A stretch of 64,000 nucleotides of DNA from an uncultured Succiniclasticum sp. (GTDB taxonomy: Bacteria > Bacillota > Negativicutes > Acidaminococcales > Acidaminococcaceae), in the NCBI GenBank assembly GCA_902801365.1, contig CADCHY010000018.1:1-64000 (forward strand), given 5' to 3'. Positions 1-64,000 of the stretch are shown one piece after another. The notes under the pieces were generated by a model, which searched no databases, was not told where the DNA came from, and saw only the letters and a program-made list of their open reading frames with translations. Every line of letters begins with the position of its first letter. The first letter of the stretch is position 1. The position numbers and the translations under genes were made by a program.

Positions 1-1
1 C

Positions 2-769
2 AGTTACCAGGCGACGGTGGAAGGATTTGAGGCTAAAGGTTTTACCCGCAGCCAGGCTGCGGAACTGATCCGGCTTTCCGTACGTCTGGTGCAGGAAGCA
101 CGAGAAGAGTTTTGGGAAAACCGGCAACGATACAGCATCACTTCTGCTCTAAACGAAAGGCGTCCGTATCCGTTGGCCGCGGCGTCGGTGGGCCCTTACG
201 GCGCGTATCTGGCCGACGGTTCCGAGTACACGGGGGCCTATTCGGCGGATCGTCATGAACTGGCGGACTTTCACGAGGAACGGCTGGCGCTACTCCTGGA
301 AGCAAAACCCGATATTCTGGCCTGCGAGACCCTGCCCCTGTTCCGGGAGGCGGAAGCAATTCTGGACGACCTGAAAAAACATCCTAAGGCGCAGGCCTGG
401 ATATCTTTTACCTGTAAAGACGCCCGTTATACCTGTGGCGGTGACAAAATTGCCGACTGCGCCCGTTTTCTCGACAGGGAGCCCCAGGTGGCAGCCATCG
501 GCGTGAACTGCACGGCGCCCGACTTTGTGGCAGATCTGATCCGGGAGATTCGAACCCACACGGAAAAACCGGTAGCGGTATATCCCAATTTAGGAGAAAC
601 CTACGATGCGGCGGATAAAGACTGGAAGGGTGAGTCACAGCCTTTTTCGGTTTGCGTGAAAAGCTGGTATGAAGCAGGGGCGCGCCTGATAGGCGGATGC
701 TGCCGGACAACGCCGGAAGACATCAAAGGAATTGCCGCGTTGCGGCAGGATTTGTTTAAACAATCATAA
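2..769 (+). CDS. mmuM: Homocysteine S-methyltransferase, 5' end cut by window edge
   Basis: Transfers a methyl group from S-methylmethionine (or S-adenosylmethionine) to homocysteine to give methionine in the cytosol. The reading frame is open to the left edge and encodes SYQAT just before the GTG at 17, which fits the interior of MmuM proteins, so that GTG is probably not the true start. The visible part carries the family SVGPYGAYLADGSEY segment, a GVNCTAP zinc-ligand cysteine and the GGCCRTTP double-cysteine motif near the end. These three cysteines form the zinc site that activates homocysteine. The following sulfur genes fit the role. About 60 N-terminal residues are missing through the window cut. 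Confidence 0.9.
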   Translation, partial: SYQATVEGFEAKGFTRSQAAELIRLSVRLVQEAREEFWENRQRYSITSALNERRPYPLAAASVGPYGAYLADGSEYTGAYSADRHELADFHEERLALLLEAKPDILACETLPLFREAEAILDDLKKHPKAQAWISFTCKDARYTCGGDKIADCARFLDREPQVAAIGVNCTAPDFVADLIREIRTHTEKPVAVYPNLGETYDAADKDWKGESQPFSVCVKSWYEAGARLIGGCCRTTPEDIKGIAALRQDLFKQS

Positions 770-779
770 AATTTCCCTA

Positions 780-816
780 AATTCCTATTGACATAGTATG
801 AAATAAGTGCTATAAC
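780..816 (+). promoter_or_regulatory. cysK promoter with shared sulfur operator (copy 1)
   Basis: The -35 TTGACA lies at 788-793, a 17-bp spacer follows, and the -10 TATAAC is at 811-816. The stretch from about 780 to 812 is nearly identical to those at 7888-7920 and 18557-18589. The common core is TTGACATASTATGAAAT, with a small CATA-N-TATG palindrome overlapping the -35 and spacer. Conservation well beyond the promoter boxes implies an operator for a common regulator, which is not encoded in this window. Confidence 0.75.
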
Positions 817-903
817 TATGTCTGAGAAGAAAAGAGCACGGATTCGTTTACCGGCGCATCCGTAGGAAACTTCTGAATTTAAAAAGTAAAGAAGGGAAAC
901 GTT

Positions 904-1836
904 ATGGCTAAGATTTACAAAGGAACCCTGGGATTGATCGGCAACACACCGCTGGTAGAGGTTGTCAATATTGAAAAAGAGTTAGGTCTGGAAGCTACGG
1001 TCCTGGTGAAGCTGGAGTATTTTAACCCGGCAGGCAGCGTGAAGGACCGCATTGCCAAGGCTATGATCGAAGACGCAGAAGCAAAAGGACAGCTGAAACC
1101 GGGCGCGGTCATCATTGAACCCACCTCCGGTAACACCGGTATCGGTCTGGCTGCTATCGCGGCGGCCAAAGGGTACCGTATCATCCTCACCATGCCGGAG
1201 ACCATGAGCGTGGAACGCCGCAATATCCTGAAAGCCTACGGTGCGGAAATCGTGCTGACGGAAGGCGCGAAGGGCATGAAGGGTGCTATCGCCAAAGCAG
1301 ACGAGCTGGCGAAGGAAATCCCCAACAGCTTCATTCCCGGCCAGTTTGTAAATCCGGCCAACCCGGCGATTCATAAAACCACGACCGGCCCGGAAATCTG
1401 GAACGATACCGACGGAAAAGTGGACATCTTTATCGCGGGCGTAGGTACCGGCGGCACCGTAACGGGAACCGGCGAGTATCTGAAAGAACAGAACCCCAAT
1501 GTGAAAGTCGTGGCGCTGGAACCGGCCGATTCCCCCGTATTATCCGAAGGCAGGGCAGGCGCGCATAAGATCCAGGGCATCGGCGCCGGATTTGTGCCCG
1601 ACGTACTGAACACCAAACTTTATGACGAAGTATTTAAAGCGGAAAGCGCGGACGCCTTTGCAGCTGCCAAACTGCTGGCGAAAAAAGAAGGCATCTCCGT
1701 AGGTATTTCTTCCGGCGCAGCGCTGCATGGGGCTATTGAACTGGCAAAACGCCCGGAAAACAAAGGCAAGGTCATTGTAGCCTTGCTTCCGGACAGCGGT
1801 GACCGGTATTATTCCACCCCGTTGTTTACAGAATAA
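904..1836 (+). CDS. cysK: Cysteine synthase A (O-acetylserine sulfhydrylase)
   Basis: PLP enzyme that makes L-cysteine from O-acetylserine and sulfide in the cytosol. The 310-residue length is standard. The N-terminal NTPLVEV segment, the PLP lysine in [11 protein letters not shown] (about residue 46), the substrate-binding TSGNTG loop (about 76-81), the phosphate-binding [10 protein letters not shown] loop (about 180) and the C-terminal SSG motif are all present. RBS GAAGGGAAA precedes the ATG. The gene is expressed from the 788-816 promoter. No terminator lies directly behind it, so the transcript probably runs through the tRNA-like element to the hairpin at 2019-2066. Confidence 0.96.
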
Positions 1837-1926
1837 AAGGTATGCGTAAATGATAGAATGATTTCCGCTTCTGTAAGAAGAGAAAAACGAAAACTGACGT
1901 TGGAAGCGATGTTAGCAACAGCTGTA

Positions 1927-2003
1927 AGAGGCGTAGCCAAGCGTTTAAGGCAATAGTCCGCAAGACTATCATTCCCTGTGTTCAAATCCAGGCGCCGCCT
2001 CCA
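1927..2003 (+). tRNA. Degenerate tRNA-Cys-like element (anticodon GCA)
   Basis: A cloverleaf can be drawn: D-stem GCC/GGC (1936-1938/1949-1951), a perfect anticodon stem ATAGT/ACTAT (1953-1957/1965-1969), anticodon GCA at 1960-1962, T-loop TTCAAAT, and an encoded CCA at 2001-2003. The acceptor 3' strand and TCCA end match the genuine tRNA-Cys at 7951. Defects are two acceptor mismatches (positions 1-72 and 3-70), C instead of the universal U33, and a bulged U in the T-stem. It is either a pseudogene or a divergent tRNA-like RNA. It lies between cysK and that unit's terminator, so it is probably co-transcribed with cysK. Confidence 0.55.
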
Positions 2004-2018
2004 AATTATATAAAGATA

Positions 2019-2066
2019 AACTGTACCGTTTAAGCGGCCAAGCGGCCGGTGCGGTACAGTTTTTTT
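2019..2066 (+). terminator. Intrinsic terminator of the cysK unit
   Basis: Inverted repeat AACTGTACCG (2019-2028) with CGGTACAGTT (2052-2061), followed by a run of T. The loop holds a second GC-rich dyad (GCGGCC). It ends the cysK/tRNA-like transcript. Confidence 0.85.
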
Positions 2067-2203
2067 ATACAAGTTGCTATTCAGATAAGAGCTGCCCGTT
2101 ATCCTTTTCGCGTACCCAAATTCGAAAAACTGTATCGAATTTAACAAAAATTACAGTACTTTGCTCCTGTTGTTACGAAATTACAAAAATTATAAAAATG
2201 CTG

Positions 2204-2231
2204 TTGACAAATCGGATTGGTTGGTTATAAT
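2204..2231 (+). promoter_or_regulatory. Promoter of the leader peptide / cystine transporter operon
   Basis: TTGACA at 2204-2209 and TATAAT at 2226-2231 with a 16-bp spacer. Transcription is expected to start near 2238. This leaves a leader of about 300 nt containing a hairpin, the 47-codon cysteine-rich ORF and a terminator before the transporter genes. Confidence 0.8.
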
Positions 2232-2243
2232 AAGCATAACAAG

Positions 2244-2283
2244 TTTAAATCATACTAAACAAATATGAATAATATGATTTAAA
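2244..2283 (+). repeat. 11-bp perfect inverted repeat at the transcript 5' end
   Basis: TTTAAATCATA (2244-2254) and TATGATTTAAA (2273-2283) are exact reverse complements separated by 18 nt. The repeat sits just after the predicted start site and ends about 10 nt before the RBS of the leader peptide. It may be a DNA operator, or an RNA hairpin that shields the 5' end or influences leader translation. Confidence 0.6.
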
Positions 2284-2310
2284 AATACGATGAGAAGGAG
2301 GACGACCTGA

Positions 2311-2454
2311 ATGAAAAAATCAGCGGTATTGCGTCGGGCAGAATCTTGTTCTATGCGTACACTGGCTGCTGTCATGTGTATGTGTTGTTGTCCTTGCGCG
2401 CTCAGCATGAATATGTGTAGAACAAGAAATGCCTGTTTATGTCTTCTGACATGA
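2311..2454 (+). CDS. Cysteine-rich leader peptide (47 aa), putative cysteine attenuator
   Basis: A 47-codon ORF with a strong GAGAAGGAGG ribosome binding site ends at TGA 2452-2454. It encodes 9 cysteines and 6 methionines, including the run MCMCCCPC at residues 22-29 and more cysteines at 13, 36, 42 and 44; all but one cysteine codon is TGT. The product is not a recognisable protein. It is followed after 29 nt by an intrinsic terminator and then by an amino-acid ABC transporter. By analogy with his, trp and mycobacterial poly-cysteine leader peptides, ribosome stalling on Cys codons when Cys-tRNA is scarce would prevent termination. CTGTTT at 2433-2438, inside the ORF, can pair with AAACAG at 2484-2489, the 5' arm of the terminator, which offers an antiterminator. 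Confidence 0.75.
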   Translation: MKKSAVLRRAESCSMRTLAAVMCMCCCPCALSMNMCRTRNACLCLLT

Positions 2455-2483
2455 TTGACGATTGCATCATCATACAGATTACG

Positions 2484-2508
2484 AAACAGACTGCGGTCTG
2501 TTTTTTTT
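2484..2508 (+). terminator. Attenuator terminator before the cystine-type transporter
   Basis: AAACAGAC (2484-2491), loop TGCG, GTCTGTTT (2496-2503) and eight T in total. It lies between the cysteine-rich leader ORF and the first transporter gene, so some transcription must read through it. That is the arrangement of a transcription attenuator. Confidence 0.85.
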
Positions 2509-2552
2509 ATAGCAAAAATTAAGGAGTAACGGTTTATAACGAAAGGGGTAGC

Positions 2553-3446
2553 ATGATGAAATATAATTGGAAAAACGTATTGGCGGTTGCAGCTGTTTCT
2601 TTATTGACGGCTGGGCTTCTGGCCGGCTGCGGCGGCGTAAAGAAGGTGGAAAAAACAGATAAGCCGGCGGATGCCGGCGCGAAGAAAGTCGTGAAGGTCG
2701 CGCACAGGGCGGATTATGTACCGTACTGCTTCATCAATAAGGATAACCAGTCGGACGGTTTTGAAGTGGCGGTATTAAAGGAGCTGGCGGCAGCGCTGCC
2801 CCAGTACAAATTTGAATTCATTCCCACATCTGACGATGACCTGCTGATCGGCGTGGAAAGCGGTAAATATGACATCGGAGTCAAAGGCGCCTGGTACACG
2901 AAAGCACGCAAGGAAAAATTTATCTTCCCGAAGCATTATATCGCGGCCAGCGTTATCGGCATCACGTTCCGAAAAGAGGATGAAGGAAAGATCAAAGACC
3001 TGGAAAGCTTTGCAAAGCTGAAAGGAAAGCTGGTTCCGATTGCGCCGCAGAATGCACAGTACGCAGTGGTGCAGCAGTATAACCGGGAACATCCGGATAA
3101 TCAGGTCAAGCTGGTTCCTTCGGAGAACTTTAAAGTGGATGAGGCGTATGGCTGGATACTGGAAGGCCGTTATGACGGGTACTTTAACATTGAACTCAAC
3201 CACATAAACAATGTGGAAAAAGAAACCGGCAAATATTATAAATTGAAAGATAAATTTGCCTATGTACGGCATCAGGCAATTCCCACCTATGCGCTGTTCA
3301 ATAAGAAAGACCAGCAACTCGCCGACGAGTACGACAAAGTATGGGAAAAGCTGCAGAAGAGCGGCAAGCTGCTGGAATTGGAAAACAAGTATTTCGGCTT
3401 TGATATTTTCAAGCTTGTCAAAGGCGACGGCAAAGGAGAAAGGTGA
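2553..3446 (+). CDS. Amino-acid ABC transporter substrate-binding lipoprotein (family 3, probably cystine)
   Basis: Extracytoplasmic receptor of a polar amino-acid importer. The lipobox LLAGC puts the lipidated cysteine at about residue 26, followed by a Lys/Ala-rich linker and a family-3 solute-binding domain (297 residues in total). It heads the operon with two permeases, an URO-D family protein and an ATPase. Cystine or a related sulfur amino acid is inferred from the cysteine-rich leader and the neighbouring cysK and tRNA-Cys, not from a specificity motif. ATGs at 2553 and 2556 are both possible; GAAAGGGG at 2541-2548 is the RBS. Confidence 0.85.
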   Translation: MMKYNWKNVLAVAAVSLLTAGLLAGCGGVKKVEKTDKPADAGAKKVVKVAHRADYVPYCFINKDNQSDGFEVAVLKELAAALPQYKFEFIPTSDDDLLIGVESGKYDIGVKGAWYTKARKEKFIFPKHYIAASVIGITFRKEDEGKIKDLESFAKLKGKLVPIAPQNAQYAVVQQYNREHPDNQVKLVPSENFKVDEAYGWILEGRYDGYFNIELNHINNVEKETGKYYKLKDKFAYVRHQAIPTYALFNKKDQQLADEYDKVWEKLQKSGKLLELENKYFGFDIFKLVKGDGKGER

Positions 3447-3452
3447 TAGAAG

Positions 3453-4166
3453 ATGCGCCCGTTTGAGCCTCAGTTGATTCCGCAGTATTTTGTGGAAGTG
3501 TTCCCGTACCTGAGCGTAACGCTGGGTGTTACGGTTTCCGTAATTATCTTCGGCAGCCTGCTGGGCGGTGTGATCGCCTGGGGAAAAATCAGCGGCGGGC
3601 GAGTGGTTCGGAGCCTGGCTACAGGTTATACCTATATCCTGCGCTGCACTCCGTCCATCATTCTTCTTTTCCTGATCTTTTACGGTCTGCCCAAATTCGT
3701 GCTGGAAGCTTTTGGTTATGACATCAACGGGTTGAGCCGTGCAGTCTTTGTAATCATATCCTTTACGTTGCTATATGCAGCCAGCAGCTCGGAAGTCATG
3801 CGCGCCGCGTACCTGTCTGTGGATCACGGGCAGTATGAAGCGGCGGTAAGTATAGGCCTCTCCTCCTTTACCGCACTGCGGCGGATCGTTCTGCCGCAGG
3901 CTGCGGTAGTGGCGTTACCGAATTTTGGAAACTCGGTGCTGAACCTGATGAAGGAAGGCTCGCTGGCCTATACAATTGGACTGATCGATCTGCTTGGGGA
4001 AGGGAATCTGATCATCTCCCGCCAGTATGGAGGCTCTGCGCTGGAAGTCTACACTGCAGTTGGGCTGATCTATCTGGGACTGGCTTTTCTGATCACAAGG
4101 TCGACGATGCTGTTGGAACAAAAGCTGTTGCCACAGAAAACACGACCGGAAAGGATACAGAAATAA
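3453..4166 (+). CDS. Amino-acid ABC transporter permease (HisM/GlnP type) 1
   Basis: Inner-membrane permease of 237 residues with hydrophobic segments near residues 20-45, 60-80, 95-115 and 190-210. The cytoplasmic EAA loop reads EAAVSIGLSSFTALRRIVLPQA (about residues 129-150, cited here only as position) and contacts the ATPase. It starts 6 bp after the binding-protein stop and ends one base before the second permease, so the two are translationally coupled and probably form a heterodimer. Confidence 0.88.
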   Translation: MRPFEPQLIPQYFVEVFPYLSVTLGVTVSVIIFGSLLGGVIAWGKISGGRVVRSLATGYTYILRCTPSIILLFLIFYGLPKFVLEAFGYDINGLSRAVFVIISFTLLYAASSSEVMRAAYLSVDHGQYEAAVSIGLSSFTALRRIVLPQAAVVALPNFGNSVLNLMKEGSLAYTIGLIDLLGEGNLIISRQYGGSALEVYTAVGLIYLGLAFLITRSTMLLEQKLLPQKTRPERIQK

Positions 4167-4167
4167 A

Positions 4168-4884
4168 ATGGAATTAGATTATGCGTTTATGGTCCGGACC
4201 TTTGGGATTTTGCTGCAGGCCATACCGGTCACCCTCAAGCTTACCGCGGTGACGCTGGTGCTGGCAACGCCCTTTGCGTTCCTGCTGGCGCTGGCAAGGA
4301 TTTACACCGTGCCGTACGTGGCAAAATTCGCTTCCGTTTACGTTTCGGTGATGCGTGGCATCCCCATGGTTTTACAGATCCTGCTGGTGTACAGCCTTCT
4401 GCCCAGTCTGCTGAACTATCTGTTTAAACGGGCGGGTATTGCGTATAACATTTTTGACCTGGATACAATCTGGTATGCCTACATCATCTTTACTCTCGGT
4501 GAAATCGCGGTTTTGTCAGAGGTTTTCCGGTCTGCGCTCGGCAGTGTCGGCGACGGGCAGATAGAGGCGGGGCTGTCGGTAGGCATGAACCGCCGGACGA
4601 TTTACCGGCGTATCCTGATTCCGCAGGCGCTGGTGACGGCCATGCCGAGCCTGTGTAATGTTACGGTCACGCTGCTCAAAAATACCTCGCTGGCTTTTAT
4701 GATGGCGGTGCAGGATATAACTGCGACAGGCAAAATTGCCGCATCGTACGGATATAACTACGTAGAAGCCTATCTGGATGTGTTCCTGGTTTACATCATT
4801 GTGTGCTCGCTGGTGCAGATTGCCTTCCGTATTTCGGAGAAGCATCTCGGACGGTTCCGCCACGCTTCCCAGACCAGCGGCTGA
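4168..4884 (+). CDS. Amino-acid ABC transporter permease (HisM/GlnP type) 2
   Basis: Second membrane subunit, 238 residues, same family as its upstream neighbour. It shows the family LRCTP-equivalent MRGIPMVLQ segment and an EAGLSVGMNRR coupling loop followed by RILIPQAL. Multiple hydrophobic stretches span the length. It probably pairs with the first permease. The ATP-binding subunit is not adjacent but lies at 5978, after an inserted URO-D family gene. Confidence 0.88.
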   Translation: MELDYAFMVRTFGILLQAIPVTLKLTAVTLVLATPFAFLLALARIYTVPYVAKFASVYVSVMRGIPMVLQILLVYSLLPSLLNYLFKRAGIAYNIFDLDTIWYAYIIFTLGEIAVLSEVFRSALGSVGDGQIEAGLSVGMNRRTIYRRILIPQALVTAMPSLCNVTVTLLKNTSLAFMMAVQDITATGKIAASYGYNYVEAYLDVFLVYIIVCSLVQIAFRISEKHLGRFRHASQTSG

Positions 4885-4919
4885 TAAGTAAAACTATTTA
4901 ATTGAAAGGATGAATAAAG

Positions 4920-5927
4920 ATGACTCAGAATAAACGTGAATTGGTAGAAGCAGCTTTACATAATAAACCGGTTGACCGGGTGCCTGTGGGCTTCTGGTTC
5001 CATTTTCTGGAAGACCAGCGTAATACGGATGCCGTCAGCGATCCGGCTCTGGAAGAACAGAATCTGGCGGGGCACAGGAACTTTATCGAATCCTGGCATC
5101 CGGATTTTGTGAAAATCATGACAGACGGATTTTTCCAATATCCGAATCCGGCTGTGACCAGGCCGATTCAATCGATTCAGGAAGCGGCGGATATCCGGCC
5201 TCTTGGCAGGGATTCTGCCTGGTTTACCCATCAGGTTGCCTTTGCAAAGAAGCTGAGCAGCGCTTACGGAAAAGAAATCAAACTGTTTTACAATCTGTTC
5301 GCACCGGCCCGTACTCTTAACTTTGTGCAGGAAAAAGTGGGAGGTCAGTCGGATTTGGCTGTGTTTCTGCGCGAAGATCCAGAAACGCTGAAAAAAGTGC
5401 TGGACGTGATTGCGGAAGACTACGCCGCGCTGGCAGAGGCACTGATCCGCGACGGCGGCGTGGACGGGATCTATCTTTCGGTCAACAACATAAATAAGGA
5501 CACCGTGGCGGCAGCTGATTATCAGGCTTATATTGCACCTAGCGAAATTGCCGTCCTGGCGGGAGCAAACCGGGCAAATCCGGAAAATATCCTGCATATC
5601 TGCGGGTATGAAGGCTTTTTGAATCATCTGGAGTGGTACAAAGAGTATCCGTTCCTGGCGGTAAACTGGGCTGCGCATCTGGAGGGCGTGCCCCTGGCAG
5701 AAGGCAAAAAGCTGTTTGACGGTCGGGCCGTTATCGGCGGCTTCGGGCAGACGGAGAAAGATGTGATTTACGTGGGTACCAAAGCAGAAATAGAGCAGGA
5801 AACAGAACGTCTGCTGCAGGAAGCCGGGACTGTCGGCGTAATTTTAGGCGCAGACTGCACGGTACCCAGGGATATCGATGTACAGCGGTTCAACTGGGTG
5901 CGGGATAAAGCGGCGGCTGTAAAATAA
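4920..5927 (+). CDS. URO-D superfamily protein with MtaA-type zinc/thiol site
   Basis: A 335-residue TIM-barrel protein of the uroporphyrinogen decarboxylase superfamily. It is unlikely to be HemE. It carries His226-x-Cys228 (ILHICGY) and Cys313 (GADCTVP), the HxC...C zinc ligands of MtaA/CmuA methylcobamide:thiol methyltransferases. Such enzymes bind a thiol on zinc and move a methyl group to or from it. It sits inside the transporter operon between permease and ATPase (RBS AAAGGAT), suggesting that it processes a methylated or free thiol linked to the imported compound. No corrinoid protein is encoded nearby. Substrate unknown. Confidence 0.75.
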   Translation: MTQNKRELVEAALHNKPVDRVPVGFWFHFLEDQRNTDAVSDPALEEQNLAGHRNFIESWHPDFVKIMTDGFFQYPNPAVTRPIQSIQEAADIRPLGRDSAWFTHQVAFAKKLSSAYGKEIKLFYNLFAPARTLNFVQEKVGGQSDLAVFLREDPETLKKVLDVIAEDYAALAEALIRDGGVDGIYLSVNNINKDTVAAADYQAYIAPSEIAVLAGANRANPENILHICGYEGFLNHLEWYKEYPFLAVNWAAHLEGVPLAEGKKLFDGRAVIGGFGQTEKDVIYVGTKAEIEQETERLLQEAGTVGVILGADCTVPRDIDVQRFNWVRDKAAAVK

Positions 5928-5977
5928 GAAAACGGACTGCCTGACAGTTTCCGTAATTAACAGACGGGGGAGATAAT

Positions 5978-6727
5978 ATGTTAAAGGTTACCGGGATTCA
6001 CAAAAAATTTAATAAGCATGAAGTGCTGAAAGGAATAGACCTCACTGTTAACAAAGGGAACGTGGTTGTCATTTTAGGTCCCAGCGGCAGCGGAAAGACC
6101 ACGCTGCTGCGCTGCATCAATTTTCTGGAAAAAGCGGACAGCGGGCATCTTGACTTTGATGAGATATCGCTGGACTATGATACCGTTACCGGAAAGCAGA
6201 TCCATAACGTGCGGAAAAAGACGGCTTTCGTATTTCAGAATTACAATCTGTTCAACAATAAGACGGTGCTGGAAAATGTGGCTGAAGGTCTGATTTACGG
6301 GCATGGCGTGGAGAAGGCAAAAGCGATAGGGATTGCCAGACAGGCAATTGATAAGGTGGGGCTGTCAGACCATTACGACCATTATCCTTCGCAGCTTTCA
6401 GGCGGACAGCAGCAGCGCGTCGGCATTGCCCGTGCCATTGCTATAGAACCGGAGGTAATCCTGTTCGATGAACCTACTTCCGCGCTGGACCCGGAACTGA
6501 TCGGTGAAGTGCTGACGATCATCCGGCAGCTGGCAAAGGAAGGGAAGACCATGGTAATCGTCACCCACGAGATGCAGTTCGCCAGGGAAATTGCTACCCA
6601 TGTCATTTTTATGGAGGACGGCATCATTGTGGAAGAAGGTGATCCGGAAAAGGTGTTCTCCAAACCGGAAAAAGAACGGACGCGCCAGTTCCTGAGCCGT
6701 GTGCTGTCGCCGGAATACATGATTTGA
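5978..6727 (+). CDS. Amino-acid ABC transporter ATP-binding protein
   Basis: Cytoplasmic ATPase of 249 residues. The Walker A GPSGSGKTT is at about residues 33-41, the Q-loop at FQNYNLF, the signature LSGGQQQRVGIARA, Walker B VILFDEPTSALDPE and the H-loop at VTHEM. All catalytic residues are present. It matches the GlnQ/TcyC-type subunits for polar amino acids. It is the last gene of the operon begun at 2553 and is followed by a convergent terminator. Confidence 0.92.
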   Translation: MLKVTGIHKKFNKHEVLKGIDLTVNKGNVVVILGPSGSGKTTLLRCINFLEKADSGHLDFDEISLDYDTVTGKQIHNVRKKTAFVFQNYNLFNNKTVLENVAEGLIYGHGVEKAKAIGIARQAIDKVGLSDHYDHYPSQLSGGQQQRVGIARAIAIEPEVILFDEPTSALDPELIGEVLTIIRQLAKEGKTMVIVTHEMQFAREIATHVIFMEDGIIVEEGDPEKVFSKPEKERTRQFLSRVLSPEYMI

Positions 6728-6827
6728 GAGTCGGTAACTTTATAACTGTTTCAACCTGAATCGCCTTGCATTGAGCCGGCCGCCTGGTTGCTTTTATTAT
6801 CTTAGAGCAAAATGATAAAAACGATAA

Positions 6828-6873
6828 AAACTCCGAATGCTGCTGTATGCATAACAGACAGCGTTCGGAGTTT
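6828..6873. terminator. Convergent terminator
   Basis: A 15-bp inverted repeat with one mismatch (6828-6842 and 6859-6873; arm AAACTCCGAATGCTG) sits between the transporter ATPase and the oppositely oriented larE. A-tracts before it and T residues after the arms fit termination from either side. Confidence 0.7.
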
Positions 6874-6931
6874 CAGCTTATATTGGTCAGGCGTCCGTTT
6901 ATTGATTAGGTGCCCACAGGTTCTTCTGCGA

Positions 6932-7750
6932 TTATTTTGGCAGTGTCCGGTTCATGCTGCCGGTCTGATACCCGTCCATATCAAGGGTTACATAGGAAAA
7001 TCCAAGCCCGTGCAGGGCTTCGGAAACCTGTCGGCGTATTTCAGGCGCAGCCAGCCGAAGGATTTCATCCTGCCCGACTTCGATACGGGCTATGGTTCCG
7101 TGAATCCGTACACGCAGCTGGGTAAAGCCCATATCCAGTAAAAACTGTTCGGCTTTATCGACCATGGACAGCTTTTCACGGGAAATTTCTTCTCCGTAGA
7201 CAAAGCGGCTGGACAGGCAGGCGAAAGACTGCTTGTTCCAGGTCGCCAGCCCCAGCTCTTTGGAAAGCTGCCGGATTTCTTCTTTGTATAGCCCAACATA
7301 CCGCAGCGGGCTGACCACATGAAGCTCTGCCACTGCCTTTAACCCGGGGCGGTAATCTCCGTTATCGTCCATATTGGAGCCCTCGGCTACGTAGGCAAGA
7401 TGATTTTCCTGAGCGATGGCGATGATCTTTGTAAACAGCTCATGCTTGCACAGATAACAGCGATTCCTGGGATTATGGCGAAACCCTTCGATATCCAGTT
7501 CTTCGCTGTCAACAATGATATGGCGGATGCCTTCCTTTCGGCAGAATTCTTCCGCTTCTTTCAGTTCCCTGACAGGAAAAGAACAGGAACGGGCCGTGAC
7601 AGCAACGACCTGATCTCCCAGCACATCGTGGGCTACCTTTAACAGAAAGGTTGAGTCAACGCCTGAGGAAAAAGCGATGGCAACACTGTTTAGATTATAA
7701 AGATACGCTTTAAGCGCTAATAGCTTTTTTGCAGGTGTGGTTGAATCCAT
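6932..7750 (-). CDS. larE: LarE-type ATP-dependent sulfur transferase
   Basis: PP-loop ATP pyrophosphatase of 273 residues. LarE adenylates pyridinium dicarboxylate and donates sulfur to build the nickel-pincer (NPN) cofactor. The PP-loop SSGVDSTFLL is at residues 28-37. Cys178 in QSFACLSSR matches the sacrificial cysteine of Lactobacillus LarE, and CYLC adds Cys98 and Cys101. A three-cysteine set of this kind has been reported for Fe-S-cluster LarE proteins that act catalytically. I chose the ATG at 7750 because AAAGGAG precedes it at proper distance; an upstream in-frame start lacks one. No larB or larC is present, so another sulfur acceptor is possible. Confidence 0.82.
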   Translation of the reverse strand: MDSTTPAKKLLALKAYLYNLNSVAIAFSSGVDSTFLLKVAHDVLGDQVVAVTARSCSFPVRELKEAEEFCRKEGIRHIIVDSEELDIEGFRHNPRNRCYLCKHELFTKIIAIAQENHLAYVAEGSNMDDNGDYRPGLKAVAELHVVSPLRYVGLYKEEIRQLSKELGLATWNKQSFACLSSRFVYGEEISREKLSMVDKAEQFLLDMGFTQLRVRIHGTIARIEVGQDEILRLAAPEIRRQVSEALHGLGFSYVTLDMDGYQTGSMNRTLPK

Positions 7751-7801
7751 GATTTTGTTTCTCTCCTTTACCGAAACAGATATAGTAATCATATAGAATT
7801 A

Positions 7802-7846
7802 ATATGAATACTATAGAAATTCTAACAGATATAGGGAATCTGTCAA
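7802..7846 (-). promoter_or_regulatory. larE promoter with possible variant of the sulfur operator
   Basis: On the minus strand, TTGACA (plus-strand 7841-7846) and TAGAAT (7819-7824) are 16 bp apart. The plus-strand sequence ATGAATACTATAGAAAT at 7804-7820 overlaps the -10 and resembles the shared operator core TTGACATACTATGAAAT with two small indels. The promoter is solid; the operator match is tentative. Confidence 0.5.
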
Positions 7847-7885
7847 TATGCTTTTTATTATATGGCGGACTCAAAATTAATTCAT

Positions 7886-7924
7886 ATAATTCCTATTGAC
7901 ATACTATGAAATAAGTGCTAAAAT
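7886..7924 (+). promoter_or_regulatory. tRNA-Cys/metQ promoter with shared sulfur operator (copy 2)
   Basis: TTGACA at 7896-7901, 17-bp spacer, TAAAAT at 7919-7924. The segment 7888-7920 differs from the cysK copy at only one position in the core (CATACTATG versus CATAGTATG). It drives tRNA-Cys and, in the absence of a visible terminator, also metQ. Confidence 0.75.
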
Positions 7925-7950
7925 CAGAATCACAAAATTTCGTAGTGCGC

Positions 7951-8024
<74 letters not shown>

Positions 8025-8087
8025 GCTATAGGATTTGTGGTTTTGTGTGAATGGAAGGTACACAGATGAAAAGGTGGAGGGATGTTT

Positions 8088-8903
8088 ATGAAAAAACTCG
8101 TGTTGCTCATCAGTATATTGGTATTGTCTTTTTCGCTGGCGGGCTGCGGCGGTGATACGAAAAAAGCAGAAAAGCCAGCCGCGAAAGAAATCAAGATTGG
8201 CGCTACGGCAGGTCCCCACGCACAGGTCGTAGAGGCAGTGGCTAAAGAGGGGACAAAACAGGGGCTGAATATTAAGGTCATTGAGTTTTCTGATTACATT
8301 ACGCCGGATAAGGCTTTGGCTGACGGTGAGATTGATCTGGTCAGCTATCAGCACAAACCGTTTATGGAGAATTTCAACAAGCAGAACAAATCGGATCTGG
8401 TGGCTATCGGAAGAACGATCCTTATGCGTATGGGCATTTACAGCGATAAGCATAAAGATCTGAAGAACCTGCCGGAAAATGCGATCATCGCGATTCCCAA
8501 TGATCCGACCAACGGCGGACGAGGGCTGGTATTGCTGGAAAAGGCCGGACTGATTAAATTAAAAGAAGGTATCGGTTTCAAAGCGACGGCTAAAGATGTG
8601 GCAGAGAATCCGAAAAAGTTCCGGTTTAAAGAACTGGAAGCGGCTCAGCTTCCTCGCAGCCTCCCGGATGTAGACGCTGCTGTCATTACCATGAATTACG
8701 TTATGAGCGGTGGACTGGATGTGCAGAAACAGGGTCTGTTCTGGGAAACAAAGGATGAACCGCTGGCGGTTATGATCCTGGCCGTTAAGGGCAAAGATAA
8801 AAATAACGCGACCTATCTGAAAATCGCAGAACTGTTCCGGTCTGAAGGCGTGCGCAAATATATAGCAGATACCTTTAAGGGAACAATTGTACCGGCGGAA
8901 TGA
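8088..8903 (+). CDS. metQ: Methionine-type ABC transporter lipoprotein MetQ
   Basis: NlpA/MetQ family substrate-binding lipoprotein of 271 residues for D/L-methionine or a related sulfur amino acid, anchored outside the membrane. The lipobox SLAGC puts the modified cysteine at residue 20. GATAGPHAQV, QHKPFMENFN, MGIYS and the AIPNDPTNGGRGLVLL segment are family hallmarks. The second ATG (8088) is preferred, because GGTGGAGG ends at 8080, too close to the ATG at 8082. The ATPase and permease lie 4-6 kb downstream (13149-14835). Confidence 0.93.
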   Translation: MKKLVLLISILVLSFSLAGCGGDTKKAEKPAAKEIKIGATAGPHAQVVEAVAKEGTKQGLNIKVIEFSDYITPDKALADGEIDLVSYQHKPFMENFNKQNKSDLVAIGRTILMRMGIYSDKHKDLKNLPENAIIAIPNDPTNGGRGLVLLEKAGLIKLKEGIGFKATAKDVAENPKKFRFKELEAAQLPRSLPDVDAAVITMNYVMSGGLDVQKQGLFWETKDEPLAVMILAVKGKDKNNATYLKIAELFRSEGVRKYIADTFKGTIVPAE

Positions 8904-8957
8904 TCATCGGGACAACAGAGAATTGTAATGATTCAGGCTTGTAATGGAGGACTTCAG

Positions 8958-9203
8958 ATGGCTTCACATGTAATCGACAATCTGTTGCTGCAGGACAGCT
9001 TTGGAACAGATGAAATGAGAATGGTCTGGAATGAAAGAAACCGATTACAGAAGCAGCTTGATGTAGAACGGGCGTTAGCTGAAGCAGAAGGCGAACTGGA
9101 AGTGATGGAGGATGACTATGCAGAAAGAAAAAATAACAAAGCTGACGCTGGCAGGTATGTTTGCGGCCATGGCGTTTATCTGCTTCGCGTATCTGCGTAT
9201 TGA
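8958..9203 (+). pseudogene. N-terminal remnant of an adenylosuccinate lyase/CMLE-family gene
   Basis: From ATG 8958 (RBS GGAGG at 8946-8950) the product begins MASHVIDNLLLQDSFGTDEM and continues with RLQKQLDVERALAEAEGEL. This is the start of PurB-like lyases of the fumarase/aspartase superfamily, which are about 430-475 residues long. The similarity stops after about 50 residues, near 9105, where the frame runs into the next gene. The catalytic signature (GSSxMPxKxN) is absent, so the product is inactive. The fused junction now supplies the RBS of the following membrane gene. Confidence 0.65.
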
Positions 9204-9681
9204 GATTCCTATGGGGCTGGGGCTTACCGGTAAAGTTTATATTGGGCATACTTTCATCATTCTTTCTGCGATTTTATTAGGCGCAAAATACGGTGCGCTG
9301 ACAGGCGCGGTAGGTCTTTCGTTGGCCGATATTCTGGCTGGCTATGTAATGTCCGCACCGCCAACATTTTTGGCGAAATTTATATTGGGCGCCGCAACAG
9401 CGTTTTTTACTGTCAGACAGCGTGATACAGCAGGAAGGGAAGTGACCGCGGTGTTGCTTGTGGGCATTGCCGGTTCGCTGATCAATGTTATAACAGAACC
9501 GTTGATTCGGTATGTGTTTAAATATTACCTGCTGGGCTACGACCAGCATATCGCTTATGTCAGTGCAATGAACTGTGCGGTTTCCATGCTGATAAGCGCG
9601 GTTCCCTCTGTAGCAGCAGCGGCGTTATTGTACCGGGTGCTGAAACCCGTGTTCAGGGGAAAGCTTGCCTGGATGCAATGA
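9118..9681 (+). CDS. ECF transporter S component, substrate unknown
   Basis: Integral membrane protein of 187 residues with about six hydrophobic segments. The N-terminal KLTLAGMFAAMAFICFAY and the mid-protein KYGALTGAVGLSLADILAGY match the substrate-capture subunits of energy-coupling-factor vitamin transporters. Its energizing module (EcfA/EcfT) is not in this window. The ATG at 9118 is preferred over 9112 because GGAGG (9107-9111) is correctly spaced only for the later one. Its stop overlaps the start of the next gene (ATGA), so the two are coupled. Substrate cannot be assigned; the amidohydrolase partner might release it. Confidence 0.75.
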   Translation: MQKEKITKLTLAGMFAAMAFICFAYLRIEIPMGLGLTGKVYIGHTFIILSAILLGAKYGALTGAVGLSLADILAGYVMSAPPTFLAKFILGAATAFFTVRQRDTAGREVTAVLLVGIAGSLINVITEPLIRYVFKYYLLGYDQHIAYVSAMNCAVSMLISAVPSVAAAALLYRVLKPVFRGKLAWMQ

Positions 9682-10859
9682 AAACGGGAAATACGTTTAA
9701 ACGCAGTAGTTTTTTAGGATATGAAGTTATGGAAATTAGAAGATCTATTGCCGAGGCTAAAGAAATATTTTATCGGCTGCACAGGCATCCGGAGCTGTCT
9801 GGACAGGAGTTTAAGACTACAGAGTATATAAAACAGGTCTTGTCAGACAATGATATTCCGGTTTATCCTCTGTCATTAAATACCGGCCTTGTCGCCCATT
9901 TGGGATGCGGTAAACCTGTGGTCGCGTTCCGTTGTGATATTGACGCTCTCCCCATGACGGAGGAAAGCGGCTTGGCGTATGCTTCAGAATATCCGGGCAG
10001 GATGCACGCCTGCGGACATGATTTTCATACGGCATCCTTGTTAGGCATCGCGCTGACGTTACGGAATTGTTTGCCACTGCAGGGGACGGTTAAGCTGATT
10101 TTCCAGCCGGAAGAAGAAAATATGGCTGGAGCTCGCCAAGTTCTGCAAACAGGAATACTGGATGACGTGGAGGTGATTTTTGGATTGCACTGTTGTGCGG
10201 CATATCCGAAAGGAACAGTTATATCGCGTCCCGGTTTTATGAATGGCGCAGTTGATGAATTCCATATTGATTTTTATGGGAACGGCGCCCATGCTTGCCG
10301 ACCACATCAGTCTGCCGATCCAATTATTATGATTGCCAGTTTTGTTCAGGAGGCGCAGACAATCGTTAGCCGGAATACTGCCCCGTTTCATCCTGTGGTT
10401 GTAGGAATTACTCGCATTGGATCAGGTACGGCAAAAAATATAATACCTGAAACCGGTTTTGTGGAAGGAACTGTTCGTTCGCTATATCCGGAAGATCGCA
10501 GAATGATTAAAGAAAGGATTTTTTGTCTTGCCGGAGGTATAGCGGCTAATTATGGCGGGAAAGCTGACATAGGTTTTGTAGAAGGACCGCCAGCAACCAA
10601 TAATGAAGCCTCTTGGGTTGCGCTGGCAGAGAAAATTGCCGATGAACAGGGTCTGCCTTTTACAAAAGCACCGGATTCACTTTCAGGAGAAGATTTTGCA
10701 TTTTATCAGCAAAAAATACCGGGAGCTTTTATTCAAATCGGGACAGGGATTGGCCCCATGATGCACAATCCGGCTTTTCGTGCCGATCCTGATACACTGA
10801 ATGATGCAATACCTTTTGGAGTTGCGTTGGTGAAGGCGGCATTGGTCGCGCTTCGCTGA
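9678..10859 (+). CDS. M20D-family amidohydrolase (hippurate/N-acyl amino acid hydrolase type)
   Basis: Zinc metallopeptidase-fold hydrolase that removes acyl groups from amino acids or related amides in the cytosol. Metal ligands are visible in MHACGHDFHT, in the QPEEE motif (catalytic Glu) and in the GLHC motif; a late His (MMHNPAF) completes the site. The length of 393 residues is typical. The ATG at 9678 overlaps the previous stop by four bases. An internal ATG at 9729 with AGGA upstream is an alternative start, which would fit homologues that begin just before the RRSI segment. It may act on the compound imported by the preceding ECF subunit. Confidence 0.85.
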   Translation: MKTGNTFKRSSFLGYEVMEIRRSIAEAKEIFYRLHRHPELSGQEFKTTEYIKQVLSDNDIPVYPLSLNTGLVAHLGCGKPVVAFRCDIDALPMTEESGLAYASEYPGRMHACGHDFHTASLLGIALTLRNCLPLQGTVKLIFQPEEENMAGARQVLQTGILDDVEVIFGLHCCAAYPKGTVISRPGFMNGAVDEFHIDFYGNGAHACRPHQSADPIIMIASFVQEAQTIVSRNTAPFHPVVVGITRIGSGTAKNIIPETGFVEGTVRSLYPEDRRMIKERIFCLAGGIAANYGGKADIGFVEGPPATNNEASWVALAEKIADEQGLPFTKAPDSLSGEDFAFYQQKIPGAFIQIGTGIGPMMHNPAFRADPDTLNDAIPFGVALVKAALVALR

Positions 10860-10900
10860 TTTTTGAATTTGTTCTTAATTTGATATTTGGAGGGATTGAG

Positions 10901-11694
10901 ATGAGTATTTCAAAAAAAATGATATCTTTATTGTTAAGTATAACGTTGTTGGCGGCAGTTGGTTGTGGAAATGATGGGAAAAAGCAGGCAGATAATGCTC
11001 CTGCACAGAAAAAAGAATTAAAATACCGCGTAATGCCTACGGCAACATCGGATTTATTTGAGGCCGGGGTAAAACCATTGCTGGAGAAGAAAGGATATAA
11101 ACTTACGCCCGTAAAAATTAAAGACTCGATCCAACGGGAAATTGCGCTGGACGAAGGGAATATTGATTTCCATGTAGACGCGCATGATGCCTGGATCCAA
11201 GCGGTTAACAAAAGTAAAACGCCGGTAAAAAGACAGACCTTAAACAGATTGCGGACGGCGACGTGATCGCAATCCCCAATGACGCGTCCAATCTGGCCCG
11301 TTCCTATCAGCTGCTGGAACGGCTTGGCTGGATCAAGCTGGATGAGAAAAAAGACAAGGATCATGTAACTGGTAAAGATATTGTATCCAATCCTAAAAAC
11401 CTGAAATTCCAGGAGATGAAAGGCCCGTCCATCAATGCAATCAAAACGGATGTAGCATTTATCATCCTGCGCGGATCCGATGCATATAATGCAAAACTTG
11501 ATTTCAACACGGTGCTGTTCGCAGAAAGTTCCGACAGCATGAAAGACTCCATGCGTATTGCCCTGTGTGTAGCTGAAAAGAATAAAGACACTTCCTGGGT
11601 AAAGGATATTATTGCTGCGTATAAATCGCCGGAATTTAAGGAATTCACAAAAAAGAACGGAACGTTCTGGATTCTGCCGAAGTACATGCAATAA
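10901..11694 (+). pseudogene. Second MetQ/NlpA-family lipoprotein, broken by internal deletion and frameshift
   Basis: RBS GGAGGG (10889-10894) and the ATG at 10901 start a lipoprotein (lipobox AAVGC) that matches MetQ through IDFHVDAHDAWIQAVNK. The frame then shifts between about 11210 and 11221 and closes at 11266. The C-terminal half continues in another frame as DLKQIADGDVIAIPNDASN and runs to the stop at 11694. Roughly 20 residues that normally join the halves are missing, so this is a real deletion rather than a simple base-call slip. The C-terminal part could only be made from an internal start at 11263. Probably non-functional. Confidence 0.8.
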
Positions 11695-11726
11695 CAGGAT
11701 GAATAGCAAAAGAAAGAAGTGAGAAC

Positions 11727-12644
11727 ATGGCTATCAATCTTTCGGGTTCCTGGGTGGCAATGCCCATACCCTTTGATAAAAAAGGAGCAATTGATTATGA
11801 CGGTTTTAAAACCCTGATTGACCGTCAGATCAAATATGGTACAAGCCAGTTGTTTGTATTAGGTTCTGCAGCGGAAGTCAGTCTGCTGACGGCAGAGGAA
11901 AAGAAAGAAATCATCCGCCAGACTGTCAGTATAGTAAAACAGCGTATCCCGGTATTCTTCAGTGCGGCTTCCAATACCACAGAAGGAGAAATTGAGATCG
12001 CAAAGTTTGCGGAAGAGCAGGGCGCGGATGGTGTGATTTTTACGATTCCGCCGTATGTGCTGATCCCTCAGGAAGATGCGTTCCTGCATTTGGATACGGT
12101 GATGGGAGCCACGTCGCTGCCCTGCGGAATCTACAACAATCCGGCCCGGCTTGGCGTGCAGGTTGAACCGGAAACGATCAAACGGCTGTCGGACCGTCAT
12201 GCGAACTTTGTGGTGGACAAGGAAGCGACCGACAGCGTGTACCAGCTGGTACAGGTACAGCGGCTGACACAGGGCAAGGTGAAAATTATGTGCTGCGATT
12301 CTCCCTGGTATGCCATTGCGCTGCCGACCCTTGCGGTTGGCGGAACCGGGTTTGCCAATATAGGCGGGAATATTATCCCGGAAGAAGCCGCCCGATATTC
12401 GCGCCCCTGGACCAGTATTGAGATCGTCAACGAGGGACGGGAACTGTACTTCAAATATTTCCCGCTGTTACAGGAGCTGTACGAAGTTTCCAATCCGGTT
12501 GTGATCAAGGCGGCATTGAATCTTCTGGGGCTGCCTGGCGGATATGTACGCCGTCCGTATCAGGATTACGACGGGGAAGGATTGAAACGACTGGAAAAGG
12601 TGATGACAGAACTGGGGATCTTTGAAAAATATGCAGTGAGGTAA
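11727..12644 (+). CDS. Dihydrodipicolinate synthase/N-acetylneuraminate lyase family aldolase
   Basis: TIM-barrel class I aldolase of 305 residues. The Schiff-base lysine is in VVDKEATDS (about residue 161) and the catalytic tyrosine in CGIYNNPAR (about 135); the GSAAEVS segment corresponds to the GTTGE substrate loop of DapA. The Thr pair of true DapA is altered, so another 2-oxo-acid aldol substrate is likely. RBS AAGAAGTGAG. It lies in the sulfur amino-acid cluster between the broken lipoprotein and a PPC-domain gene that starts six bases after its stop. The exact reaction is not clear. Confidence 0.8.
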   Translation: MAINLSGSWVAMPIPFDKKGAIDYDGFKTLIDRQIKYGTSQLFVLGSAAEVSLLTAEEKKEIIRQTVSIVKQRIPVFFSAASNTTEGEIEIAKFAEEQGADGVIFTIPPYVLIPQEDAFLHLDTVMGATSLPCGIYNNPARLGVQVEPETIKRLSDRHANFVVDKEATDSVYQLVQVQRLTQGKVKIMCCDSPWYAIALPTLAVGGTGFANIGGNIIPEEAARYSRPWTSIEIVNEGRELYFKYFPLLQELYEVSNPVVIKAALNLLGLPGGYVRRPYQDYDGEGLKRLEKVMTELGIFEKYAVR

Positions 12645-12649
12645 GGAAC

Positions 12650-13072
12650 GTGATTTCATTCGCAGAGGTTACGGTAAAAACCGGTGAAGATATTTTACAA
12701 ACCATAGAGGCATTTATCATTGCCAGGCGGTGGAATTCCGTTGTGGTGACGAACGCGATAGGTTCGGTGCAAGATCTGCAGCTGGCTACGCCTGTCAGGA
12801 ACGAATTACCGTTAAAAATCGTGACAACGCCCTGTTACGGCGCAGCTGAAATACTGACCTTTACCGGGGAGATTATGAGCAAGGAATGGATGGATCCTCA
12901 ACTGAGGGACGTTTATCCTGACAGGGAAAGCCCGTTGTTCATTCATATCCATGTCGCCTGCGCCCGTCCGGGAGGACAGGTTATGGGTGGCGGATTATGG
13001 GGAGGTAAGGCATTCCGGGAATTGCGTGTATTTATGTTAGCGCTGTCGGATGAGGAAATGTTGCCGGAATAA
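12650..13072 (+). CDS. PPC-domain (DUF296) protein
   Basis: 140-residue protein with the plants-and-prokaryotes conserved fold: a central HIHVACARPGGQVMGGGL segment with ordered His and Gly residues and a C-terminal beta-strand FMLAL. Related bacterial proteins are trimeric and have been annotated as DNA-binding or ligand-binding, with no settled activity. The only possible start before the conserved region is the GTG at 12650 (RBS AAGGAA very close), six bases after the aldolase stop. Translational coupling to that aldolase is likely. A metabolic accessory role is as plausible as DNA binding. Confidence 0.7.
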   Translation: MISFAEVTVKTGEDILQTIEAFIIARRWNSVVVTNAIGSVQDLQLATPVRNELPLKIVTTPCYGAAEILTFTGEIMSKEWMDPQLRDVYPDRESPLFIHIHVACARPGGQVMGGGLWGGKAFRELRVFMLALSDEEMLPE

Positions 13073-13148
13073 TCACACAGGCCGCAGGTGCAACGGGTTA
13101 TGTTTCCCCAAATGCCTGTGAGAATAAAACGCAGGGGAGAGATCGCTG

Positions 13149-14186
13149 ATGATTGAATTTCAGAATATCAGCAAAGTGTATCAGGGAAAAAACGGAGAGG
13201 TACAGGCGCTTGAGCATGTTAACCTGAAAATCATGGATGGGGAAATCTATGGCATCATCGGGTTGAGCGGTGCAGGGAAATCCACGCTGCTAAGCATGAT
13301 CAACGGCCTGGAGTATCCTTCGGAAGGCACTGTGCTGGTAAACGGAAATAATATCTGCGGGATGAGCTTTAGCGGGCTGCAGAAAATTCGGCGGACAATA
13401 GGAATGATATTTCAGGAGTTCAATTTGCTGAACTCCAGAACCGTCCGGCATAATATATCCCTGCCGCTGATTATCGCAGGCGAGGATAAAGCGGTTATCC
13501 GGGAAAGAGTCGATAAACTGCTGCAGTTTGTCGGTCTGACGGATAAAGCGGAGCAGTTCCCTGACCAGCTTTCCGGGGGACAGAAGCAACGGGTTGGAAT
13601 TGCCCGGGCGCTGGTAACGAATCCTTCCATTTTGTTAAGCGATGAGGCGACCAGCGCTCTTGATCCGGACACGATGGAATCTATACTGGATTTGCTGAAA
13701 CGTATCAATAAAGAGATGGGTATCACGATTGTCATGGTGACACACCAGATACGGGCGGTACAGAAAATATGCAATAAAGTGGCAGTCATGCAGTCCGGAA
13801 AAGTCATTGAAGAAGGAGAGGTCTTTCAGGTCTTCAGCAATCCACAGCAGGAAATTACAAGGGATTTCGTCAGGACTGTAGTGCCGGACGTCATTACGCC
13901 TTCTGTCTGCAGGCAGATACGAATGGAATCGAAAGGGAATTATGAGATTCTTCGTCTGAAATTTACTGGAAACAATGCATTAGGAGATTTGATTTATCAG
14001 ATCAATACGAAATTTTTGCTGAAAACGCGCATACTTCATGCAACCGTTACGGAGCTTGATGAACAGACCCTTGGTATTCTGATACTGCAGATTTCAGGGT
14101 CGCCGGAACAGATTGCAGAAGTTGAGGAATATGTACGTGTCTGCGGTGTGCAATGCGAGGAGGTGAAATGTCAGTATGGTTTTTAA
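13149..14186 (+). CDS. metN: Methionine ABC transporter ATP-binding protein with NIL domain
   Basis: ATPase of a MetNIQ importer, 345 residues. Walker A GLSGAGKST at about residues 38-46, Q-loop FQEFNLL, signature LSGGQKQRVGIARAL, Walker B ILLSDEATSALDP, and H-loop VTHQ. The C-terminal 90 residues form the NIL domain, which in E. coli MetN binds methionine and shuts transport down from the inside. The gene overlaps metI by 11 bases. The binding lipoprotein is metQ at 8088 (its second copy at 10901 is broken), an unusually dispersed layout. Confidence 0.93.
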   Translation: MIEFQNISKVYQGKNGEVQALEHVNLKIMDGEIYGIIGLSGAGKSTLLSMINGLEYPSEGTVLVNGNNICGMSFSGLQKIRRTIGMIFQEFNLLNSRTVRHNISLPLIIAGEDKAVIRERVDKLLQFVGLTDKAEQFPDQLSGGQKQRVGIARALVTNPSILLSDEATSALDPDTMESILDLLKRINKEMGITIVMVTHQIRAVQKICNKVAVMQSGKVIEEGEVFQVFSNPQQEITRDFVRTVVPDVITPSVCRQIRMESKGNYEILRLKFTGNNALGDLIYQINTKFLLKTRILHATVTELDEQTLGILILQISGSPEQIAEVEEYVRVCGVQCEEVKCQYGF

Positions 14187-14835
14187 TATCCTGCCCTGGG
14201 GCGATATCATCGAAGCGATGAAGACCACCTTTTTTATGGTCAGCATCTCTCTCTTCATTGGCACGATTCTGGCTGTTATTCTTGCCTTTGCGCTGGTTCT
14301 GACGAATGACGGCGGGCTTTGGGAAAACCGGTATGTTTTTTACGGTTTGAACTCTGTGATCAGCCTGATCAGAAGTCTTCCGTTTATTATTCTGATCACC
14401 TTTATTTTTCCGTTTACCAAGATGATCGTCGGGACACGTATCGGGGCAACGGCAGCCTTAGTTCCGTTGGTCTGCTTTATCGTTCCGTATCTGGCCCGGT
14501 TGTTTGAGAATTCCCTGCTGGGTGTTGACAAGGGAATTATCCGGGCAGCCAAAGCTATGGGCGCCAATTATTTCCAGATTATCTGGTATTTTATCCTGCC
14601 GGAAGCCAAAAGTTCCATGATACTGTCCATAACCATTGGAACAATTTCCCTGATTTCGGCTACGGCTCAGGCAGGAACTATCGGCGCAGGCGGAATTGGC
14701 GATATGGCGCTGACGTATGGGTATGAGCGGATGGATGTGCCTGTAATGCTTGCCACAATCGTTATTTTGGTAGTGATTGTCCAGTCGGTACAGACGCTGG
14801 GTAACTACTTTGCGAAACGGGCGCGTAATCACTAA
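14176..14835 (+). CDS. metI: Methionine ABC transporter permease
   Basis: Inner-membrane permease of 219 residues with five hydrophobic segments, SLIRSLPFIIL near residue 60, the coupling-loop segment IRAAKAMGANYFQI and the AGTIGAGGIGDMALTYGY stretch typical of MetI. It overlaps the end of metN by 11 bases, indicating translational coupling and stoichiometric assembly with it. Confidence 0.93.
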   Translation: MVFNILPWGDIIEAMKTTFFMVSISLFIGTILAVILAFALVLTNDGGLWENRYVFYGLNSVISLIRSLPFIILITFIFPFTKMIVGTRIGATAALVPLVCFIVPYLARLFENSLLGVDKGIIRAAKAMGANYFQIIWYFILPEAKSSMILSITIGTISLISATAQAGTIGAGGIGDMALTYGYERMDVPVMLATIVILVVIVQSVQTLGNYFAKRARNH

Positions 14836-14922
14836 CGGGGTAAGTCAGAGACCGTTGCAGCCATTTAGAGAACAGAGGCATTACAGAAAATCTGCCGGAC
14901 TGGCATTTTAAGGAGGCTACTT

Positions 14923-16071
14923 ATGGATTTTTCAACGTTATGTATTCACAGCGGTTACAAACCAGACTGTACGGGGAGCGTCAGCGCTCCGATTTATACA
15001 TCAACAGCCTATGCCCATCCCGGTGTACAGCAGAGCACCGGGTATGATTACATCCGCACGCAGAACCCTACGCGGGAAAGTGTGGAACGCTGCCTGGCAG
15101 CATTGGAGGGCGGTACGAACGGCTTTGCGTTTGCGTCGGGTATGGCGGCACTGGCCTGCCTGCTGGAACTGTTCCAACCGGGGGATCATTTTATCGTTAC
15201 GGCCGACTTATACGGCGGCTCGATTCGTCTTTTCAATACAGTATCTCGGAAAAACGGACTGACCTATACGGAAGTGGATACCGGCGATCTGGAGGCTGTG
15301 GAAAAAGCGTACAGGCCTGCCACAAAAGCCATATATATTGAAACGCCGTCCAATCCTACCATGCAGATTACGGATCTCCGCGCAATCAGCGAATGGGCGC
15401 ATGCCAAAAACTTGAAAGTGATTGTGGATAACACATTTCTGACCCCGTATTTCCAGAAACCGCTGCTGCTTGGCGCGGATATCGTCCTTCACAGCGGTAC
15501 AAAGTATCTGGGTGGCCACAACGATCTGCTGGCGGGAATTCTGGTGACAAAAGAGGAAGAAGATACGGCAAAGATTAAATTTCTGCAGAATACCATCGGC
15601 GCGGTACTTTCTCCTTTTGACAGCTGGCTGCTGTTGCGTGGGCTGAAAACGCTGCCGCTGCGGATGGAACGGCATGCAGCCTCGGCATTGCGGATTGCCA
15701 AATGGCTGAAGCAGCAGCCGCAGGTCAGAAAGGTGTTTTATCCGGGATTGGAGGATTCACCCCGTTATGCTGCAAATGTAAAACAGGTAAGCGGCTTCGG
15801 CGGCATGATTTCCTTTGAAGCAGAGTCAGAAGCGTTTGCCCGCAGCGTACTCTCAAAACTGAAGCTGGTTCTGTTTGCGGAAAGTCTGGGCGGAACGGAA
15901 TCCCTGCTGACCTATCCGCTGCTACAGACCCATTCCGATGTACCCCGTGAGGAAGCGCTGGCAAAAGGCATCAATGAGCGGCTGCTGCGCCTGTCTGTAG
16001 GGCTGGAGGCACCGGAAGACATTATTGCGGATCTGGAGCAGGCCTTTGCCGCCGCTTTGCGGGAAGCGTAA
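14923..16071 (+). CDS. Cystathionine gamma-synthase/lyase family PLP enzyme
   Basis: Trans-sulfuration enzyme of 382 residues that works on cystathionine, homocysteine or O-acyl-homoserine. The YDYIRTQNPTR segment gives the tyrosine and arginine that bind PLP phosphate; the PLP lysine is in LHSGTKYLGGHND (about residue 193). The C-terminal SLGGTESL and RLSVGLE motifs are present. RBS AAGGAGG (14911-14917). Sequence alone does not separate gamma-synthase, gamma-lyase or methionine gamma-lyase. The MalY/PatB-type lyase behind it argues for a cystathionine route to homocysteine or back to cysteine. Confidence 0.88.
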   Translation: MDFSTLCIHSGYKPDCTGSVSAPIYTSTAYAHPGVQQSTGYDYIRTQNPTRESVERCLAALEGGTNGFAFASGMAALACLLELFQPGDHFIVTADLYGGSIRLFNTVSRKNGLTYTEVDTGDLEAVEKAYRPATKAIYIETPSNPTMQITDLRAISEWAHAKNLKVIVDNTFLTPYFQKPLLLGADIVLHSGTKYLGGHNDLLAGILVTKEEEDTAKIKFLQNTIGAVLSPFDSWLLLRGLKTLPLRMERHAASALRIAKWLKQQPQVRKVFYPGLEDSPRYAANVKQVSGFGGMISFEAESEAFARSVLSKLKLVLFAESLGGTESLLTYPLLQTHSDVPREEALAKGINERLLRLSVGLEAPEDIIADLEQAFAAALREA

Positions 16072-16184
16072 ATAATGCAGCAGATTGTTTTGCATAAAAA
16101 GTTAAGTTACCCGTTCTGCATATGCGCTTTGATTATGAAGGCAGGCTGACTTATCGAACAGCAGAAACAGGGAGGGCTCTTTCA

Positions 16185-17354
16185 ATGAATTTGGATAACA
16201 TCATCGATCGCCGCAATACCGATTGCCTGAAATTCGATGCTGCGGTTCGGCGCGGGTATCCGGAGGATATTTTGCCGCTCTGGGTGGCGGATATGGATTT
16301 TCCCGTTGCCCAGCCTGTCATAGAGGCGATACAAAAACGGACGGCCCACGGTATTTTCGGTTACAGCGAACCGGATCCGGTGCGGTTCTATCATGTATTG
16401 GAGCAGTGGTTCCGGGAACAGCATCACTGGCAGATACAAAAGGACTGGCTTTTGCAGACGCCGGGCGTGGTGTTTGCGCTGGCCATGGCGGTCAAAGCGT
16501 TCACGGCTCCAGGCGATGCCGTGCTGATCCAGCAACCGGTGTATTATCCGTTCAGCGAAGTGATTCTGGATAACGGCCGCCGCAGGGTGAGCAGCGATCT
16601 GGTCCTGAAGGACGGGCGCTATGAGATTGACTTTACGGATTTTGAGCAGAAAATCATAGAGAATCAGGTGAAACTGTTCTTTCTGTGCAGTCCCCACAAT
16701 CCGGCAGGCCGGGTCTGGACCCGGGAAGAACTGGAAACGGTTGCCGGTATCTGCCATAAACATAATGTGATTGTGGTGGCAGACGAAATTCATGAAGATT
16801 TCGTCTGGACGGAACGGCTGCATATCCCGTATGCTACATTGGGCGAAACATTCGCGCAGCAAACAGTAATTTGTACCGCTCCCAGCAAGACTTTTAATTT
16901 GGCGGGACTGCAGGTTTCCAACATTTTTATTCCCAACTATGAACTGCGCAGGAAGGTCAAACATGAAATCAACGCGGCGGGTTACAGCCAGCTGAACACA
17001 CTGGGGCTGGTTGCCTGTGAAGCGGCGTATCAGTATGGGCTTCCCTGGCTGAAGGAGGTAAAACAGTATCTGCGTAAGAACATAAACTTTACCAGGGCGT
17101 TTTTGCAGCAGCATATTCCGCAGATCAGCCTGATCGAACCGGAGGGAACGTACCTGCTGTGGCTGGATTGCCGCGGACTGGGACTTACCAATACCGAACT
17201 GGAAGAACTCATTGTAAATAAGGCCGGCCTCTGGCTGGACAACGGCGCTATCTTCGGCGCGGCAGGCAAAGGTTTCCAGCGCGTCAATGCAGCCTGCCCC
17301 CGCAGCGTGCTTCGAGAAGCGCTGGAACGGATACAGAAAGCCATTTCCTGTTGA
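16185..17354 (+). CDS. patB: MalY/PatB-type cystathionine beta-lyase (class I/II aminotransferase fold)
   Basis: PLP enzyme of 389 residues that cleaves cystathionine to homocysteine, pyruvate and ammonia. Family marks are LPLWVADMDFPV, the GYSEPD segment, CSPHNPAGRVW, VVADEIHEDF and the PLP-lysine motif APSKTFNLAGLQ. The ATG at 16185 is chosen because GGGAGGG lies eight bases upstream; the longer frame from 16122 adds residues not expected in the family. It follows the cystathionine gamma-synthase-like gene, so the two probably act in sequence. Confidence 0.9.
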   Translation: MNLDNIIDRRNTDCLKFDAAVRRGYPEDILPLWVADMDFPVAQPVIEAIQKRTAHGIFGYSEPDPVRFYHVLEQWFREQHHWQIQKDWLLQTPGVVFALAMAVKAFTAPGDAVLIQQPVYYPFSEVILDNGRRRVSSDLVLKDGRYEIDFTDFEQKIIENQVKLFFLCSPHNPAGRVWTREELETVAGICHKHNVIVVADEIHEDFVWTERLHIPYATLGETFAQQTVICTAPSKTFNLAGLQVSNIFIPNYELRRKVKHEINAAGYSQLNTLGLVACEAAYQYGLPWLKEVKQYLRKNINFTRAFLQQHIPQISLIEPEGTYLLWLDCRGLGLTNTELEELIVNKAGLWLDNGAIFGAAGKGFQRVNAACPRSVLREALERIQKAISC

Positions 17355-17418
17355 TTGGAAAACGGAAACCGCAGCTCCTTAAAAGTTGCAGGTAAACAAA
17401 ACAGAGGATTAGAAAATC

Positions 17419-18489
17419 ATGCGAAAAGTAATTGTCGGGATGTCCGGCGGCGTTGACAGCGCGGTAACTGCTTACCTGCTGAAAGCCGCCGGCTTTGCTG
17501 TTACCGGGATCACACTGCGCACCTGGTCCGGCGCGGACGGACAGGAAAGCCGCTGTTGTGAGATCAGCGACGCCATGCTTGTGGCGCAGATACTGGATAT
17601 TCCGTATTATGCGGTAAATTGCGTTTCCTGTTTCCGGGAAAAGGTGATCGATCCGTTTGTAGAAGAGTATTTACATGGTCTGACGCCGAATCCCTGCGTA
17701 GACTGTAACCGCGATGTCAAATGGGAGCAGATGCTGTTGGCTGCGGCAAGGCTTCGGGCGGATTATATCGCTACGGGACATTATGCTTCTCTGATCCGCC
17801 TGCCGAACGGACGGTATACGGTACAGCAGTCTGCCTTTGCCGAAAAGGATCAGACCTACATGTTATACCGGCTGACCCAGGATCAACTTTCGCGTACCAT
17901 CATGCCGCTGGGCAAACTAAGTAAAAAGGAAGTCCGCCATATTGCGGAAAAAGCCGGTTTGCCGGTAGCCCATAAAAAGGACTCACAGGAGATATGCTTT
18001 GTGACCGGGGGCGGGTATGCAGACTACATTGAAGAAGAAACAGACGCACAACTTCCGCCGGAAGGCTGTTTTGTCGATGTGGACGGGAAAATCGTCGGAC
18101 GGCACAGGGGGATCATTCATTATACGGTAGGGCAGCGCAAAGGGCTGGGGCTTGCGTTGGGGTATCCTGCCTATGTTAAGAGCATCAACGCTGCGCATAA
18201 TGAAATCGTGATAGGGGACGAACGCTCTCTGTACAGTAAGGAAATCCTGTGCAATGCGGTGAATTTTATGAGCGTTGCGGGGATAGAAGCCGGAAACAGG
18301 CTGCGGGCCAATGTGAAGATACGGTATCATCACAAGGGAGAAGACGCCTGGCTGAAAATGGAAGGCGAGGACACAATCCGGATTAGTTTTGATGAACCGG
18401 TCCGGGCGGCCGCGCCGGGACAATCAGCCGTGTTTTATGATGAAGACCGCTGCGTCATCGGCGGCGGGAAGATTGTGAAAGCGGAATGA
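17419..18489 (+). CDS. mnmA: tRNA-specific 2-thiouridylase
   Basis: Adds sulfur to U34 of Lys, Glu and Gln tRNAs, using persulfide sulfur from a cysteine desulfurase. The PP-loop GMSGGVDSAV is at residues 7-16. The nucleophilic cysteine in NPCVDCN and the persulfide-carrying cysteine in SQEICFV are both present, as is the VGQRKGLG motif. The 356-residue length is normal. Placement directly before the suf genes gives it a nearby source of activated sulfur. Confidence 0.95.
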   Translation: MRKVIVGMSGGVDSAVTAYLLKAAGFAVTGITLRTWSGADGQESRCCEISDAMLVAQILDIPYYAVNCVSCFREKVIDPFVEEYLHGLTPNPCVDCNRDVKWEQMLLAAARLRADYIATGHYASLIRLPNGRYTVQQSAFAEKDQTYMLYRLTQDQLSRTIMPLGKLSKKEVRHIAEKAGLPVAHKKDSQEICFVTGGGYADYIEEETDAQLPPEGCFVDVDGKIVGRHRGIIHYTVGQRKGLGLALGYPAYVKSINAAHNEIVIGDERSLYSKEILCNAVNFMSVAGIEAGNRLRANVKIRYHHKGEDAWLKMEGEDTIRISFDEPVRAAAPGQSAVFYDEDRCVIGGGKIVKAE

Positions 18490-18550
18490 TAATCAATGGA
18501 AGATAATCAATGCTTCCGTACCTGTGAAGAAGCGCTTATGACCGAGCTAA

Positions 18551-18593
18551 TCACATTATTCCCATTGACATACTATGAAATGAATGATACAAT
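18551..18593 (+). promoter_or_regulatory. suf operon promoter with shared sulfur operator (copy 3)
   Basis: TTGACA at 18565-18570, 17-bp spacer, TACAAT at 18588-18593. The core TTGACATACTATGAAAT is identical to copy 2 and flanking bases are mostly conserved. It places Fe-S cluster assembly under the same control as cysK and tRNA-Cys/metQ. It also shows that the sufC frame start at 18584 cannot be the translation start. Confidence 0.75.
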
Positions 18594-18631
18594 CAAAATT
18601 ACGAAATTCAGAGAAACAAGGAGCATTGATT

Positions 18632-19381
18632 ATGACAGAAACGCTGTTGGAGATACACGATCTGCATGCCGGGGCTGCAGGCAGGGAAATCTTAAAAGGG
18701 ATAGATCTTACCATTCAAAAAGGGGAAGTGCATGTCATCTTAGGTCCCAACGGATCGGGAAAGTCTACCCTGATGAACGTGATCATGGGGCATCCGGGCT
18801 ATCAGGTGACGGAAGGCAGTCTGACGTTTGAAGGAAAGGATATTACGGCATTAAAGACCTTTGAACGGGCCCGGGCAGGTATCTTTTTGTCTTTCCAGAC
18901 GCCGGAAGAAATCCCGGGGATTACTGTAGAGAACATGCTGCGCACGGCAAGGCAGGCCATTACCGGCAAACGGGAACGGATTTTTGGGTTCCGCAAAGAA
19001 CTGAAGGAAATGATGGAAGAGTTGCAGATCGACCCGTCCTACAGCGAGCGCTATTTAAATGTAGGGTTTTCCGGCGGGGAGAAGAAACGGAATGAGATAC
19101 TGCAGCTGTTGATGCTGCGCCCGAAACTGGCGCTGCTGGACGAAACGGATTCCGGCCTGGATGTGGACGCGGTGCAGATCGTGTCCCGGGGCGTCAGCAA
19201 ATTCCACAACGGGGACAATGCATGCCTGATCATTACGCATAACGCCCGCATTCTGGACAAACTGAAGGTGGACCGGGTCCATGTGCTGAAGCAGGGCCGG
19301 ATCGTGGAAGAAGGCGGGCCGGAACTGGTGGATCAGATCAACCGGGACGGGTTTGGACATATAAAAGAAACAACGGAGTAA
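18632..19381 (+). CDS. sufC: Fe-S assembly ATPase SufC
   Basis: ABC-type ATPase of the SufBC2D scaffold, 249 residues. Walker A GPNGSGKST, Q-loop FQTPEEIPG, signature FSGGEKKRNEILQ, Walker B LALLDETDSGLD (the SufC-specific DETDSGLD form) and H-loop ITHNAR. The ATG at 18632 has AAGGAG eight bases upstream. It is the first gene of sufCBDSU. In this gene order SufS and SufU feed sulfur to SufB while SufC drives the conformational change. Confidence 0.96.
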   Translation: MTETLLEIHDLHAGAAGREILKGIDLTIQKGEVHVILGPNGSGKSTLMNVIMGHPGYQVTEGSLTFEGKDITALKTFERARAGIFLSFQTPEEIPGITVENMLRTARQAITGKRERIFGFRKELKEMMEELQIDPSYSERYLNVGFSGGEKKRNEILQLLMLRPKLALLDETDSGLDVDAVQIVSRGVSKFHNGDNACLIITHNARILDKLKVDRVHVLKQGRIVEEGGPELVDQINRDGFGHIKETTE

Positions 19382-19477
19382 CGCGCTGCCTGTTATATTG
19401 AAATACGGATTATGTTCTGATTATCATGATTGTGATGAATTACCACGATTGTAACGGGCAGACACGAGGCGAAGAGT

Positions 19478-20884
19478 ATGGAACAGCAAAAGACGTTTGT
19501 GGAAGATATCGAACGCACTCTGTACGATATCCGAAACGAAGACCATTCTGTGTATAAAACGGAGCGGGGACTGACAGAGGAAATCATCCGGGATATTTCC
19601 CGGCAGAAAAAGGATCCGGCGTGGATGCTGGATTTCCGGCTGCAATCGCTGGAGAAGTATTACCGGATTCCGCTGCCGGTGTGGGGACCGGATATTTCCG
19701 AATTAAATATGGACGACATCGTCACGTACGTCCGCCCCGGCGGAAAGATGGCGGGGAACTGGCAGGAAGTGCCGGAAGAAATCAAAGCCACCTTTGACCG
19801 ACTGGGGATTCCGGAAGCGGAACGAACCTCCCTGTCGGGGGTAGGGGCGCAGTACGATTCGGAAGTGGTGTATCACCGGGTGCAGAAAGAACTGAGCGAC
19901 CAGGGTGTCATCTATACAGACTTTGAGACGGCGGTGCACGAATACGAAGACATTGTGAAAGAGTATTTCATGAAGCTGGTGCCGCCAAAAGATCATAAGT
20001 TCGCGGCGCTGCATGGGGCGGTCTGGTCCGGCGGTTCCTTTGTGTACGTGCCGGAAGGCGTGCATGTGGATATTCCGCTGCAGTCCTATTTTCGCCTGAA
20101 TGCGGCGGGGGCGGGGCAGTTTGAACACACGCTGATCATCTGCGAAAAGAATTCCAGCCTGCACTTTATTGAGGGATGCAGCGCTCCCCGTTATAATGTG
20201 ACGAACCTGCACGCCGGCTGTGTGGAACTGTATGTAAAAGAAGGGGCGCGGCTGCGGTACTCGACCATTGAAAACTGGTCGCGCAACATGATGAACCTGA
20301 ATACCAAGCGGGCGCTGGTGGAAAAGGACGGCCTGATCGAATGGGTGTCGGGCTCTTTCGGATCCCATGTTTCATGCCTGTACCCCAGCAGTATTTTGCA
20401 CGGGGAGAATGCCCGCTGTGAATTCACCGGCGTCACCTTTGCCAGCCGGGGACAGGATCTGGACACGGGGGCGACGGTGGTTATGCTGGCGCCCAATACA
20501 AGCGCCAATATCAATACCCGGACAATTTCCAAATCCGGCGGCGCAGCTACCTACCGCAGCGCCGTAAAGGTGACCCCCGGAGCCAAAGGGGCGAAGTGCC
20601 TGGTCAATTGCGAATCGCTGTTGCTGGATGAAAAGAGCCGCAGTGATACGCTGCCCGTGATGGATATTGAAACCGACGATGTGGAAATCGGACATGAAGC
20701 GAAAATCGGGCGCATCAGCGATGAAGCGATTTTTTACCTGACCAGCCGGGGTATTGCGGAAGAAGAAGCCCAGGCCATGATCGTGCGCGGATTCGTAGAA
20801 CCGGTAGCCAAAGCGCTGCCGCTGGAGTATGCCGTGGAAATGAACAACCTGATCAACCTGGAACTGGTTGGCAGCATGGGATGA
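19478..20884 (+). CDS. sufB: Fe-S cluster scaffold protein SufB
   Basis: 468-residue scaffold subunit on which the nascent cluster is built. The beta-helix core contains EGCSAPRYNVTNLHAGCVEL and the segments RDxx-like DLDTGATVVML and AKCLVNCESLLLDEKS, which hold the conserved cysteines. The C-terminal IGRISDEAIFYLTSRGI motif contacts SufC. It follows sufC after 96 bp and ends 10 bp before sufD. RBS GAGGCGAAGAG is weak to moderate. Confidence 0.95.
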   Translation: MEQQKTFVEDIERTLYDIRNEDHSVYKTERGLTEEIIRDISRQKKDPAWMLDFRLQSLEKYYRIPLPVWGPDISELNMDDIVTYVRPGGKMAGNWQEVPEEIKATFDRLGIPEAERTSLSGVGAQYDSEVVYHRVQKELSDQGVIYTDFETAVHEYEDIVKEYFMKLVPPKDHKFAALHGAVWSGGSFVYVPEGVHVDIPLQSYFRLNAAGAGQFEHTLIICEKNSSLHFIEGCSAPRYNVTNLHAGCVELYVKEGARLRYSTIENWSRNMMNLNTKRALVEKDGLIEWVSGSFGSHVSCLYPSSILHGENARCEFTGVTFASRGQDLDTGATVVMLAPNTSANINTRTISKSGGAATYRSAVKVTPGAKGAKCLVNCESLLLDEKSRSDTLPVMDIETDDVEIGHEAKIGRISDEAIFYLTSRGIAEEEAQAMIVRGFVEPVAKALPLEYAVEMNNLINLELVGSMG

Positions 20885-20894
20885 GGTAGCAGAC

Positions 20895-21743
20895 ATGGAA
20901 AAAGAACTATTCAGTACCCTTCCTGTGCCCACATGGCGCTGGCTTGGGGTCAACGAAGCATATCTGCCGGAAGAATTACAGACGTTGCCAACGCCGGTCC
21001 GAAAAATCCAGATTGACGTTCCGGCAGGGCAACATGTTACTCAGGTGATTGCCAACCGTACGGAACAGCGGACGGAAATCACAGCCCACGTGGCGGAAGG
21101 CGGCTCGCTGCAACTGGTGCAATTACAGCTGCTTCCCTCGGATAAAGCCGGAACCTGCAGTGTAGCGGTGACGGCTGAAAAGGACGCGCAGGTGTATTAC
21201 ACGGGGGCGGAAATCGGGGCGTCCCGTGTGCTTGCACAGGTGAAGATCGATCTGGCAGGCGATAATTCCAAAGCCGATGTAGCGGCCTTGTATTTCGGCG
21301 ACGGCACGCGCAGCATAGATTTGAATTATGTAATTACCCAGACAGGGAAGAAGACGGAAGCCAACATGCAGGTGCGGGGTGCGTTGCAGGACAGCGCGGC
21401 GAAAATATTCCGCGGTACCCTGGATTTTAAAGCTGGTAGCAAGGGCAGTACCGGCCGGGAAAAGGAAGAGGTCGTATTGCTGAACGAAGGGATTCGCAAC
21501 CGCAGCGTGCCGCTGATGCTTTCCGCCGAAGAGGATGTGAACGGGCAGCACGCAGTGAGCGCAGGCAGGCTGGACAACTCCAGGCTGTTTTACCTGATGA
21601 GCCGCGGCCTGGATGAGAAGGAAGCCCGGAAGCTGGTGGTGGGCGCTTTGTTCGCCACGGTACTGGAACGGGTTCCCGATGCGGACCTGAGGGAGGAAAT
21701 CAGCAGAGAGGTTGAGGAGCGGATCGAACATGGACAGCGTTGA
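20895..21743 (+). CDS. sufD: Fe-S assembly protein SufD
   Basis: 282-residue partner of SufB, shorter than the E. coli protein (about 420) but usual for anaerobic Firmicutes. It has the C-terminal SAEEDVNGQHAVSAGRLD and LFYLMSRGLDEKEARKL motifs; the histidine in the GQHAVSAG segment is the conserved SufD residue. The ATG at 20895 is preceded by GAGGTAG. Its end overlaps sufS by 14 bp. Confidence 0.93.
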   Translation: MEKELFSTLPVPTWRWLGVNEAYLPEELQTLPTPVRKIQIDVPAGQHVTQVIANRTEQRTEITAHVAEGGSLQLVQLQLLPSDKAGTCSVAVTAEKDAQVYYTGAEIGASRVLAQVKIDLAGDNSKADVAALYFGDGTRSIDLNYVITQTGKKTEANMQVRGALQDSAAKIFRGTLDFKAGSKGSTGREKEEVVLLNEGIRNRSVPLMLSAEEDVNGQHAVSAGRLDNSRLFYLMSRGLDEKEARKLVVGALFATVLERVPDADLREEISREVEERIEHGQR

Positions 21744-22956
21744 ATTCCGGAAAGATTTTCCGATATTGAACCGAAAAATGAACGGGCAGCCGCTGGTGTA
21801 CCTGGACAACGGTGCCACGACCCAGAAACCGGAGCATGTGGTGCGGGCGCTTTGCGGGTATTACGGAGGGTGCAATGCCAATCCCCACCGGGGCGCCTAC
21901 GAACTCAGTGTGAAAGCTACGGAAATTTACGAACAGGCCCGGGCGCGGGTACAGCGTTTCATCAATGCCGCAAGGCCGGAGGAAATCATTTTCACCAAAA
22001 ATGCCACAGAGGCTTTGAACCTTGTTGCGTACAGTTATGGCCTGAACTTTGTGCAGCCCGGCGATGAGATCGTGATCTCCGTCGCGGAGCATCACAGCAA
22101 CCTTGTGCCCTGGCAGCGGGTGGCAAAACAAAGAGGCGCAACACTGAAATACATATATCTGGAAGAGGACGGAAACCTTTCCGAAGACGATATAGAGACC
22201 AAAATAACGGAGAAAACCAAAATTGTCGCAGTAACCCATGTATCCAACGTGCTGGGTCTGGTGAACGACGTGCGGCGTGTTGCGGACAAGGCGCACAGCG
22301 TGGGCGCGGTCTGTGTGGTGGATGGCGCCCAGAGCACCGCGCACATGCAGGTAGACGTGCAGAAGCTGGGCGCGGACTTTTTCGCTTTCAGCGGGCACAA
22401 ACTGCTGAGTCCCATGGGTATCGGCGTGCTGTATGGAAGAAAAGAACTGCTGGAAACGATGCCGCCCTTCCTTATGGGCGGGGATATGATCGAATATGTG
22501 GAAGAACAGGACGCCACGTTTGCGGAACTGCCTGCCAAGTTTGAAGCGGGGACCCAGAACGTGGGCGGTGCGGCCGGTTTGACGGCTGCGATTGACTATC
22601 TGGAACAGTTTACCTTTGCCAGGATCGAACAGATTGAAAAGGAACTGCTGGATTACGCATTGCCCCGCTTGCGGGAATTGCCGTTCATTGAACTGTACGG
22701 CTGCGATACGCGGCGAAACAATAAGACGGGGATCATTACCTTTAATGTTAAGGATGTGCACCCCCACGATGTGGCAACGATTCTGGACGCGCAGGGGGTG
22801 GCGATTCGGGCGGGGCATCACTGCGCCCAGCCGCTGATGCGTTATCTGGGGCAGAACGCAACCTGCCGGGCCAGCTTTTACCTGTATAATACCCGGGAAG
22901 ACATCGACCGCTGGATCGAAGCATTACAACAGGTAAGGAAGGTGATGCGACTGTGA
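21730..22956 (+). CDS. sufS: Cysteine desulfurase SufS
   Basis: Group II PLP desulfurase of 408 residues that takes sulfur from cysteine as a persulfide. The PLP lysine is in FAFSGHKLLSPMG (about residue 223) and the catalytic cysteine in IRAGHHCAQPLM (about 361). TKNATEALNLVAYSYG binds the cofactor. The ATG at 21730 has GAGGAG ten bases upstream and lies within the end of sufD. The stop overlaps the GTG of sufU. Confidence 0.96.
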   Translation: MDSVEFRKDFPILNRKMNGQPLVYLDNGATTQKPEHVVRALCGYYGGCNANPHRGAYELSVKATEIYEQARARVQRFINAARPEEIIFTKNATEALNLVAYSYGLNFVQPGDEIVISVAEHHSNLVPWQRVAKQRGATLKYIYLEEDGNLSEDDIETKITEKTKIVAVTHVSNVLGLVNDVRRVADKAHSVGAVCVVDGAQSTAHMQVDVQKLGADFFAFSGHKLLSPMGIGVLYGRKELLETMPPFLMGGDMIEYVEEQDATFAELPAKFEAGTQNVGGAAGLTAAIDYLEQFTFARIEQIEKELLDYALPRLRELPFIELYGCDTRRNNKTGIITFNVKDVHPHDVATILDAQGVAIRAGHHCAQPLMRYLGQNATCRASFYLYNTREDIDRWIEALQQVRKVMRL

Positions 22957-23393
22957 ACGGATTATCGGAGATTTACACGGAACTGATTGCAGAGGAAAGT
23001 CGTAACCCGGAAAACCGGCGTCATCTGCCGCATCCCACCTGCTGTGAAAAAGGGCACAACCCAAGCTGCGGCGATGAGATTACACTGGAACTGGAAGTGC
23101 AGGACGGCCGGATCGCAGATGCGTCCTTCACAGGGAACGGCTGCGCCATTTCCCAGGCATCCGCTTCCCTGATGATCAATTTAATCAAAGGGCAGTCTGT
23201 GGAAAAAGCGGGAAGCCTGATTGCGCTGTTCCAGCGTATGATTAAAGACGAGGTTACGGATGTCGGCGAATTGGAAGAACTGGAGGACGCAGCGGCGCTG
23301 CAAAGCATTTCCCATATGCCGGCGCGGGTAAAGTGTGCGCTGCTTTCCTGGCGAACATTGGAAAAAGCGCTGGATAAACCCGGGAGGGGATAG
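22953..23393 (+). CDS. sufU: Sulfur-transfer protein SufU
   Basis: 146-residue zinc protein that accepts the SufS persulfide. The conserved zinc and sulfur ligands are seen in NPSCGDEI (Cys, Asp), FTGNGCAISQAS (Cys) and PARVKCALLSW (Cys). The insertion between the last two cysteines that distinguishes SufU from IscU is present. The start is GTG, overlapping the sufS stop by four bases. Confidence 0.94.
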   Translation: MNGLSEIYTELIAEESRNPENRRHLPHPTCCEKGHNPSCGDEITLELEVQDGRIADASFTGNGCAISQASASLMINLIKGQSVEKAGSLIALFQRMIKDEVTDVGELEELEDAAALQSISHMPARVKCALLSWRTLEKALDKPGRG

Positions 23394-23395
23394 AT

Positions 23396-24016
23396 ATGAA
23401 AATCCCATTGCGTTACCAGGTTTCGGAATATGACTGCGGGCCAACTTCCCTGCTGAACGCCCTGAATTACCTGTTTCAGCGGGAGGAAATCTCGCCGGAA
23501 CTGATCCGTAACATCATGCTGTACTCGCTGGATTGCTACGGAAGCGGCGGCGCGCCGGGGAAACGCGGCACATCCCGCATGGCCATGATGTTTCTCAGCA
23601 ACTGGCTGGATGGCGTGGGCAAGACCGGTATCCTGCCAGTAGAAAGCCGTTACCTTTCCGGCAGGGACGTGCGCATGGATGCCCACAGTTCCCTTGTGGA
23701 CGCGCTGCACCGGAACGGCGTGGCGGTGGTACGGCTGTATCTGGACGGGGAGCACTATGTGCTGCTCACCGGGGAAAAGGAGGGACGGATCTATCTGTTC
23801 GATCCTTACTATCTGACTGACGGGCTGGCCGAAACTGACATTGAAAACACGCCGGACCATCCGTTCCATTACAACCGTATCGTACCCTTTTCGTATTTTA
23901 ACCGGGAAGCGCAGGCAACCTATGCGTTGGGCAGTGAAGAAGAACGGGAAGCAGTTCTGCTGTTTGATACGCGGACGAAGCTGACGGAAGAAAAAGCCAT
24001 CGAGTATTTCATTTAA
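23396..24016 (+). CDS. C39-like cysteine peptidase-fold protein, last gene of the suf operon
   Basis: 206-residue protein that starts two bases after the sufU stop, so it is certainly in the suf transcript. It opens with SEYDCGPTSLLNAL (Cys14), the nucleophile motif of peptidase C39-like domains, and later has GEHYVLLTG (His120) and YLFDPYY (Asp136), which together form a plausible Cys-His-Asp triad. No signal peptide, no ABC transporter domain and no double-glycine precursor is visible. A cytosolic hydrolase, transglutaminase-like or non-enzymatic role is possible. I know of no established suf-linked function. Confidence 0.65.
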   Translation: MKIPLRYQVSEYDCGPTSLLNALNYLFQREEISPELIRNIMLYSLDCYGSGGAPGKRGTSRMAMMFLSNWLDGVGKTGILPVESRYLSGRDVRMDAHSSLVDALHRNGVAVVRLYLDGEHYVLLTGEKEGRIYLFDPYYLTDGLAETDIENTPDHPFHYNRIVPFSYFNREAQATYALGSEEEREAVLLFDTRTKLTEEKAIEYFI

Positions 24017-24030
24017 AAAAGCAATCATAC

Positions 24031-24067
24031 AAACCGGTATCAGTCGTAAGCAGGCTGATACCGGTTT
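24031..24067 (+). terminator. Terminator of the suf operon
   Basis: AAACCGGTATCAG (24031-24043) pairs with CTGATACCGGTTT (24055-24067), followed by a short T run. It ends the mnmA/suf block. Confidence 0.85.
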
Positions 24068-24079
24068 TTCCGGATTTTT

Positions 24080-24260
24080 GCGCGTCGGCTCAGTGGCAGC
24101 TTTCCCGAACAGAACAGTGGAATGCAGGTGTGAAATGTTACCTGAAAACAAGACATAATAAGATTGTCTATATATATTAACAGAAAGCAGGCTCAAAAGC
24201 CGCGTCATGACTGGAGTTGCGAAAAAATCTGGTCACTGAAGTGACCAGACGGAGAAGTTT
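24080..24260 (+). repeat. Structured dispersed repeat, copy A (candidate small RNA)
   Basis: About 180 bp in the gap between the suf terminator and asparaginase resemble 51607-51786. Conserved blocks include CAGTGGCAGCTTTCCCGAAC near the start, TATTAACAGAAAGCAGG in the middle and the terminal dyad GGTCACTGAAGTGACC. Three hairpins can be drawn: CAGGT/ACCTG, AGACA/TGTCT and CTGGTCACT/AGTGACCAG. Stems are preserved in copy B although their bases change. There is no convincing ORF. It could be a small RNA or an intergenic mobile repeat. Confidence 0.65.
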
Positions 24261-24366
24261 ATGCGTATTTAAATCGAGCTGGTATATGGTATAATAAAGC
24301 AGATATATAAAGCAGATATAAACCATTCAGCAACTTACATTTGATTTTTGAAGAGGTTGAAACGCT

Positions 24367-25362
24367 ATGAAACGAAAAGCAAACGTGCATATCATCGCAA
24401 CCGGCGGCACCATCGCCGGACGGGCTGATTCGGCCGCTGCCACGGTAGGTTACAAAGCGGGGGAACTGACGGTTGAGCAGCTGATCGCTTCCGTGCCGGG
24501 ACTGGATAAGCTGGCAAATCTTTCCGGTGAGCAGCTTTGTAACATCGACAGCAAAGATATGCAGGAAACAATCTGGCTGCAGCTGGCCCGGCGCGTGGAG
24601 ACAGCGGCAGAACGGAATGATGTGGATGGCATCGTCATCACCCACGGTACGGATACTCTGGAAGAAACCGCGTATTTCCTGAAGCTGACGGTAAAAACGG
24701 ACAAACCCATCGTGCTGACCGGAGCCATGCGTCCAGCCACGGCTATCAGCGCGGACGGCCCCATGAACATCTGGCAGTCTGTGCAGGTGGCGGCAGACGC
24801 AAGCGCGAAAGGGCGCGGAGTGCTGGTGGTGATGAACGGGCAGATCAACGGGGCGGAAACTGTTACAAAAGTCAACGTCAATGCGTTGGAAGCGTTCCAG
24901 TCTCCGGGAAGCGGGCCCGCAGGCGTTATTGTAGACGAGAATATATTCTGGCTGACTCAGAGTATTGCGGACGTAGTATCTGCGAACAAATTATATTTTT
25001 CCATAAAGAATCTCACGCAGCTTCCCAAAGTCATAATTATCTACGGTTATGTAGGTGGCGACGACGGACTGTTTGTGAAGGCCGCCCTCCAGGACGGGGC
25101 CAGAGGATTAGTGTATGCGGCCTGCGGTAACGGCAGCGTGCCGGAAAAACTGGCGGACATGTTAGAGGAAACGTCTGCATCCGGCGTGCCTGTGGTGATT
25201 GCTACTCGTTGTGGCGGAGGGATTGTGGTTCTGTCTGAAAAAATGACGGCAATAAACGGCTTCATCGCCAGCGGCCCGTTGAATCCGCAAAAAGCAAAAA
25301 TCTTGTTGCAGCTTGCGTTGACAAAAACAAATAATGTGAAAGAGATTCAAAAGCTTTTTTGA
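24367..25362 (+). CDS. L-asparaginase
   Basis: 331-residue hydrolase that converts asparagine to aspartate and ammonia. The first catalytic threonine is in IIATGGTIAG (about residue 14) and the second Thr-Asp pair in ITHGTDTLEET. NIDSKDM and the late GGGIVVLS segment are also family marks. No signal peptide is visible, so it is cytosolic, although the sequence resembles the type II group. An extended -10 (TGGTATAAT, 24287-24295) lies upstream, and AAGAGGTTGAA is the RBS. Confidence 0.93.
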   Translation: MKRKANVHIIATGGTIAGRADSAAATVGYKAGELTVEQLIASVPGLDKLANLSGEQLCNIDSKDMQETIWLQLARRVETAAERNDVDGIVITHGTDTLEETAYFLKLTVKTDKPIVLTGAMRPATAISADGPMNIWQSVQVAADASAKGRGVLVVMNGQINGAETVTKVNVNALEAFQSPGSGPAGVIVDENIFWLTQSIADVVSANKLYFSIKNLTQLPKVIIIYGYVGGDDGLFVKAALQDGARGLVYAACGNGSVPEKLADMLEETSASGVPVVIATRCGGGIVVLSEKMTAINGFIASGPLNPQKAKILLQLALTKTNNVKEIQKLF

Positions 25363-25407
25363 TTTTCGCAAAAGTTGGTTAAGTGACTGAGATGGAAATA
25401 ACCGGGC

Positions 25408-25463
25408 TTGACAACCGGCAACGTTTCCTTATAATTAAAAATAATAGGCATGGGGGTATACCC
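25408..25463 (+). promoter_or_regulatory. csoR promoter and operator
   Basis: TTGACA at 25408-25413, 16-bp spacer, TATAAT at 25430-25435. Downstream, the GGGTATACCC palindrome at 25454-25463 fits the G/C-tract operators of CsoR/FrmR-family repressors and suggests autoregulation. The RBS AGGAGG is at 25470-25475. Confidence 0.7.
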
Positions 25464-25483
25464 TGTAACAGGAGGTTTATTAT

Positions 25484-25759
25484 ATGATTCAATGTATGGA
25501 TTCGGAAAATCTGCACCGCCGGTTTAAGAAGATTATCGGTCAAATCAATGCTATTGATCGGATGGTTGATGAGGACATTCCCTGCGAAGATATCCTGGCA
25601 CAGATTAATGCGGCCAAGTCTGCGCTGCATAAGGCAGGACAGGTAGTTCTGGAAGGTCATATCCAGCATTGTGTCCGGGAAGGCATTGAAAAAGGAGATG
25701 CGGACAGAACCATTGCTCGCTTTACGAAAGCGGTGGAACGGTTTGCCAACATGAAATAA
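25484..25759 (+). CDS. csoR: CsoR/FrmR-family metal-sensing repressor
   Basis: 91-residue all-helical repressor with no classical helix-turn-helix. It has Cys34, His59 and Cys63 in the exact C-x24-H-x3-C spacing of the Cu(I)-binding CsoR group; persulfide sensors (CstR) lack the histidine. Copper(I) binding would release the operator. A palindrome lies in its own promoter and two further CsoR-type boxes lie downstream at 25883-25937. No copper ATPase or CopZ is found in the window. Confidence 0.88.
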   Translation: MIQCMDSENLHRRFKKIIGQINAIDRMVDEDIPCEDILAQINAAKSALHKAGQVVLEGHIQHCVREGIEKGDADRTIARFTKAVERFANMK

Positions 25760-25873
25760 GAAATTACCCACTTAAAAGAGAATCAGATCAGTACAACAGC
25801 GGAGCCCCGCAAAAGGAGTTTTCCGCTGTTTTTTATTTATATTTGAAATAATTGTAAAATCCGTTTTCACCTC

Positions 25874-25937
25874 TTGACAACATATACCCCTATAGGTATA
25901 ATACCCCCAAAGGCAATACAAATACCCGTATAGGTAT
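25874..25937 (+). promoter_or_regulatory. Promoter with two CsoR-type operators
   Basis: TTGACA at 25874-25879 and TATAAT at 25897-25902 with a 17-bp spacer. The spacer is filled by the palindrome TATACCCCTATAGGTATA (25883-25900), and a second box, ATACCCGTATAGGTAT (25922-25937), follows the -10. A repressor bound here would block RNA polymerase directly. The only ORF before the next terminator is the 25-codon one at 26010. Confidence 0.8.
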
Positions 25938-26009
25938 ATACGATATTTAAATATTGAGATCACTGTTTTATCGTCAGCATTGTGTGTAAGAAGGAAGGGA
26001 GGTATGAAG

Positions 26010-26087
26010 ATGAGCTTAAGTAAAAGATACGGTTTTGAATATGACAATTCATTTATGTTTTGGGGGTTCCTGTGGCTTGTAAAATAA
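26010..26087 (+). CDS. 25-residue small protein under CsoR-type control
   Basis: Small ORF starting MSLSKRYGFEYDNSF and ending in a hydrophobic, tryptophan-rich tail (FMFWGFLWLVK). AAGGAAGGGAGG ends seven bases before the ATG at 26010; an in-frame ATG at 26004 is too close to it. The ORF lies between a strong CsoR-operator promoter and an intrinsic terminator at 26131-26160, so it is the only candidate product of that transcript. The tail may insert in or lie on the membrane. It has no Cys or His to bind copper. Function unknown. Confidence 0.55.
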   Translation: MSLSKRYGFEYDNSFMFWGFLWLVK

Positions 26088-26130
26088 AGCAAGCCCGGGT
26101 GAGAGTGACTGTTTTATAATTCAACAACGC

Positions 26131-26160
26131 GCGCCTCTTCTGCGGAAGGGGCGCTTTTTC
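26131..26160 (+). terminator. Terminator of the small CsoR-controlled unit
   Basis: GCGCCTCTTC (26131-26140) pairs with GAAGGGGCGC (26145-26154), with one mismatch, followed by five T. It separates the small ORF from bioB. Confidence 0.8.
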
Positions 26161-26198
26161 TATATACGTTGCTTTTTCTTAATTCTTTGTATTTTTGG

Positions 26199-26257
26199 TT
26201 GACTAATCCAATCAAGTTAACTATAATTATGTTAACGTTAACAATAAAAAAGTTAAC
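26199..26257 (+). promoter_or_regulatory. bioB promoter with interleaved BirA-like operators
   Basis: TTGACT at 26199-26204 and TATAAT at 26222-26227 with a 17-bp spacer. GTTAAC occurs four times, at 26216, 26231, 26237 and 26252. The pairs 26216/26237 and 26231/26252 each have 15 bp between half-sites, matching the Gram-positive biotin operator arrangement. The birA gene is not in the window. Confidence 0.75.
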
Positions 26258-26283
26258 CAAAATAGAGAAAAGAGGAATCAAGT

Positions 26284-27282
26284 ATGACGATTTCAGAGCT
26301 GACTGAAAAAATAGTAAAAGAAGGTTACCGTATTACCCGTGAAAATCTGGACAAAGAATTGTTGTTGACGGCGGACCTGGAAGAGATGCTGGATTGCGCC
26401 GGCAAACTGCAGAAGCATTTCTGCGGAAATCTTGTCGATTTTTGCTCCATCATCAACGGGAGAAGTGGACGTTGCAGTGAAGATTGCAAATACTGCGCCC
26501 AGGCCGCCTGCAACCATACCGGTATCGATGAATACGGATTTCTGCCGAAAGAGAAAATCTTTGCGGCCGCGAAAGCCAACCAGGACGCGGGTGTGAACCG
26601 CTTTGCCATCGTCACGGCGGGCCGGGCGTTAAAGGGCAAGGATTTCGACAAAGCCATTGAAGCCTATAAAGAAATGAACGCAAAGCTGAAGATTCAACTT
26701 TGCGCTTCCATGGGGTTTATTGATGCGGAACAGTTCCGCCGCCTGAAGGACGCCGGCGTTACCAGCTACCATCACAATATTGAAACGTCCCGCCGCAATT
26801 TCCCGAATATCTGCACCACACACACCTTTGAAGACAAAATCCGTACGATCAAAATTGCACAGGAGGCAGGCATGTGCGTATGCTCCGGCGGCATTATCGG
26901 CATGGGAGAGGACTGGGACGACCGGTTTGACATGGCGCTGACATTAGCGGAGCTGGGAATCGAGTCAATCCCCATCAACGCCCTGATGCCGATCAAGGGT
27001 ACGCCGCTGCAGGATACCCCGCAGATTTCCGCAGAGGATGTGGCCCGTACGGTCGCTATCTTCCGTTTCATCAACCCCACGGCAAACATCCGCCTGGGAG
27101 CAGGCCGGGGCATTCTGCCGAAGTCCGGGGAGACGGTCATCGGCCGAGGGGCTTCCGCTTCCATCACCGGCAATATGCTGACTACTGCCGGCGCCGCGAC
27201 GATTTCCAGCGATATGCAGATGTTAAAGAGACTGGGGTTGACGAATAATCCGGAAGAAGCTCAACTCGGAAGCAGAGACTGA
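26284..27282 (+). CDS. bioB: Biotin synthase
   Basis: Radical SAM enzyme of 332 residues that inserts sulfur into dethiobiotin. The cluster-binding CSEDCKYCAQ motif (C-x3-C-x2-C) is at about residues 63-72. Ligands of the sacrificial 2Fe-2S cluster are visible as Cys in LQLCASMG, in CVCSGGI and the late Arg in IRLGAGRG. RBS AGAGGAA. It is transcribed alone, about 5 kb from bioDAY. Confidence 0.96.
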   Translation: MTISELTEKIVKEGYRITRENLDKELLLTADLEEMLDCAGKLQKHFCGNLVDFCSIINGRSGRCSEDCKYCAQAACNHTGIDEYGFLPKEKIFAAAKANQDAGVNRFAIVTAGRALKGKDFDKAIEAYKEMNAKLKIQLCASMGFIDAEQFRRLKDAGVTSYHHNIETSRRNFPNICTTHTFEDKIRTIKIAQEAGMCVCSGGIIGMGEDWDDRFDMALTLAELGIESIPINALMPIKGTPLQDTPQISAEDVARTVAIFRFINPTANIRLGAGRGILPKSGETVIGRGASASITGNMLTTAGAATISSDMQMLKRLGLTNNPEEAQLGSRD

Positions 27283-27330
27283 AAGCTTTATATGTAATGT
27301 GATATGCAAAAATAATGGAATAGTATAAAT

Positions 27331-27360
27331 CAAAACCACCCGTTGAACGGGTGGTTTTGG
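27331..27360. terminator. Bidirectional terminator between bioB and hydrolase
   Basis: CAAAACCACCCGTT pairs with GAACGGGTGGTTTTG (27331-27359), flanked by A-rich sequence on the left and T-rich on the right. It serves the convergent genes bioB and the hydrolase. Confidence 0.85.
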
Positions 27361-27399
27361 TTTTGATTGCCGCCTTTTTATTTCAGCCTGTTTGGTTTA

Positions 27400-28494
27400 T
27401 TACAGATATTTGTGGAAGAAACTTTCAATCTTATCGAAGGGGATGATGTTTACCTGATCGTACAAGTCGGTATGGGAGGCGCCGGGAATAATCATAAGTT
27501 CCTTATTGCCGCCTTTTAATTTTTTGAAGGCGTCTTCACCAAAGTACCGGGAATGGGCCTTTTCTCCGTGAATTACCAGAACCGCATTGCGGATTTCACC
27601 GGCGTAACTCAGCTGGGGCATGTTCATGAAGGACAAGGCGCTGGTCACGTTCCAGCCGCCGTTGGAGTTCAGGGAACGTTTGTGATAGCCCCGGGGCGTT
27701 TTGTAATAATCCCAGTAATCGCTGAAGAATTTCGGCTCTGCCGGGCGTTCGTCGGGCAGACCGCCTGCCAGTTTGTAACTGCCGTTTTTGTAATCTTCCG
27801 TGCGTTGTGCGTTCATGGCTTCTCTTGCTTTGTAGCGGGCGTCTTCATCCATGGCGTCAAAGTAACCGTTTGCAGTGACACGGCTCATATCGTACATAGT
27901 TGAAATAACCGTGGCTTTGATGCGGGTGTCCATGGCTGCCGCATTCATGGCCAGGCCGCCCCAGCCGCAGATACCGATGATACCTATGTGTCCGGGATCA
28001 ACGTTATCCAATGTGGACAGGTAATCAACCGCGGCTGAAAAATCTTCCGTATTGATGTCCGGGGACGCTACATACCGCACATTGCCTCCGCTTTCGCCGG
28101 TGAAGGACGGGTCGAAGGCGATGGTGAGGAAGCCGCGCTCCGCCATAGTCTGGGCATACAGACCGCTGCACTGTTCCTTAACTGCGCCGAAAGGTCCCGC
28201 CACGGCCAGCGCCGGGAACTTTTTGCCGCTGCTGTTTTTCGGAACGTACATATCGGCTGCCAGGGTGATTCCGTAACGGTTATGGAATGTAACTTTCTTG
28301 TGTTCGACCTTATTGCTTTTCGGGAAAACCTTGTCCCATTTTTCATCCAACTGAAGTTTCTGTTCTGTCTGCATAGCGGTTCCTTTCGTGATTCCTGCGT
28401 CTTTTGCGGTAACGTTTTCAGCGGCCAGCGCGCTTCCGGTCATGGTCATGAGTCCGATTAATACGGCTGCCAGCAGTTTTTTGTTTAACTTCAT
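27400..28494 (-). CDS. Secreted alpha/beta hydrolase with cysteine nucleophile elbow (paralogue 1)
   Basis: 364 residues. A Sec signal peptide ends near SALAAEN (about residue 25). The alpha/beta hydrolase domain has the oxyanion-type segment GPFGAVKEQCSGLYAQ, and the nucleophile elbow reads GICGWGG, with Cys in place of the usual Ser, as in dienelactone hydrolases. The late histidine is in PGASHTDLYD. Its paralogue lies at 59059 with elbow GICGLGG. It is divergent from a LysR gene that probably controls it. Substrate unknown; the export signal puts it in the periplasm. Confidence 0.8.
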   Translation of the reverse strand: MKLNKKLLAAVLIGLMTMTGSALAAENVTAKDAGITKGTAMQTEQKLQLDEKWDKVFPKSNKVEHKKVTFHNRYGITLAADMYVPKNSSGKKFPALAVAGPFGAVKEQCSGLYAQTMAERGFLTIAFDPSFTGESGGNVRYVASPDINTEDFSAAVDYLSTLDNVDPGHIGIIGICGWGGLAMNAAAMDTRIKATVISTMYDMSRVTANGYFDAMDEDARYKAREAMNAQRTEDYKNGSYKLAGGLPDERPAEPKFFSDYWDYYKTPRGYHKRSLNSNGGWNVTSALSFMNMPQLSYAGEIRNAVLVIHGEKAHSRYFGEDAFKKLKGGNKELMIIPGASHTDLYDQVNIIPFDKIESFFHKYL

Positions 28495-28591
28495 CTCCGT
28501 CTCCTTCCTTAATTCCTGTTTGAATCAGTATTTCCTTGTACATCGAATCTGAAAGCGGGTACTTTGTCGGTTATATTTGATCTCTGCGGGT

Positions 28592-28648
28592 ATCATATCA
28601 TGTTTGTGTTGAATTCGCTAATGGTTATATTTCAAAACATGATATGAT
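28592..28648. repeat. 14-bp perfect inverted repeat in the hydrolase/LysR intergenic region
   Basis: ATCATATCATGTTT (28592-28605) and AAACATGATATGAT (28635-28648) are exact reverse complements 29 bp apart. The right arm ends near the expected -35 of the LysR gene (-10 TATAAT at 28676-28681). It is a likely operator for that LysR regulator. Confidence 0.6.
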
Positions 28649-28692
28649 TTTTTTTCATTTCAGTGTATAATAAAGTAAGGGAGGATCCGGTT

Positions 28693-29589
28693 ATGGAAAT
28701 TCGTACACTTCGTTATTTTCTGGAGACGGCCCGGGAAGGGAATATGACCCGGGCTTCCGAGCGTTTGGCTGTTTCCCAGTCCACCTTGTCCAAGCAGTTA
28801 AAGGGGCTGGAAGAAGAACTGGGGAAGAAGCTGTTCATCCGCCACAGCTTTTCCATCGAACTGACAGAGGAGGGGATGCTGCTGCGCAAGCATGCAGAAG
28901 ACCTGCTTTCCATGGCGGATAAAATTACGGAAGAGTTTAAATCCATGGATGATATTCTGGGCGGCGACATTTATTTCGGATGTGCCGAATCATTCCAGAT
29001 CTGTTACCTTGCCCGTATGATCCGGCTTTGCCGGGAGCAATACCCGGGACTGCATTACCATATTACAAGCGGCGACACGGAACAGGTTACGGAAAAACTG
29101 GACAAGGGGCTTCTGGATTTCGGCATCGTCGTGGAAGAACCCAACCGGGAAAAATATCATGCCCTTGCCTTTCCGGAGGCTGACAGGTGGATGCTTGTGA
29201 TGCCGGAACACTGCGAACTGGCGAAGAAAGATAAAATTGTATTTGAAGATTTGTTGGGGCTACCGCTGTATTGTTCGGAACAGTCCGTCCGGAACGACCT
29301 GCCCCGCTGGTGCGGGGAACGGGTGAAAGAGTTGCAGTTTGAAGGTTCTTTCCGGCTTGCCTACAACGGCTCTGTTTTTGCCAGGGAAGGACTGGGGTAT
29401 CTGCTGACCTTCGATAAACTGATCGATACCTCTCCCGACAGCGGCCTGATCGTGCGGCCGCTTTCACCGGTCCTGGAAACGCCCATGTATCTGATCTGGC
29501 GAAGATATCAGGTGTTCACGCCTATTGCGGAACGTTTCCTGTCCATTGCCCGGCAGGAGTTCGTAAAGATGCAGGAAACGGATCATTAA
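28693..29589 (+). CDS. LysR-family regulator (paralogue 1)
   Basis: 298 residues. The N-terminal winged helix spans about residues 1-60 (LRYFLETAREGNMTRASERLAVSQ region), followed by the linker helix and a periplasmic-binding-like effector domain. The ATG at 28693 has GGGAGGA upstream and matches the paralogue start at 58032. It is divergently transcribed from a secreted alpha/beta hydrolase. The second LysR/hydrolase pair at 58-60 kb shows the same association, so the hydrolase is its likely target. Confidence 0.9.
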   Translation: MEIRTLRYFLETAREGNMTRASERLAVSQSTLSKQLKGLEEELGKKLFIRHSFSIELTEEGMLLRKHAEDLLSMADKITEEFKSMDDILGGDIYFGCAESFQICYLARMIRLCREQYPGLHYHITSGDTEQVTEKLDKGLLDFGIVVEEPNREKYHALAFPEADRWMLVMPEHCELAKKDKIVFEDLLGLPLYCSEQSVRNDLPRWCGERVKELQFEGSFRLAYNGSVFAREGLGYLLTFDKLIDTSPDSGLIVRPLSPVLETPMYLIWRRYQVFTPIAERFLSIARQEFVKMQETDH

Positions 29590-29618
29590 AAACTGTCTAA
29601 ATAAGCCCCAAAATGTAC

Positions 29619-29805
29619 TTGCATTTTTAATTTGTTTGTGCTATTATCTTCGCGGAATAAGAATGGTATGGAAGGTATCCCCAGGGGAACTTTACCAGTG
29701 CGCCGTGCTTATTCAGGACAATGTCACACATCGCTTGGATCTTTAAGACCGGGACGAGACGCTAAAGGGCTTCGTATGCGCATCTTACCGGATGCGCATT
29801 TTTTA
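29619..29805 (+). promoter_or_regulatory. Promoter and attenuator-type leader of the pan operon
   Basis: TTGCAT at 29619-29624 and TATTAT at 29642-29647 (17-bp spacer) start a leader of about 240 nt. GAATAAG (29655-29661) pairs with CTTATTC (29708-29714) around an inner stem TGGTA/TACCA and a TCCC/GGGA hairpin. An intrinsic terminator follows: ATGCGCATC (29776-29784) with GATGCGCAT (29791-29799) and T residues. A structured domain followed by a terminator 90 nt before the first gene indicates a riboswitch or attenuator. The known pan motif is a candidate, but I cannot confirm its consensus by eye. Confidence 0.65.
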
Positions 29806-29893
29806 TTTAGCTCTCCGGTAAGCGCGGGCACAGCCGCAGGTTGTGCGTTTGCGCGTCAGTATTCCCTATGGGACGTATCGAAAAGGAGGAGAC

Positions 29894-30901
29894 ATGAAAA
29901 AGTTTTGTGAGCTCATCGGCAAGTATTTCGGCGTAGTTATCATCTTATTCTTTATCGGCGGCATGACCTGCCCTCCGGCTTTCACCTGGGTTCTGGGGAA
30001 ATTGGCGGGATTTTCGCTTTTGAGCATGATGCTGGGAATCATTATGTTTGGCATGGGTACTACCATGGAACTGAAAGATTTCCGTCTGATTCTGCAGCGT
30101 CCCCGGGACGTATTCTTAGGCGCGGTCGCCCAGTATGCCATCATGCCTTTTCTGGCATACCTGCTTTCGCGGGCCTTCAATCTTGACCCGGCCCTTACGG
30201 TAGGCGTGGTACTGGTAGGCACCTGTCCCGGCGGTACCGCTTCCAACGTGATTACGTTTATCAGTAAAGGTGACCTGGCCCTTTCCGTAACCATGACAAC
30301 GGTTTCCACGCTGCTGTCGCCCATTATGACCCCGCTTCTCACGTATCTCATTATCGGCCAGAGGATTGATTTCAGCCCCGTTGCCATGTTCTGGAGCATC
30401 GTACAGATTGTTATCATTCCCATCGGTTTCGGCGTAGCGCTGCGTCACTTTTTCCCGGACTGGTGCGAAAAGGCAAAAGCATATCTGCCGGCTCTGTCCT
30501 GCCTGTGCATTTCCCTGCTGATCGCCGGTCTGGCGGGCGCAAGCCGCGACGCGATCCTGGCTTCTTCCGCTACAATCATGGCCGTTGTAGTTCTGCACAA
30601 CCTGCTGGGCAGCGCCCTGGGCTTTGCTCTTGGCCGTTTCTCCGGTATGAGCTGGAAAAAGTGCGTGGCCCTTTCCATAGAAGTGGGCATGCAGAATTCC
30701 GGTCTGGCAGCAGGACTCGCCAAAACCCATTTCCCGGCTCTTGCCGCCGCGGCAGTGCCCGGCGCCATCTTCAGCAGCTGGCATAATATTTCCGGCAGCA
30801 TATTGGCCTGGCTGTATGTGAATTACCTGAATCCCCGCTACGACGAGGAATTAAAAAGCAACGCATACAGGATTTCCGAAAAAGCAGAGCCTGTCCATTA
30901 A
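29894..30901 (+). CDS. BASS-family transporter, probably PanS-like pantoate/ketopantoate importer
   Basis: 335-residue bile acid:sodium symporter family protein with nine to ten hydrophobic segments. The GTCPGGTASNVITFISKGDLAL region (about 108-129) and the late EVGMQNSGLA crossover motif form the sodium and substrate site of this fold. The ATG at 29894 has AAGGAGGAG upstream. It heads the transcript containing panC and panD, while panB and panE are absent. Salmonella PanS, of the same family, imports pantothenate precursors. Import of pantoate or ketopantoate is therefore inferred from context. Confidence 0.75.
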   Translation: MKKFCELIGKYFGVVIILFFIGGMTCPPAFTWVLGKLAGFSLLSMMLGIIMFGMGTTMELKDFRLILQRPRDVFLGAVAQYAIMPFLAYLLSRAFNLDPALTVGVVLVGTCPGGTASNVITFISKGDLALSVTMTTVSTLLSPIMTPLLTYLIIGQRIDFSPVAMFWSIVQIVIIPIGFGVALRHFFPDWCEKAKAYLPALSCLCISLLIAGLAGASRDAILASSATIMAVVVLHNLLGSALGFALGRFSGMSWKKCVALSIEVGMQNSGLAAGLAKTHFPALAAAAVPGAIFSSWHNISGSILAWLYVNYLNPRYDEELKSNAYRISEKAEPVH

Positions 30902-30965
30902 ACCGGCAGGAGTTATAAAGACTGATTTTATCAAAATATTGTAAAGAGATACAGGAGGCAGAAAC

Positions 30966-31817
30966 ATGAAATTAGTAAAAACTGTGGCAGAGTTACAGCA
31001 GATAGTGAAAGAAACCAAAAAAGCGGGCAAAAGCATCGGCCTGGTTCCCACCATGGGAGCTCTGCATGAAGGCCATGCCTCGCTGATTAAGGCAGCCCAC
31101 GCGGAAAACGATTTTACGATCGTCAGTGATTTTGTCAATCCGACGCAGTTCGGTCCCACAGAAGATCTGGACGCCTATCCCCGGACTTTGGACCACGACT
31201 GCAAGCTGGCGGAGGAAATGGGGGCGGACGTGCTGTTCGCGCCGTCTCCCAATGAAATGTATCCCAGCCGGGACATGACCTGGGTCGAAGTGACGGGCGA
31301 CATCACAAAAGTGCTGTGCGGCCGTACCCGTCCCATCCATTTCCGCGGCGTGGCTACCGTCGTAAGCAAACTGTTCAATCTGGCCCAGCCGGACAAGGCG
31401 TACTTTGGCCAGAAGGATGCGCAGCAGGCGCAGGTCCTGAAGCGTATGGTAAAAGACCTGTTCTTCCCGCTGGAGATTCGTGTCATGCCGATAGTGCGGG
31501 AAGCGGACGGGCTGGCTAAGAGCAGCCGCAACGTCTATCTGAACGCAGCCGAACGGAGCGCCGCGGTGATTCTGAGCAAAGCGCTGGCAAAGGCTAAAGC
31601 TGCTTTTGAAGCAGGGGAACGGGACAGCGCGAAACTGATCGCGCTGGTTACGGAAATGATTCAGACAGAACCTTTGTCCAACATTGATTATGTTGAAATG
31701 TATCAGCTTCCGGATCTTACGCCTGCGGAAAAGACGGTTACGACAGATCACCTGCTGGCCGTGGCCGTGAAATTCGGCACGACGCGCCTGATAGATAATG
31801 TCATTCTACAGAAATAA
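30966..31817 (+). CDS. panC: Pantothenate synthetase
   Basis: Joins pantoate and beta-alanine with ATP to give pantothenate. 283 residues. The HIGH-type motif is TMGALHEGHASL (about 30-41); NPTQFGPTEDLDAYPR and the KMSKS-type SSRNVYL follow, and FGQKDAQQ is conserved. RBS CAGGAGG. It lies 64 bp after the PanS-like gene and 70 bp before panD. Confidence 0.96.
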   Translation: MKLVKTVAELQQIVKETKKAGKSIGLVPTMGALHEGHASLIKAAHAENDFTIVSDFVNPTQFGPTEDLDAYPRTLDHDCKLAEEMGADVLFAPSPNEMYPSRDMTWVEVTGDITKVLCGRTRPIHFRGVATVVSKLFNLAQPDKAYFGQKDAQQAQVLKRMVKDLFFPLEIRVMPIVREADGLAKSSRNVYLNAAERSAAVILSKALAKAKAAFEAGERDSAKLIALVTEMIQTEPLSNIDYVEMYQLPDLTPAEKTVTTDHLLAVAVKFGTTRLIDNVILQK

Positions 31818-31886
31818 CGGAATAGAAAAAGCAGGTTAATAAAACAAATTAGCAAAACCAGAGAAAACTTCCAGGAGGATAAGCGA

Positions 31887-32297
31887 ATGCTTTATACTAT
31901 GTTTCATGGTAAAATTCATCGCGCCGTGGTAACCCAGGCGCGGCTGGATTATATGGGAAGCATAACCATTGACGAGGATCTTCTGGACGCGGCGGGCATT
32001 TTGCCCGGCGAAAAGGTCCAGATCGTGAATAACAATAACGGGGAGAGGCTGGAAACCTATACCATTGCCGGAGAACGGGGAAGCGGTGTCATCTGCCTGA
32101 ACGGGGCCGCCGCTCGCAAAGCCCAGGTGGGCGACGTTGTCATCATCATTGCCTATGGCCTGATGGATGCCAAAGAGGCGGAACAAAACGAGCCTAAAGT
32201 AGTGATGGTAGACGAACATAACCGCATTGTTGCGGATATTGGCAGGGAAAAGGCAAATCAGACAAATACCGACGCAATGGCAAACGCAAAACGGTGA
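31887..32297 (+). CDS. panD: Aspartate 1-decarboxylase
   Basis: Pyruvoyl enzyme that makes beta-alanine for PanC. 136 residues. The self-cleavage site YMGSITID puts Gly24-Ser25 at the standard position. [18 protein letters not shown] and VIIIAYG are family motifs. It completes the precursor supply (beta-alanine made locally, pantoate apparently imported). Confidence 0.96.
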
Positions 32298-32340
32298 CCA
32301 TTACGTTCCGGTATTGCCGGAATACTGTCATGTAACAAAT

Positions 32341-32379
32341 ACAGCAGCTGTACTTTTAAGGTACGGCTGCTGTTTTTTT
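32341..32379 (+). terminator. Terminator of the pan operon
   Basis: ACAGCAGCTGTAC (32341-32353) pairs with GTACGGCTGCTGT (32361-32373), followed by a T tract. Confidence 0.88.
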
Positions 32380-32409
32380 ACCCGGGGTTCACTATTCTGA
32401 AGGAACAAG

Positions 32410-32495
32410 GTTAACCTAAACAAAAAACAAGGTTGACGTATTTACGATTCCGCTTTATAATTTTAACGTAAACCAATGCCGAAAGCGAGGTTAAC
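32410..32495 (+). promoter_or_regulatory. bioDAY promoter with BirA-like half-sites
   Basis: TTGACG at 32433-32438 and TATAAT at 32456-32461 with a 17-bp spacer. GTTAAC (32410) with GTTGAC (32432) and GTAAAC (32468) with GTTAAC (32490) form two pairs, each with 16 bp between. They flank and overlap the promoter, like the operator before bioB. Confidence 0.65.
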
Positions 32496-32508
32496 GTTGC
32501 GGAGGCAG

Positions 32509-33282
32509 ATGGTGAAGGCATCTATTAAACCAAAGAAAGAAGGTATGGGTTTGCTTGCAATAGGCATTACGGCAACGGATACGGAAATGGGTAAGACCGT
32601 GGTGACAGGCGCATTGGCAGCTGCGTTGCGCTTCCGCGGTATTACGCCGGGCATTTTCAAACCGGTTGCTTCCGGATGTGTGCGGCGGCAGGATGGGGAA
32701 CTGATTTCTACCGATGCGGAGTTCCAGATGAAATGCGCGGGCTATCCTGACACATTGCGCAAAGAAGTGATTCCTGTAGTATTGGAAGCTGCTTTGGCTC
32801 CGGCGGAAGCCAGCAGGCTGGAAGGCATAACGCTTCAGCCGGAAAGAATGATCGAAGGGGCGAAAGCCTGTATAACCGGTCATGAGATCTCCGTGCTGGA
32901 AGGCATCGGAGGTATCACGGCGCCGATTACGGAAGACTTTCTGGTAAAGGACTATTTTAAAGCCCTGGGTATTCCTGTATTAATCGTAGTAAAACCGATA
33001 TTGGGAAACGTAAATCATGCGGTGCTGACTTCGTATTACTGTCAGCAGCACGGTATTCCGGTACTGGGGTTCCTTGTGAACGGATGGAATGAAGAAACAG
33101 CGGGAGATTTGGAGAAAGGAAATCTTTATTATTACGAAAAACTGACAGGACTTCCGGTTTTGGGAAAGCTTCCCAGGATGACTGAGGAAGAAATGAATGA
33201 TCCACGGAAGCTGGCTTTGATTACGGAGCAAACTGTTGAACTGGACAAAATCCTGGAACTGGCAAAAGAAATGCGTATTTAA
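32509..33282 (+). CDS. bioD: Dethiobiotin synthetase
   Basis: ATP-dependent enzyme that closes the ureido ring of dethiobiotin from diaminopelargonate and CO2. The P-loop reads GITATDTEMGKTVVTG, followed by FKPVASG and EGIGGITAPI. I chose ATG 32509 (GGAGG at 32501-32505, close); GTG 32512 is equally possible, ATG 32545 is a shorter option, and 32476 lacks an RBS. About 257 residues. First gene of bioD-bioA-bioY. Confidence 0.92.
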   Translation: MVKASIKPKKEGMGLLAIGITATDTEMGKTVVTGALAAALRFRGITPGIFKPVASGCVRRQDGELISTDAEFQMKCAGYPDTLRKEVIPVVLEAALAPAEASRLEGITLQPERMIEGAKACITGHEISVLEGIGGITAPITEDFLVKDYFKALGIPVLIVVKPILGNVNHAVLTSYYCQQHGIPVLGFLVNGWNEETAGDLEKGNLYYYEKLTGLPVLGKLPRMTEEEMNDPRKLALITEQTVELDKILELAKEMRI

Positions 33283-33301
33283 AGAACAAGGAGACACTCA
33301 G

Positions 33302-34693
33302 ATGAACAAATGGGAAGAATTGGACAAAAAATATATCTGGCACCCCTTTACCCAGATGAAAGGCTGGCTGAAGAATCCCCAGCTTGTAATTGATCATGGG
33401 GAAGGTGTGAAACTGTATGATACAGATGGGAAAGAATATCTGGATGCCATCAGCAGTTTGTGGGTCAATATCCACGGGCACCGGCGGAAAGAAATCAATG
33501 AAGCAATCATTGCGGAATTAAACAAAGTGGAACACAGCACGCTGCTGGGCCTGATCAACAAACCTTCCGCAGAACTGGCGGAAAAACTGGTGGAGGTTAC
33601 GCCGGAAGGGCTGAATAAAGTCTTCTATTCCGACGACGGTTCCACGGCCGTGGAAGCTGCTATCAAGATAGCATTCCAATACTGGAATTACGCCGGACAT
33701 CCGGAGAAGAAAGATTTCATTAATTTAGGCGATTCCTATCACGGCGATACGGTAGGCGCTGTTTCGGTTGGTAATGTGGAAGTGTTCCACAAGGCCTATA
33801 AGCCGCTGCTGTTTTCGACCCACCGTGTCAGTTGCCCGTCGTTCTACCATACTAAAATGGACGTGCAATCGGAAAAGGAGTTCCTGGATGCTTTATTAAA
33901 GGAATTGGAAGCGTATTTGAAAGAGCACGCATCCCATACGGCGGCCATGATTATCGAACCGTTGTGCCAATGTGCCGCAGGCATGCTGATGCAGCCGAAA
34001 GGTTATATCAAAGGTGTCAGGGACCTGACGAAAAAATACAATGTGTTGCTGATTATGGATGAAGTAGCGGTGGGGTTTGGGCGAACCGGACTGATGTATG
34101 CCTGCAATCATGAAAATGTGCTGCCGGACATGATGTGTCTTTCCAAAGGCATCAGCGCCGGTTATCTGCCGTTGGGGGCGACGCTGGTGACGGATGCAAT
34201 CTATAATGCCTTTTTGGGCGAACCTACAGAGTATAAGACGTTCTATCACGGACATTCCTATACGGGGAACAACCTTGCGTGCGCAGCGGGACTGGCCAGC
34301 CTCCGGATATTCGAGAACGATGATGTGATTGCCGGCCTTCCGCCCAAAATGGAAATGATCCGTCAGCATTTTGAGCGTATCAACGCAATGGAATTTGTAG
34401 GAGATGCGCGCCAGTGCGGCATGCTGGGCGGCATTGAGCTGATGCGTGACAAAGCGAATAAGATTCCCTTTGAACCCGGCCTGTTAATTGCGGGCGGCAT
34501 CTGCCAGAATGCGCGGAAGTACGGACTCATTATCCGTAACATCGGTGATGTAATCGTCTTTATGCCGCCCTTGTGTTCCACCCCGGCAGAAATTGATGAA
34601 ATGCTGTCGCGCTTGACAAAATCTATGGAAGAAATCTTTGACAAGGTACGTAAACAGGACGTGAATGTGTTTTCCGATCCCTGCGCGTTTTGA
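33302..34693 (+). CDS. bioA: Adenosylmethionine-8-amino-7-oxononanoate aminotransferase
   Basis: PLP aminotransferase of 463 residues that makes 7,8-diaminopelargonate. The IWHPFTQM start is diagnostic for BioA; DGxS-type SDDGSTAVEAAIK, YHGDTVGAVSVG, MDEVAVGFGRTG and the PLP-lysine motif LSKGISAGYLPLGA are present. AAGGAG precedes the ATG at 33302. It lies between bioD and bioY; bioF is not in the window. Confidence 0.95.
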   Translation: MNKWEELDKKYIWHPFTQMKGWLKNPQLVIDHGEGVKLYDTDGKEYLDAISSLWVNIHGHRRKEINEAIIAELNKVEHSTLLGLINKPSAELAEKLVEVTPEGLNKVFYSDDGSTAVEAAIKIAFQYWNYAGHPEKKDFINLGDSYHGDTVGAVSVGNVEVFHKAYKPLLFSTHRVSCPSFYHTKMDVQSEKEFLDALLKELEAYLKEHASHTAAMIIEPLCQCAAGMLMQPKGYIKGVRDLTKKYNVLLIMDEVAVGFGRTGLMYACNHENVLPDMMCLSKGISAGYLPLGATLVTDAIYNAFLGEPTEYKTFYHGHSYTGNNLACAAGLASLRIFENDDVIAGLPPKMEMIRQHFERINAMEFVGDARQCGMLGGIELMRDKANKIPFEPGLLIAGGICQNARKYGLIIRNIGDVIVFMPPLCSTPAEIDEMLSRLTKSMEEIFDKVRKQDVNVFSDPCAF

Positions 34694-34708
34694 TAGGAGG
34701 CCTCTGCT

Positions 34709-35284
34709 GTGCGCAATTCAAAATTACGAAACCATATTCTTTGCGCGATTTTTACCGCGCTGATAGCCATTGGGGCCTTCATTCGCATTCCGGTTCCCGT
34801 AGTGCCTTTTACCCTGCAGTTCCTGTTCACCACCCTGGCGGGCGTGCTGTTGGGTTCACGCCTCGGAGCGACCAGCGTGGTTCTGTATATTGCGCTGGGG
34901 CTGCTGGGAGTGCCTGTCTTTGCGGAAGGCGGTGGGCCCGGCTACATCCTTAAACCAAGCTTCGGTTATTTGCCGGGATTTGCCATCGGCGCCTATATTT
35001 CCGGCTATTTTGCGGAAAAAACCGGAGGCTCCTCATTCAAAAATCTGCTGCTGGGCAATGCTTTGAACCTGGCTGTTGTTTATCTGTGCGGCATGGTTTA
35101 CTGCTATGTAATCAGCAATTATTATCTGGGGACACCCATTGCAGTCTGGCCGCTGGTATTGTACTGTTTCATCCTGGCAGTGCCGGGAGATGCCGTGCTG
35201 TGCGTGGTCGCTGCCATTTTAGGGTCCCGGCTTGTGCCGGTTGTTGGCGTGAAAGCTTGCCATACGTCCGGAAACAGAATATAA
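34709..35284 (+). CDS. bioY: Biotin ECF transporter S component
   Basis: Membrane subunit of 191 residues that binds biotin, with six hydrophobic helices. RIPVPVVPFTLQ, LGSRLGATSVVLYIALGLLGVPVF and the GYLPGFAIGAY segment are BioY hallmarks. GTG start at 34709 with AGGAGG eight bases before. Co-transcription with bioDA couples uptake and synthesis under the same operator. The ECF energizing module is elsewhere. Confidence 0.93.
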   Translation: MRNSKLRNHILCAIFTALIAIGAFIRIPVPVVPFTLQFLFTTLAGVLLGSRLGATSVVLYIALGLLGVPVFAEGGGPGYILKPSFGYLPGFAIGAYISGYFAEKTGGSSFKNLLLGNALNLAVVYLCGMVYCYVISNYYLGTPIAVWPLVLYCFILAVPGDAVLCVVAAILGSRLVPVVGVKACHTSGNRI

Positions 35285-35297
35285 ATTTATTGGAAAA

Positions 35298-35346
35298 AAT
35301 CGGGACGCTTCATTTTTATATGAAGTCAGTCCTGATTCTTTTTTTG
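35298..35346 (+). terminator. Terminator of bioDAY
   Basis: AATCGGGAC with an inner CTTCAT/ATGAAG stem pairs with GTCCTGATT, followed by seven T (35298-35346). Confidence 0.8.
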
Positions 35347-35434
35347 TAAAAGCAGGTAACATTATGTTATAGTAACAGTAAAGTAATAAATGCAAAGAAA
35401 TGCAAGAGCAGAGAAAAGGGAAAATAAAATCAGT

Positions 35435-37933
35435 ATGAAAGATAAAAGAACCGCCCCACAGCACATCATCGTCCGCGGGGCAAAGGTACATAATCTGAAA
35501 AACATTGACGTAGATATTCCTCTCGGCAAACTGGTGGCCATTGCGGGCGTTTCCGGATCCGGAAAATCCTCGCTGGCGCTGGGCACGTTGTACGCGGAAG
35601 GATCGCGGCGGTACATGGAAGCCCTTTCCACCTACACCCGGCGCCGCATCACCCAGGCTGGCAGGGCCGAGGTAGACGAAATCAAACATGTTCCGGCTGC
35701 GCTGGCCCTGCACCAGCGTCCGGGCATTCCCGGCATCCGCAGCACATTCGGAACCGCTTCGGAACTGCTGAACAGCCTGCGCCTGCTGTTCTCCCGGCTG
35801 GGCAGTCATTGCTGCCCCAACGGGCATCCCTGCCCGCCGGACATGAATGTGGCGTTGATGCTGCCTACGAAATGTCCCATCTGCGGTGAAGAGTTTTACG
35901 GTCCCGGCGCGGAAGCAATGGCGTTTAATTCAGAAGGCGCCTGTCCTTCCTGTTCCGGCACGGGCGTAATCCGCACCGTGAATGAAGATTCACTGGTGCC
36001 TGACGACTCCCTGACTATTGATGAGGGGGCTGTGGCGCCCTGGCAGACCCTGATGTGGTCCCTGATGAAGGATATCGCCCGGGATCTGGGCGTGCGCACC
36101 GATGTCCCATTCCGCGAGCTGACGCCGAAAGAAAAGGAAATCGTATTCCACGGCCCGGCCAAAAAACACCATCTTCTCTATATGAACGAGAAAACGAATA
36201 TGGCGGGAGAGATGGATTTCACGTATTATAACGCTGTCTATACGGTGGAAAACGCGCTGGCCAAAGTCAAAGACGAAAACGGCATGAAACGGGTGGAAAA
36301 ATTCCTGCACGAGTCCGTTTGTCCTGATTGCGGCGGCACCAGGCTCTCGGCGAAAGTACGCTCCACAACGCTGGCCGGAAAAAATCTGGCGGAAGCGACA
36401 GCCATGACACTGGCGGACCTGATTCCGTGGGTGCAGGCTGTACCGGGAACGCTGCCGGAAGAGATGCGTCCCATGGCGGAGAGTATCATCCAGTCATTTT
36501 TGGACAATGCAAAAAGGTTAATTGACCTGGGCCTCGGGTATTTGACCCTTGACCGGGCCAGCAATACACTCTCTACCGGTGAACGGCAGCGGGTGCAGCT
36601 GGCCCGCGCCGTCCGCAACGAAACAACGGGTGTTTTATACGTATTGGACGAGCCCAGCATCGGGCTTCACCCTTCCAACATTGACGGTCTGATGAACGTG
36701 GTGGACAGCCTGATTGCCGACGGCAATTCCGTGGTGTTGGTAGACCATGATGTCCGGGTGCTGAAACAGGCAGACCACATGATCGAACTGGGACCGCTGG
36801 CTGGAACCCAGGGCGGAACCGTTCTGGCCCAGGGAAGCATCGAAGAGATTCTGGCAGCCGGCGCATCCAAGATTGCACCTTTCCTGTCAGATACCGGGCA
36901 TATGAAGATTCGCAGGCGTGCCAAAGCGCCGGACGTGTTCAGCCTGGGCACGATCCGCATAGAGACATGCCCGATTCACACAGTTCACGCGCTGAACGTT
37001 GCGATTCCCAAAGGCAGGCTGACGGCGGTGACGGGCGTGTCCGGCTCCGGCAAAACGACGCTGGTACTGGAAAGCCTGATTCCCGGACTGGCGGCATACT
37101 GTGCGGGGGAGAAGCTGCCTTTTCCGGTAAAAACAGTAGAGGCGGAGGGAATCCGCCGCGCCAACCTGATCGACGCGTCGCCCATCGGCATCAATATCCG
37201 TTCCACAGTGGCAACTTACAGTGGTATTCTGGATGAACTGCGTAAACTATATGCCGGGACGGAAACCGCGAAAGCCGGAAAACTGAAAGCCGGCGATTTC
37301 TCCTACAACACCGGTTCCCTTCGCTGCCCGGTCTGCGACGGAACCGGACAGATATCTCTTGACGTACAGTTTTTGCCGGATGTGACCATAACCTGTCCGG
37401 AGTGTAACGGAAAACGCTACAGCGGGGAAGCGGAGAAAATCCTCTGGAAGCCGAAAACAGCAGAGAAGGCTTTTTCCCTTCCCGAACTGATGGCGATGAC
37501 CGTGGATGATACACTGGAACTGTTTAAGGACAAGAAGAAAATATACGAAAAGCTGAAAGTGTTGCATGATCTCGGTCTGGGCTATCTTACCCTTGGCGAA
37601 GACACGCCTGCTTTGTCCGGCGGCGAGGCGCAGCGGCTGAAACTGGCCAGCGAAATGGGACGGACCCAGGAAGATTCCGTGTTCGTATTTGATGAGCCCA
37701 CCATCGGCCTGCACCCGCTGGATGTGCAGGTACTGCTGGGCGTGTTTGACCGTCTGGTGGAAGCAGGCGCTACCGTCCTTGTGATTGAACACGATTTAGA
37801 TGTGATTGCCAACGCAGACTATGTTATCGACTTGGGACCGGGAGGCGGCGAACAGGGTGGGCGTATCGTGGCCTGCGGAACGCCGGAACAGATCCGGCAG
37901 TCCAAAGAAAGCGTTACCGGCCAGTATCTGTAA
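35435..37933 (+). CDS. Short UvrA-family protein (UvrA2/DrrC-like)
   Basis: Tandem-ABC ATPase of the excinuclease A superfamily, 832 residues from ATG 35435 (an in-frame ATG at 35390 adds 15 and neither has a strong RBS). Both Walker A sites ([26 protein letters not shown]), both signatures and both Walker B motifs ([20 protein letters not shown]) are intact, as are zinc-finger pairs such as [16 protein letters not shown] and [17 protein letters not shown]. It is about 100 residues shorter than UvrA, fitting class II proteins without the UvrB-binding domain. Role may be in DNA-damage or intercalator tolerance; unproven. Confidence 0.85.
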
Positions 37934-37976
37934 AAATGCGCCGGTAATTAAATCAGGGAGAACAGGAGGGAAGACC

Positions 37977-38633
37977 ATGAGTTCTATTCTGGATAAGTAT
38001 AAGGTATTTTATAATGATAAGGTAATCGGTTACTACTATATCTACAGTAACCATAAGGCAACGTATTATACAGAATGGGGCTGCCCCTGGGATATGGAAG
38101 ACAAGCTGAAGGAACTGGGGCTCGAAAAGGAATTACAGGAGACAAAACCCCTGAAGGTGTTCACCGATTTGATCAATGACGCAAACCGGGTGCCCGGACG
38201 AAGGCGTATCATTTATCGGAAGGGACCCTTTCTGCTGGAACGTTACCCCATGGATACAGGGGAACGGTTTACAGTCTACCGGCGCGGCGCAAAGAAAGGG
38301 ACGCCGGAGTATTCGCCGCTTTCTCACGATGCGCCGCATTATGAAGGACCGAAGACCCCGGAAGGAATGCGCGAATGGGCTTCCTGGTACGCTTTCAACA
38401 AGATGGATGACGGAACCTATGAAGCGGAACTGGACGAAGCCTGGTGGTGGGGCGGCGGCCACAATGACGGCGGAACCATCCACCGCGAGATACCGGAGGA
38501 ATGGTTTGATTTGCCTTACGAGGACTTTCTGAGGGAAGTAGTGACTCTTGCGGCGGCGTCTCACTATGGATTTACTGCTGAAATATTGCTGGAGAAAAAA
38601 GGACTGAAAGAATTCTTCGGATTCGGCGAATAA
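37977..38633 (+). CDS. Hypothetical protein, 218 aa
   Basis: Soluble, charged and aromatic-rich protein with no signal peptide or membrane segment. GGAGGG precedes the ATG at 37977, 43 bp after the uvrA-like stop, so it may share that transcript. A stretch of three Trp and three Gly (AWWWGGGHNDGGTIH, about residues 158-172) is the most distinctive part. I do not recognise a family. Confidence 0.6.
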   Translation: MSSILDKYKVFYNDKVIGYYYIYSNHKATYYTEWGCPWDMEDKLKELGLEKELQETKPLKVFTDLINDANRVPGRRRIIYRKGPFLLERYPMDTGERFTVYRRGAKKGTPEYSPLSHDAPHYEGPKTPEGMREWASWYAFNKMDDGTYEAELDEAWWWGGGHNDGGTIHREIPEEWFDLPYEDFLREVVTLAAASHYGFTAEILLEKKGLKEFFGFGE

Positions 38634-38655
38634 TGCAGGCGTTACGGAATCCCTC

Positions 38656-38686
38656 TTGACTTAGAGCGGGCTTTATCGTATACGAT
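38656..38686 (+). promoter_or_regulatory. MerR-type promoter of the NapH-like gene
   Basis: TTGACT at 38656-38661, a 19-bp spacer, TACGAT at 38681-38686. The spacer holds the dyad TTAGAGC-GG-GCTTTA. Overlong 19-bp spacers with a central dyad are the hallmark of MerR-activated promoters. The same layout occurs before the merR gene (42449) and the flavin reductase gene (48148). Confidence 0.75.
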
Positions 38687-38721
38687 TAAAGTACAAAACT
38701 GTAAAGGAGAAACGGACTATC

Positions 38722-39561
38722 ATGTTTACCCGCCGTCTGCTGCAACTCTGTTCAGCCATTTTGTACAACTGTAATTTAATCAGTGATATTCCTGCGAAAT
38801 ATATCAACAGTGAATTCTGCGTGCCGGGGCTGAACTGCCGTTACTGCCCGGCGTCGGTGGCGGGCTGTCCGCTGAATTTCATGCAGCGGCTGTTTGCTGA
38901 TGGGCTGGCCCGTCTGCCCCTGCGTGTTTTATGTTGGTTACTGCTGCTGGCGTTGGCCTTTGGTCGGTTCATCTGCGGCTGGCTTTGTCCCTTCGGGCTG
39001 GTGCAGGACATTCTGGATAAAATCCCGGCGCCAAAAATCAAAAAGAACGAATGGACGCGGAGGCTCAGTTATCTGAAATACGTATTCCTTGCGGTTTTCG
39101 TCGTGGCGGTTCCACTCGGTTACCATCTCGCGGGAAAACGGTTTATGGCTTTTTGCCACTGGGTTTGTCCCAACCTGCCTTTTTCCAATTTCCTTATGAC
39201 GTTGTCAACAGGAGGCAGTATCCGTCCGTATATGTTTCTCAATTACCGTTTCGCCATTCTGGCGGCGGTAATCATATTATCTGTTTTTCTGTTCCGGCCT
39301 TTCTGCCGGTTCATCTGCCCATTGGGCGCATTTTATGGTCTTTTTAATAAAATCGCGCTGCTCTCTGTTAAGTTGGATGAAAGCAAGTGCGTACATTGTA
39401 ATGCCTGCCTGCGGACCTGTAAAATGGATATCAGAAAAGTGGGAGACTGCGAGTGCATTTCCTGCGGCGACTGCAAGGCAGCCTGTAAGTTTGGGGCTAT
39501 CCACTTCGGATGGGAAAAAAAGCAGAACAGTGTACAGAAAACAGAATTGAAAACAAAATAA
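38722..39561 (+). CDS. NapH/YccM-type polyferredoxin membrane protein
   Basis: 279-residue inner-membrane electron-transfer protein. Hydrophobic segments lie near residues 70-90, 110-130 and 170-195. Cysteine motifs CGWLCPFG and CRFICPLG face the cytosol in the NapH family. A C-terminal two-cluster ferredoxin domain reads CVHCNACLRTC and CISCGDCKAACK. An N-terminal CRYC motif is an extra cysteine pair. It is likely to pass electrons between a soluble donor and a membrane partner. A split version of the same design occurs at 62618-63383. Controlled by a MerR-type promoter. Confidence 0.85.
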   Translation: MFTRRLLQLCSAILYNCNLISDIPAKYINSEFCVPGLNCRYCPASVAGCPLNFMQRLFADGLARLPLRVLCWLLLLALAFGRFICGWLCPFGLVQDILDKIPAPKIKKNEWTRRLSYLKYVFLAVFVVAVPLGYHLAGKRFMAFCHWVCPNLPFSNFLMTLSTGGSIRPYMFLNYRFAILAAVIILSVFLFRPFCRFICPLGAFYGLFNKIALLSVKLDESKCVHCNACLRTCKMDIRKVGDCECISCGDCKAACKFGAIHFGWEKKQNSVQKTELKTK

Positions 39562-39576
39562 AATGTCGAACAGAAA

Positions 39577-39649
39577 ACCAAATAGAATACCAAATGTAAT
39601 ACCAGGTAGAAGGTAAAAAATATACCGAATTAAATACCAAATAGAATAC
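39577..39649 (+). repeat. AT-rich intergenic direct repeat
   Basis: ACCAAATAGAATAC occurs exactly at 39577-39590 and 39636-39649, with degenerate AATACC units between. It fills the gap between the NapH-like gene and the L,D-transpeptidase. No function is evident. Confidence 0.5.
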
Positions 39650-39681
39650 AAGAAGTGTTTGTTGAAGGAGGTAACTGAAAC

Positions 39682-40386
39682 ATGAAACGAATGCATGCAC
39701 TTGTCGTAGCGGCGCTGGCTGTACTGATGCTTCTGCCCGCTGCGGGAGAAGCCGGATCTGCCAAAGAAACGTTGTCTCCCGCATGGGTTTCGGCGCTGCC
39801 TGCCGCCGCAAAGACGGAGCAGCTTATAGTGGTTGGCGGCGTAGGCCAGACCACTGCCTGGGTATCCATGCACCGGAAAGATAACAAGGGCAACTGGCAT
39901 CAGATCATGACGACGCCCGGTTTTATAGGCAAAGCAGGCCTGGGAAAAGAAAAGGAAGGCGACGCCAAGTCTCCCGTGGGAACTTTCCGGCTTAACAGGG
40001 CTTTTGGCATAGCGTCGGACCCGGGCTGCGCCATACCCTACACAAAAGTCGACAATAATATGTACTGGTCGGGGGATCAGCGCCCCGGCATGCAGTATGA
40101 CCGCATGGTGGATATCCGCAATTATCCGGACCTGAACAAAGAGGACAGCGAGCATATCATAGATTATACGGAGCATTACCAGTACTGCCTGAACATAAAC
40201 TACAACAGGCTGCATACGCCCGGTCTGGGTTCGGCGCTCTTCATGCACTGCTTCGGCCCCAATAAACCGTTCACCGGCGGCTGTGTCGCCGTTCCGAAGG
40301 ATAAGATGCGCTTCGTGATGAAACATGTGCAGCCCGATTGCCTGATCGTAATCGATTCCCTGGAAAATCTTGGCGGCAAGTTATAA
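39682..40386 (+). CDS. Secreted L,D-transpeptidase-family protein
   Basis: 234 residues with a Sec signal peptide (cleavage near AGEAGS, about residue 24). The YkuD-type catalytic core ends in LFMHC and PFTGGCVAVP, giving the His and the Cys nucleophile in the SxGC-like motif (here TGGC). The SPVGTFRL segment is typical for the YafK-like branch of periplasmic L,D-transpeptidases and endopeptidases that act on murein. RBS AAGGAGG. Confidence 0.85.
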   Translation: MKRMHALVVAALAVLMLLPAAGEAGSAKETLSPAWVSALPAAAKTEQLIVVGGVGQTTAWVSMHRKDNKGNWHQIMTTPGFIGKAGLGKEKEGDAKSPVGTFRLNRAFGIASDPGCAIPYTKVDNNMYWSGDQRPGMQYDRMVDIRNYPDLNKEDSEHIIDYTEHYQYCLNINYNRLHTPGLGSALFMHCFGPNKPFTGGCVAVPKDKMRFVMKHVQPDCLIVIDSLENLGGKL

Positions 40387-40458
40387 GAAAGCGGCGTGCG
40401 GTCTGATAAACCGGCTGTAGTTTTCGGCCCAGGCAAAAAACGTTCTTATAAAACAAAA

Positions 40459-40483
40459 ACCGGCGGTCTCTCTGACCGCCGGT
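40459..40483 (-). terminator. Terminator for the minus-strand gene
   Basis: ACCGGCGGTC pairs with GACCGCCGGT around TCTCT. On the minus strand the stem is followed by a T-rich run, so it mainly ends the hypothetical gene at 40528; it may also stop the transpeptidase transcript. Confidence 0.75.
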
Positions 40484-40527
40484 ACAAAGATTATGAAACT
40501 AAACATGTTATCTGGCAAACTGCGGAA

Positions 40528-41019
40528 TTAATCCTTTTGACTGAGAATGGCGTGCAGTCCGTCCCTCAGTTCCCTGAAATGCTTCGGGAAATTCTCAGAG
40601 CCTTCCGCTCTTATTTTCCTGTCGCCGTTGACGGTGGCATTGAGGGAGAACATGATACCGTCATTAACGTTTTTCGGGTGCTTACCGTGAAAGCCGTCCC
40701 AGGAAACCAGCTCGCAGTCGTTCAACAGCTTCAGTATTCTGTCAGCGCTGCACAGCATTTGTCTCTGAGGTATGCGCTTATCCTCATTTTTTTCATATCG
40801 AATCGCGTATTCAACTACTTCGGCTTCCTTGTCTTTCATTACAATTTCGTACTCTGTGGTGAATCGCATACCGCTCAGACGAAGCGTGACAATCTCAAAA
40901 GACGTAATCTTTTCAGCCGGCTTTCCCATGCCAAACATGTGTGAAACAGACGGAAATGCCATCATTGCTGCGGCTGCTAACAGTAGCATGAAAACCCGTT
41001 TCATATTTTTGCTGCTCAT
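40528..41019 (-). CDS. Hypothetical exported protein, 163 aa
   Basis: Small protein with a basic start and hydrophobic stretch (VFMLLLAAAAMMAF) that looks like a Sec signal peptide, followed by a soluble beta-rich domain. The RLSGMRFTTEYEIVMKDKEAEV region is unfamiliar to me. Its promoter side faces the composite hairpin at 41128. It has its own terminator and stands alone. Function unknown; presumably periplasmic. Confidence 0.6.
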   Translation of the reverse strand: MSSKNMKRVFMLLLAAAAMMAFPSVSHMFGMGKPAEKITSFEIVTLRLSGMRFTTEYEIVMKDKEAEVVEYAIRYEKNEDKRIPQRQMLCSADRILKLLNDCELVSWDGFHGKHPKNVNDGIMFSLNATVNGDRKIRAEGSENFPKHFRELRDGLHAILSQKD

Positions 41020-41127
41020 TTTGATTCCACCTTTTTCAGTATTTTCATCTCAATCAATTATACCATATGGACAGCCCCGCAACACAAGGATTTTGAAATA
41101 ATAATTAAAACTCGTAGTAATTTTGAC

Positions 41128-41162
41128 AGCTGTGGTTTTTCTGCAGCTTTTTTTGTTATAAT
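41128..41162 (+). promoter_or_regulatory. Hairpin-promoter composite element (copy 1)
   Basis: AGCTGTGG (41128-41135), T5 loop, CTGCAGCT (41141-41148), then a T tract that runs into TATAAT (41157-41162). The hairpin resembles a terminator and the -10 of the next gene begins eight bases after it. Near-copies occur at 55894 and 62519, with covarying stem bases. Confidence 0.6.
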
Positions 41163-41193
41163 AAAACAAAAATTGTATTTGCGGGGTGATACG

Positions 41194-41889
41194 ATGAATC
41201 AGGATATAACAATCATGAATCAGGATAAGACAATCATATTGGCCTGCAGTTCGCTTACGGAATATGTAGAAGCGGCGCAGGCCAGAGCGGGAACAAAGAT
41301 GCAGGTCAGATACCTTAACCGCATCTATCACAGAGACCCCGCTGAAATGCAGGAACATATCAAAGCAGAACTGGAACGGATGCCGGAAGAAATCGATACG
41401 GTGTTAGTCTGCATGGGATTTTGCGGCGGTTCCTGGAATCAGGTGCAGTCCCGTTACCGCCTTGTCATTCCGCGGGTGGATGACTGCGTATCGCTTTTGC
41501 TGCAGACAAAGGATGATCCTGTCAGTAACCTGAAAACGCCCGGGCATCTTTATGTACGGGCTATGGATCCTTCCACGGAATCCTTTAAGGCCATTTTTGA
41601 AAGATTGGTAAAAGCATACAATGTAGACGAGGAGACAGCGAAAAAACGGCATAAGGAATGGATGGATTTATATAACACAATATCCGTTATGGACACGGGC
41701 ATCAATCAGTGCCGTCGGCCGGAATACGCTGCGGTTGTAAAAAAGGATGCGGACTGGCTTGGCGCTAAGATGGAATACGTGGAGGCCGGCACCCATCTTC
41801 TGGAAAAACTGTTTAGGGGAATGTGGGACGATCAGTTCCTGGTTCTCGAACCGGGCCGTGCTGTCCAAAAAGAAGAAATGCTGGTTTAG
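41194..41889 (+). CDS. DUF1638 family protein
   Basis: 231-residue cytosolic protein starting at ATG 41194 with a GGGGTGA RBS. The CGFCGGSW-like VCMGFCGGSWNQV segment and the IPRVDDCVSLLL segment with a conserved Asp-Asp-Cys are the family signature. DUF1638 proteins are often found in methanogens and anaerobes beside corrinoid methyltransferase genes; no such genes are adjacent here, apart from the URO-D/MtaA-like protein at 4920. Function unknown. Confidence 0.75.
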   Translation: MNQDITIMNQDKTIILACSSLTEYVEAAQARAGTKMQVRYLNRIYHRDPAEMQEHIKAELERMPEEIDTVLVCMGFCGGSWNQVQSRYRLVIPRVDDCVSLLLQTKDDPVSNLKTPGHLYVRAMDPSTESFKAIFERLVKAYNVDEETAKKRHKEWMDLYNTISVMDTGINQCRRPEYAAVVKKDADWLGAKMEYVEAGTHLLEKLFRGMWDDQFLVLEPGRAVQKEEMLV

Positions 41890-41929
41890 AATTTCCGAAA
41901 ACATCTGAAAGAAATAATACAGGAACAGT

Positions 41930-42263
41930 CGTAGAGGAGCGTCTGACTTTCCAGAACCTTACGTATAACAAGGAAAACTATTGCTGCAATGCCCACATGA
42001 TTCCCGTGCTGCTGATCATGACCAGCAACGCGCCGGATACGTATTATACCCAGTTGCTGGAAAATTATCGCAAGACCCTGAACCTTCTGGTAGGTCCGAC
42101 AGAAGTTCTTGTCAGCGGTGACACGCTGCAATTGAAAGATTACAGCAAGCTGGACTGGCCCTGGACGCTGTTTGATCCGGAAGCAAAAAAAGTACGTCAC
42201 GAAACGGTATTCCCACAGGAATGCAAAAAGGCATTTGAGATGGGCGCGGCGCTGCTGAAATAA
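41930..42263 (+). pseudogene. C-terminal fragment of a flavodoxin-fold NAD(P)H oxidoreductase
   Basis: The frame ending at 42263 encodes VEERLTFQNLTYNKENYCC followed by PVLLIMTSN and then NLLVGPTEVLVSGDTLQLKDYSKLDW, which resembles the C-terminal part of flavodoxin-family (WrbA-like) iron-sulfur flavoproteins. The FMN-binding N-terminal half is missing; upstream sequence is occupied by the DUF1638 gene in another frame. The joint around 41890-41930 is probably a deletion end-point. Not expected to be active. Confidence 0.6.
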
Positions 42264-42329
42264 ACCGGGCAGAGCGGCAGGCTGTGGGAGTTGTTCCCTT
42301 TTGACCGCCTAAAATGAAGTTTCAGTTAC

Positions 42330-42369
42330 AACCGTCGGTGTACTAATACGCCGGCGGTTTTTTGTTTTT
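42330..42369 (+). terminator. Terminator before the merR unit
   Basis: AACCGTCGG (42330-42338) pairs with CCGGCGGTT (42351-42359), followed by a T-rich run. Confidence 0.8.
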
Positions 42370-42448
42370 TAAACGGATTTGTCCGACTTCCGGTTCCCGT
42401 GGAAGCAGTTTTAAAATGTGAATTAACTATGAATTTTCGTTTTCAACC

Positions 42449-42479
42449 TTGACTTAAAGTGAACTTTAATAAATAACAT
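42449..42479 (+). promoter_or_regulatory. merR promoter, autoregulated MerR-type
   Basis: TTGACT at 42449-42454, 19-bp spacer, TAACAT at 42474-42479. The spacer and the end of the -35 carry the perfect dyad TTAAAGT-GA-ACTTTAA. This is the best palindrome of the three related promoters (others at 38656 and 48148), consistent with the regulator binding its own promoter. Confidence 0.8.
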
Positions 42480-42558
42480 ATAGTTAACAAATGCCACATA
42501 TAAAAGCCAATTGCCGTCGAGCCTTTCTCATATATATCAACAAAAGGAGCTGTGCATC

Positions 42559-42999
42559 ATGTCTTACACTATTTCCGAAGCTGCCGAAAAAACCGGTCTG
42601 CCGCCATCTACTATCCGTTTTTACGATAAAGAAGGGCTGCTGCCCAACATAAAACGCAAAAATGGCATCCGTGTGTTTGAAGACATGGACCTGCGGCTGA
42701 TGGGTCTTCTGACCTGCCTGAAAAACACAGGGATGCCCATCAAACGCATCCGCGATTATGTGGAGCTGACATCCAAAGGGGACGACACCCTGCAGGAGCG
42801 TTACGAGATCATCAAGGCGCAGCGTCAGTTCGTGCTGGATCAGATCGAACAACTGCAGTATTATCTGGAAGAACTGGATTTCAAAGACTGGTATTATAAC
42901 AAAGCGCTGGCCGCCGGTTCGGAAAGCGCGATCAATTTAGATGATTACGAAAAGGAAACGGGGAAGAAAGCTCCGGACGATCCCAACCGGCAGGACTAA
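42559..42999 (+). CDS. MerR-family transcription activator
   Basis: 146 residues. The winged helix-turn-helix at 1-70 reads YTISEAAEKTGLPPSTIRFYDKEGL and is followed by the dimerisation coiled coil (about 80-115) and a short tail ending near residue 146. There are no cysteines in the effector region, so it is not a classic metal, SoxR-type or thiol sensor; it resembles the AdhR/YyaN group, members of which respond to electrophiles. RBS AAAAGGAGC. Proposed targets are its own gene, the NapH-like gene at 38722 and the flavin reductase at 48237. Confidence 0.88.
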   Translation: MSYTISEAAEKTGLPPSTIRFYDKEGLLPNIKRKNGIRVFEDMDLRLMGLLTCLKNTGMPIKRIRDYVELTSKGDDTLQERYEIIKAQRQFVLDQIEQLQYYLEELDFKDWYYNKALAAGSESAINLDDYEKETGKKAPDDPNRQD

Positions 43000-43014
43000 A
43001 CGCACTCCGTGTAG

Positions 43015-44136
43015 ATGAAGAAAATCATGAAAATTGTGTTGAAAATTATATTGGTATTCGTGCTGGCTCTTACGGCCGGCGTATATTTTTACAGTCAGCG
43101 CCCGGAGTTCGGGCGGACGCCTACAGGTAAACGGCTGGAACGTATCCGGCAGTCACCTCATTATTATAACGGACGGTTTTGGTCCATAACCCCGGTGGAA
43201 AAACCGGTGGAGACCAGCCAGTTTCAGGCAACCATGCGCTTTTTATTCGGTGGAACGCCGGAGCGGCTGGTTCCTGCGGAACCCATGGTGTCCCGGAAAA
43301 CGGATCTGCGTAAACTGGATCTGCAGCAGGACACAGTGGTCTGGATGGGACACTCTACGTTTTTTCTGCAGCTCAACGGAATCAGGATTCTGATTGATCC
43401 GGTTTTCAGCAGCTGGGCCTCGCCGTTGCCGTTCATCAATAAGGCCTTTTCCGGAAGCAATGTCTACACGGCGGAGGATATCCCCGACATTGATCTGCTG
43501 GTGATTTCCCATGACCACTGGGATCATCTGGATTATCCCACCCTGATGGCGCTGAAACCGAAAATCAAAAAAATCGTGGTGCCTCTGGGCATCGGGGAAC
43601 ATTTTGAATATTGGGGCTTTGACCTGGACAAAATTACGGAAGAAGACTGGTACACACCGGTTAAACTTTCGGAGCAGCTTACCGTCCATATCCTTCCGGC
43701 CCAGCATTTCACCGGGCGTTTCCTGAACGCGAACCAGTCGGAAGCCTGCGCCTTTGCGTTTATTACGCCGCAGCGCAAGGTGTTTTACAGCGGAGACGGA
43801 GGTTACACCAAAGAGTTTAAAGAGTTCGGCAATACCTTTGGCGGGTTTGACCTTGCCATTCTGGAAAACGGACAATATAACAAAGACTGGCCGAAGATCC
43901 ACATGAATCCGAAAGAAACCGCCCGGGCAGGGGAAGATTTAAAAGCAAAAACGGTGCTGCCCTGTCACGGAGGAAAATTCGCCCTGGCCCGCCATCCCTG
44001 GGATGAACCATACACCTGGCTGGCAGAGGAAAGCAAAACCAAACCGTACCGACTGCTGACGCCCCGCATCGGGGAAGCGGCGGTCATCGGGGAAAACACG
44101 GAACAATTCGGCCCCTGGTGGAAAGAGATGAAATGA
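43015..44136 (+). CDS. Membrane-anchored metallo-beta-lactamase-fold hydrolase (UlaG/NAPE-PLD-like)
   Basis: 373 residues. An N-terminal hydrophobic segment (about 5-25) acts as signal anchor. The beta-lactamase fold carries HSTFFLQLNG, the metal motif SHDHWDHLD (H-x-H-x-D-H form), a later metal histidine in PAQHFTGR, and a metal aspartate in YSGDGGY. This order matches the phospholipase D-like and UlaG branch. No strong RBS; it begins 15 bp after merR, so it may be co-transcribed. Substrate unknown. Confidence 0.8.
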   Translation: MKKIMKIVLKIILVFVLALTAGVYFYSQRPEFGRTPTGKRLERIRQSPHYYNGRFWSITPVEKPVETSQFQATMRFLFGGTPERLVPAEPMVSRKTDLRKLDLQQDTVVWMGHSTFFLQLNGIRILIDPVFSSWASPLPFINKAFSGSNVYTAEDIPDIDLLVISHDHWDHLDYPTLMALKPKIKKIVVPLGIGEHFEYWGFDLDKITEEDWYTPVKLSEQLTVHILPAQHFTGRFLNANQSEACAFAFITPQRKVFYSGDGGYTKEFKEFGNTFGGFDLAILENGQYNKDWPKIHMNPKETARAGEDLKAKTVLPCHGGKFALARHPWDEPYTWLAEESKTKPYRLLTPRIGEAAVIGENTEQFGPWWKEMK

Positions 44137-44254
44137 ACCGGCAAAGTTTCCATTCATGCCTGAAAAGCATTTCCTGCAATTTATAACAGGTATTTGTTTG
44201 TTGCATGCGCATTGCTTATAATGAAAGTGCATTAAAGCTTTGAGGGGAGCGTGC

Positions 44255-45142
44255 ATGTTTATGAAAAACAGTTGGAAAAAAGCGTTGGCGGCCTTTGCAG
44301 GCGCGTCGATCCTTATGTCACTGAGTTTGAATTATGTGGAGGCAGCAGCAATGACAAATCCGAATCAGAAAGTACCGAAGAAAATTGTACAGACAGCAGG
44401 CAGGGACCGGCTGGGGGATTTTGCCCCGGACTTTGCCCGTTACAATGACGACATCTTATTTGGGGAAGTCTGGTCGAAGAACGACGTGCTTTCCCTGCAC
44501 GACCGCAGCATCGTTACCGTTTCCGGCCTGGTAGGCAGCGGCGTCATTGACAGTTCGCTGAAGTATCATATCCAGTCGGCAAAGAATAACGGGGTTACCA
44601 AAGCGGAGATGGCGGAAATCATTACCCAGCTGGGTTTCTACACCGGCTGGCCGAAAGCCTGGGCGGCGTTCAACATGGCGAAGGAAGTGTATGCGGAACC
44701 GGCGGCTGCGGCAGCGGCTGTGACAGACAAAGAAAAGTTCCAGCAGGAGATCATGTTCCCCATTGGCGAACCGAACACGGCGTATGCGAAGTATTTTATC
44801 GGACAAAGTTATCTGTACCCGGTTTCCACGCAGCAGGTTGCCATGTATAACGTGACCTTTGAACCGGGCTGCCGCAATAACTGGCATATCCATCACGCTA
44901 AATCCGGCGGAGGCCAGATGCTGATTTGCGTAGGCGGTCAGGGCTGGTATCAGGAATACGGCAAACCGGCGGTGAAACTGCTGCCCGGAACCGTGGTCAA
45001 CATTCCGGCCAATGTGAAGCACTGGCATGGCGCCGCGGCAGACTCCTGGATGTCCCATCTGGCGATTGAAGTGGCCGGCGAAGAAACCAGTAACGAATGG
45101 TGCGAACCGGTAACGGATGCGGAATACAGCAAACTGAAATAA
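44255..45142 (+). CDS. Exported carboxymuconolactone decarboxylase-like/cupin fusion
   Basis: 295 residues. A signal peptide (KKALAAFAGASILMSLSL) ends near residue 30. A CMD-like helical domain follows (about 45-145: LSLHDRSIVTVSGLVGSG, ending in GFYTGWPKAWAA). The CxxC pair of AhpD peroxidases is absent. A C-terminal cupin (about 170-285) has metal ligands in NNWHIHHAKSGG and VKHWHGAA. ATG 44255 is chosen (GAGGGGAG five bases upstream); 44261 is possible. Likely acts on a small aromatic or organic compound outside the cytosol. Confidence 0.78.
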   Translation: MFMKNSWKKALAAFAGASILMSLSLNYVEAAAMTNPNQKVPKKIVQTAGRDRLGDFAPDFARYNDDILFGEVWSKNDVLSLHDRSIVTVSGLVGSGVIDSSLKYHIQSAKNNGVTKAEMAEIITQLGFYTGWPKAWAAFNMAKEVYAEPAAAAAAVTDKEKFQQEIMFPIGEPNTAYAKYFIGQSYLYPVSTQQVAMYNVTFEPGCRNNWHIHHAKSGGGQMLICVGGQGWYQEYGKPAVKLLPGTVVNIPANVKHWHGAAADSWMSHLAIEVAGEETSNEWCEPVTDAEYSKLK

Positions 45143-45291
45143 TCAAGTGAAGAGATGCTGATTGAATGAGTTTGTACAGCGTGCATACGAATGAATCTGT
45201 GTTTCTTTAAAAATCGTAATGCCCGTCGAACTGTGTCTGAGGTTTGCCTTTGGTACAGCTTTACGGGCATTCGTAATAACGGAGGTCCCTT

Positions 45292-46320
45292 ATGTTTAAA
45301 AAACTCGCGATTGCGCTGACTGCGCTTACGTTTACACTGGCGTTTGCCGGCTGCGGCGGTGAAAAGAAAACTGCAGAGGCAAAAGATGTAAAACCGGCTG
45401 CCACGACAGCGGCTGTGAATTTTATCAAACCGGAAGTCAACAATAAACCGCTGCGCTTTCTGACGGAAGATAAGAATGCACCCGTTGTCTATTTCACCAA
45501 AGACATTTCAGCCGGCGGCCTGATGAAAGTGTACAAGGCGCTGGGACAGGAAAAGAAAGGCAAGGTCGCAATCAAGGTCTCTTTTGGAGCCGAAGGGGAA
45601 CAGTACCTAGATCCGATACTGATGGCGGAACTGATGAAGGAAACGCAGGGCACATTTGTGGATACCAACGGCTTCACTGCGCCCCGCAATACGGCGAAAG
45701 GTAATTACGCCATGGCGGAAAAGCACGGCTTTACCAAAGTCGGGCCGGTGGACGTGCTGGATGCGGACGGGGATATTGACATGCCGGTACAGAACGGGCA
45801 TCACCTGAAATTCACCCGTACCGGATCCCATATTCAGAACTACGATACCTTTGTAGCTGTGCACCGTTTCAAGACACACTATATTCCCCAGTTAGGCGGT
45901 AATATCAAAAATATATCTCTGTCCCTCGGTTCTCTTTCCGGAAAAGCGCTGATCCACAGCGCGGGCAAAAACGATAAAACCTATCAGTGGGCCGATGATG
46001 ACACTACAGCCCGGTGCTTCGCGGACGCGGCCAAAGCAGCGATGGATTATAAGAAAGGGCGCTGGGTGTTTATCAATGTGCTGGATGCCTTTAAAGCGGA
46101 AGACAAATGCGTGAATGTGCAAGACCGTAAAAGCGTCGGCATTCTTGCCTCCGCCGATCCGGTAGCATTAGACCAGGCCTGTGTGGATTTTGAATTCGGC
46201 GCGGCTAAGGATGATGCTACAAGAGCTGCGTGGGAAAAGCACCACAGCGTCAACGTGTTGGAGTTTGCAGAAAAGATAAATGTTGGGAAACGTCATTACC
46301 GTATGGTTTCCGTGGATTAA
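45292..46320 (+). CDS. DUF362 domain lipoprotein
   Basis: 342 residues with lipobox FAGC (Cys20). The rest is a DUF362 domain, with a KGKVAIKVSFG segment, a DVLDADGDIDMPV segment and a late SADPVALDQACVDFEFG motif. Members are often fused to Fe-S ferredoxins, but no cluster-binding cysteines are present here. The cytosolic paralogue follows at 46519, so the pair works on both sides of the membrane or arose by duplication. RBS GGAGG. Confidence 0.8.
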   Translation: MFKKLAIALTALTFTLAFAGCGGEKKTAEAKDVKPAATTAAVNFIKPEVNNKPLRFLTEDKNAPVVYFTKDISAGGLMKVYKALGQEKKGKVAIKVSFGAEGEQYLDPILMAELMKETQGTFVDTNGFTAPRNTAKGNYAMAEKHGFTKVGPVDVLDADGDIDMPVQNGHHLKFTRTGSHIQNYDTFVAVHRFKTHYIPQLGGNIKNISLSLGSLSGKALIHSAGKNDKTYQWADDDTTARCFADAAKAAMDYKKGRWVFINVLDAFKAEDKCVNVQDRKSVGILASADPVALDQACVDFEFGAAKDDATRAAWEKHHSVNVLEFAEKINVGKRHYRMVSVD

Positions 46321-46518
46321 AAACATTTCGTAAAAAACCACAGAATGTCCCTTTACATTGCTATGCTTTTTTGTTATAGCAGTGCTGCAAAACAGGCATT
46401 GTACATTCTGGCGAAGATAGGTTATAACTATATTATAGAAGTTTGTATTCTTTTTTAAACACGCCACGAAGGCAGGTTGCGGGACGCAGGAGCGTCCGGC
46501 GTAAGAAAGGAGACCGTC

Positions 46519-47460
46519 ATGACAGAATTCAAACAGGCACCGGTTGTAGGAAGCAGGCGGGTGGACGCAGAAGCGCCCGGAACAAAAGCAAAGGTTTATT
46601 TTACCCGTACGATTGACGCGGAACATTTAATTAAGCTTTACAGTTTAGTGAATGAAAATATTTACGGCAAAGTAGCTATTAAGCTGCACACCGGCGAAAA
46701 GCACGGTCCCAACATTTTGCCCCGGGATATGGTACAGGCTTTTCAGGCGACTGTTCCTGACAGCGCCATCGTGGAAACGAATACGCTGTATCCGGGCGAC
46801 CGCTATACCACGGAAGAGCATCGGGACACGCTGAAAGTAAACGGCTGGACCTTCTGCCCGGTGGATATTCTGGATGAAGACGGCGATGTGGCCCTGCCGG
46901 TACGCAACGGCTTACGGTTGAAGGAAGTGCATATGGGCGGTCATCTCACCGACTATGATTCCCTGATTGTGCTGACGCATTTTAAAGGACATGCCATGGG
47001 AGGCTTTGGCGGTTCCATGAAAAATATCGCCATCGGCTGCGCTTCCGGGCAGGTCGGCAAACGGGAAGTGCATCTGGTAGTGGACGACATGCCGGCTAAT
47101 TTTGAAGAATGGCCCATGAAAGAACAGTTTATGGAAACCATGGCGGATTCCGCTAAAGCGACCTGTGATTATTTCGGCAAACACATCGTGTTCCTGAATG
47201 TAATGCGCCGTATGTCTGTGGACTGCGACTGCGCGGGCGTAGCGGCGGAAGAACCTACCATTGCGGATATCGGCATCTGCGCTTCCACAGATATTCTGGC
47301 CATTGACCAGGCCTGCTGCGACATGGTCTTCACCAAACCGGAAGGCGACCAGAAGGATTTAGTGGAACGCATCACCAGTCGTCACGGTCTGCATCAGCTG
47401 GAATCCATGCGGAAACAGAAGATGGGCAATCCCCAATACGAACTGATCGAAGTAGAATGA
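46519..47460 (+). CDS. DUF362 domain protein (cytosolic paralogue)
   Basis: 313 residues with no signal peptide. It parallels the lipoprotein before it (KVYFTRTIDAEHLIKLYSLV, GKVAIKLHTGEKHG, CPVDILDEDGDVALPV, STDILAIDQACCDMVF). It has extra cysteines (DCDCAG and a CC pair) that could bind a cluster or metal. RBS AAAGGAG sits before the ATG at 46519. Substrate or role unknown. Confidence 0.8.
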   Translation: MTEFKQAPVVGSRRVDAEAPGTKAKVYFTRTIDAEHLIKLYSLVNENIYGKVAIKLHTGEKHGPNILPRDMVQAFQATVPDSAIVETNTLYPGDRYTTEEHRDTLKVNGWTFCPVDILDEDGDVALPVRNGLRLKEVHMGGHLTDYDSLIVLTHFKGHAMGGFGGSMKNIAIGCASGQVGKREVHLVVDDMPANFEEWPMKEQFMETMADSAKATCDYFGKHIVFLNVMRRMSVDCDCAGVAAEEPTIADIGICASTDILAIDQACCDMVFTKPEGDQKDLVERITSRHGLHQLESMRKQKMGNPQYELIEVE

Positions 47461-47461
47461 A

Positions 47462-47563
47462 TGGCGTTGCAACGATTTGCCGGGCCGTATGTCCCAGGAC
47501 GATCCGAAAGCGGTGAAGTCCGAAGTGGATAAATGGCTGAAGGAGATTGGCTACGGAAAATAA
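47462..47563 (+). pseudogene. C-terminal remnant of a flavodoxin-like gene
   Basis: Right after the DUF362 stop, one frame encodes WRCNDLPGRMSQDDPKAVKS and ends EVDKWLKEIGYGK before TAA at 47561-47563. This resembles flavodoxin C-termini. It has no start or cofactor-binding part, so it is a leftover from a deletion. Confidence 0.45.
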
Positions 47564-47575
47564 GGAAGTAAAAAA

Positions 47576-48136
47576 ATGAAACACAGAAAAGTTTGGCAGT
47601 TGCTGCTCACAATATTGTTGATGGGCGTGATGTTTGCAGGCTGCGCGTCCGCAGGCACAAAAACGGTGAACAATATTGGAAGCGCGTCTGTGCCGCAAAA
47701 AGCGGAAGATACATCCGGTGCGGTGAAAAAGGAAGCTGCGGAAAAGAAAGATAATGGAGAAAAAGGAACTGCTATGCCTGACACAAACCTGAAAATTAAA
47801 GTGGTTGCAAATGGTAAAGAAATTGTATTTGCGCTGAACGATACTTCCGTGTCCCGGTCATTCTATGCGCAGCTGCCGTTAACTGTTGCTGTGGAGAATT
47901 ACAGCAACAACGAAAAAATCTTCCAGCCTCCCAAAAAGCTGGACTGTAGCAAGGTGCAGGAAGGGGCGTGTCCTGTGGGGACGATTGCCTATTTCTCGCC
48001 CTGGAACAACGTGTGCCTGTATTACGGCGATATGTCACGCTACCCCGGCTTATATGTGATGGGCAAAGCGGTAAGCGGAACGGAACAGATTCGGAACATA
48101 AAGGGAAAAGTGAAAATAGAAGCAGTCGGGCAGTAA
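47576..48136 (+). CDS. Lipoprotein with cyclophilin-like domain
   Basis: 186 residues. Lipobox MFAGC (Cys22), a Lys/Ala-rich linker to about residue 68, then a small beta-barrel domain starting IKVVANGKEIVFALNDTSVS and including YGDMSRYPGLYVMGKAVSG. This pattern matches the bacterial cyclophilin-like (DUF3830/PF18050-type) group, which lacks the proline-isomerase active site. Anchored outside the membrane. It lies upstream of the MerR-promoter flavin reductase. Confidence 0.7.
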   Translation: MKHRKVWQLLLTILLMGVMFAGCASAGTKTVNNIGSASVPQKAEDTSGAVKKEAAEKKDNGEKGTAMPDTNLKIKVVANGKEIVFALNDTSVSRSFYAQLPLTVAVENYSNNEKIFQPPKKLDCSKVQEGACPVGTIAYFSPWNNVCLYYGDMSRYPGLYVMGKAVSGTEQIRNIKGKVKIEAVGQ

Positions 48137-48147
48137 CGGCATACCTC

Positions 48148-48178
48148 TTGACTTAGAGAAGGCTTTAACGAATATAAT
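48148..48178 (+). promoter_or_regulatory. MerR-type promoter of the flavin reductase gene
   Basis: TTGACT at 48148-48153, 19-bp spacer, TATAAT at 48173-48178. The segment CTCTTGACTTAGAG is identical to that before the NapH-like gene at 38654-38667, and GGCTTTA follows in both. Confidence 0.78.
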
Positions 48179-48236
48179 CAGAACATATCACGCATAGAAT
48201 CAGAGTACAGAGATGAAAACAAACGGAGGAATCACT

Positions 48237-48779
48237 ATGGCTAAAAAAGTATTGGTTATCAGCACAAGCATAAGAAGCAACAGCAACTCGGATAAGCTGG
48301 CGGAAGCGTTTGCGGACGGTGCGAAAGCGGCGGGCAATGAAGTGGAACTGGTTTCCCTGAAAAATAAAACGATTGCCTTTTGCAAAGGCTGCCTTGCCTG
48401 TCAGCAGACCGGTCATTGCGTAATCAAAGACGATGCGAATGCCATTACGGACAAAATGCTGGAGGCGGACGTGGTCGCCTGGGCGACGCCCATTTACTAC
48501 TACGAGATGAGCGGACAGATGAAGACCATGATCGACCGCGCCAACTCCTTGTTCCCGAAAGATTACAAATTCCGGGACGTGTATCTTCTGACCGCCGCGG
48601 CGGAAGATGAGCCGGATGTGGATGAAGGCGCTGCCCACGGATTAAAAGGCTGGATTGCCTGCTTTGAAAAAGCGCGCTTTGCGGGCAACGTCTGCGCGTG
48701 CGGCGTAGGCGCTCCCGGAGAAATCAAAGGGAACGCAAAGTTGGCAGAAGCCTATGAAATGGGCAAAGGGATTGTGTGA
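48237..48779 (+). CDS. Flavodoxin-family NAD(P)H-dependent FMN reductase / iron-sulfur flavoprotein
   Basis: 180 residues. The FMN phosphate loop is STSIRSNSNSDKLAEAF (about 9-25). FCKGCLACQQTGHC follows, with three cysteines in the Isf-like C-x2-C-x5-C arrangement, and TPIYYYEMSGQMKTMIDR binds the isoalloxazine. The ATG at 48237 has GGAGGA upstream. Probably a general electron carrier or reductase. It is activated by the MerR-type promoter, consistent with a role in stress or electrophile defence. Confidence 0.88.
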   Translation: MAKKVLVISTSIRSNSNSDKLAEAFADGAKAAGNEVELVSLKNKTIAFCKGCLACQQTGHCVIKDDANAITDKMLEADVVAWATPIYYYEMSGQMKTMIDRANSLFPKDYKFRDVYLLTAAAEDEPDVDEGAAHGLKGWIACFEKARFAGNVCACGVGAPGEIKGNAKLAEAYEMGKGIV

Positions 48780-48832
48780 GTATAATTGATGGATTGCCCG
48801 ACAAATTAAGAATAGAATTATAATGGACGACA

Positions 48833-49714
48833 ATGACAATGGGCACTCTTATGGTGATGTTGAGCGCTGCGATGTGGGGGCTCAGCGGGGTATGCGGACA
48901 ATTTCTGTTTGAAAATTATCATCCGTACCCGGTCTGGCTGATTGCAGTGCGGCAGGTGGCAGCGGGGATATTATTTCTGCTGTTCATGCGTATAAAAGGC
49001 GAACCGCTGTTAGCATTATGGCGGAGCGGACGCAAAAATATTACAGAAATGCTTTGGTTCACCCTGGGGCTTTTGGGCGCGCAGTTTATGTATTATTACA
49101 CGATCAGCGTTTCCAATGCGCCCACCTCGACCATCCTGCAGTACCAGGCACCGATATTTATTATTTTGTGGCAGGCGTTTGTCCTGAGGCGCATGCCGGA
49201 AGGGCGGGAAATGCTGGGCGTCGTGCTGGCCATGACAGGCGTGTTCCTCATCAGTACCCATGGCGATCCGTCGCATCTGGTCATTTCGCCCGTGGCGCTG
49301 GCATCAGGAGAACTTTCTGCCATTGCGCTTTGCATTTATATGATTGCGCCGGAAAACATCCTGAAACAGTTTCCGACCATGCTGATTATGGGCTGGGGGC
49401 AACTAATCTCTTCGTTGTTTCTCTTGCCGTTCTGTAGTCTCACTGATTCCGGTGTAAGCGCCTGGACGCCTGCGTCCGTGGGCGCGGTAGCGTTTATTAT
49501 TCTGGGGGGAACGATCATTCCCTTTACCCTGTTTCTGGCAGGGGTGAAACTTATCGGGCCGACGAAAGCGTCGCTTATCAGCTGTTTTGAACCCCTCGCC
49601 ACAATCCTCTTTACCGTTTTCTTTTTGGGAACCGTGTTGCTTCCCGTTGATTACGCAGGGATGGCACTCATTATGATTACGGTGTTCATGTTAAGCATGA
49701 AGAAGAATACGTGA
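48833..49714 (+). CDS. DMT/EamA-family transporter
   Basis: 293 residues with ten predicted membrane helices in two EamA repeats; the second repeat has PFTLFLAGVKLIGPTKASLIS and FEPLATILFTVFFLG. Such proteins export amino acids or metabolites. The start may be 48833 or 48839; no strong RBS is visible. Substrate cannot be deduced. Confidence 0.87.
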   Translation: MTMGTLMVMLSAAMWGLSGVCGQFLFENYHPYPVWLIAVRQVAAGILFLLFMRIKGEPLLALWRSGRKNITEMLWFTLGLLGAQFMYYYTISVSNAPTSTILQYQAPIFIILWQAFVLRRMPEGREMLGVVLAMTGVFLISTHGDPSHLVISPVALASGELSAIALCIYMIAPENILKQFPTMLIMGWGQLISSLFLLPFCSLTDSGVSAWTPASVGAVAFIILGGTIIPFTLFLAGVKLIGPTKASLISCFEPLATILFTVFFLGTVLLPVDYAGMALIMITVFMLSMKKNT

Positions 49715-49735
49715 AAACTGTAAAACCTGTAATTA

Positions 49736-49776
49736 AAAATGCCCTCACTCTGATGTGTTTCAGGGTGAGGGCATTT
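49736..49776 (+). terminator. Terminator after the DMT transporter
   Basis: AAAATGCCCTCAC pairs with GTGAGGGCATTT (49736-49748 and 49765-49776) and is followed by a T-rich stretch. Confidence 0.82.
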
Positions 49777-49864
49777 ACTATTCTTTTCTATTTCCACTTG
49801 CATTTTCTGAAAAAACGTATATAATAAGTGCTGTCGTACAACTGAACAAAGGTGGATGAATCTT

Positions 49865-50054
49865 GTGGGAGAACGGCGCAAGCCTGCCGAAGGAGCTAAA
49901 CTCTCAGGCGCTGTAAAAAGCGGAACCATAAGGGGACACGACTCTGGAGAGTCCCGGCACGGGAACGCGGTTCAGCCGTTTTTCCGGTACGGGCGCCGAA
50001 GGTGCACGGAAGCTTACGCGGCTTTCTTATCTCTCAGGCAAAAGGACAGAGAAA
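49865..50054 (+). ncRNA. Tandem glycine riboswitch
   Basis: Promoter TTGCAT (49798-49803) and TATAAT (49820-49825). Two aptamers follow. The first starts GGGAGAACGGC near 49867 and contains GCCGAAGGAGC and ACTCTCAGGCG. The second has GCGCCGAAGGTGCACGG and TATCTCTCAGGCAAAAGGAC. These are the conserved glycine-aptamer elements. Terminator AACTTATCTCC/GGAGGTAAGTT at 50089-50123 is the expression platform. It should switch on glycine export or catabolism when glycine is abundant. Confidence 0.93.
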
Positions 50055-50088
50055 GATTTCAGGATATTTCCTGCTATTTTGATTTGCA

Positions 50089-50123
50089 AACTTATCTCCG
50101 GAGCAGTTGGAGGTAAGTTTTTT
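50089..50123 (+). terminator. Riboswitch expression-platform terminator
   Basis: AACTTATCTCC (50089-50099) pairs with GGAGGTAAGTT (50109-50119) followed by T residues, 26 nt before the symporter ATG. The GGAGG of the second arm is part of the stem, while the true RBS GGAGG is at about 50138. Confidence 0.85.
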
Positions 50124-50149
50124 ATTTTTGTACCCTTGGAGGAGAAACC

Positions 50150-51524
50150 ATGAACCTGGAGTTGTTGAATGAAATTGACAGTTTTGTATGGGGACCGCCG
50201 CTGCTTGTGCTGCTTGTGGGAACCGGTGTTTTTCTGAGCCTGCGTCTGGGATTTTTGCAGGTTGCGAGGCTGCCCAAAGCGTTAGGGCTTATTTTTAAAG
50301 CAAAAAGCCAGGGCGAAGGGGACACTTCGTCGTTTCGGGCGTTGTGCACGGCCCTTGCCGCTACCATCGGCACTGGTAACATTGTCGGCGTGGCTACGGC
50401 TGTGAAAGCCGGCGGACCCGGTGCGCTGTTCTGGATGTGGGTGGCTGCGTTTTTCGGCATGGCGACCAAATATGCGGAAGGATTGCTGGCTGTGAAATAC
50501 CGCGGCGTAGACGAACACGGCGAAATTGCCGGCGGCCCCATGTTTTATATTGAAAACGGCATGGGCAGGCAGTGGAAACCGCTGGCTGTGTTTTTCGCGG
50601 CAGCGGGCGTGCTGGTTGCCTATTTCGGCATCGGAACTCTCTATCGGTCTTGATCCCATGTATACAGCCGTGGTTCTCACGCTGGCGGTTGCCGCGGTAA
50701 CCATCGGCGGTCTGCAGTCCATCGCCTCGGTTGCCAGCAAGATCGTTCCGGCTATGGCGGTGATTTATTTTGTCGCGACGGTCGGTTTTCTGCTCATGTT
50801 CATTGACAAAGTGCCCGGCGCGGTGATGGAAGTGCTGCGCTGCGCGTTTACGCCGACTGCGGCGGCGGGAGGATTTGCCGGGGCGAGCGTTATGCTGGCC
50901 ATGCGGTCCGGTGTTGCCCGCGGCGTGTTCTCCAACGAGTCCGGTCTGGGTTCTGCGCCCATTGTGGCAGCTGCGGCTAAGACAAAATGGCCGGCGGAGC
51001 AGGGGCTGGTTTCCATGACAGGCACCTTTATCGACACGATCATCATCTGTACCCTTACCGGTCTCACCCTTGTGGTATCCGGGCTGTGGAAGGGCGACCT
51101 GAACGGGGCGGCGCTGACCCAGGCGGCTTTCATGCAGGGTTATCCGGAAGCCGGGAAAATCGTGCTGATGGTGGGTCTGGTGCTGTTTGCCTTCACCACC
51201 ATTTTGGGCTGGAATTATTACGGGGAACGCTGTATCGTGTATCTGGCCGGCGTGAAGGCCATTCTTCCGTACCGCATCATTTTTATTGTACTGGTAGCCG
51301 TGGGCGCTTTCCTGAAGTTAGAGTCAATCTGGGTGCTGGCAGATATTGTCAACGGTCTGATGGCGATTCCGAACCTGATCGCCCTGCTGGCGCTCAGCGG
51401 TGTGGTGGCTGCAGAGACGAAACGGTATTTCAAACATGTTGAAATGGGGGATGTTGACGAAGTGAACGGACTTCTGCCGGACGGACCGGAAGAAGTGATT
51501 GAACAAAAACTGGAAGGCAGATGA
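50150..51524 (+). pseudogene. Sodium:alanine/glycine symporter, broken by internal deletion
   Basis: An AgcS-family transporter in two frames. The first part (50150-50653) runs from MNLELLNEIDSFVWG through TIGTGNIVGVATAV to AYFGIGT, then terminates. The second frame continues as SIGLDPMYTAVVL and runs to 51524, with the NESGLGSAPI and GWNYYGERC motifs. About 13 residues that should join GIGT to the next helix (FPQVN-type) are missing, and the loss shifts the frame near 50640. No full product can be made. It is controlled by the glycine riboswitch. Confidence 0.85.
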
Positions 51525-51543
51525 GAGTGTCATCGGCAAAAAT

Positions 51544-51577
51544 AAAAAGCCCGCATGGTCCAGATGCGGGCTTTTTT
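51544..51577 (+). terminator. Terminator after the symporter
   Basis: AAAAAGCCCGCAT (51544-51556) pairs with ATGCGGGCTTTTTT (51564-51577). Confidence 0.9.
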
Positions 51578-51606
51578 CCTGCCTTTATATAATAATCCTG
51601 ATTTTA

Positions 51607-51786
51607 ACGCGTCAGCGCAGTGGCAGCTTTCCCGAACAAAGCAATAAAATGAACGAAAGATATACTATCTGAAGACAGACAAATACAACTGTCTATATTT
51701 ATTAACAGAAAGCAGGATGGAAAACCGCGCCATAACTGGCTTCGCAAAAAAAGTCCGGTCACTAAAGTGACCGGAAAGAGGGTTTT
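51607..51786 (+). repeat. Structured dispersed repeat, copy B (candidate small RNA)
   Basis: Related to 24080-24260. It has CAGTGGCAGCTTTCCCGAAC at 51617-51636, TATTAACAGAAAGCAGG at 51699-51715 and the terminal dyad CCGGTCACTAAAGTGACCGG. Hairpins AGATA/TATCT, AGACAG/CTGTCT and CCGGTCACT/AGTGACCGG occupy the same positions as in copy A. The terminal stem shows a T-A to C-G exchange. Both copies follow the terminator of an upstream plus-strand gene. Confidence 0.65.
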
Positions 51787-51799
51787 GATTATACTCTTT

Positions 51800-52299
51800 T
51801 TACTTAATTGATTTTCCAAGATTATATGCTTCGACAAGTTCCGGTTTCCCGTTCGCGTCCCCGGGCTGCGCTACATAGCCGCATAATACCTTTCCGATGC
51901 TTTTCCATCCGATGTGGCGTTCCAGATGGTCGTACCAGAATTCGCTTTCCTGGAATTCGTCGCCTTCCGCCGCCATGATCAGCGCGGTTAATTTTTTCGG
52001 ATTTTCATAGTTCGAATCGGCTTCTGCAATGGCAAACAACCGGTCAAACGTGTTTTTCAAAAACCCGGAAATAAACCAGTAATAGAGTGGGGACGCAAGA
52101 ACGACAACATCCGCTTCTTTGTAAAGAGGATAGATTTTTTCCATGTCGTCGCGCTGTACACAGGGATGCGCCGCGTCTTTTCCACCGTTCCAGCAGCCGA
52201 GGCATCCGTTGATTTTCATATGCGCCGGGAAAAATTCCGTCACGGTATGGCCCCGTTTTTCCGGGGACTGCCATTTAAAATTACGATTTTTTTTGGCAT
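51800..52299 (-). pseudogene. Flavodoxin-family FMN reductase, broken by internal deletion
   Basis: From the ATG at 52299 (AAAGGAGCTGATTGAA upstream) the product starts MPKKIVILNGSPRKNG, the FMN-binding loop, and then stops after four more codons. Another frame resumes as GHTVTEFFPAHMKINGCLGC and runs to the end with SPLYYWFISGFLKNTFDRLF. Roughly 20 residues after the NG dipeptide are lost and the frame is shifted. It is divergent from the HxlR regulator that presumably controlled it. Confidence 0.82.
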
Positions 52300-52366
52300 T
52301 TCAATCAGCTCCTTTGCGTATTGCTTTTTCCTGTCCGGTATGATACCATGAAACCAGAAATGTAAC

Positions 52367-52393
52367 AAGTACCTACTTCTAAGTTAGGTACTT
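52367..52393. promoter_or_regulatory. HxlR-type operator palindrome
   Basis: AAGTACCTA (52367-52375) and TAGGTACTT (52385-52393) form a 9-bp inverted repeat around nine central bases, between the divergent reductase remnant and the hxlR-like gene. GTAC-containing dyads are typical HxlR/HypR sites. Confidence 0.7.
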
Positions 52394-52408
52394 ACCGGGA
52401 GGTAAGAA

Positions 52409-52747
52409 ATGGAAGGAAAACGGATTGAAGATGCTGACTTCAACGAAACCGGATACAGCTACACCCTTTCCCTGATTTCAGGTAAGTATAAACCGGTCAT
52501 CCTGTACTGCCTGATGGAGTATGAACCGGTCCGGTTTAACTTTAACGAAATGCAGCGCTATCTGCAAAAAGTGGCGGATAAGACCCTCAGCCAGAACCTG
52601 AAAGAACTGGAAGCCGATGACCTGATCATGCGTAAAGTGTATCCACAGATTCCTCCTAAGGTTGAGTATTCGCTGACCGAGCGGGGGCATTCTCTTGTCA
52701 AAGTGCTGGATAAACTTTGTGATTGGGGAAATGAAAACCGGAAGTGA
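52409..52747 (+). CDS. HxlR-family transcription regulator
   Basis: 112-residue winged-helix protein. The core ISGKYKPVILYCLMEYEPVRFNEMQRYL (shortened here) and LSQNLKELEADDLIMRKVYPQIPPKVEYSLTERG segments match HxlR, several of which sense quinones or other electrophiles by cysteine. Cys39 (ILYC) and Cys105 are present. RBS GGGAGG. It probably binds the dyad at 52367-52393 and regulates the damaged FMN reductase and perhaps itself. Confidence 0.9.
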   Translation: MEGKRIEDADFNETGYSYTLSLISGKYKPVILYCLMEYEPVRFNFNEMQRYLQKVADKTLSQNLKELEADDLIMRKVYPQIPPKVEYSLTERGHSLVKVLDKLCDWGNENRK

Positions 52748-52811
52748 AAGCAATTGTTTTTGCGTTTTGGCAAAGCTGGCCTGATGTGAGATGTAAAAAG
52801 GACGTGAGCGT

Positions 52812-53582
52812 ATGATTATATATTTTTCCGGTACCGGGAATTCATACAGCGTGGCAAATGAACTGGCAGCAGCGCTGAACGACAGGGCGGTGCCGCTGAT
52901 CCGGCTGCAGGAAGAGCCGGATGTATTTGATTTGACAAAAGAAACAAAAATCGGCATTGTGTTTCCCGTGTACTTTGGGGATATTCCCCAACCGGTGGAG
53001 GACTATCTGAAAACTGCGGTTCTAAATCCTTCCACCTATTTTTTTGGCTTAGCGACATGCGGGGGCTCTTTTGGCGTTTCCCTGTATCACCTGTGGGAAA
53101 TTCTGAAAGTGCGCAACTGTAAGTTAAGTTACGGACGGGTCTGCTATATGATTGCCAACAGTACGGCAACCTGGAAAAAGGAAGTGGCGTACGATTACCG
53201 CAAGCTGGACGGCGAGACGAAGGTGGTAAAAGAAACAGTGCAGGCAGTCACAGACAGAAAGGTTGATACATCGCTGATGAAGCCGTCGCTTGTGGGAAAA
53301 ATTATGGCAAGCGATTTCATTAAGAAGTTGGGGATGAAACGTTTTGCCGTTTCCGTAGACCCGGCTCATTGTGTCGGCTGCGGTATTTGCACCCGTATCT
53401 GCCCGGCGCATAATATCACGCTGCAGAATCAAAAAGCGGTAACATGTTCACGTTGCGCGTACTGTATGGCCTGTGTGCATGCATGTCCCCATGGCGGCAT
53501 GCAGGTAAACGGACACAAGATTAAAAAGGAAAACCAGTACCGGCATCCGGAAGTGGAAATGAAAGACATGTTTTTAAGATAA
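52812..53582 (+). CDS. EFR1-type flavodoxin-ferredoxin fusion
   Basis: 256 residues. The flavodoxin domain (about 1-150) opens with IIYFSGTGNSYSVANEL, the FMN phosphate loop. A 2[4Fe-4S] ferredoxin domain is at the end (about 180-235) with CVGCGICTRICP and CSRCAYCMACVHACP. It can move electrons between flavin and Fe-S carriers in the cytosol. It lies 64 bp after the HxlR gene and may share its transcript. A terminator follows. Confidence 0.92.
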   Translation: MIIYFSGTGNSYSVANELAAALNDRAVPLIRLQEEPDVFDLTKETKIGIVFPVYFGDIPQPVEDYLKTAVLNPSTYFFGLATCGGSFGVSLYHLWEILKVRNCKLSYGRVCYMIANSTATWKKEVAYDYRKLDGETKVVKETVQAVTDRKVDTSLMKPSLVGKIMASDFIKKLGMKRFAVSVDPAHCVGCGICTRICPAHNITLQNQKAVTCSRCAYCMACVHACPHGGMQVNGHKIKKENQYRHPEVEMKDMFLR

Positions 53583-53640
53583 AGCGATGCTTTACCATCC
53601 GGTAAGAGTTTTGGACTGAAAAATTCTGTTTTATCCGACG

Positions 53641-53669
53641 GTCGTGGAATATCCACGACTTATTTTTTT
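53641..53669 (+). terminator. Terminator after the EFR1 gene
   Basis: GTCGTGGA (53641-53648) pairs with TCCACGAC (53652-53659), followed by a T run to 53669. Confidence 0.87.
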
Positions 53670-53675
53670 ACAAAA

Positions 53676-53738
53676 AATAAGTTCCAATTTGTGATTTAAT
53701 TACGGCTGTGTTATAATACCCGCGTAATAAGTTCCAAT
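53676..53738 (+). promoter_or_regulatory. MATE promoter with duplicated operator-like box
   Basis: TATAAT at 53712-53717 with a weak -35 TTGTGA at 53689-53694 (17-bp spacer). AATAAGTTCCAAT occurs at 53676-53688 and again at 53726-53738, exactly 50 bp apart, flanking the promoter. Both are followed by T-G-rich and ATTTA sequence. They are probable binding sites of the TetR regulator encoded after the transporter. Confidence 0.65.
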
Positions 53739-53777
53739 ATGGTATTTATTTTAAAAAGGGTTTGTTTGGGAGGATTT

Positions 53778-55145
53778 ATGAGCGTTTATGATAAACTTTT
53801 TAAAACGGCGGATGAGCAGAAGTATTTTCGCATAGCGCTGCCGGCGGCAGTGGAATGTGTGTTTATGAGTTTCCTGGCTTCCGCGGATTTGATTATGGTA
53901 GGTTCGCTGGGCGCGGTATCCATTGCCGCCGTCAGCATTTTTGCGCAGCCCCGCATGGTGCTTCTTTGCTTTGCCCGTTCCATTGCGTCCGCTGTTACGT
54001 TGCTGACTGCGAGGAAAGCAGGGGCAAAAGATGTGGCGGGCGTCTCGGAACTGTTGCGCAAGTCGCTGTTTCTTGCCGGTATTTTTATGGGATTGCTTCA
54101 TATCCTGTTTTATTTCCTGCTGGAAAAAAACTTATTGCTGATGGGCGCCGGAAACGATTATCTTCCCCTGGCGCTGCTGTACAGCCGTATTGCCATCTTT
54201 TCGGTATATGTTACGTCCATGACTTCGGTACTGCAGGCCGTCCAGCTTGGCTTTGGGGAAACGGGCGCGATTATGCGCACAAACGTGACCGGCAATATTG
54301 TCAATGTCATTGTGAACGCCCTGCTGATTTTCGGTGTGGGTCCGTTCCCAAAACTGGGTGTTGTGGGGGCAGCCATCGGTACGGTGACGGGAACGTTGTT
54401 TACGCTGTGCGCTACGGTTTATGTTATGAATTACAACAAGTACTTTTCCCAGGGCGGCAGCTTTATCCCTGACAGAAAATATTTTAAAGAGTTTTTACCG
54501 ATTTTTGGCAGTATGATAAGCGAGCAGGGCTTTGAACGTCTCGGCATGGTGCTTTTCACCCGGATGGCGGCGGGTCTTGGAACGGTTCCTTTTGCGGTGC
54601 ACAGCATCTGTATGAGCGTGGTTGACTATTACTGGGATTTTGCAATGGGGCTGGGCAAGGCGAGCATGGTGCTGGCGGGGCAGAGCTGCGGCGCGAAGAA
54701 TGAACGGGACTGGCATGTATTCCGTAAGATCGGCGTCAGGTGGGGCCTGATTTTTTCCACGGTCAGCTTTGTATTTATTTTCCTGCTGCGTAAGCCGATT
54801 TTCATGGTGTACTCAGACGATCCGGCAGCATTGGCCATGAGCGGGATCATTATGTTCGTGGTTGCCATTGTTGGTTATCCGGAAGCGCAGGGGCTGGTGT
54901 GCGCCGGCATTTTGCGGGGCAGCGGGAAGACGGCTGTCGTTGCGTTATATTCTTTTGTGTCCATCGCCGTGCTGCGTCCGTTGCTGACTGCGTTATTCCT
55001 TTACGTGGCCGGTCTGGGACTGCTTGGTGCCTGGATTGCCTTGTTCCTGGATCAGTCCATTCGCGCGGGCTGCGCTACGTTTTTGGTCCGGCGCCTGCAG
55101 CCGCATATCGGGCGCCACATGGAAGAACTGGGCAAAGCGGCCTGA
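53778..55145 (+). CDS. MATE-family efflux transporter
   Basis: 455 residues with twelve hydrophobic helices in two halves, starting at ATG 53778 (RBS GGGAGGA). LIMVGSLGAVSIAAVSI and the second-half SMVLAGQSCGAKN are typical. Such antiporters export drugs or metabolites using sodium or proton gradients. Followed by a TetR gene 71 bp downstream. Confidence 0.9.
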   Translation: MSVYDKLFKTADEQKYFRIALPAAVECVFMSFLASADLIMVGSLGAVSIAAVSIFAQPRMVLLCFARSIASAVTLLTARKAGAKDVAGVSELLRKSLFLAGIFMGLLHILFYFLLEKNLLLMGAGNDYLPLALLYSRIAIFSVYVTSMTSVLQAVQLGFGETGAIMRTNVTGNIVNVIVNALLIFGVGPFPKLGVVGAAIGTVTGTLFTLCATVYVMNYNKYFSQGGSFIPDRKYFKEFLPIFGSMISEQGFERLGMVLFTRMAAGLGTVPFAVHSICMSVVDYYWDFAMGLGKASMVLAGQSCGAKNERDWHVFRKIGVRWGLIFSTVSFVFIFLLRKPIFMVYSDDPAALAMSGIIMFVVAIVGYPEAQGLVCAGILRGSGKTAVVALYSFVSIAVLRPLLTALFLYVAGLGLLGAWIALFLDQSIRAGCATFLVRRLQPHIGRHMEELGKAA

Positions 55146-55216
55146 GTATGGTATATTTTAATCAGAGCAACCGAAATTTGATATAAAAATGCAAATGCAG
55201 ACAGGATGTGGCAGCG

Positions 55217-55855
55217 ATGGATTTTATCAGGGCGAGAAGCGGGGAGCAGAAAAGAATAAGGATAGAACAGATTACAAACGTGGCAGCGGAGCTGTATGTG
55301 GAAATCGGATACGACAAAGTGACATTTTCGGAGATTGGGCGGAAGCTGAATTTTACGCGCCGTAACCTGTATAATTATTTTCGTTGCAAGGAAGATATCT
55401 TTCTGACACTTTTGCTGCAGGATATTGAGAATATGGTGGAAGATGCCGAAAAAACGTTTACAGAACCAGTCGAAGATCAGGAGAAGTTCTGTCTTGCCTG
55501 GGCCGGGATGCTGCTTCGCCATCAGCGGATGCTGGCTTTGTTCGGCATTGTGAATACAGTCATTTTGAAAGACGCTACTTCCGATGTGCATCGCAGTTTC
55601 CGTATCGAGATGAACCGTTCGTTTAACAGGCTGAAGGCGCTGGTGCAGCATATCTTTCCCCATTTTTCTGAGGAACAGGCCTATCAGTTTGTTGAGTACG
55701 AAAACAGCTATGCGATGACGTTGTATCCGGCCAGTCTGGAATATAAAGAGTTCCATCATATTGAAATATTCCCTGATGTCGGCTTTGGCACAAAGGGCTT
55801 TGTACCCCAGTTTGTTAAGTTTTTGCGGACGCTTCTGAAAGGGTTGCGGGAGTAA
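55217..55855 (+). CDS. TetR-family regulator
   Basis: 212 residues. The N-terminal helix-turn-helix includes YDKVTFSEIGRKLNFTRRNLYNYF (cited by motif: TFSEIGRKL, NLYNYFRCKEDIF). The rest is an all-helical ligand domain. ATG 55217 is preferred, but GTG 55208 is possible. It probably represses the MATE gene through the duplicated box at 53676/53726. Confidence 0.88.
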   Translation: MDFIRARSGEQKRIRIEQITNVAAELYVEIGYDKVTFSEIGRKLNFTRRNLYNYFRCKEDIFLTLLLQDIENMVEDAEKTFTEPVEDQEKFCLAWAGMLLRHQRMLALFGIVNTVILKDATSDVHRSFRIEMNRSFNRLKALVQHIFPHFSEEQAYQFVEYENSYAMTLYPASLEYKEFHHIEIFPDVGFGTKGFVPQFVKFLRTLLKGLRE

Positions 55856-55893
55856 AATCATATTTAAACAAGCTTGCAAAAGCATTTTATCTG

Positions 55894-55929
55894 ACAGCCG
55901 TAGTTTTTCTGCGGCTGTTTTGTTATAAT
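55894..55929 (+). promoter_or_regulatory. Hairpin-promoter composite element (copy 2)
   Basis: ACAGCCGTAG (55894-55903), T5 loop, CTGCGGCTGT (55909-55918), TTTGT, then TATAAT at 55924-55929. It ends the TetR transcript and supplies the -10 for the SnoaL-like gene. Compared with copy 1, stem pairs change together (T-A to C-G). Confidence 0.65.
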
Positions 55930-56000
55930 TAAGAATAACGATGTTTACACATACAAACCGGGTCTTATTTGACTCGACGGATGAGAGATCAGGAGGACAC

Positions 56001-56423
56001 ATGAACAGGGCAGAAAGCAATACGGCAATCATGAAACAGTTTGAGATTATGATCAACACGGCGGATGAAGCGTTAGCCCGGAAACTGATATCCGAAAAGG
56101 CTTCTTTTTTTACACCGGCAAGCCCGGTTCCGTTGTATGGCGGCAAAGGCTATTTGTCTGTTGTGCATTGGATGCGCCAGGGTTTTTCTGATGTGCAGTG
56201 GAAATTAGAGGAAATGGTAGCCGCCGAGGATAAAGTTGCGGTTCGCTGGACAATGACGGGAACACATGACGGTGACTTTTTAGGCATAAAAGCTACCGGA
56301 AAGAAGATTTCTGTCTGTGTCATGAACTTTTATTATTTTGATGGAGACGGGAAAATTTGTAACGATATTGCGGCGGAAGGTATGATCGGAATCCTGCGCG
56401 GCATAGGGGCAATGGACAAATAA
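56001..56423 (+). CDS. SnoaL-like / ester cyclase family protein
   Basis: 140-residue alpha+beta barrel (NTF2-like) protein. The HDGDFLGIKATGKKI segment and the VRWTMTG beta-strand are typical of the SnoaL ester-cyclase group. RBS AGGAGG at 55991. Substrate unknown; these folds often act as small hydrolases or cyclases. Confidence 0.8.
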   Translation: MNRAESNTAIMKQFEIMINTADEALARKLISEKASFFTPASPVPLYGGKGYLSVVHWMRQGFSDVQWKLEEMVAAEDKVAVRWTMTGTHDGDFLGIKATGKKISVCVMNFYYFDGDGKICNDIAAEGMIGILRGIGAMDK

Positions 56424-56445
56424 ACCGGTGTTTTGAGGTATAACC

Positions 56446-56844
56446 ATGTTTGGTATTTTGGAATGGGAATGCATTGTTCAAGGGAAAGAACTTGAAAACG
56501 TAAAACAAGACCGCAAACACAGTAAGCGGATTGAACGTTATGAAGTTTCAGAAAACGCTATTTATTTTGAAGGGAAGTATCTTCCGGTTTCACTGATTAA
56601 GAGCATGCGAAGCCAGCCTTCCGCGTATCGTCCGCATGGATGTTGCGGTATAGGCATTCCAGTTTTCAAAATCAGAGTGGAGTACGGCGCGGAGAAACCT
56701 TTGGTTCTGGTTATCGAGCAGGAAGAGAAGGTGGAAGAACTGCTTAACATGGTTATCAAAGCAAATCCGGACATTACCCTGGAATACTATTTGAGTCCTC
56801 ATACCGGGTTGAAACCGGAAAAGATTTCACCGCCGTTGTACTGA
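56446..56844 (+). CDS. Hypothetical protein, 132 aa
   Basis: Starts 23 bp after the SnoaL-like stop. The FEGKYLPVSLIKSMRSQPSAY and PVFKIRVEYGAEKPLVLVIEQE parts alternate like PH-domain beta strands, followed by a helix (EEKVEELLNMVIKANPD). A CCGIG turn lies in the centre. It may be a PH-like small domain protein; no function is known. RBS GAGGT. Confidence 0.6.
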   Translation: MFGILEWECIVQGKELENVKQDRKHSKRIERYEVSENAIYFEGKYLPVSLIKSMRSQPSAYRPHGCCGIGIPVFKIRVEYGAEKPLVLVIEQEEKVEELLNMVIKANPDITLEYYLSPHTGLKPEKISPPLY

Positions 56845-56878
56845 GTAGAAAATAATTATTAGATTTTTGATGCTAAAG

Positions 56879-56929
56879 AATCCTTGTCTGCCGCTGAAGT
56901 CCATCAGCGCAGGCAGGGATTGCTTTTTT
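56879..56929 (+). terminator. Terminator after the hypothetical gene
   Basis: AATCCTTGTCTGC and CGCTGA pair with TCAGCG and CAGGCAGGGATT, followed by a T run. It also separates the convergent SDR gene. Confidence 0.75.
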
Positions 56930-56998
56930 CTAACGCAAACTTTATCTCAATGCATACTCTTACATATTCGTCTCATACGGAATTACGTTGCTGCATGA

Positions 56999-57769
56999 TT
57001 ACAGGAACGCGCCGTTGCAGACCTGGATGACCTGTCCTTTTACATGTTTGCCCATATCGGAAGCGAGGAAGAGGCAGGCGTTTGCCTGATCCATGGGATC
57101 GCATTCCGGGCCGGGGAAATACACGAAGTGTTTGCTGAACTCCAGCATCTTTGCGCCGCCCGGTTGTTCTCCGGCTTTGTTTGCCAGATGGGCCGGTGTT
57201 ACGGTAGCGCCCGGAGCCACGGCGTTGATGCGGATATTGGTATTGATCAGACGCATGGCTACGTTTTTGGTCAGTGTGTTGATGGCGCCTTTAGAGGAGG
57301 TGTAGGACGCCCCGCAGAAAGGACGGTCGCCGTTGACGGAAGAAATGTTGATGATACAGCCTTCGTTTTTGGGCAGGAAGACTTTCAATGCTTCCCGGAT
57401 AAAGCGGAACGGTCCGAACACATTGGTCTGATATACGTGCTCCAGCCATTCGTCATCCGTTTCGTCGATCATTTTCTGTTCGCCGATGGCCGCATTGTTG
57501 ATGACAATATCAAGATCGCCGTAAACAGTCAGAGCAGTCAGGATTACATTTTTAACGTCTTCCAGATTTTTATTGTCCGCCACCACGCCGGTAACTTCCA
57601 GTCCCTGTTCTTTCAACCGGTTGACCGTCGCCTCTAATTTCTCTTTGCCCCGCGCGGTCATAACAACTTTTGCGCCTTCTTTTGCAAAAAGTTCGGCCAT
57701 GGTTTCGCCCATTCCATAGCTTGCGCCGGATACGATGGCAACTTTTCCTTCTAACATTTTCTCTTTCAT
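56999..57769 (-). CDS. Short-chain dehydrogenase/reductase
   Basis: 256-residue NAD(P)-dependent oxidoreductase. The cofactor motif is SGASYGMGETMA (TGxxxGxG variant), NNAAIGE follows, and the catalytic set is Ser in ISSVNGD and Tyr-Lys in YTSSKGA. The start at 57769 has AGGAGA upstream. It is divergent from a LysR gene, and its promoter shares an 18-bp box with the secreted hydrolase at 59059. Substrate unknown. Confidence 0.88.
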   Translation of the reverse strand: MKEKMLEGKVAIVSGASYGMGETMAELFAKEGAKVVMTARGKEKLEATVNRLKEQGLEVTGVVADNKNLEDVKNVILTALTVYGDLDIVINNAAIGEQKMIDETDDEWLEHVYQTNVFGPFRFIREALKVFLPKNEGCIINISSVNGDRPFCGASYTSSKGAINTLTKNVAMRLINTNIRINAVAPGATVTPAHLANKAGEQPGGAKMLEFSKHFVYFPGPECDPMDQANACLFLASDMGKHVKGQVIQVCNGAFL

Positions 57770-57825
57770 ACTATCTTGTCTCCTGTCGTTATATTTTTGG
57801 AATTTGAATGCTGTTCCTGCTTTGT

Positions 57826-57861
57826 ATTATAAAAAACCGGCTTCAGAAATGTCTAATACTT
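57826..57861 (-). promoter_or_regulatory. SDR promoter with LysR box
   Basis: On the minus strand, AAGTATTAGACATTTCTG occupies plus-strand 57861-57844 and includes the -35 TAGACA (57850-57855). The -10 TATAAT is at 57826-57831 with an 18-bp spacer. The same 18 bases, in the same orientation relative to the gene, occur before the hydrolase (58949-58966). Confidence 0.8.
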
Positions 57862-58031
57862 ATTATTTATTTCCAGATATGCTTTTCGTCTATTTTGTGT
57901 TATACTGGTAAAAATCTGTCGGGACTCTACAAATTGAAATGGGGAGATGCCAATTATAATTCGTGTAGTTACTAAATAACATTCGGAGAGTTGCTGAATA
58001 TAATTCGGGAAATACCAAAGGAGGTTTTGTT

Positions 58032-58937
58032 ATGGAAATCCGGGTGCTGCGTTATTTTCTGGAAACCGCGCGGGAAGGGAACATCACCCGCGCTGCCGAA
58101 CGGCTGCACGTTACCCAGCCCACCATGTCCAGGCAGTTAAAGGATCTGGAAGAGGAACTGGGAAAAAAGCTGTTTGTCCGTACCAATTATGCCTTGCGGT
58201 TAACGGAAGCAGGCTTGCTGCTGCGCAAGCGGGCGGAGGACATTCTGGATCTGGTGGACAAGACGGAAACGGAATTTAAGATGCTGGACGATACCATGGG
58301 CGGCGAGATTTTTATCGGCTGCCCCGAATCCGATTCCCTGAAGTATTTTGCCAGAGCGCTGAAACGGGTGCAGGAGCTGCATCCCGGCATCCGCTGCAAC
58401 ATCACCAGCGGAAACAGTGAAGACATCACGGAAAAACTGGATAAAGGTATTTTGGATTTTGCGCTGGTCATGGAATATGTGAATCCCCTGAAATACAACC
58501 ATCTGGAGATCCCGGCACAGGATACCTGGGGGGTCTTCATGCGGAAGGATTCGCCCCTGGCAAAGAAAAAATCGTTACGCCTTGCGGATTTGTGCGACCT
58601 GCCTTTAATCTGCTCAAGGCAAAACGTGGATCAGAATTTTCCTGCCTGGTTCGGGGAAAAACTGGACCGCCTGAACATTGTAGCTACCTACAATCTGTTT
58701 TTTAATGCTTCCATTTTTGTAAAGGAAGGGTTAGGGTATGCCATTGCCTATGATAAACTGGCGCATACCGGAAAAGGCAGCGATATGACATTTGTGCCGC
58801 TGACGGACGTACCTGCTTCTGAAATGAAGATCATCTGGAAAAAGTACCAGGTGTTTACCCCCGTGGCATCGCTGCTTCTGGCTGAACTGCAAAAAGAATA
58901 TGGGGGGAAAACAGATATAGACGAAGAGCATAACTGA
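58032..58937 (+). CDS. LysR-family regulator (paralogue 2)
   Basis: 301 residues and very similar to the LysR at 28693 (both open MEIR-LRYFLETAREGN). The DNA-binding domain is at 1-60 and the effector domain follows. GGAGG lies before the ATG at 58032. The 262-bp upstream gap holds the divergent SDR promoter and an AATTATAATTCG repeat near 57952 and 57998. It lies between two genes with the identical 18-bp box, SDR and hydrolase, and is the probable regulator of both. Confidence 0.9.
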   Translation: MEIRVLRYFLETAREGNITRAAERLHVTQPTMSRQLKDLEEELGKKLFVRTNYALRLTEAGLLLRKRAEDILDLVDKTETEFKMLDDTMGGEIFIGCPESDSLKYFARALKRVQELHPGIRCNITSGNSEDITEKLDKGILDFALVMEYVNPLKYNHLEIPAQDTWGVFMRKDSPLAKKKSLRLADLCDLPLICSRQNVDQNFPAWFGEKLDRLNIVATYNLFFNASIFVKEGLGYAIAYDKLAHTGKGSDMTFVPLTDVPASEMKIIWKKYQVFTPVASLLLAELQKEYGGKTDIDEEHN

Positions 58938-58948
58938 AAATGATTATT

Positions 58949-58983
58949 AAGTATTAGACATTTCTGCGTGACTCCTTTACAAT
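58949..58983 (+). promoter_or_regulatory. Hydrolase promoter with LysR box
   Basis: AAGTATTAGACATTTCTG at 58949-58966 contains the -35 TAGACA (58955-58960); the -10 TACAAT is at 58978-58983 with a 17-bp spacer. It is identical over 18 bp to the box in the SDR promoter. Confidence 0.8.
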
Positions 58984-59058
58984 GAACATGCAAGAAGCAA
59001 ACAGCTTCCGATGATTCCGCTAAAACTCATTCAGGTTTATGAAAAAGGAGAAACGCAA

Positions 59059-60237
59059 ATGAAAAAAACTTCCCGTACCCGCAAACTGATGAAATCCGTT
59101 GTCCTGAGCCTGGCGCTGGCCGCTGTAAGTTTTGCAGGCGCAGCTTTTGCCGCTCCGGCCGATGCAAACGCTGCGGCCGTCATGGCAAGCCAGATGAAAA
59201 ACTCTTCCATTACAGAACTGACCAACGACACCCGTGTGTTCAAAGTGGATAGAAAAATCCAGACAAAGATGGTCCGTTTCCTAAACCGGTACGGCATCGA
59301 AGTTGCCGGCCACCTGTACCTGCCGGAACATTTTGACGCAAACAAAAAATACAGCGCCATCGTGTTCAGCGGTCCCTTTGGCGCAGTGAAAGAACAGTCT
59401 TCCGGTCTGTATGCCCAGGAAATGGCAAAAAGGGGATTTGTAACCGTCGCCTTTGACTGCTCCTTTACCGGAGAGAGCGGCGGTAATGTACACGACGTGG
59501 CTTCCCCCGATATTTTTACGGAAGACTTCCATGCAGCGGTTGACTTCGTGGGTCTGCTTCCTTTCGTTGACAAAGAACGTGTCGGCGCCATGGGCATCTG
59601 CGGGTTAGGCGGTATGGCTGTTACCGCGGCGATCAACGACGTACGCATTAAAGCGGTGGCAACGTCTGCCCTGTACAATATGAACGACAGCATCCGGAAC
59701 CACTATAAGGGAGATTACTATACTCCTGCCCAGCGGGAAACCGTTAAAGGATATCTGGCCGAGATGCGCTGGCAGGAAGCGGAACTGGGCAAAACGCTGC
59801 CCGGTTACCATGAAGTTGCCGTCGGGGCAGACGGAAAAGCCGTTCACGCAACCGGTGAAGGCGTAACGCTGCTTCCCAACAAACTGCCGGAAGGGGCAGA
59901 CCCTGTGACCACCGATTTCTTCAACTACTATAAAGGCCGTGCGTTCCATCCCCGTGCCATCAACTCCAACGGAATCTGGTCTTCTACCACGCCGTACGGA
60001 TTCTTTGACTTCGACCTGATGGCCCATGTGGAAGAACTGAGTCCCCGTCCGCTGCTGCTGATCACGGGTGACAAGGCCCATTCCCGTTACCATTCCGAAA
60101 ACGTTTACGAACGCGCGCAGGAGCCGAAGGAACTGATTGTAATGCCGGGCGCGACCCATTGCGACCTGTACGATATCTATGAAAAGATTCCTTTCGAAAG
60201 ACTGGACGGGTTCTTTACCAAACACCTGGGAAAATAA
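59059..60237 (+). CDS. Secreted alpha/beta hydrolase with cysteine nucleophile elbow (paralogue 2)
   Basis: 392 residues from ATG 59059 (AAAAGGAG upstream). Signal peptide to about residue 31 (SFAGAAFAAP). It shares with the protein at 27400 the segments GPFGAVKEQSSGLYAQEM, SFTGESGGNV and the elbow GICGLGG, with cysteine as apparent nucleophile. The acid/His end is PGATHCDLYD. Controlled, by inference, by the adjacent LysR. Role unknown; periplasmic. Confidence 0.82.
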   Translation: MKKTSRTRKLMKSVVLSLALAAVSFAGAAFAAPADANAAAVMASQMKNSSITELTNDTRVFKVDRKIQTKMVRFLNRYGIEVAGHLYLPEHFDANKKYSAIVFSGPFGAVKEQSSGLYAQEMAKRGFVTVAFDCSFTGESGGNVHDVASPDIFTEDFHAAVDFVGLLPFVDKERVGAMGICGLGGMAVTAAINDVRIKAVATSALYNMNDSIRNHYKGDYYTPAQRETVKGYLAEMRWQEAELGKTLPGYHEVAVGADGKAVHATGEGVTLLPNKLPEGADPVTTDFFNYYKGRAFHPRAINSNGIWSSTTPYGFFDFDLMAHVEELSPRPLLLITGDKAHSRYHSENVYERAQEPKELIVMPGATHCDLYDIYEKIPFERLDGFFTKHLGK

Positions 60238-60290
60238 CATAAAATAAAATCAGGGAGGCTGCGTTATTCGTACAACCTGAAACTGATTAG

Positions 60291-60325
60291 ACAGCTGTGG
60301 ATTTGTTTTCCACGGCTGTTTTTTT
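60291..60325 (+). terminator. Terminator after the hydrolase
   Basis: ACAGCTGTGG (60291-60300) pairs with CCACGGCTGT (60310-60319), followed by seven T. It belongs to the same hairpin family as the composite elements at 41128, 55894 and 62519, but no -10 abuts it. Confidence 0.88.
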
Positions 60326-60349
60326 GCAGGAAAGGTCCTGGCAAAGTCG

Positions 60350-60401
60350 TTGACAGTTGTAAAAAAATTTGTTAAAATTTAAAGGTTAGCAAAAGCTAAC
60401 C
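60350..60401 (+). promoter_or_regulatory. Promoter with GGTTAGC operator-like palindrome
   Basis: TTGACA at 60350-60355, 17-bp spacer, TAAAAT at 60373-60378. GGTTAGC (60384-60390), AAAA, GCTAACC (60395-60401) forms a perfect 7-bp dyad over the expected start site. Confidence 0.72.
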
Positions 60402-60444
60402 GGAGTTTGAACTATACGTACACTTAACATTTTCAGGAGGTCCT

Positions 60445-61476
60445 ATGTTATCCACTGTCTGCTTCGCAAACTACCGAATTGAACCCGGCACCAAGTTGCG
60501 TACTCTCATTGAAGTGCCGCATACGCTGAACGCGATTCCCGTTACGTTTATCAACGGAAAATATGACGGTCCCACTGTGCTTGTTACCTCCGGTGTGCAC
60601 GGCAGTGAGTATCCCGGCATTGCCGCTTCCATGGAACTGGGCAAGGAATTAAAGCCCGAAGATATCCACGGCTGCCTTGTCATCATGCACCCTGTAAACG
60701 TTTCGGCCTTTTGGGCGCGCATGGCAGAGATCTGTCCCGAAGACGGGCTGAACCTGAACCGCGTCTTTCCCGGCAATTCTACCTTCAGCCGCACCTATAA
60801 ACTTGCTGATTTCCTGCTGAATGAATTTATTCTTAAGGCTGACTACTATCTGGACCTGCACAGCGGTGATCTTCAGGAAGATCTTCACCCCTATGCTTAC
60901 TTTCCCGGAAACGCTTCGGAAGAGGTCAACAATAAATCCCGCGAGCTTGCCAGCCTGATCAACGTTGAATACATGGTTCGCTCGACTGCTACCACGGGCG
61001 CGTATAACTGCGCGGCGCTGCACGGTGTGCCCAGCATCCTTGTAGAGCGGGGCGGTACAGGTTTCTGCTGCCGTGAGGATATCGACGAATACAAAGACGA
61101 TGTCATGCATGTCCTGCAATATGTAGGCATGATTCCGGAGTATGACCACGGTCATTTCCACACATTTACACCCCAGGAGCTGACCAAGATTGAATACCTT
61201 GAAGCTACAGCGCCGGCGTGCTGGTATCATGCAAAGCACAGCGGCGAAATGATTGAAGAAGGCGAACTGCTGGGTTACACGACAGACTTTTTTAACGAGA
61301 AGCAGGAAGAGTTTCACGCTAAATTCAGCGGTGTGATCCTGTATATGACCCCGTCGTTTTCTGTTACCCCGGGCCGCGTGCTCTGCGCGTATGCTGAGTT
61401 GCCTGAAAACTATGTGCCTCAGGCTCCCCACACCCACGTCCATACCCATACGTTACCGGAGAAGACGAATAAGTAA
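60445..61476 (+). CDS. Succinylglutamate desuccinylase/aspartoacylase family zinc hydrolase
   Basis: 343 residues. Zinc ligands are in GVHGSEYPG (H-x2-E) and LDLHSGD (His), and Arg in LNLNRVFPG binds the substrate carboxylate. It is a carboxypeptidase-like deacylase; the exact N-acyl substrate is unclear. The C-terminus HTHVHTHT is histidine-rich and may bind metal. RBS AGGAGG. Promoter and palindrome upstream. Confidence 0.85.
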   Translation: MLSTVCFANYRIEPGTKLRTLIEVPHTLNAIPVTFINGKYDGPTVLVTSGVHGSEYPGIAASMELGKELKPEDIHGCLVIMHPVNVSAFWARMAEICPEDGLNLNRVFPGNSTFSRTYKLADFLLNEFILKADYYLDLHSGDLQEDLHPYAYFPGNASEEVNNKSRELASLINVEYMVRSTATTGAYNCAALHGVPSILVERGGTGFCCREDIDEYKDDVMHVLQYVGMIPEYDHGHFHTFTPQELTKIEYLEATAPACWYHAKHSGEMIEEGELLGYTTDFFNEKQEEFHAKFSGVILYMTPSFSVTPGRVLCAYAELPENYVPQAPHTHVHTHTLPEKTNK

Positions 61477-61537
61477 GGCGGGAAATACAGTATAATCAGT
61501 GGACGTGTTAGTTCATGATTTTCACTACAACCACGGT

Positions 61538-61688
61538 TTGCAAAATAAACAATCCGTGTTATACTAAATTGTCACAAGAGTGATGGGGTTCGCAGAAGCG
61601 AAACCTGAAATCCGTAACTAATATTTAACGATTTGGCTATGAAGGCTTACCGTCGCAAATGCAGACGGCTTCATGGCCTTTTCTTTTT
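61538..61688 (+). promoter_or_regulatory. Promoter and terminator-bearing leader of the methyltransferase gene
   Basis: TTGCAA (61538-61543), 16-bp spacer, TATACT (61560-61565). The leader forms TCAC/GTGA (61572-61583) and a GGTT-CGC/GCG-AAACC hairpin (61587-61605). A long terminator follows: GGCTATGAAG (61635-61644) with CTTCATGGCC (61669-61678), inner stem CCGTC/GACGG, and T tract. A terminator before the gene means regulated read-through, as in riboswitches. I find no match to a riboswitch class that I know. Confidence 0.6.
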
Positions 61689-61724
61689 GAAAGAAACTGT
61701 AATCAGGGAAGCGGGGTACATCTC

Positions 61725-62477
61725 ATGACACAAATCAGCGAAAAGAGTATCGTTCACAGGAAAAATGCAAAAGAATTTATAGAAGATTACTGGACGAAAC
61801 GCGCGCCGGGTTTCAAAAGCCTGCGCCGGGAAGAGCTGCAAAGCGAAAAGATGCGGCAATGGCAGGAGGAAATCTGTCGTCACCTGCCGGTGGGGAAACC
61901 GCTGAAAATATTGGACATCGGCTGCGGCGCCGGTTTCTTTTCCATACTGCTGGCTGCGAAAGGCTATGATGTCACCGGCATCGACTTAACAAAATCCATG
62001 ATTGACGAAGCTGCCGCGTTAGCTGCGGAAGAGAAATCCAACGCGCGTTTTCAGGTAATGGACGCGGAAAAGTTGTCCTTTCCCGACGAAAGTTTTGACG
62101 TCGTGGTCTCCCGCAACGTGACCTGGAACCTGCCTCATCCGGAAAAAGCTTACGCGGAATGGCTGCGCGTCCTGAAAACGGGCGGACTGCTTCTGAATTA
62201 CGATGCGGAACACGGCAAGTATCATCACGGTAATTATGAAAAAGAAGCGGTTTACGCCCACAAGGACGTAACCAGAGAAATGGTGGAACAGTGCCACCAA
62301 ATCTATCACATGCTGGACATCAGCATCTTTGACCGCCCCCGCTGGGATCTGGATATATTGGAGAAACTGGGGGCAGGTGCCTGCTCTGCCGATACAACGG
62401 TAGGCCGGCGGCTGTATCCGAAAAAAGATAAGTTTTACGATCCGGCTCCGCTGTTTGGCATTGTTGCAGTAAAGTAA
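61725..62477 (+). CDS. Class I SAM-dependent methyltransferase
   Basis: 250 residues starting at ATG 61725. Motif I is LDIGCGAGFFSILLAAKGYD (about 65-84, cited partly), motif II VTGIDLT, and motif IV FDVVVSRNVTWNL. Related proteins act on small molecules, quinones or metal thiolates. Target not deducible. Controlled by the leader RNA upstream. Confidence 0.85.
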   Translation: MTQISEKSIVHRKNAKEFIEDYWTKRAPGFKSLRREELQSEKMRQWQEEICRHLPVGKPLKILDIGCGAGFFSILLAAKGYDVTGIDLTKSMIDEAAALAAEEKSNARFQVMDAEKLSFPDESFDVVVSRNVTWNLPHPEKAYAEWLRVLKTGGLLLNYDAEHGKYHHGNYEKEAVYAHKDVTREMVEQCHQIYHMLDISIFDRPRWDLDILEKLGAGACSADTTVGRRLYPKKDKFYDPAPLFGIVAVK

Positions 62478-62518
62478 AATAATCTTTTAGGTATGTTTTT
62501 ATTTATAATTAGTTCAGC

Positions 62519-62557
62519 AGCTGTGGAATTTATTTTCCGCGGCTGTTTTGCTATAAT
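62519..62557 (+). promoter_or_regulatory. Hairpin-promoter composite element (copy 3)
   Basis: AGCTGTGGAA (62519-62528) pairs with TTCCGCGGCT (62535-62544); GTTTTGC leads into TATAAT (62552-62557). It ends the methyltransferase transcript and gives the -10 for the ferredoxin gene. Confidence 0.62.
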
Positions 62558-62617
62558 GAATTACAGATGAGAGTGTTAAGGGAATTTGGAAAATCCGGTT
62601 TAATGGGGCAATTAAGC

Positions 62618-62821
62618 ATGAAGCAAAAGAAACACGCTGTTGTAAACAGAAAACTGTGCGTTGCCTGTGGAAGCTGCCAGAAGGTCTGTCCTATGGAAGC
62701 AATCCTCGTGTATAAAGGACTGTACGCGAAAACAGACGAAGCCCGTTGCATCGGCTGCGGACGCTGTGTAAAAGAATGTCCGGCTTCTGTGATTACGCTG
62801 GAGGCGCGGCATGAAAACTGA
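62618..62821 (+). CDS. 2[4Fe-4S] ferredoxin
   Basis: 67 residues from ATG 62618 (GGGG nine bases upstream; ATGs at 62603 and 62567 are possible). Two cluster motifs are present, CVACGSCQKVCP and CIGCGRCVKECP, in the standard C-x2-C-x2-C-x3-CP form. Its end overlaps the next membrane gene by 11 bp, so the two are made together and likely exchange electrons. Confidence 0.88.
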   Translation: MKQKKHAVVNRKLCVACGSCQKVCPMEAILVYKGLYAKTDEARCIGCGRCVKECPASVITLEARHEN

Positions 62822-63383
62822 AAAACACTGGTACGATTATTTATGGATTGCGGAACTGATTTACTTCGGTCTGGGCTTCTTCAACATCCTTTTTGCCTGG
62901 GCCGGACTGTGTATGTTTTTCATCCCTTTGATTTTGGCGCTGGCAGGCTGGGACAAGGCGTACTGTAACCGGTATTGCGGAAGGGGCCAGCTTTTTGCCC
63001 TGTTGGGTGGCAGGCTGAAACTTTCCCGGTATCGCGATGTGCCGGGCTGGCTTCGCTCCCGGTTCTTCCGTTACGGTTTCCTGCTGTTTTTCATGGCCAT
63101 GTTCTGCAACATGCTTCACGTGACATGGCTTGTGTTTAGTGGCGCTGAGAATCTGCGGCAGGTGGTGACGATTCTCTGGGTTTTCAAATTACCCTGGCAA
63201 TGGGCCTACAGCGGAGCGGTTACACCCTGGGTCGCGCAGTTCGCCTTTGGCTTTTACAGTATCATGATTACGTCTACGGTGTTGGGAATTATTTCCCTGT
63301 TGCTGTGGAAGTCCCGTTCCTGGTGCGTGTATTGCCCCATGGGAACCATGACGCAGTTAATTTGCAAGGCAAAACATGAGTGA
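62811..63383 (+). CDS. NapH-like cysteine-motif membrane protein without ferredoxin domain
   Basis: 190 residues with four hydrophobic stretches. CNRYCGRGQL (about 48-57) and CVYCPMGTMTQ (about 171-181) correspond to the two conserved CxxC(P) motifs of NapH/YccM proteins such as that at 38722. The ferredoxin domain is separate and encoded just before it. The pair forms a two-protein version of the same electron-transfer design. Confidence 0.8.
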   Translation: MKTEKHWYDYLWIAELIYFGLGFFNILFAWAGLCMFFIPLILALAGWDKAYCNRYCGRGQLFALLGGRLKLSRYRDVPGWLRSRFFRYGFLLFFMAMFCNMLHVTWLVFSGAENLRQVVTILWVFKLPWQWAYSGAVTPWVAQFAFGFYSIMITSTVLGIISLLLWKSRSWCVYCPMGTMTQLICKAKHE

Positions 63384-63492
63384 TGGCACTTTGATAAAAG
63401 GAAGCTACGAGGAAGCAGTAAATCTTGCTAATGTTTGGCAAGAGTTTTTTCAGAAAGAATTGGAGTTCAGAAAGAGTTATTCCAATTTGTAA
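63376..63492 (+). CDS. Small ORF, 38 aa
   Basis: MSDGTLIKGSYEEAVNLANV and so on; ATG 63376 overlaps the previous stop (ATGAGTGA). No RBS is obvious, but re-initiation is possible. The ORF ends 17 bp before the acetyltransferase start and is charged and helical. It may be a real small protein or chance. Confidence 0.3.
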   Translation: MSDGTLIKGSYEEAVNLANVWQEFFQKELEFRKSYSNL

Positions 63493-63508
63493 AGGAGAAC
63501 CAGGTAAC

Positions 63509-64000
63509 ATGAACTACAGGATTATCGACAGGGAATCGTATTATCGGAAAGGTGTCTTTCGCCATTTTTCCAAAGACTGCAAATGTTCCACATCCATGAC
63601 AGCCCGGATTGATGTCACGGATCTTGTGGAGTATTCCCAAAAAACGAATACAAAGTTTTATATCAATTTCCTGTATATCCTCTCCAAAGTGATGAATTCG
63701 AGAGAGGATTACAGAATGGGCTATCTCTGGCAGACGGAAGAACTGATCTGCTATGATGTAATCAATCCAACGCAATACGTTTTCCATGACGACACGGAGA
63801 CCTTCACGCTGGTTTACACAGAATACTGTGAGGACTACGCGGCGTTTTATGCCAACGCGTTACAGGATGCAGAAAAAGCAAAGAAGACACGGGAATACGG
63901 GCTGGATATGGAAAATCATCCGAACTGGTTTGATGCTTCCTGTATTCCGTGGCTTTCCTATGATTCGCTGCATGTTGAATTACCGGACGGCTATTTGTTT
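63509..64000 (+). CDS. Chloramphenicol acetyltransferase-like (CatA family) protein, 3' end cut by window edge
   Basis: Start at ATG 63509 with AAAGGAGAA upstream. The visible 164 residues run from MNYRIIDRESYYRKGVFRHF through the SMTARIDVT strand, KFYINFLYILSKV and FHDDTETF, to SCIPWLSYDSLHVEL, an order typical of type A CATs. The catalytic His (HHxxxDG motif) lies beyond the window. Chromosomal CAT-like proteins often have other acyl acceptors, so resistance is not implied. Confidence 0.85.
   Translation, partial: MNYRIIDRESYYRKGVFRHFSKDCKCSTSMTARIDVTDLVEYSQKTNTKFYINFLYILSKVMNSREDYRMGYLWQTEELICYDVINPTQYVFHDDTETFTLVYTEYCEDYAAFYANALQDAEKAKKTREYGLDMENHPNWFDASCIPWLSYDSLHVELPDGYLF

Follow-up and report, generated by a model that had tools for sequence, protein, structure and literature searches.

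A poly-cysteine leader peptide ahead of a cystine-type ABC transporter operon in Negativicutes: a candidate cysteine attenuator

Firmicutes normally sense the charging of tRNAs with T-boxes, and attenuation through leader peptides is unusual among them. Leader-peptide attenuators that respond to His are known from the Bacillus cereus group, Peptostreptococcaceae and Erysipelotrichales (PMC9413887, PMC2965389), and His attenuators have been predicted in several Firmicutes groups, none of them in Negativicutes (PMC9413887). Swaps of T-boxes and leaders between groups are already known (PMC2965389). Short ORFs with Cys codons have been described ahead of cysS in Rhodobacterales (uORFC-8-2; PMC8632094) and, as Cys runs, ahead of cys genes in mycobacteria and other Actinobacteria (PMC1262725; also Canestrari 2020, cited by PMC13236596), and cyst(e)ine uptake is controlled by Cys T-boxes at Clostridium perfringens cysP1/cysP2 (PMC2940859).

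Here we describe a leader in a rumen Succiniclasticum-group genome that is very probably a ribosome-mediated transcription attenuator reading the level of Cys-tRNA(Cys). It lies in the window, by which we mean the whole stretch of 64,000 nucleotides that was analysed (contig CADCHY010000018.1, positions 1 to 64,000). The basis for the attenuator is its set of parts, their conservation, their independent recurrence, a Cys T-box at the orthologous operon, and predicted folds; the transcription start, the position of the ribosome, the cyst(e)ine substrate and the read-through expected on cysteine starvation are inferred.

The leader unit and its transporter operon

The initial annotation had described a promoter, a 47-codon ORF with nine Cys codons and a strong ribosome-binding site, a terminator 29 nt past the stop codon, and a transporter operon. 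All of these were found (Table 1), and the complementarity that it had noted between CTGTTT and AAACAG is present in the sequence. The promoter is the top-scoring of nine sites within 4 kb, and the same TTGACA-16-TATAAT arrangement is also present in two related genomes, G003 and G010. Transcription would start near 2238, which would give a 5' leader of about 70 nt. The terminator begins 29 nt past the leader stop codon (2452-2454) and before the first gene of the operon. Rfam gave no match over 2204-2553, its three matches in the window all lying elsewhere, and the T-box model (RF00230) had no match in the window. Rfam matches in the window include a glycine riboswitch (49934-50059) and a pan motif (29669-29761). 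Among 1639 short ORFs with a Shine-Dalgarno sequence in 833 kb of scanned loci, which are a non-random sample, seven distinct Cys-rich ones were followed by a terminator, and all seven lie upstream of a cystine-type ABC transporter (about 370 nt upstream in G055). The leader unit is more than chance would produce.

Table 1. Features of the window and poly-Cys leaders of other Negativicutes genomes
Feature	Position	Strand	Basis or remarks
Sigma-70-type promoter, TTGACA-16-TATAAT	2204-2231	+	12 of 12 consensus matches
Conserved site CATACTAAACAAATATGAAT, candidate CymR/Rrf2-like operator	2251-2270	+	just downstream of the putative transcription start
Shine-Dalgarno AAGGAGG of leader ORF	2295-2301	+	sequence
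Predicted leader peptide ORF MKKSAVLRRAESCSMRTLAAVMCMCCCPCALSMNMCRTRNACLCLLT	2311-2454	+	47 codons, 9 Cys, 6 Met
Putative regulatory codon run MCMCCCPC	2374-2397	+	5 Cys, 1 Pro and 2 Met in 8 codons; identical in G003 and G010
Putative antiterminator strand CUGUUU	2433-2438	+	pairs with 2484-2489; inward helices UGU/ACG, UCUG/CAGA, AUGAU/AUCAU
Intrinsic terminator GAAACAGAC-UGCG-GUCUGUUUU and U tract	2483-2506	+	-10.9 kcal/mol
Substrate-binding protein, family 3 (YtmK/FliY-like)	2553-3446	+	nearest solved structure by sequence YtmK 2o1m (B. subtilis)
ABC permease	3453-4166	+	best NCBIfam model cystine ABC permease PRK15100, below cut-off
Another ABC permease of that family	4168-4884	+	NCBIfam
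URO-D superfamily (MtaA/CmuA-like) protein, within the transporter operon	4920-5927	+	Pfam/NCBIfam
ABC ATPase	5978-6727	+	best NCBIfam model L-cystine TcyN, below cut-off
G023 leader, MLCCCCCCNKTFIDKNKIAISAPDFFY (MLCCCCCC...)			window's family; before amino-acid ABC permease
G322 leader, MRNTWNTITICCCCTCMVCCCHVSFACAPVDRIGTIL (CCCCTCMVCCC...)			different order; before amino-acid ABC permease
G325 leader, MSFEAYAICCCCPMACCCCHSYFACASESKSHGRLCKEIHRTV (CCCCPMACCCC...)			different order; before amino-acid ABC permease
G053 leader, VNCCCCEASCCDACFACN			window's family, genus g16; before amino-acid ABC permease
G055 leader, relative of G053			genus g16; upstream of amino-acid ABC permease
G054 leader, relative of G053			genus g16; upstream of SDF-family symporter

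For both the permeases and the ATPase, cystine models score highest yet fall under their curated cut-offs, and the substrate of the operon is probably cyst(e)ine. Upstream, the neighbours of the leader are cysK and the gene of a homocysteine S-methyltransferase. A gene encoding a protein of 968 aa separates cysK from the leader in G003, where the block formed by leader and operon is undisturbed; the leader travels together with the transporter. Several other features were observed in this neighbourhood. The gene for the 968-aa protein is inserted adjacent to the region corresponding to 1930-2003, which resembles a degenerate tRNA (end GTGTTCAAATCCAGGCGCCGCCTCC) and receives no call from ARAGORN. 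The sole tRNA gene of the window, tRNA-Cys(GCA) at 7951-8024, lies 1.2 kb beyond the operon. A URO-D/MtaA-CmuA-like gene also immediately precedes the homologous substrate-binding protein gene in Propionispira, and the URO-D-like protein of the window's operon may perhaps transfer methyl groups from an imported S-methyl compound.

Conservation, recurrence and a Cys T-box

The window's leader is known from three near-identical copies only. A search of the family with the leader DNA matched three of 59 genomes (G000, G003 and G010), and a protein search with the leader peptide found no convincing relative outside these three. Between the window and G003, the transcribed leader carries 3 substitutions in 275 nt, compared with 11 in 104 nt upstream of the promoter (p 7e-5) and 61 in 645 fourfold sites of the operon (p 3e-7). 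Divergence so far below that of the flank and the fourfold sites indicates, from these alignments, that the leader nucleotides are constrained in addition to the peptide, with the reservation that recombination can also reduce divergence locally. The only change in the ORF between the window and G003 replaces Met with Ile; all Cys codons are identical, and every Cys is retained in both G003 and G010. The initial annotation had suggested that the Met codons might add sensitivity to Met, which is not borne out, given the Ile in G003 and the lack of comparable Met codons in the other leaders.

Additional evidence came from leaders elsewhere in the class. Since the peptides are alike in their Cys codons only, pattern scans were needed to find them, and these covered up to 380 Negativicutes genomes; a class-wide search with a permease was also made. 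The permease search returned 38 orthologues across the class, with poly-Cys leaders at G023, G053, G055, G322 and G325. The further units found consist of a promoter, a Cys-run ORF, a terminator and a transporter; the ORF of every leader found has a strong intrinsic terminator behind it. Cys runs are common to the peptides of the window, G023, G322/G325 and G053-G055, which share little else. In the three species of genus g16, the peptides (G053, G055 and G054) read VNCCCCEASCCDAC(F/L)(A/V)CN, and eight of eight Cys codons are kept with synonymous TGT/TGC changes, while the start codon varies (TTG/GTG/TTG). The region after the ORF has diverged among these species; two blocks are retained within it, ACCATAG and, in the terminator, CGGGCTATGG...GCCCG. 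These two can pair with each other (CCAUAG/CUAUGG), and the outer terminator pairs are altered on both sides. The SDF family, to which the symporter behind the G054 leader belongs, includes the cystine symporter TcyP. A short Cys-rich ORF with a terminator, for which the initial annotation had proposed a search in related genomes, does recur before cystine-type transporters, and the Cys codons whose conservation it had asked about are kept both in the close relatives of the window and in genus g16. These leaders are evidence for cyst(e)ine as the cargo of the ABC and SDF transporters behind them. A broader proposal is that poly-Cys leaders recur in Negativicutes as a control of cyst(e)ine uptake and were probably invented more than once, that they serve at least three transporter types, can be exchanged for a Cys T-box at one operon within one genus, and are sometimes stacked on a sulfur-repressor operator; we regard this as evenly balanced.

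The scans also returned material of other kinds. Homologues of the substrate-binding protein gene in Propionispira and Rummeliibacillus have no leader immediately upstream. Most in-frame Cys-run matches were discarded because they lay inside larger proteins or had no terminator; those rejected include MCCCC starts of gltX-like genes (G050/G052) and overlapping frames (G242/G250/G251). The two gltX-like proteins (G050:C7:38521 and G052:C27:5262) start with MCCCCNN and are encoded right upstream of a cysS-like gene, and this Cys-rich start may itself be Cys-sensitive. Orthologues of the G325 permease elsewhere in Negativicutes have another short conserved leader, TGCTGATCAGA-n-ACTGAAGGCC, that runs into a terminator (GGCCAAAGTTTC..GAAACTTTGGCC). 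It was seen in L199, L201, L203, L204, L206, L208, L212 and L214 (also L195 and L196), about 20-60 nt past the -10 box, with opposite-strand occurrences in L216 and L221; it has no Rfam match and is a candidate for a new short regulatory RNA.

No other single line of evidence supports a response of the window's leader to Cys as strongly as a comparison with two congeneric genomes, G013 and G005. The orthologous operon in these genomes (substrate-binding proteins 91-92% identical) has a T-box in the leader's place, and the leader ORF is absent upstream of it in both. The T-boxes score 95.8 bits in G013 and 90.5 bits in G005, the latter slightly below the curated score of 93, and in both the specifier codon is UGC (Cys). 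To place the specifier, T-boxes from the window's genome served as calibration (valS GUA, pheS UUC, ileS AUC, metA AUG, serA UCC), with the genes identified from the translations downstream. A Cys T-box at the orthologous operon, as an independent sensor, indicates that the operon responds to the charging of tRNA-Cys. Two sensors for the same tRNA occupy an equal position relative to the promoter of orthologous operons in a single genus, and the pair opens to direct test both the costs and benefits of either mechanism and the question of which one replaced the other.

Proposed mechanism and predicted folds

According to the attenuation model, RNA polymerase would start near 2238 and the 47-codon peptide would be translated behind it. 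If Cys-tRNA is ample, the ribosome would reach the stop codon, covering or passing 2433-2438, and the terminator would be left free to end transcription ahead of the transporter. If Cys-tRNA is scarce, the ribosome would stall in the Cys run, the stretch 2433-2489 would fold as an antiterminator that captures the terminator 5' arm, and the cystine-type ABC operon would be transcribed. With no translation, the leader would fold on itself and terminate.

Folding predictions are largely consistent with this model. The whole leader folds more stably than 200 shuffles (z -3.6), and the 6-bp pairing of 2433-2438 with 2484-2489 is the basal helix of a longer antiterminator whose pairing is imperfect. 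Stalled states were folded with the RNA free beyond the ribosome and ended before the terminator 3' arm exists. The antiterminator is the minimum free energy (MFE) structure for ribosome A-sites at 2377-2416 and is absent for A-sites at 2434-2452, so the last two Cys codons cannot be regulatory and the run at codons 23-29 can be. In the untranslated leader, the terminator arm is free in the MFE structure and the terminator forms. It is likely, on these models, that antiterminator and terminator are mutually exclusive and that the position of the ribosome sets the choice. When all RNA downstream of a stalled ribosome is free to fold, the terminator wins by about 3 kcal/mol, and the model therefore depends on folding during transcription. 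The observed antiterminator pairing was reached by 14 of 300 shuffles for the window and by 36, 128, 56 and 169 of 300 for four other leaders. Between the stalled state and the stop state, the terminator arm loses pairing in G023, G322 and G325, but not in G053-G055; the antiterminator strand of genus g16 begins 14-23 nt after the first base of the stop codon, where a terminating ribosome would scarcely mask it. While the three-state logic emerged as expected from the leader folding that the initial annotation had called for, the antiterminator itself is modest when set against shuffled sequences.

Alternative readings and relation to known systems

The ORF might instead be a normal gene for a small protein rich in Cys, either secreted or metal-binding, that has a promoter and terminator to itself, with the transporter transcribed from a separate promoter. 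The good Shine-Dalgarno sequence and the complete transcription unit would suit such a gene. However, the peptide has no Pfam or NCBIfam match, the leader peptides share little more than Cys runs, an amino-acid transporter lies behind each case found, a Cys T-box occupies the slot in sister species, and the promoter scan listed no promoter-like site between the terminator and 2553, all of which make it improbable. Control of initiation by a sulfur repressor at 2251-2270, with the leader ORF secondary or a relic, is a little less probable again. The exact motif occurs in four of 380 Negativicutes genomes (G000, G003, G010 and G023), each time at a poly-Cys leader, and in both the window and G023 CATACTAAACNAATATGAAT directly follows the -10 box. 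Copies with two mismatches occur at promoters of cysK (G116), metQ-like (G015), amidohydrolase (G238, G239) and cystathionine lyase-like (G269) genes, and the genome encodes two Rrf2 proteins over cut-off. The site is tentatively an operator for a sulfur regulator, perhaps CymR-like. Dominance of such a repressor is harder to reconcile with the leaders of G322, G325 and G053-G055, which lack the site at up to two mismatches, with an ORF that is almost invariant between species, or with a number of weak matches only modestly above that of a reversed-pattern control.

Least probable of all is that Cys-sensitive stalling affects translation of the transporter or stability of its RNA rather than the terminator, in the manner of mycobacterial poly-Cys uORFs. 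Those uORFs lack obvious terminators (PMC1262725) and are attenuators, according to the work cited in PMC13236596. Against a similar role here stand the strong intrinsic terminator behind the ORF in all leaders found and the retention of the putative antiterminator strand in genus g16. The cysteine attenuator proposed by the initial annotation is the reading we prefer, supported by the kept Cys codons, the recurrence of unrelated leaders and the Cys T-box in sister operons.

The window's leader shares with the trp, his and leu attenuators an ORF with a run of cognate codons, an intrinsic terminator and downstream genes that, by similarity, serve the cognate amino acid, and it has a putative competing antiterminator; it differs in using Cys rather than His, Trp or Leu, in its occurrence in Negativicutes and in its proposed control of uptake. 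Its short ORF, like uORFC-8-2 of Rhodobacterales, carries Cys codons in tandem and precedes an intrinsic terminator, but uORFC-8-2 has two Cys codons and precedes a cysteinyl-tRNA synthetase gene in alphaproteobacteria, whereas runs of 3-6 Cys precede transporters here. The mycobacterial poly-Cys uORFs are leaderless, have their run close to the stop codon and lack a conserved terminator, in contrast to the Shine-Dalgarno-led ORF and terminator of the window. Cys T-boxes, including those in G013 and G005, sense tRNA-Cys charging and control cyst(e)ine uptake through premature termination; a T-box binds the tRNA directly, whereas the window, in place of a T-box, would use a translated peptide. 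In the literature searched, which takes in a minority of subscription papers, no Cys leader was reported from Negativicutes or ahead of cystine transporters. The design follows classical ribosome-mediated attenuation, and its Cys version in Negativicutes and the swap with a T-box appear to be new. The two different sensors, for one tRNA at one operon in one genus, make an unusually clear comparative case.
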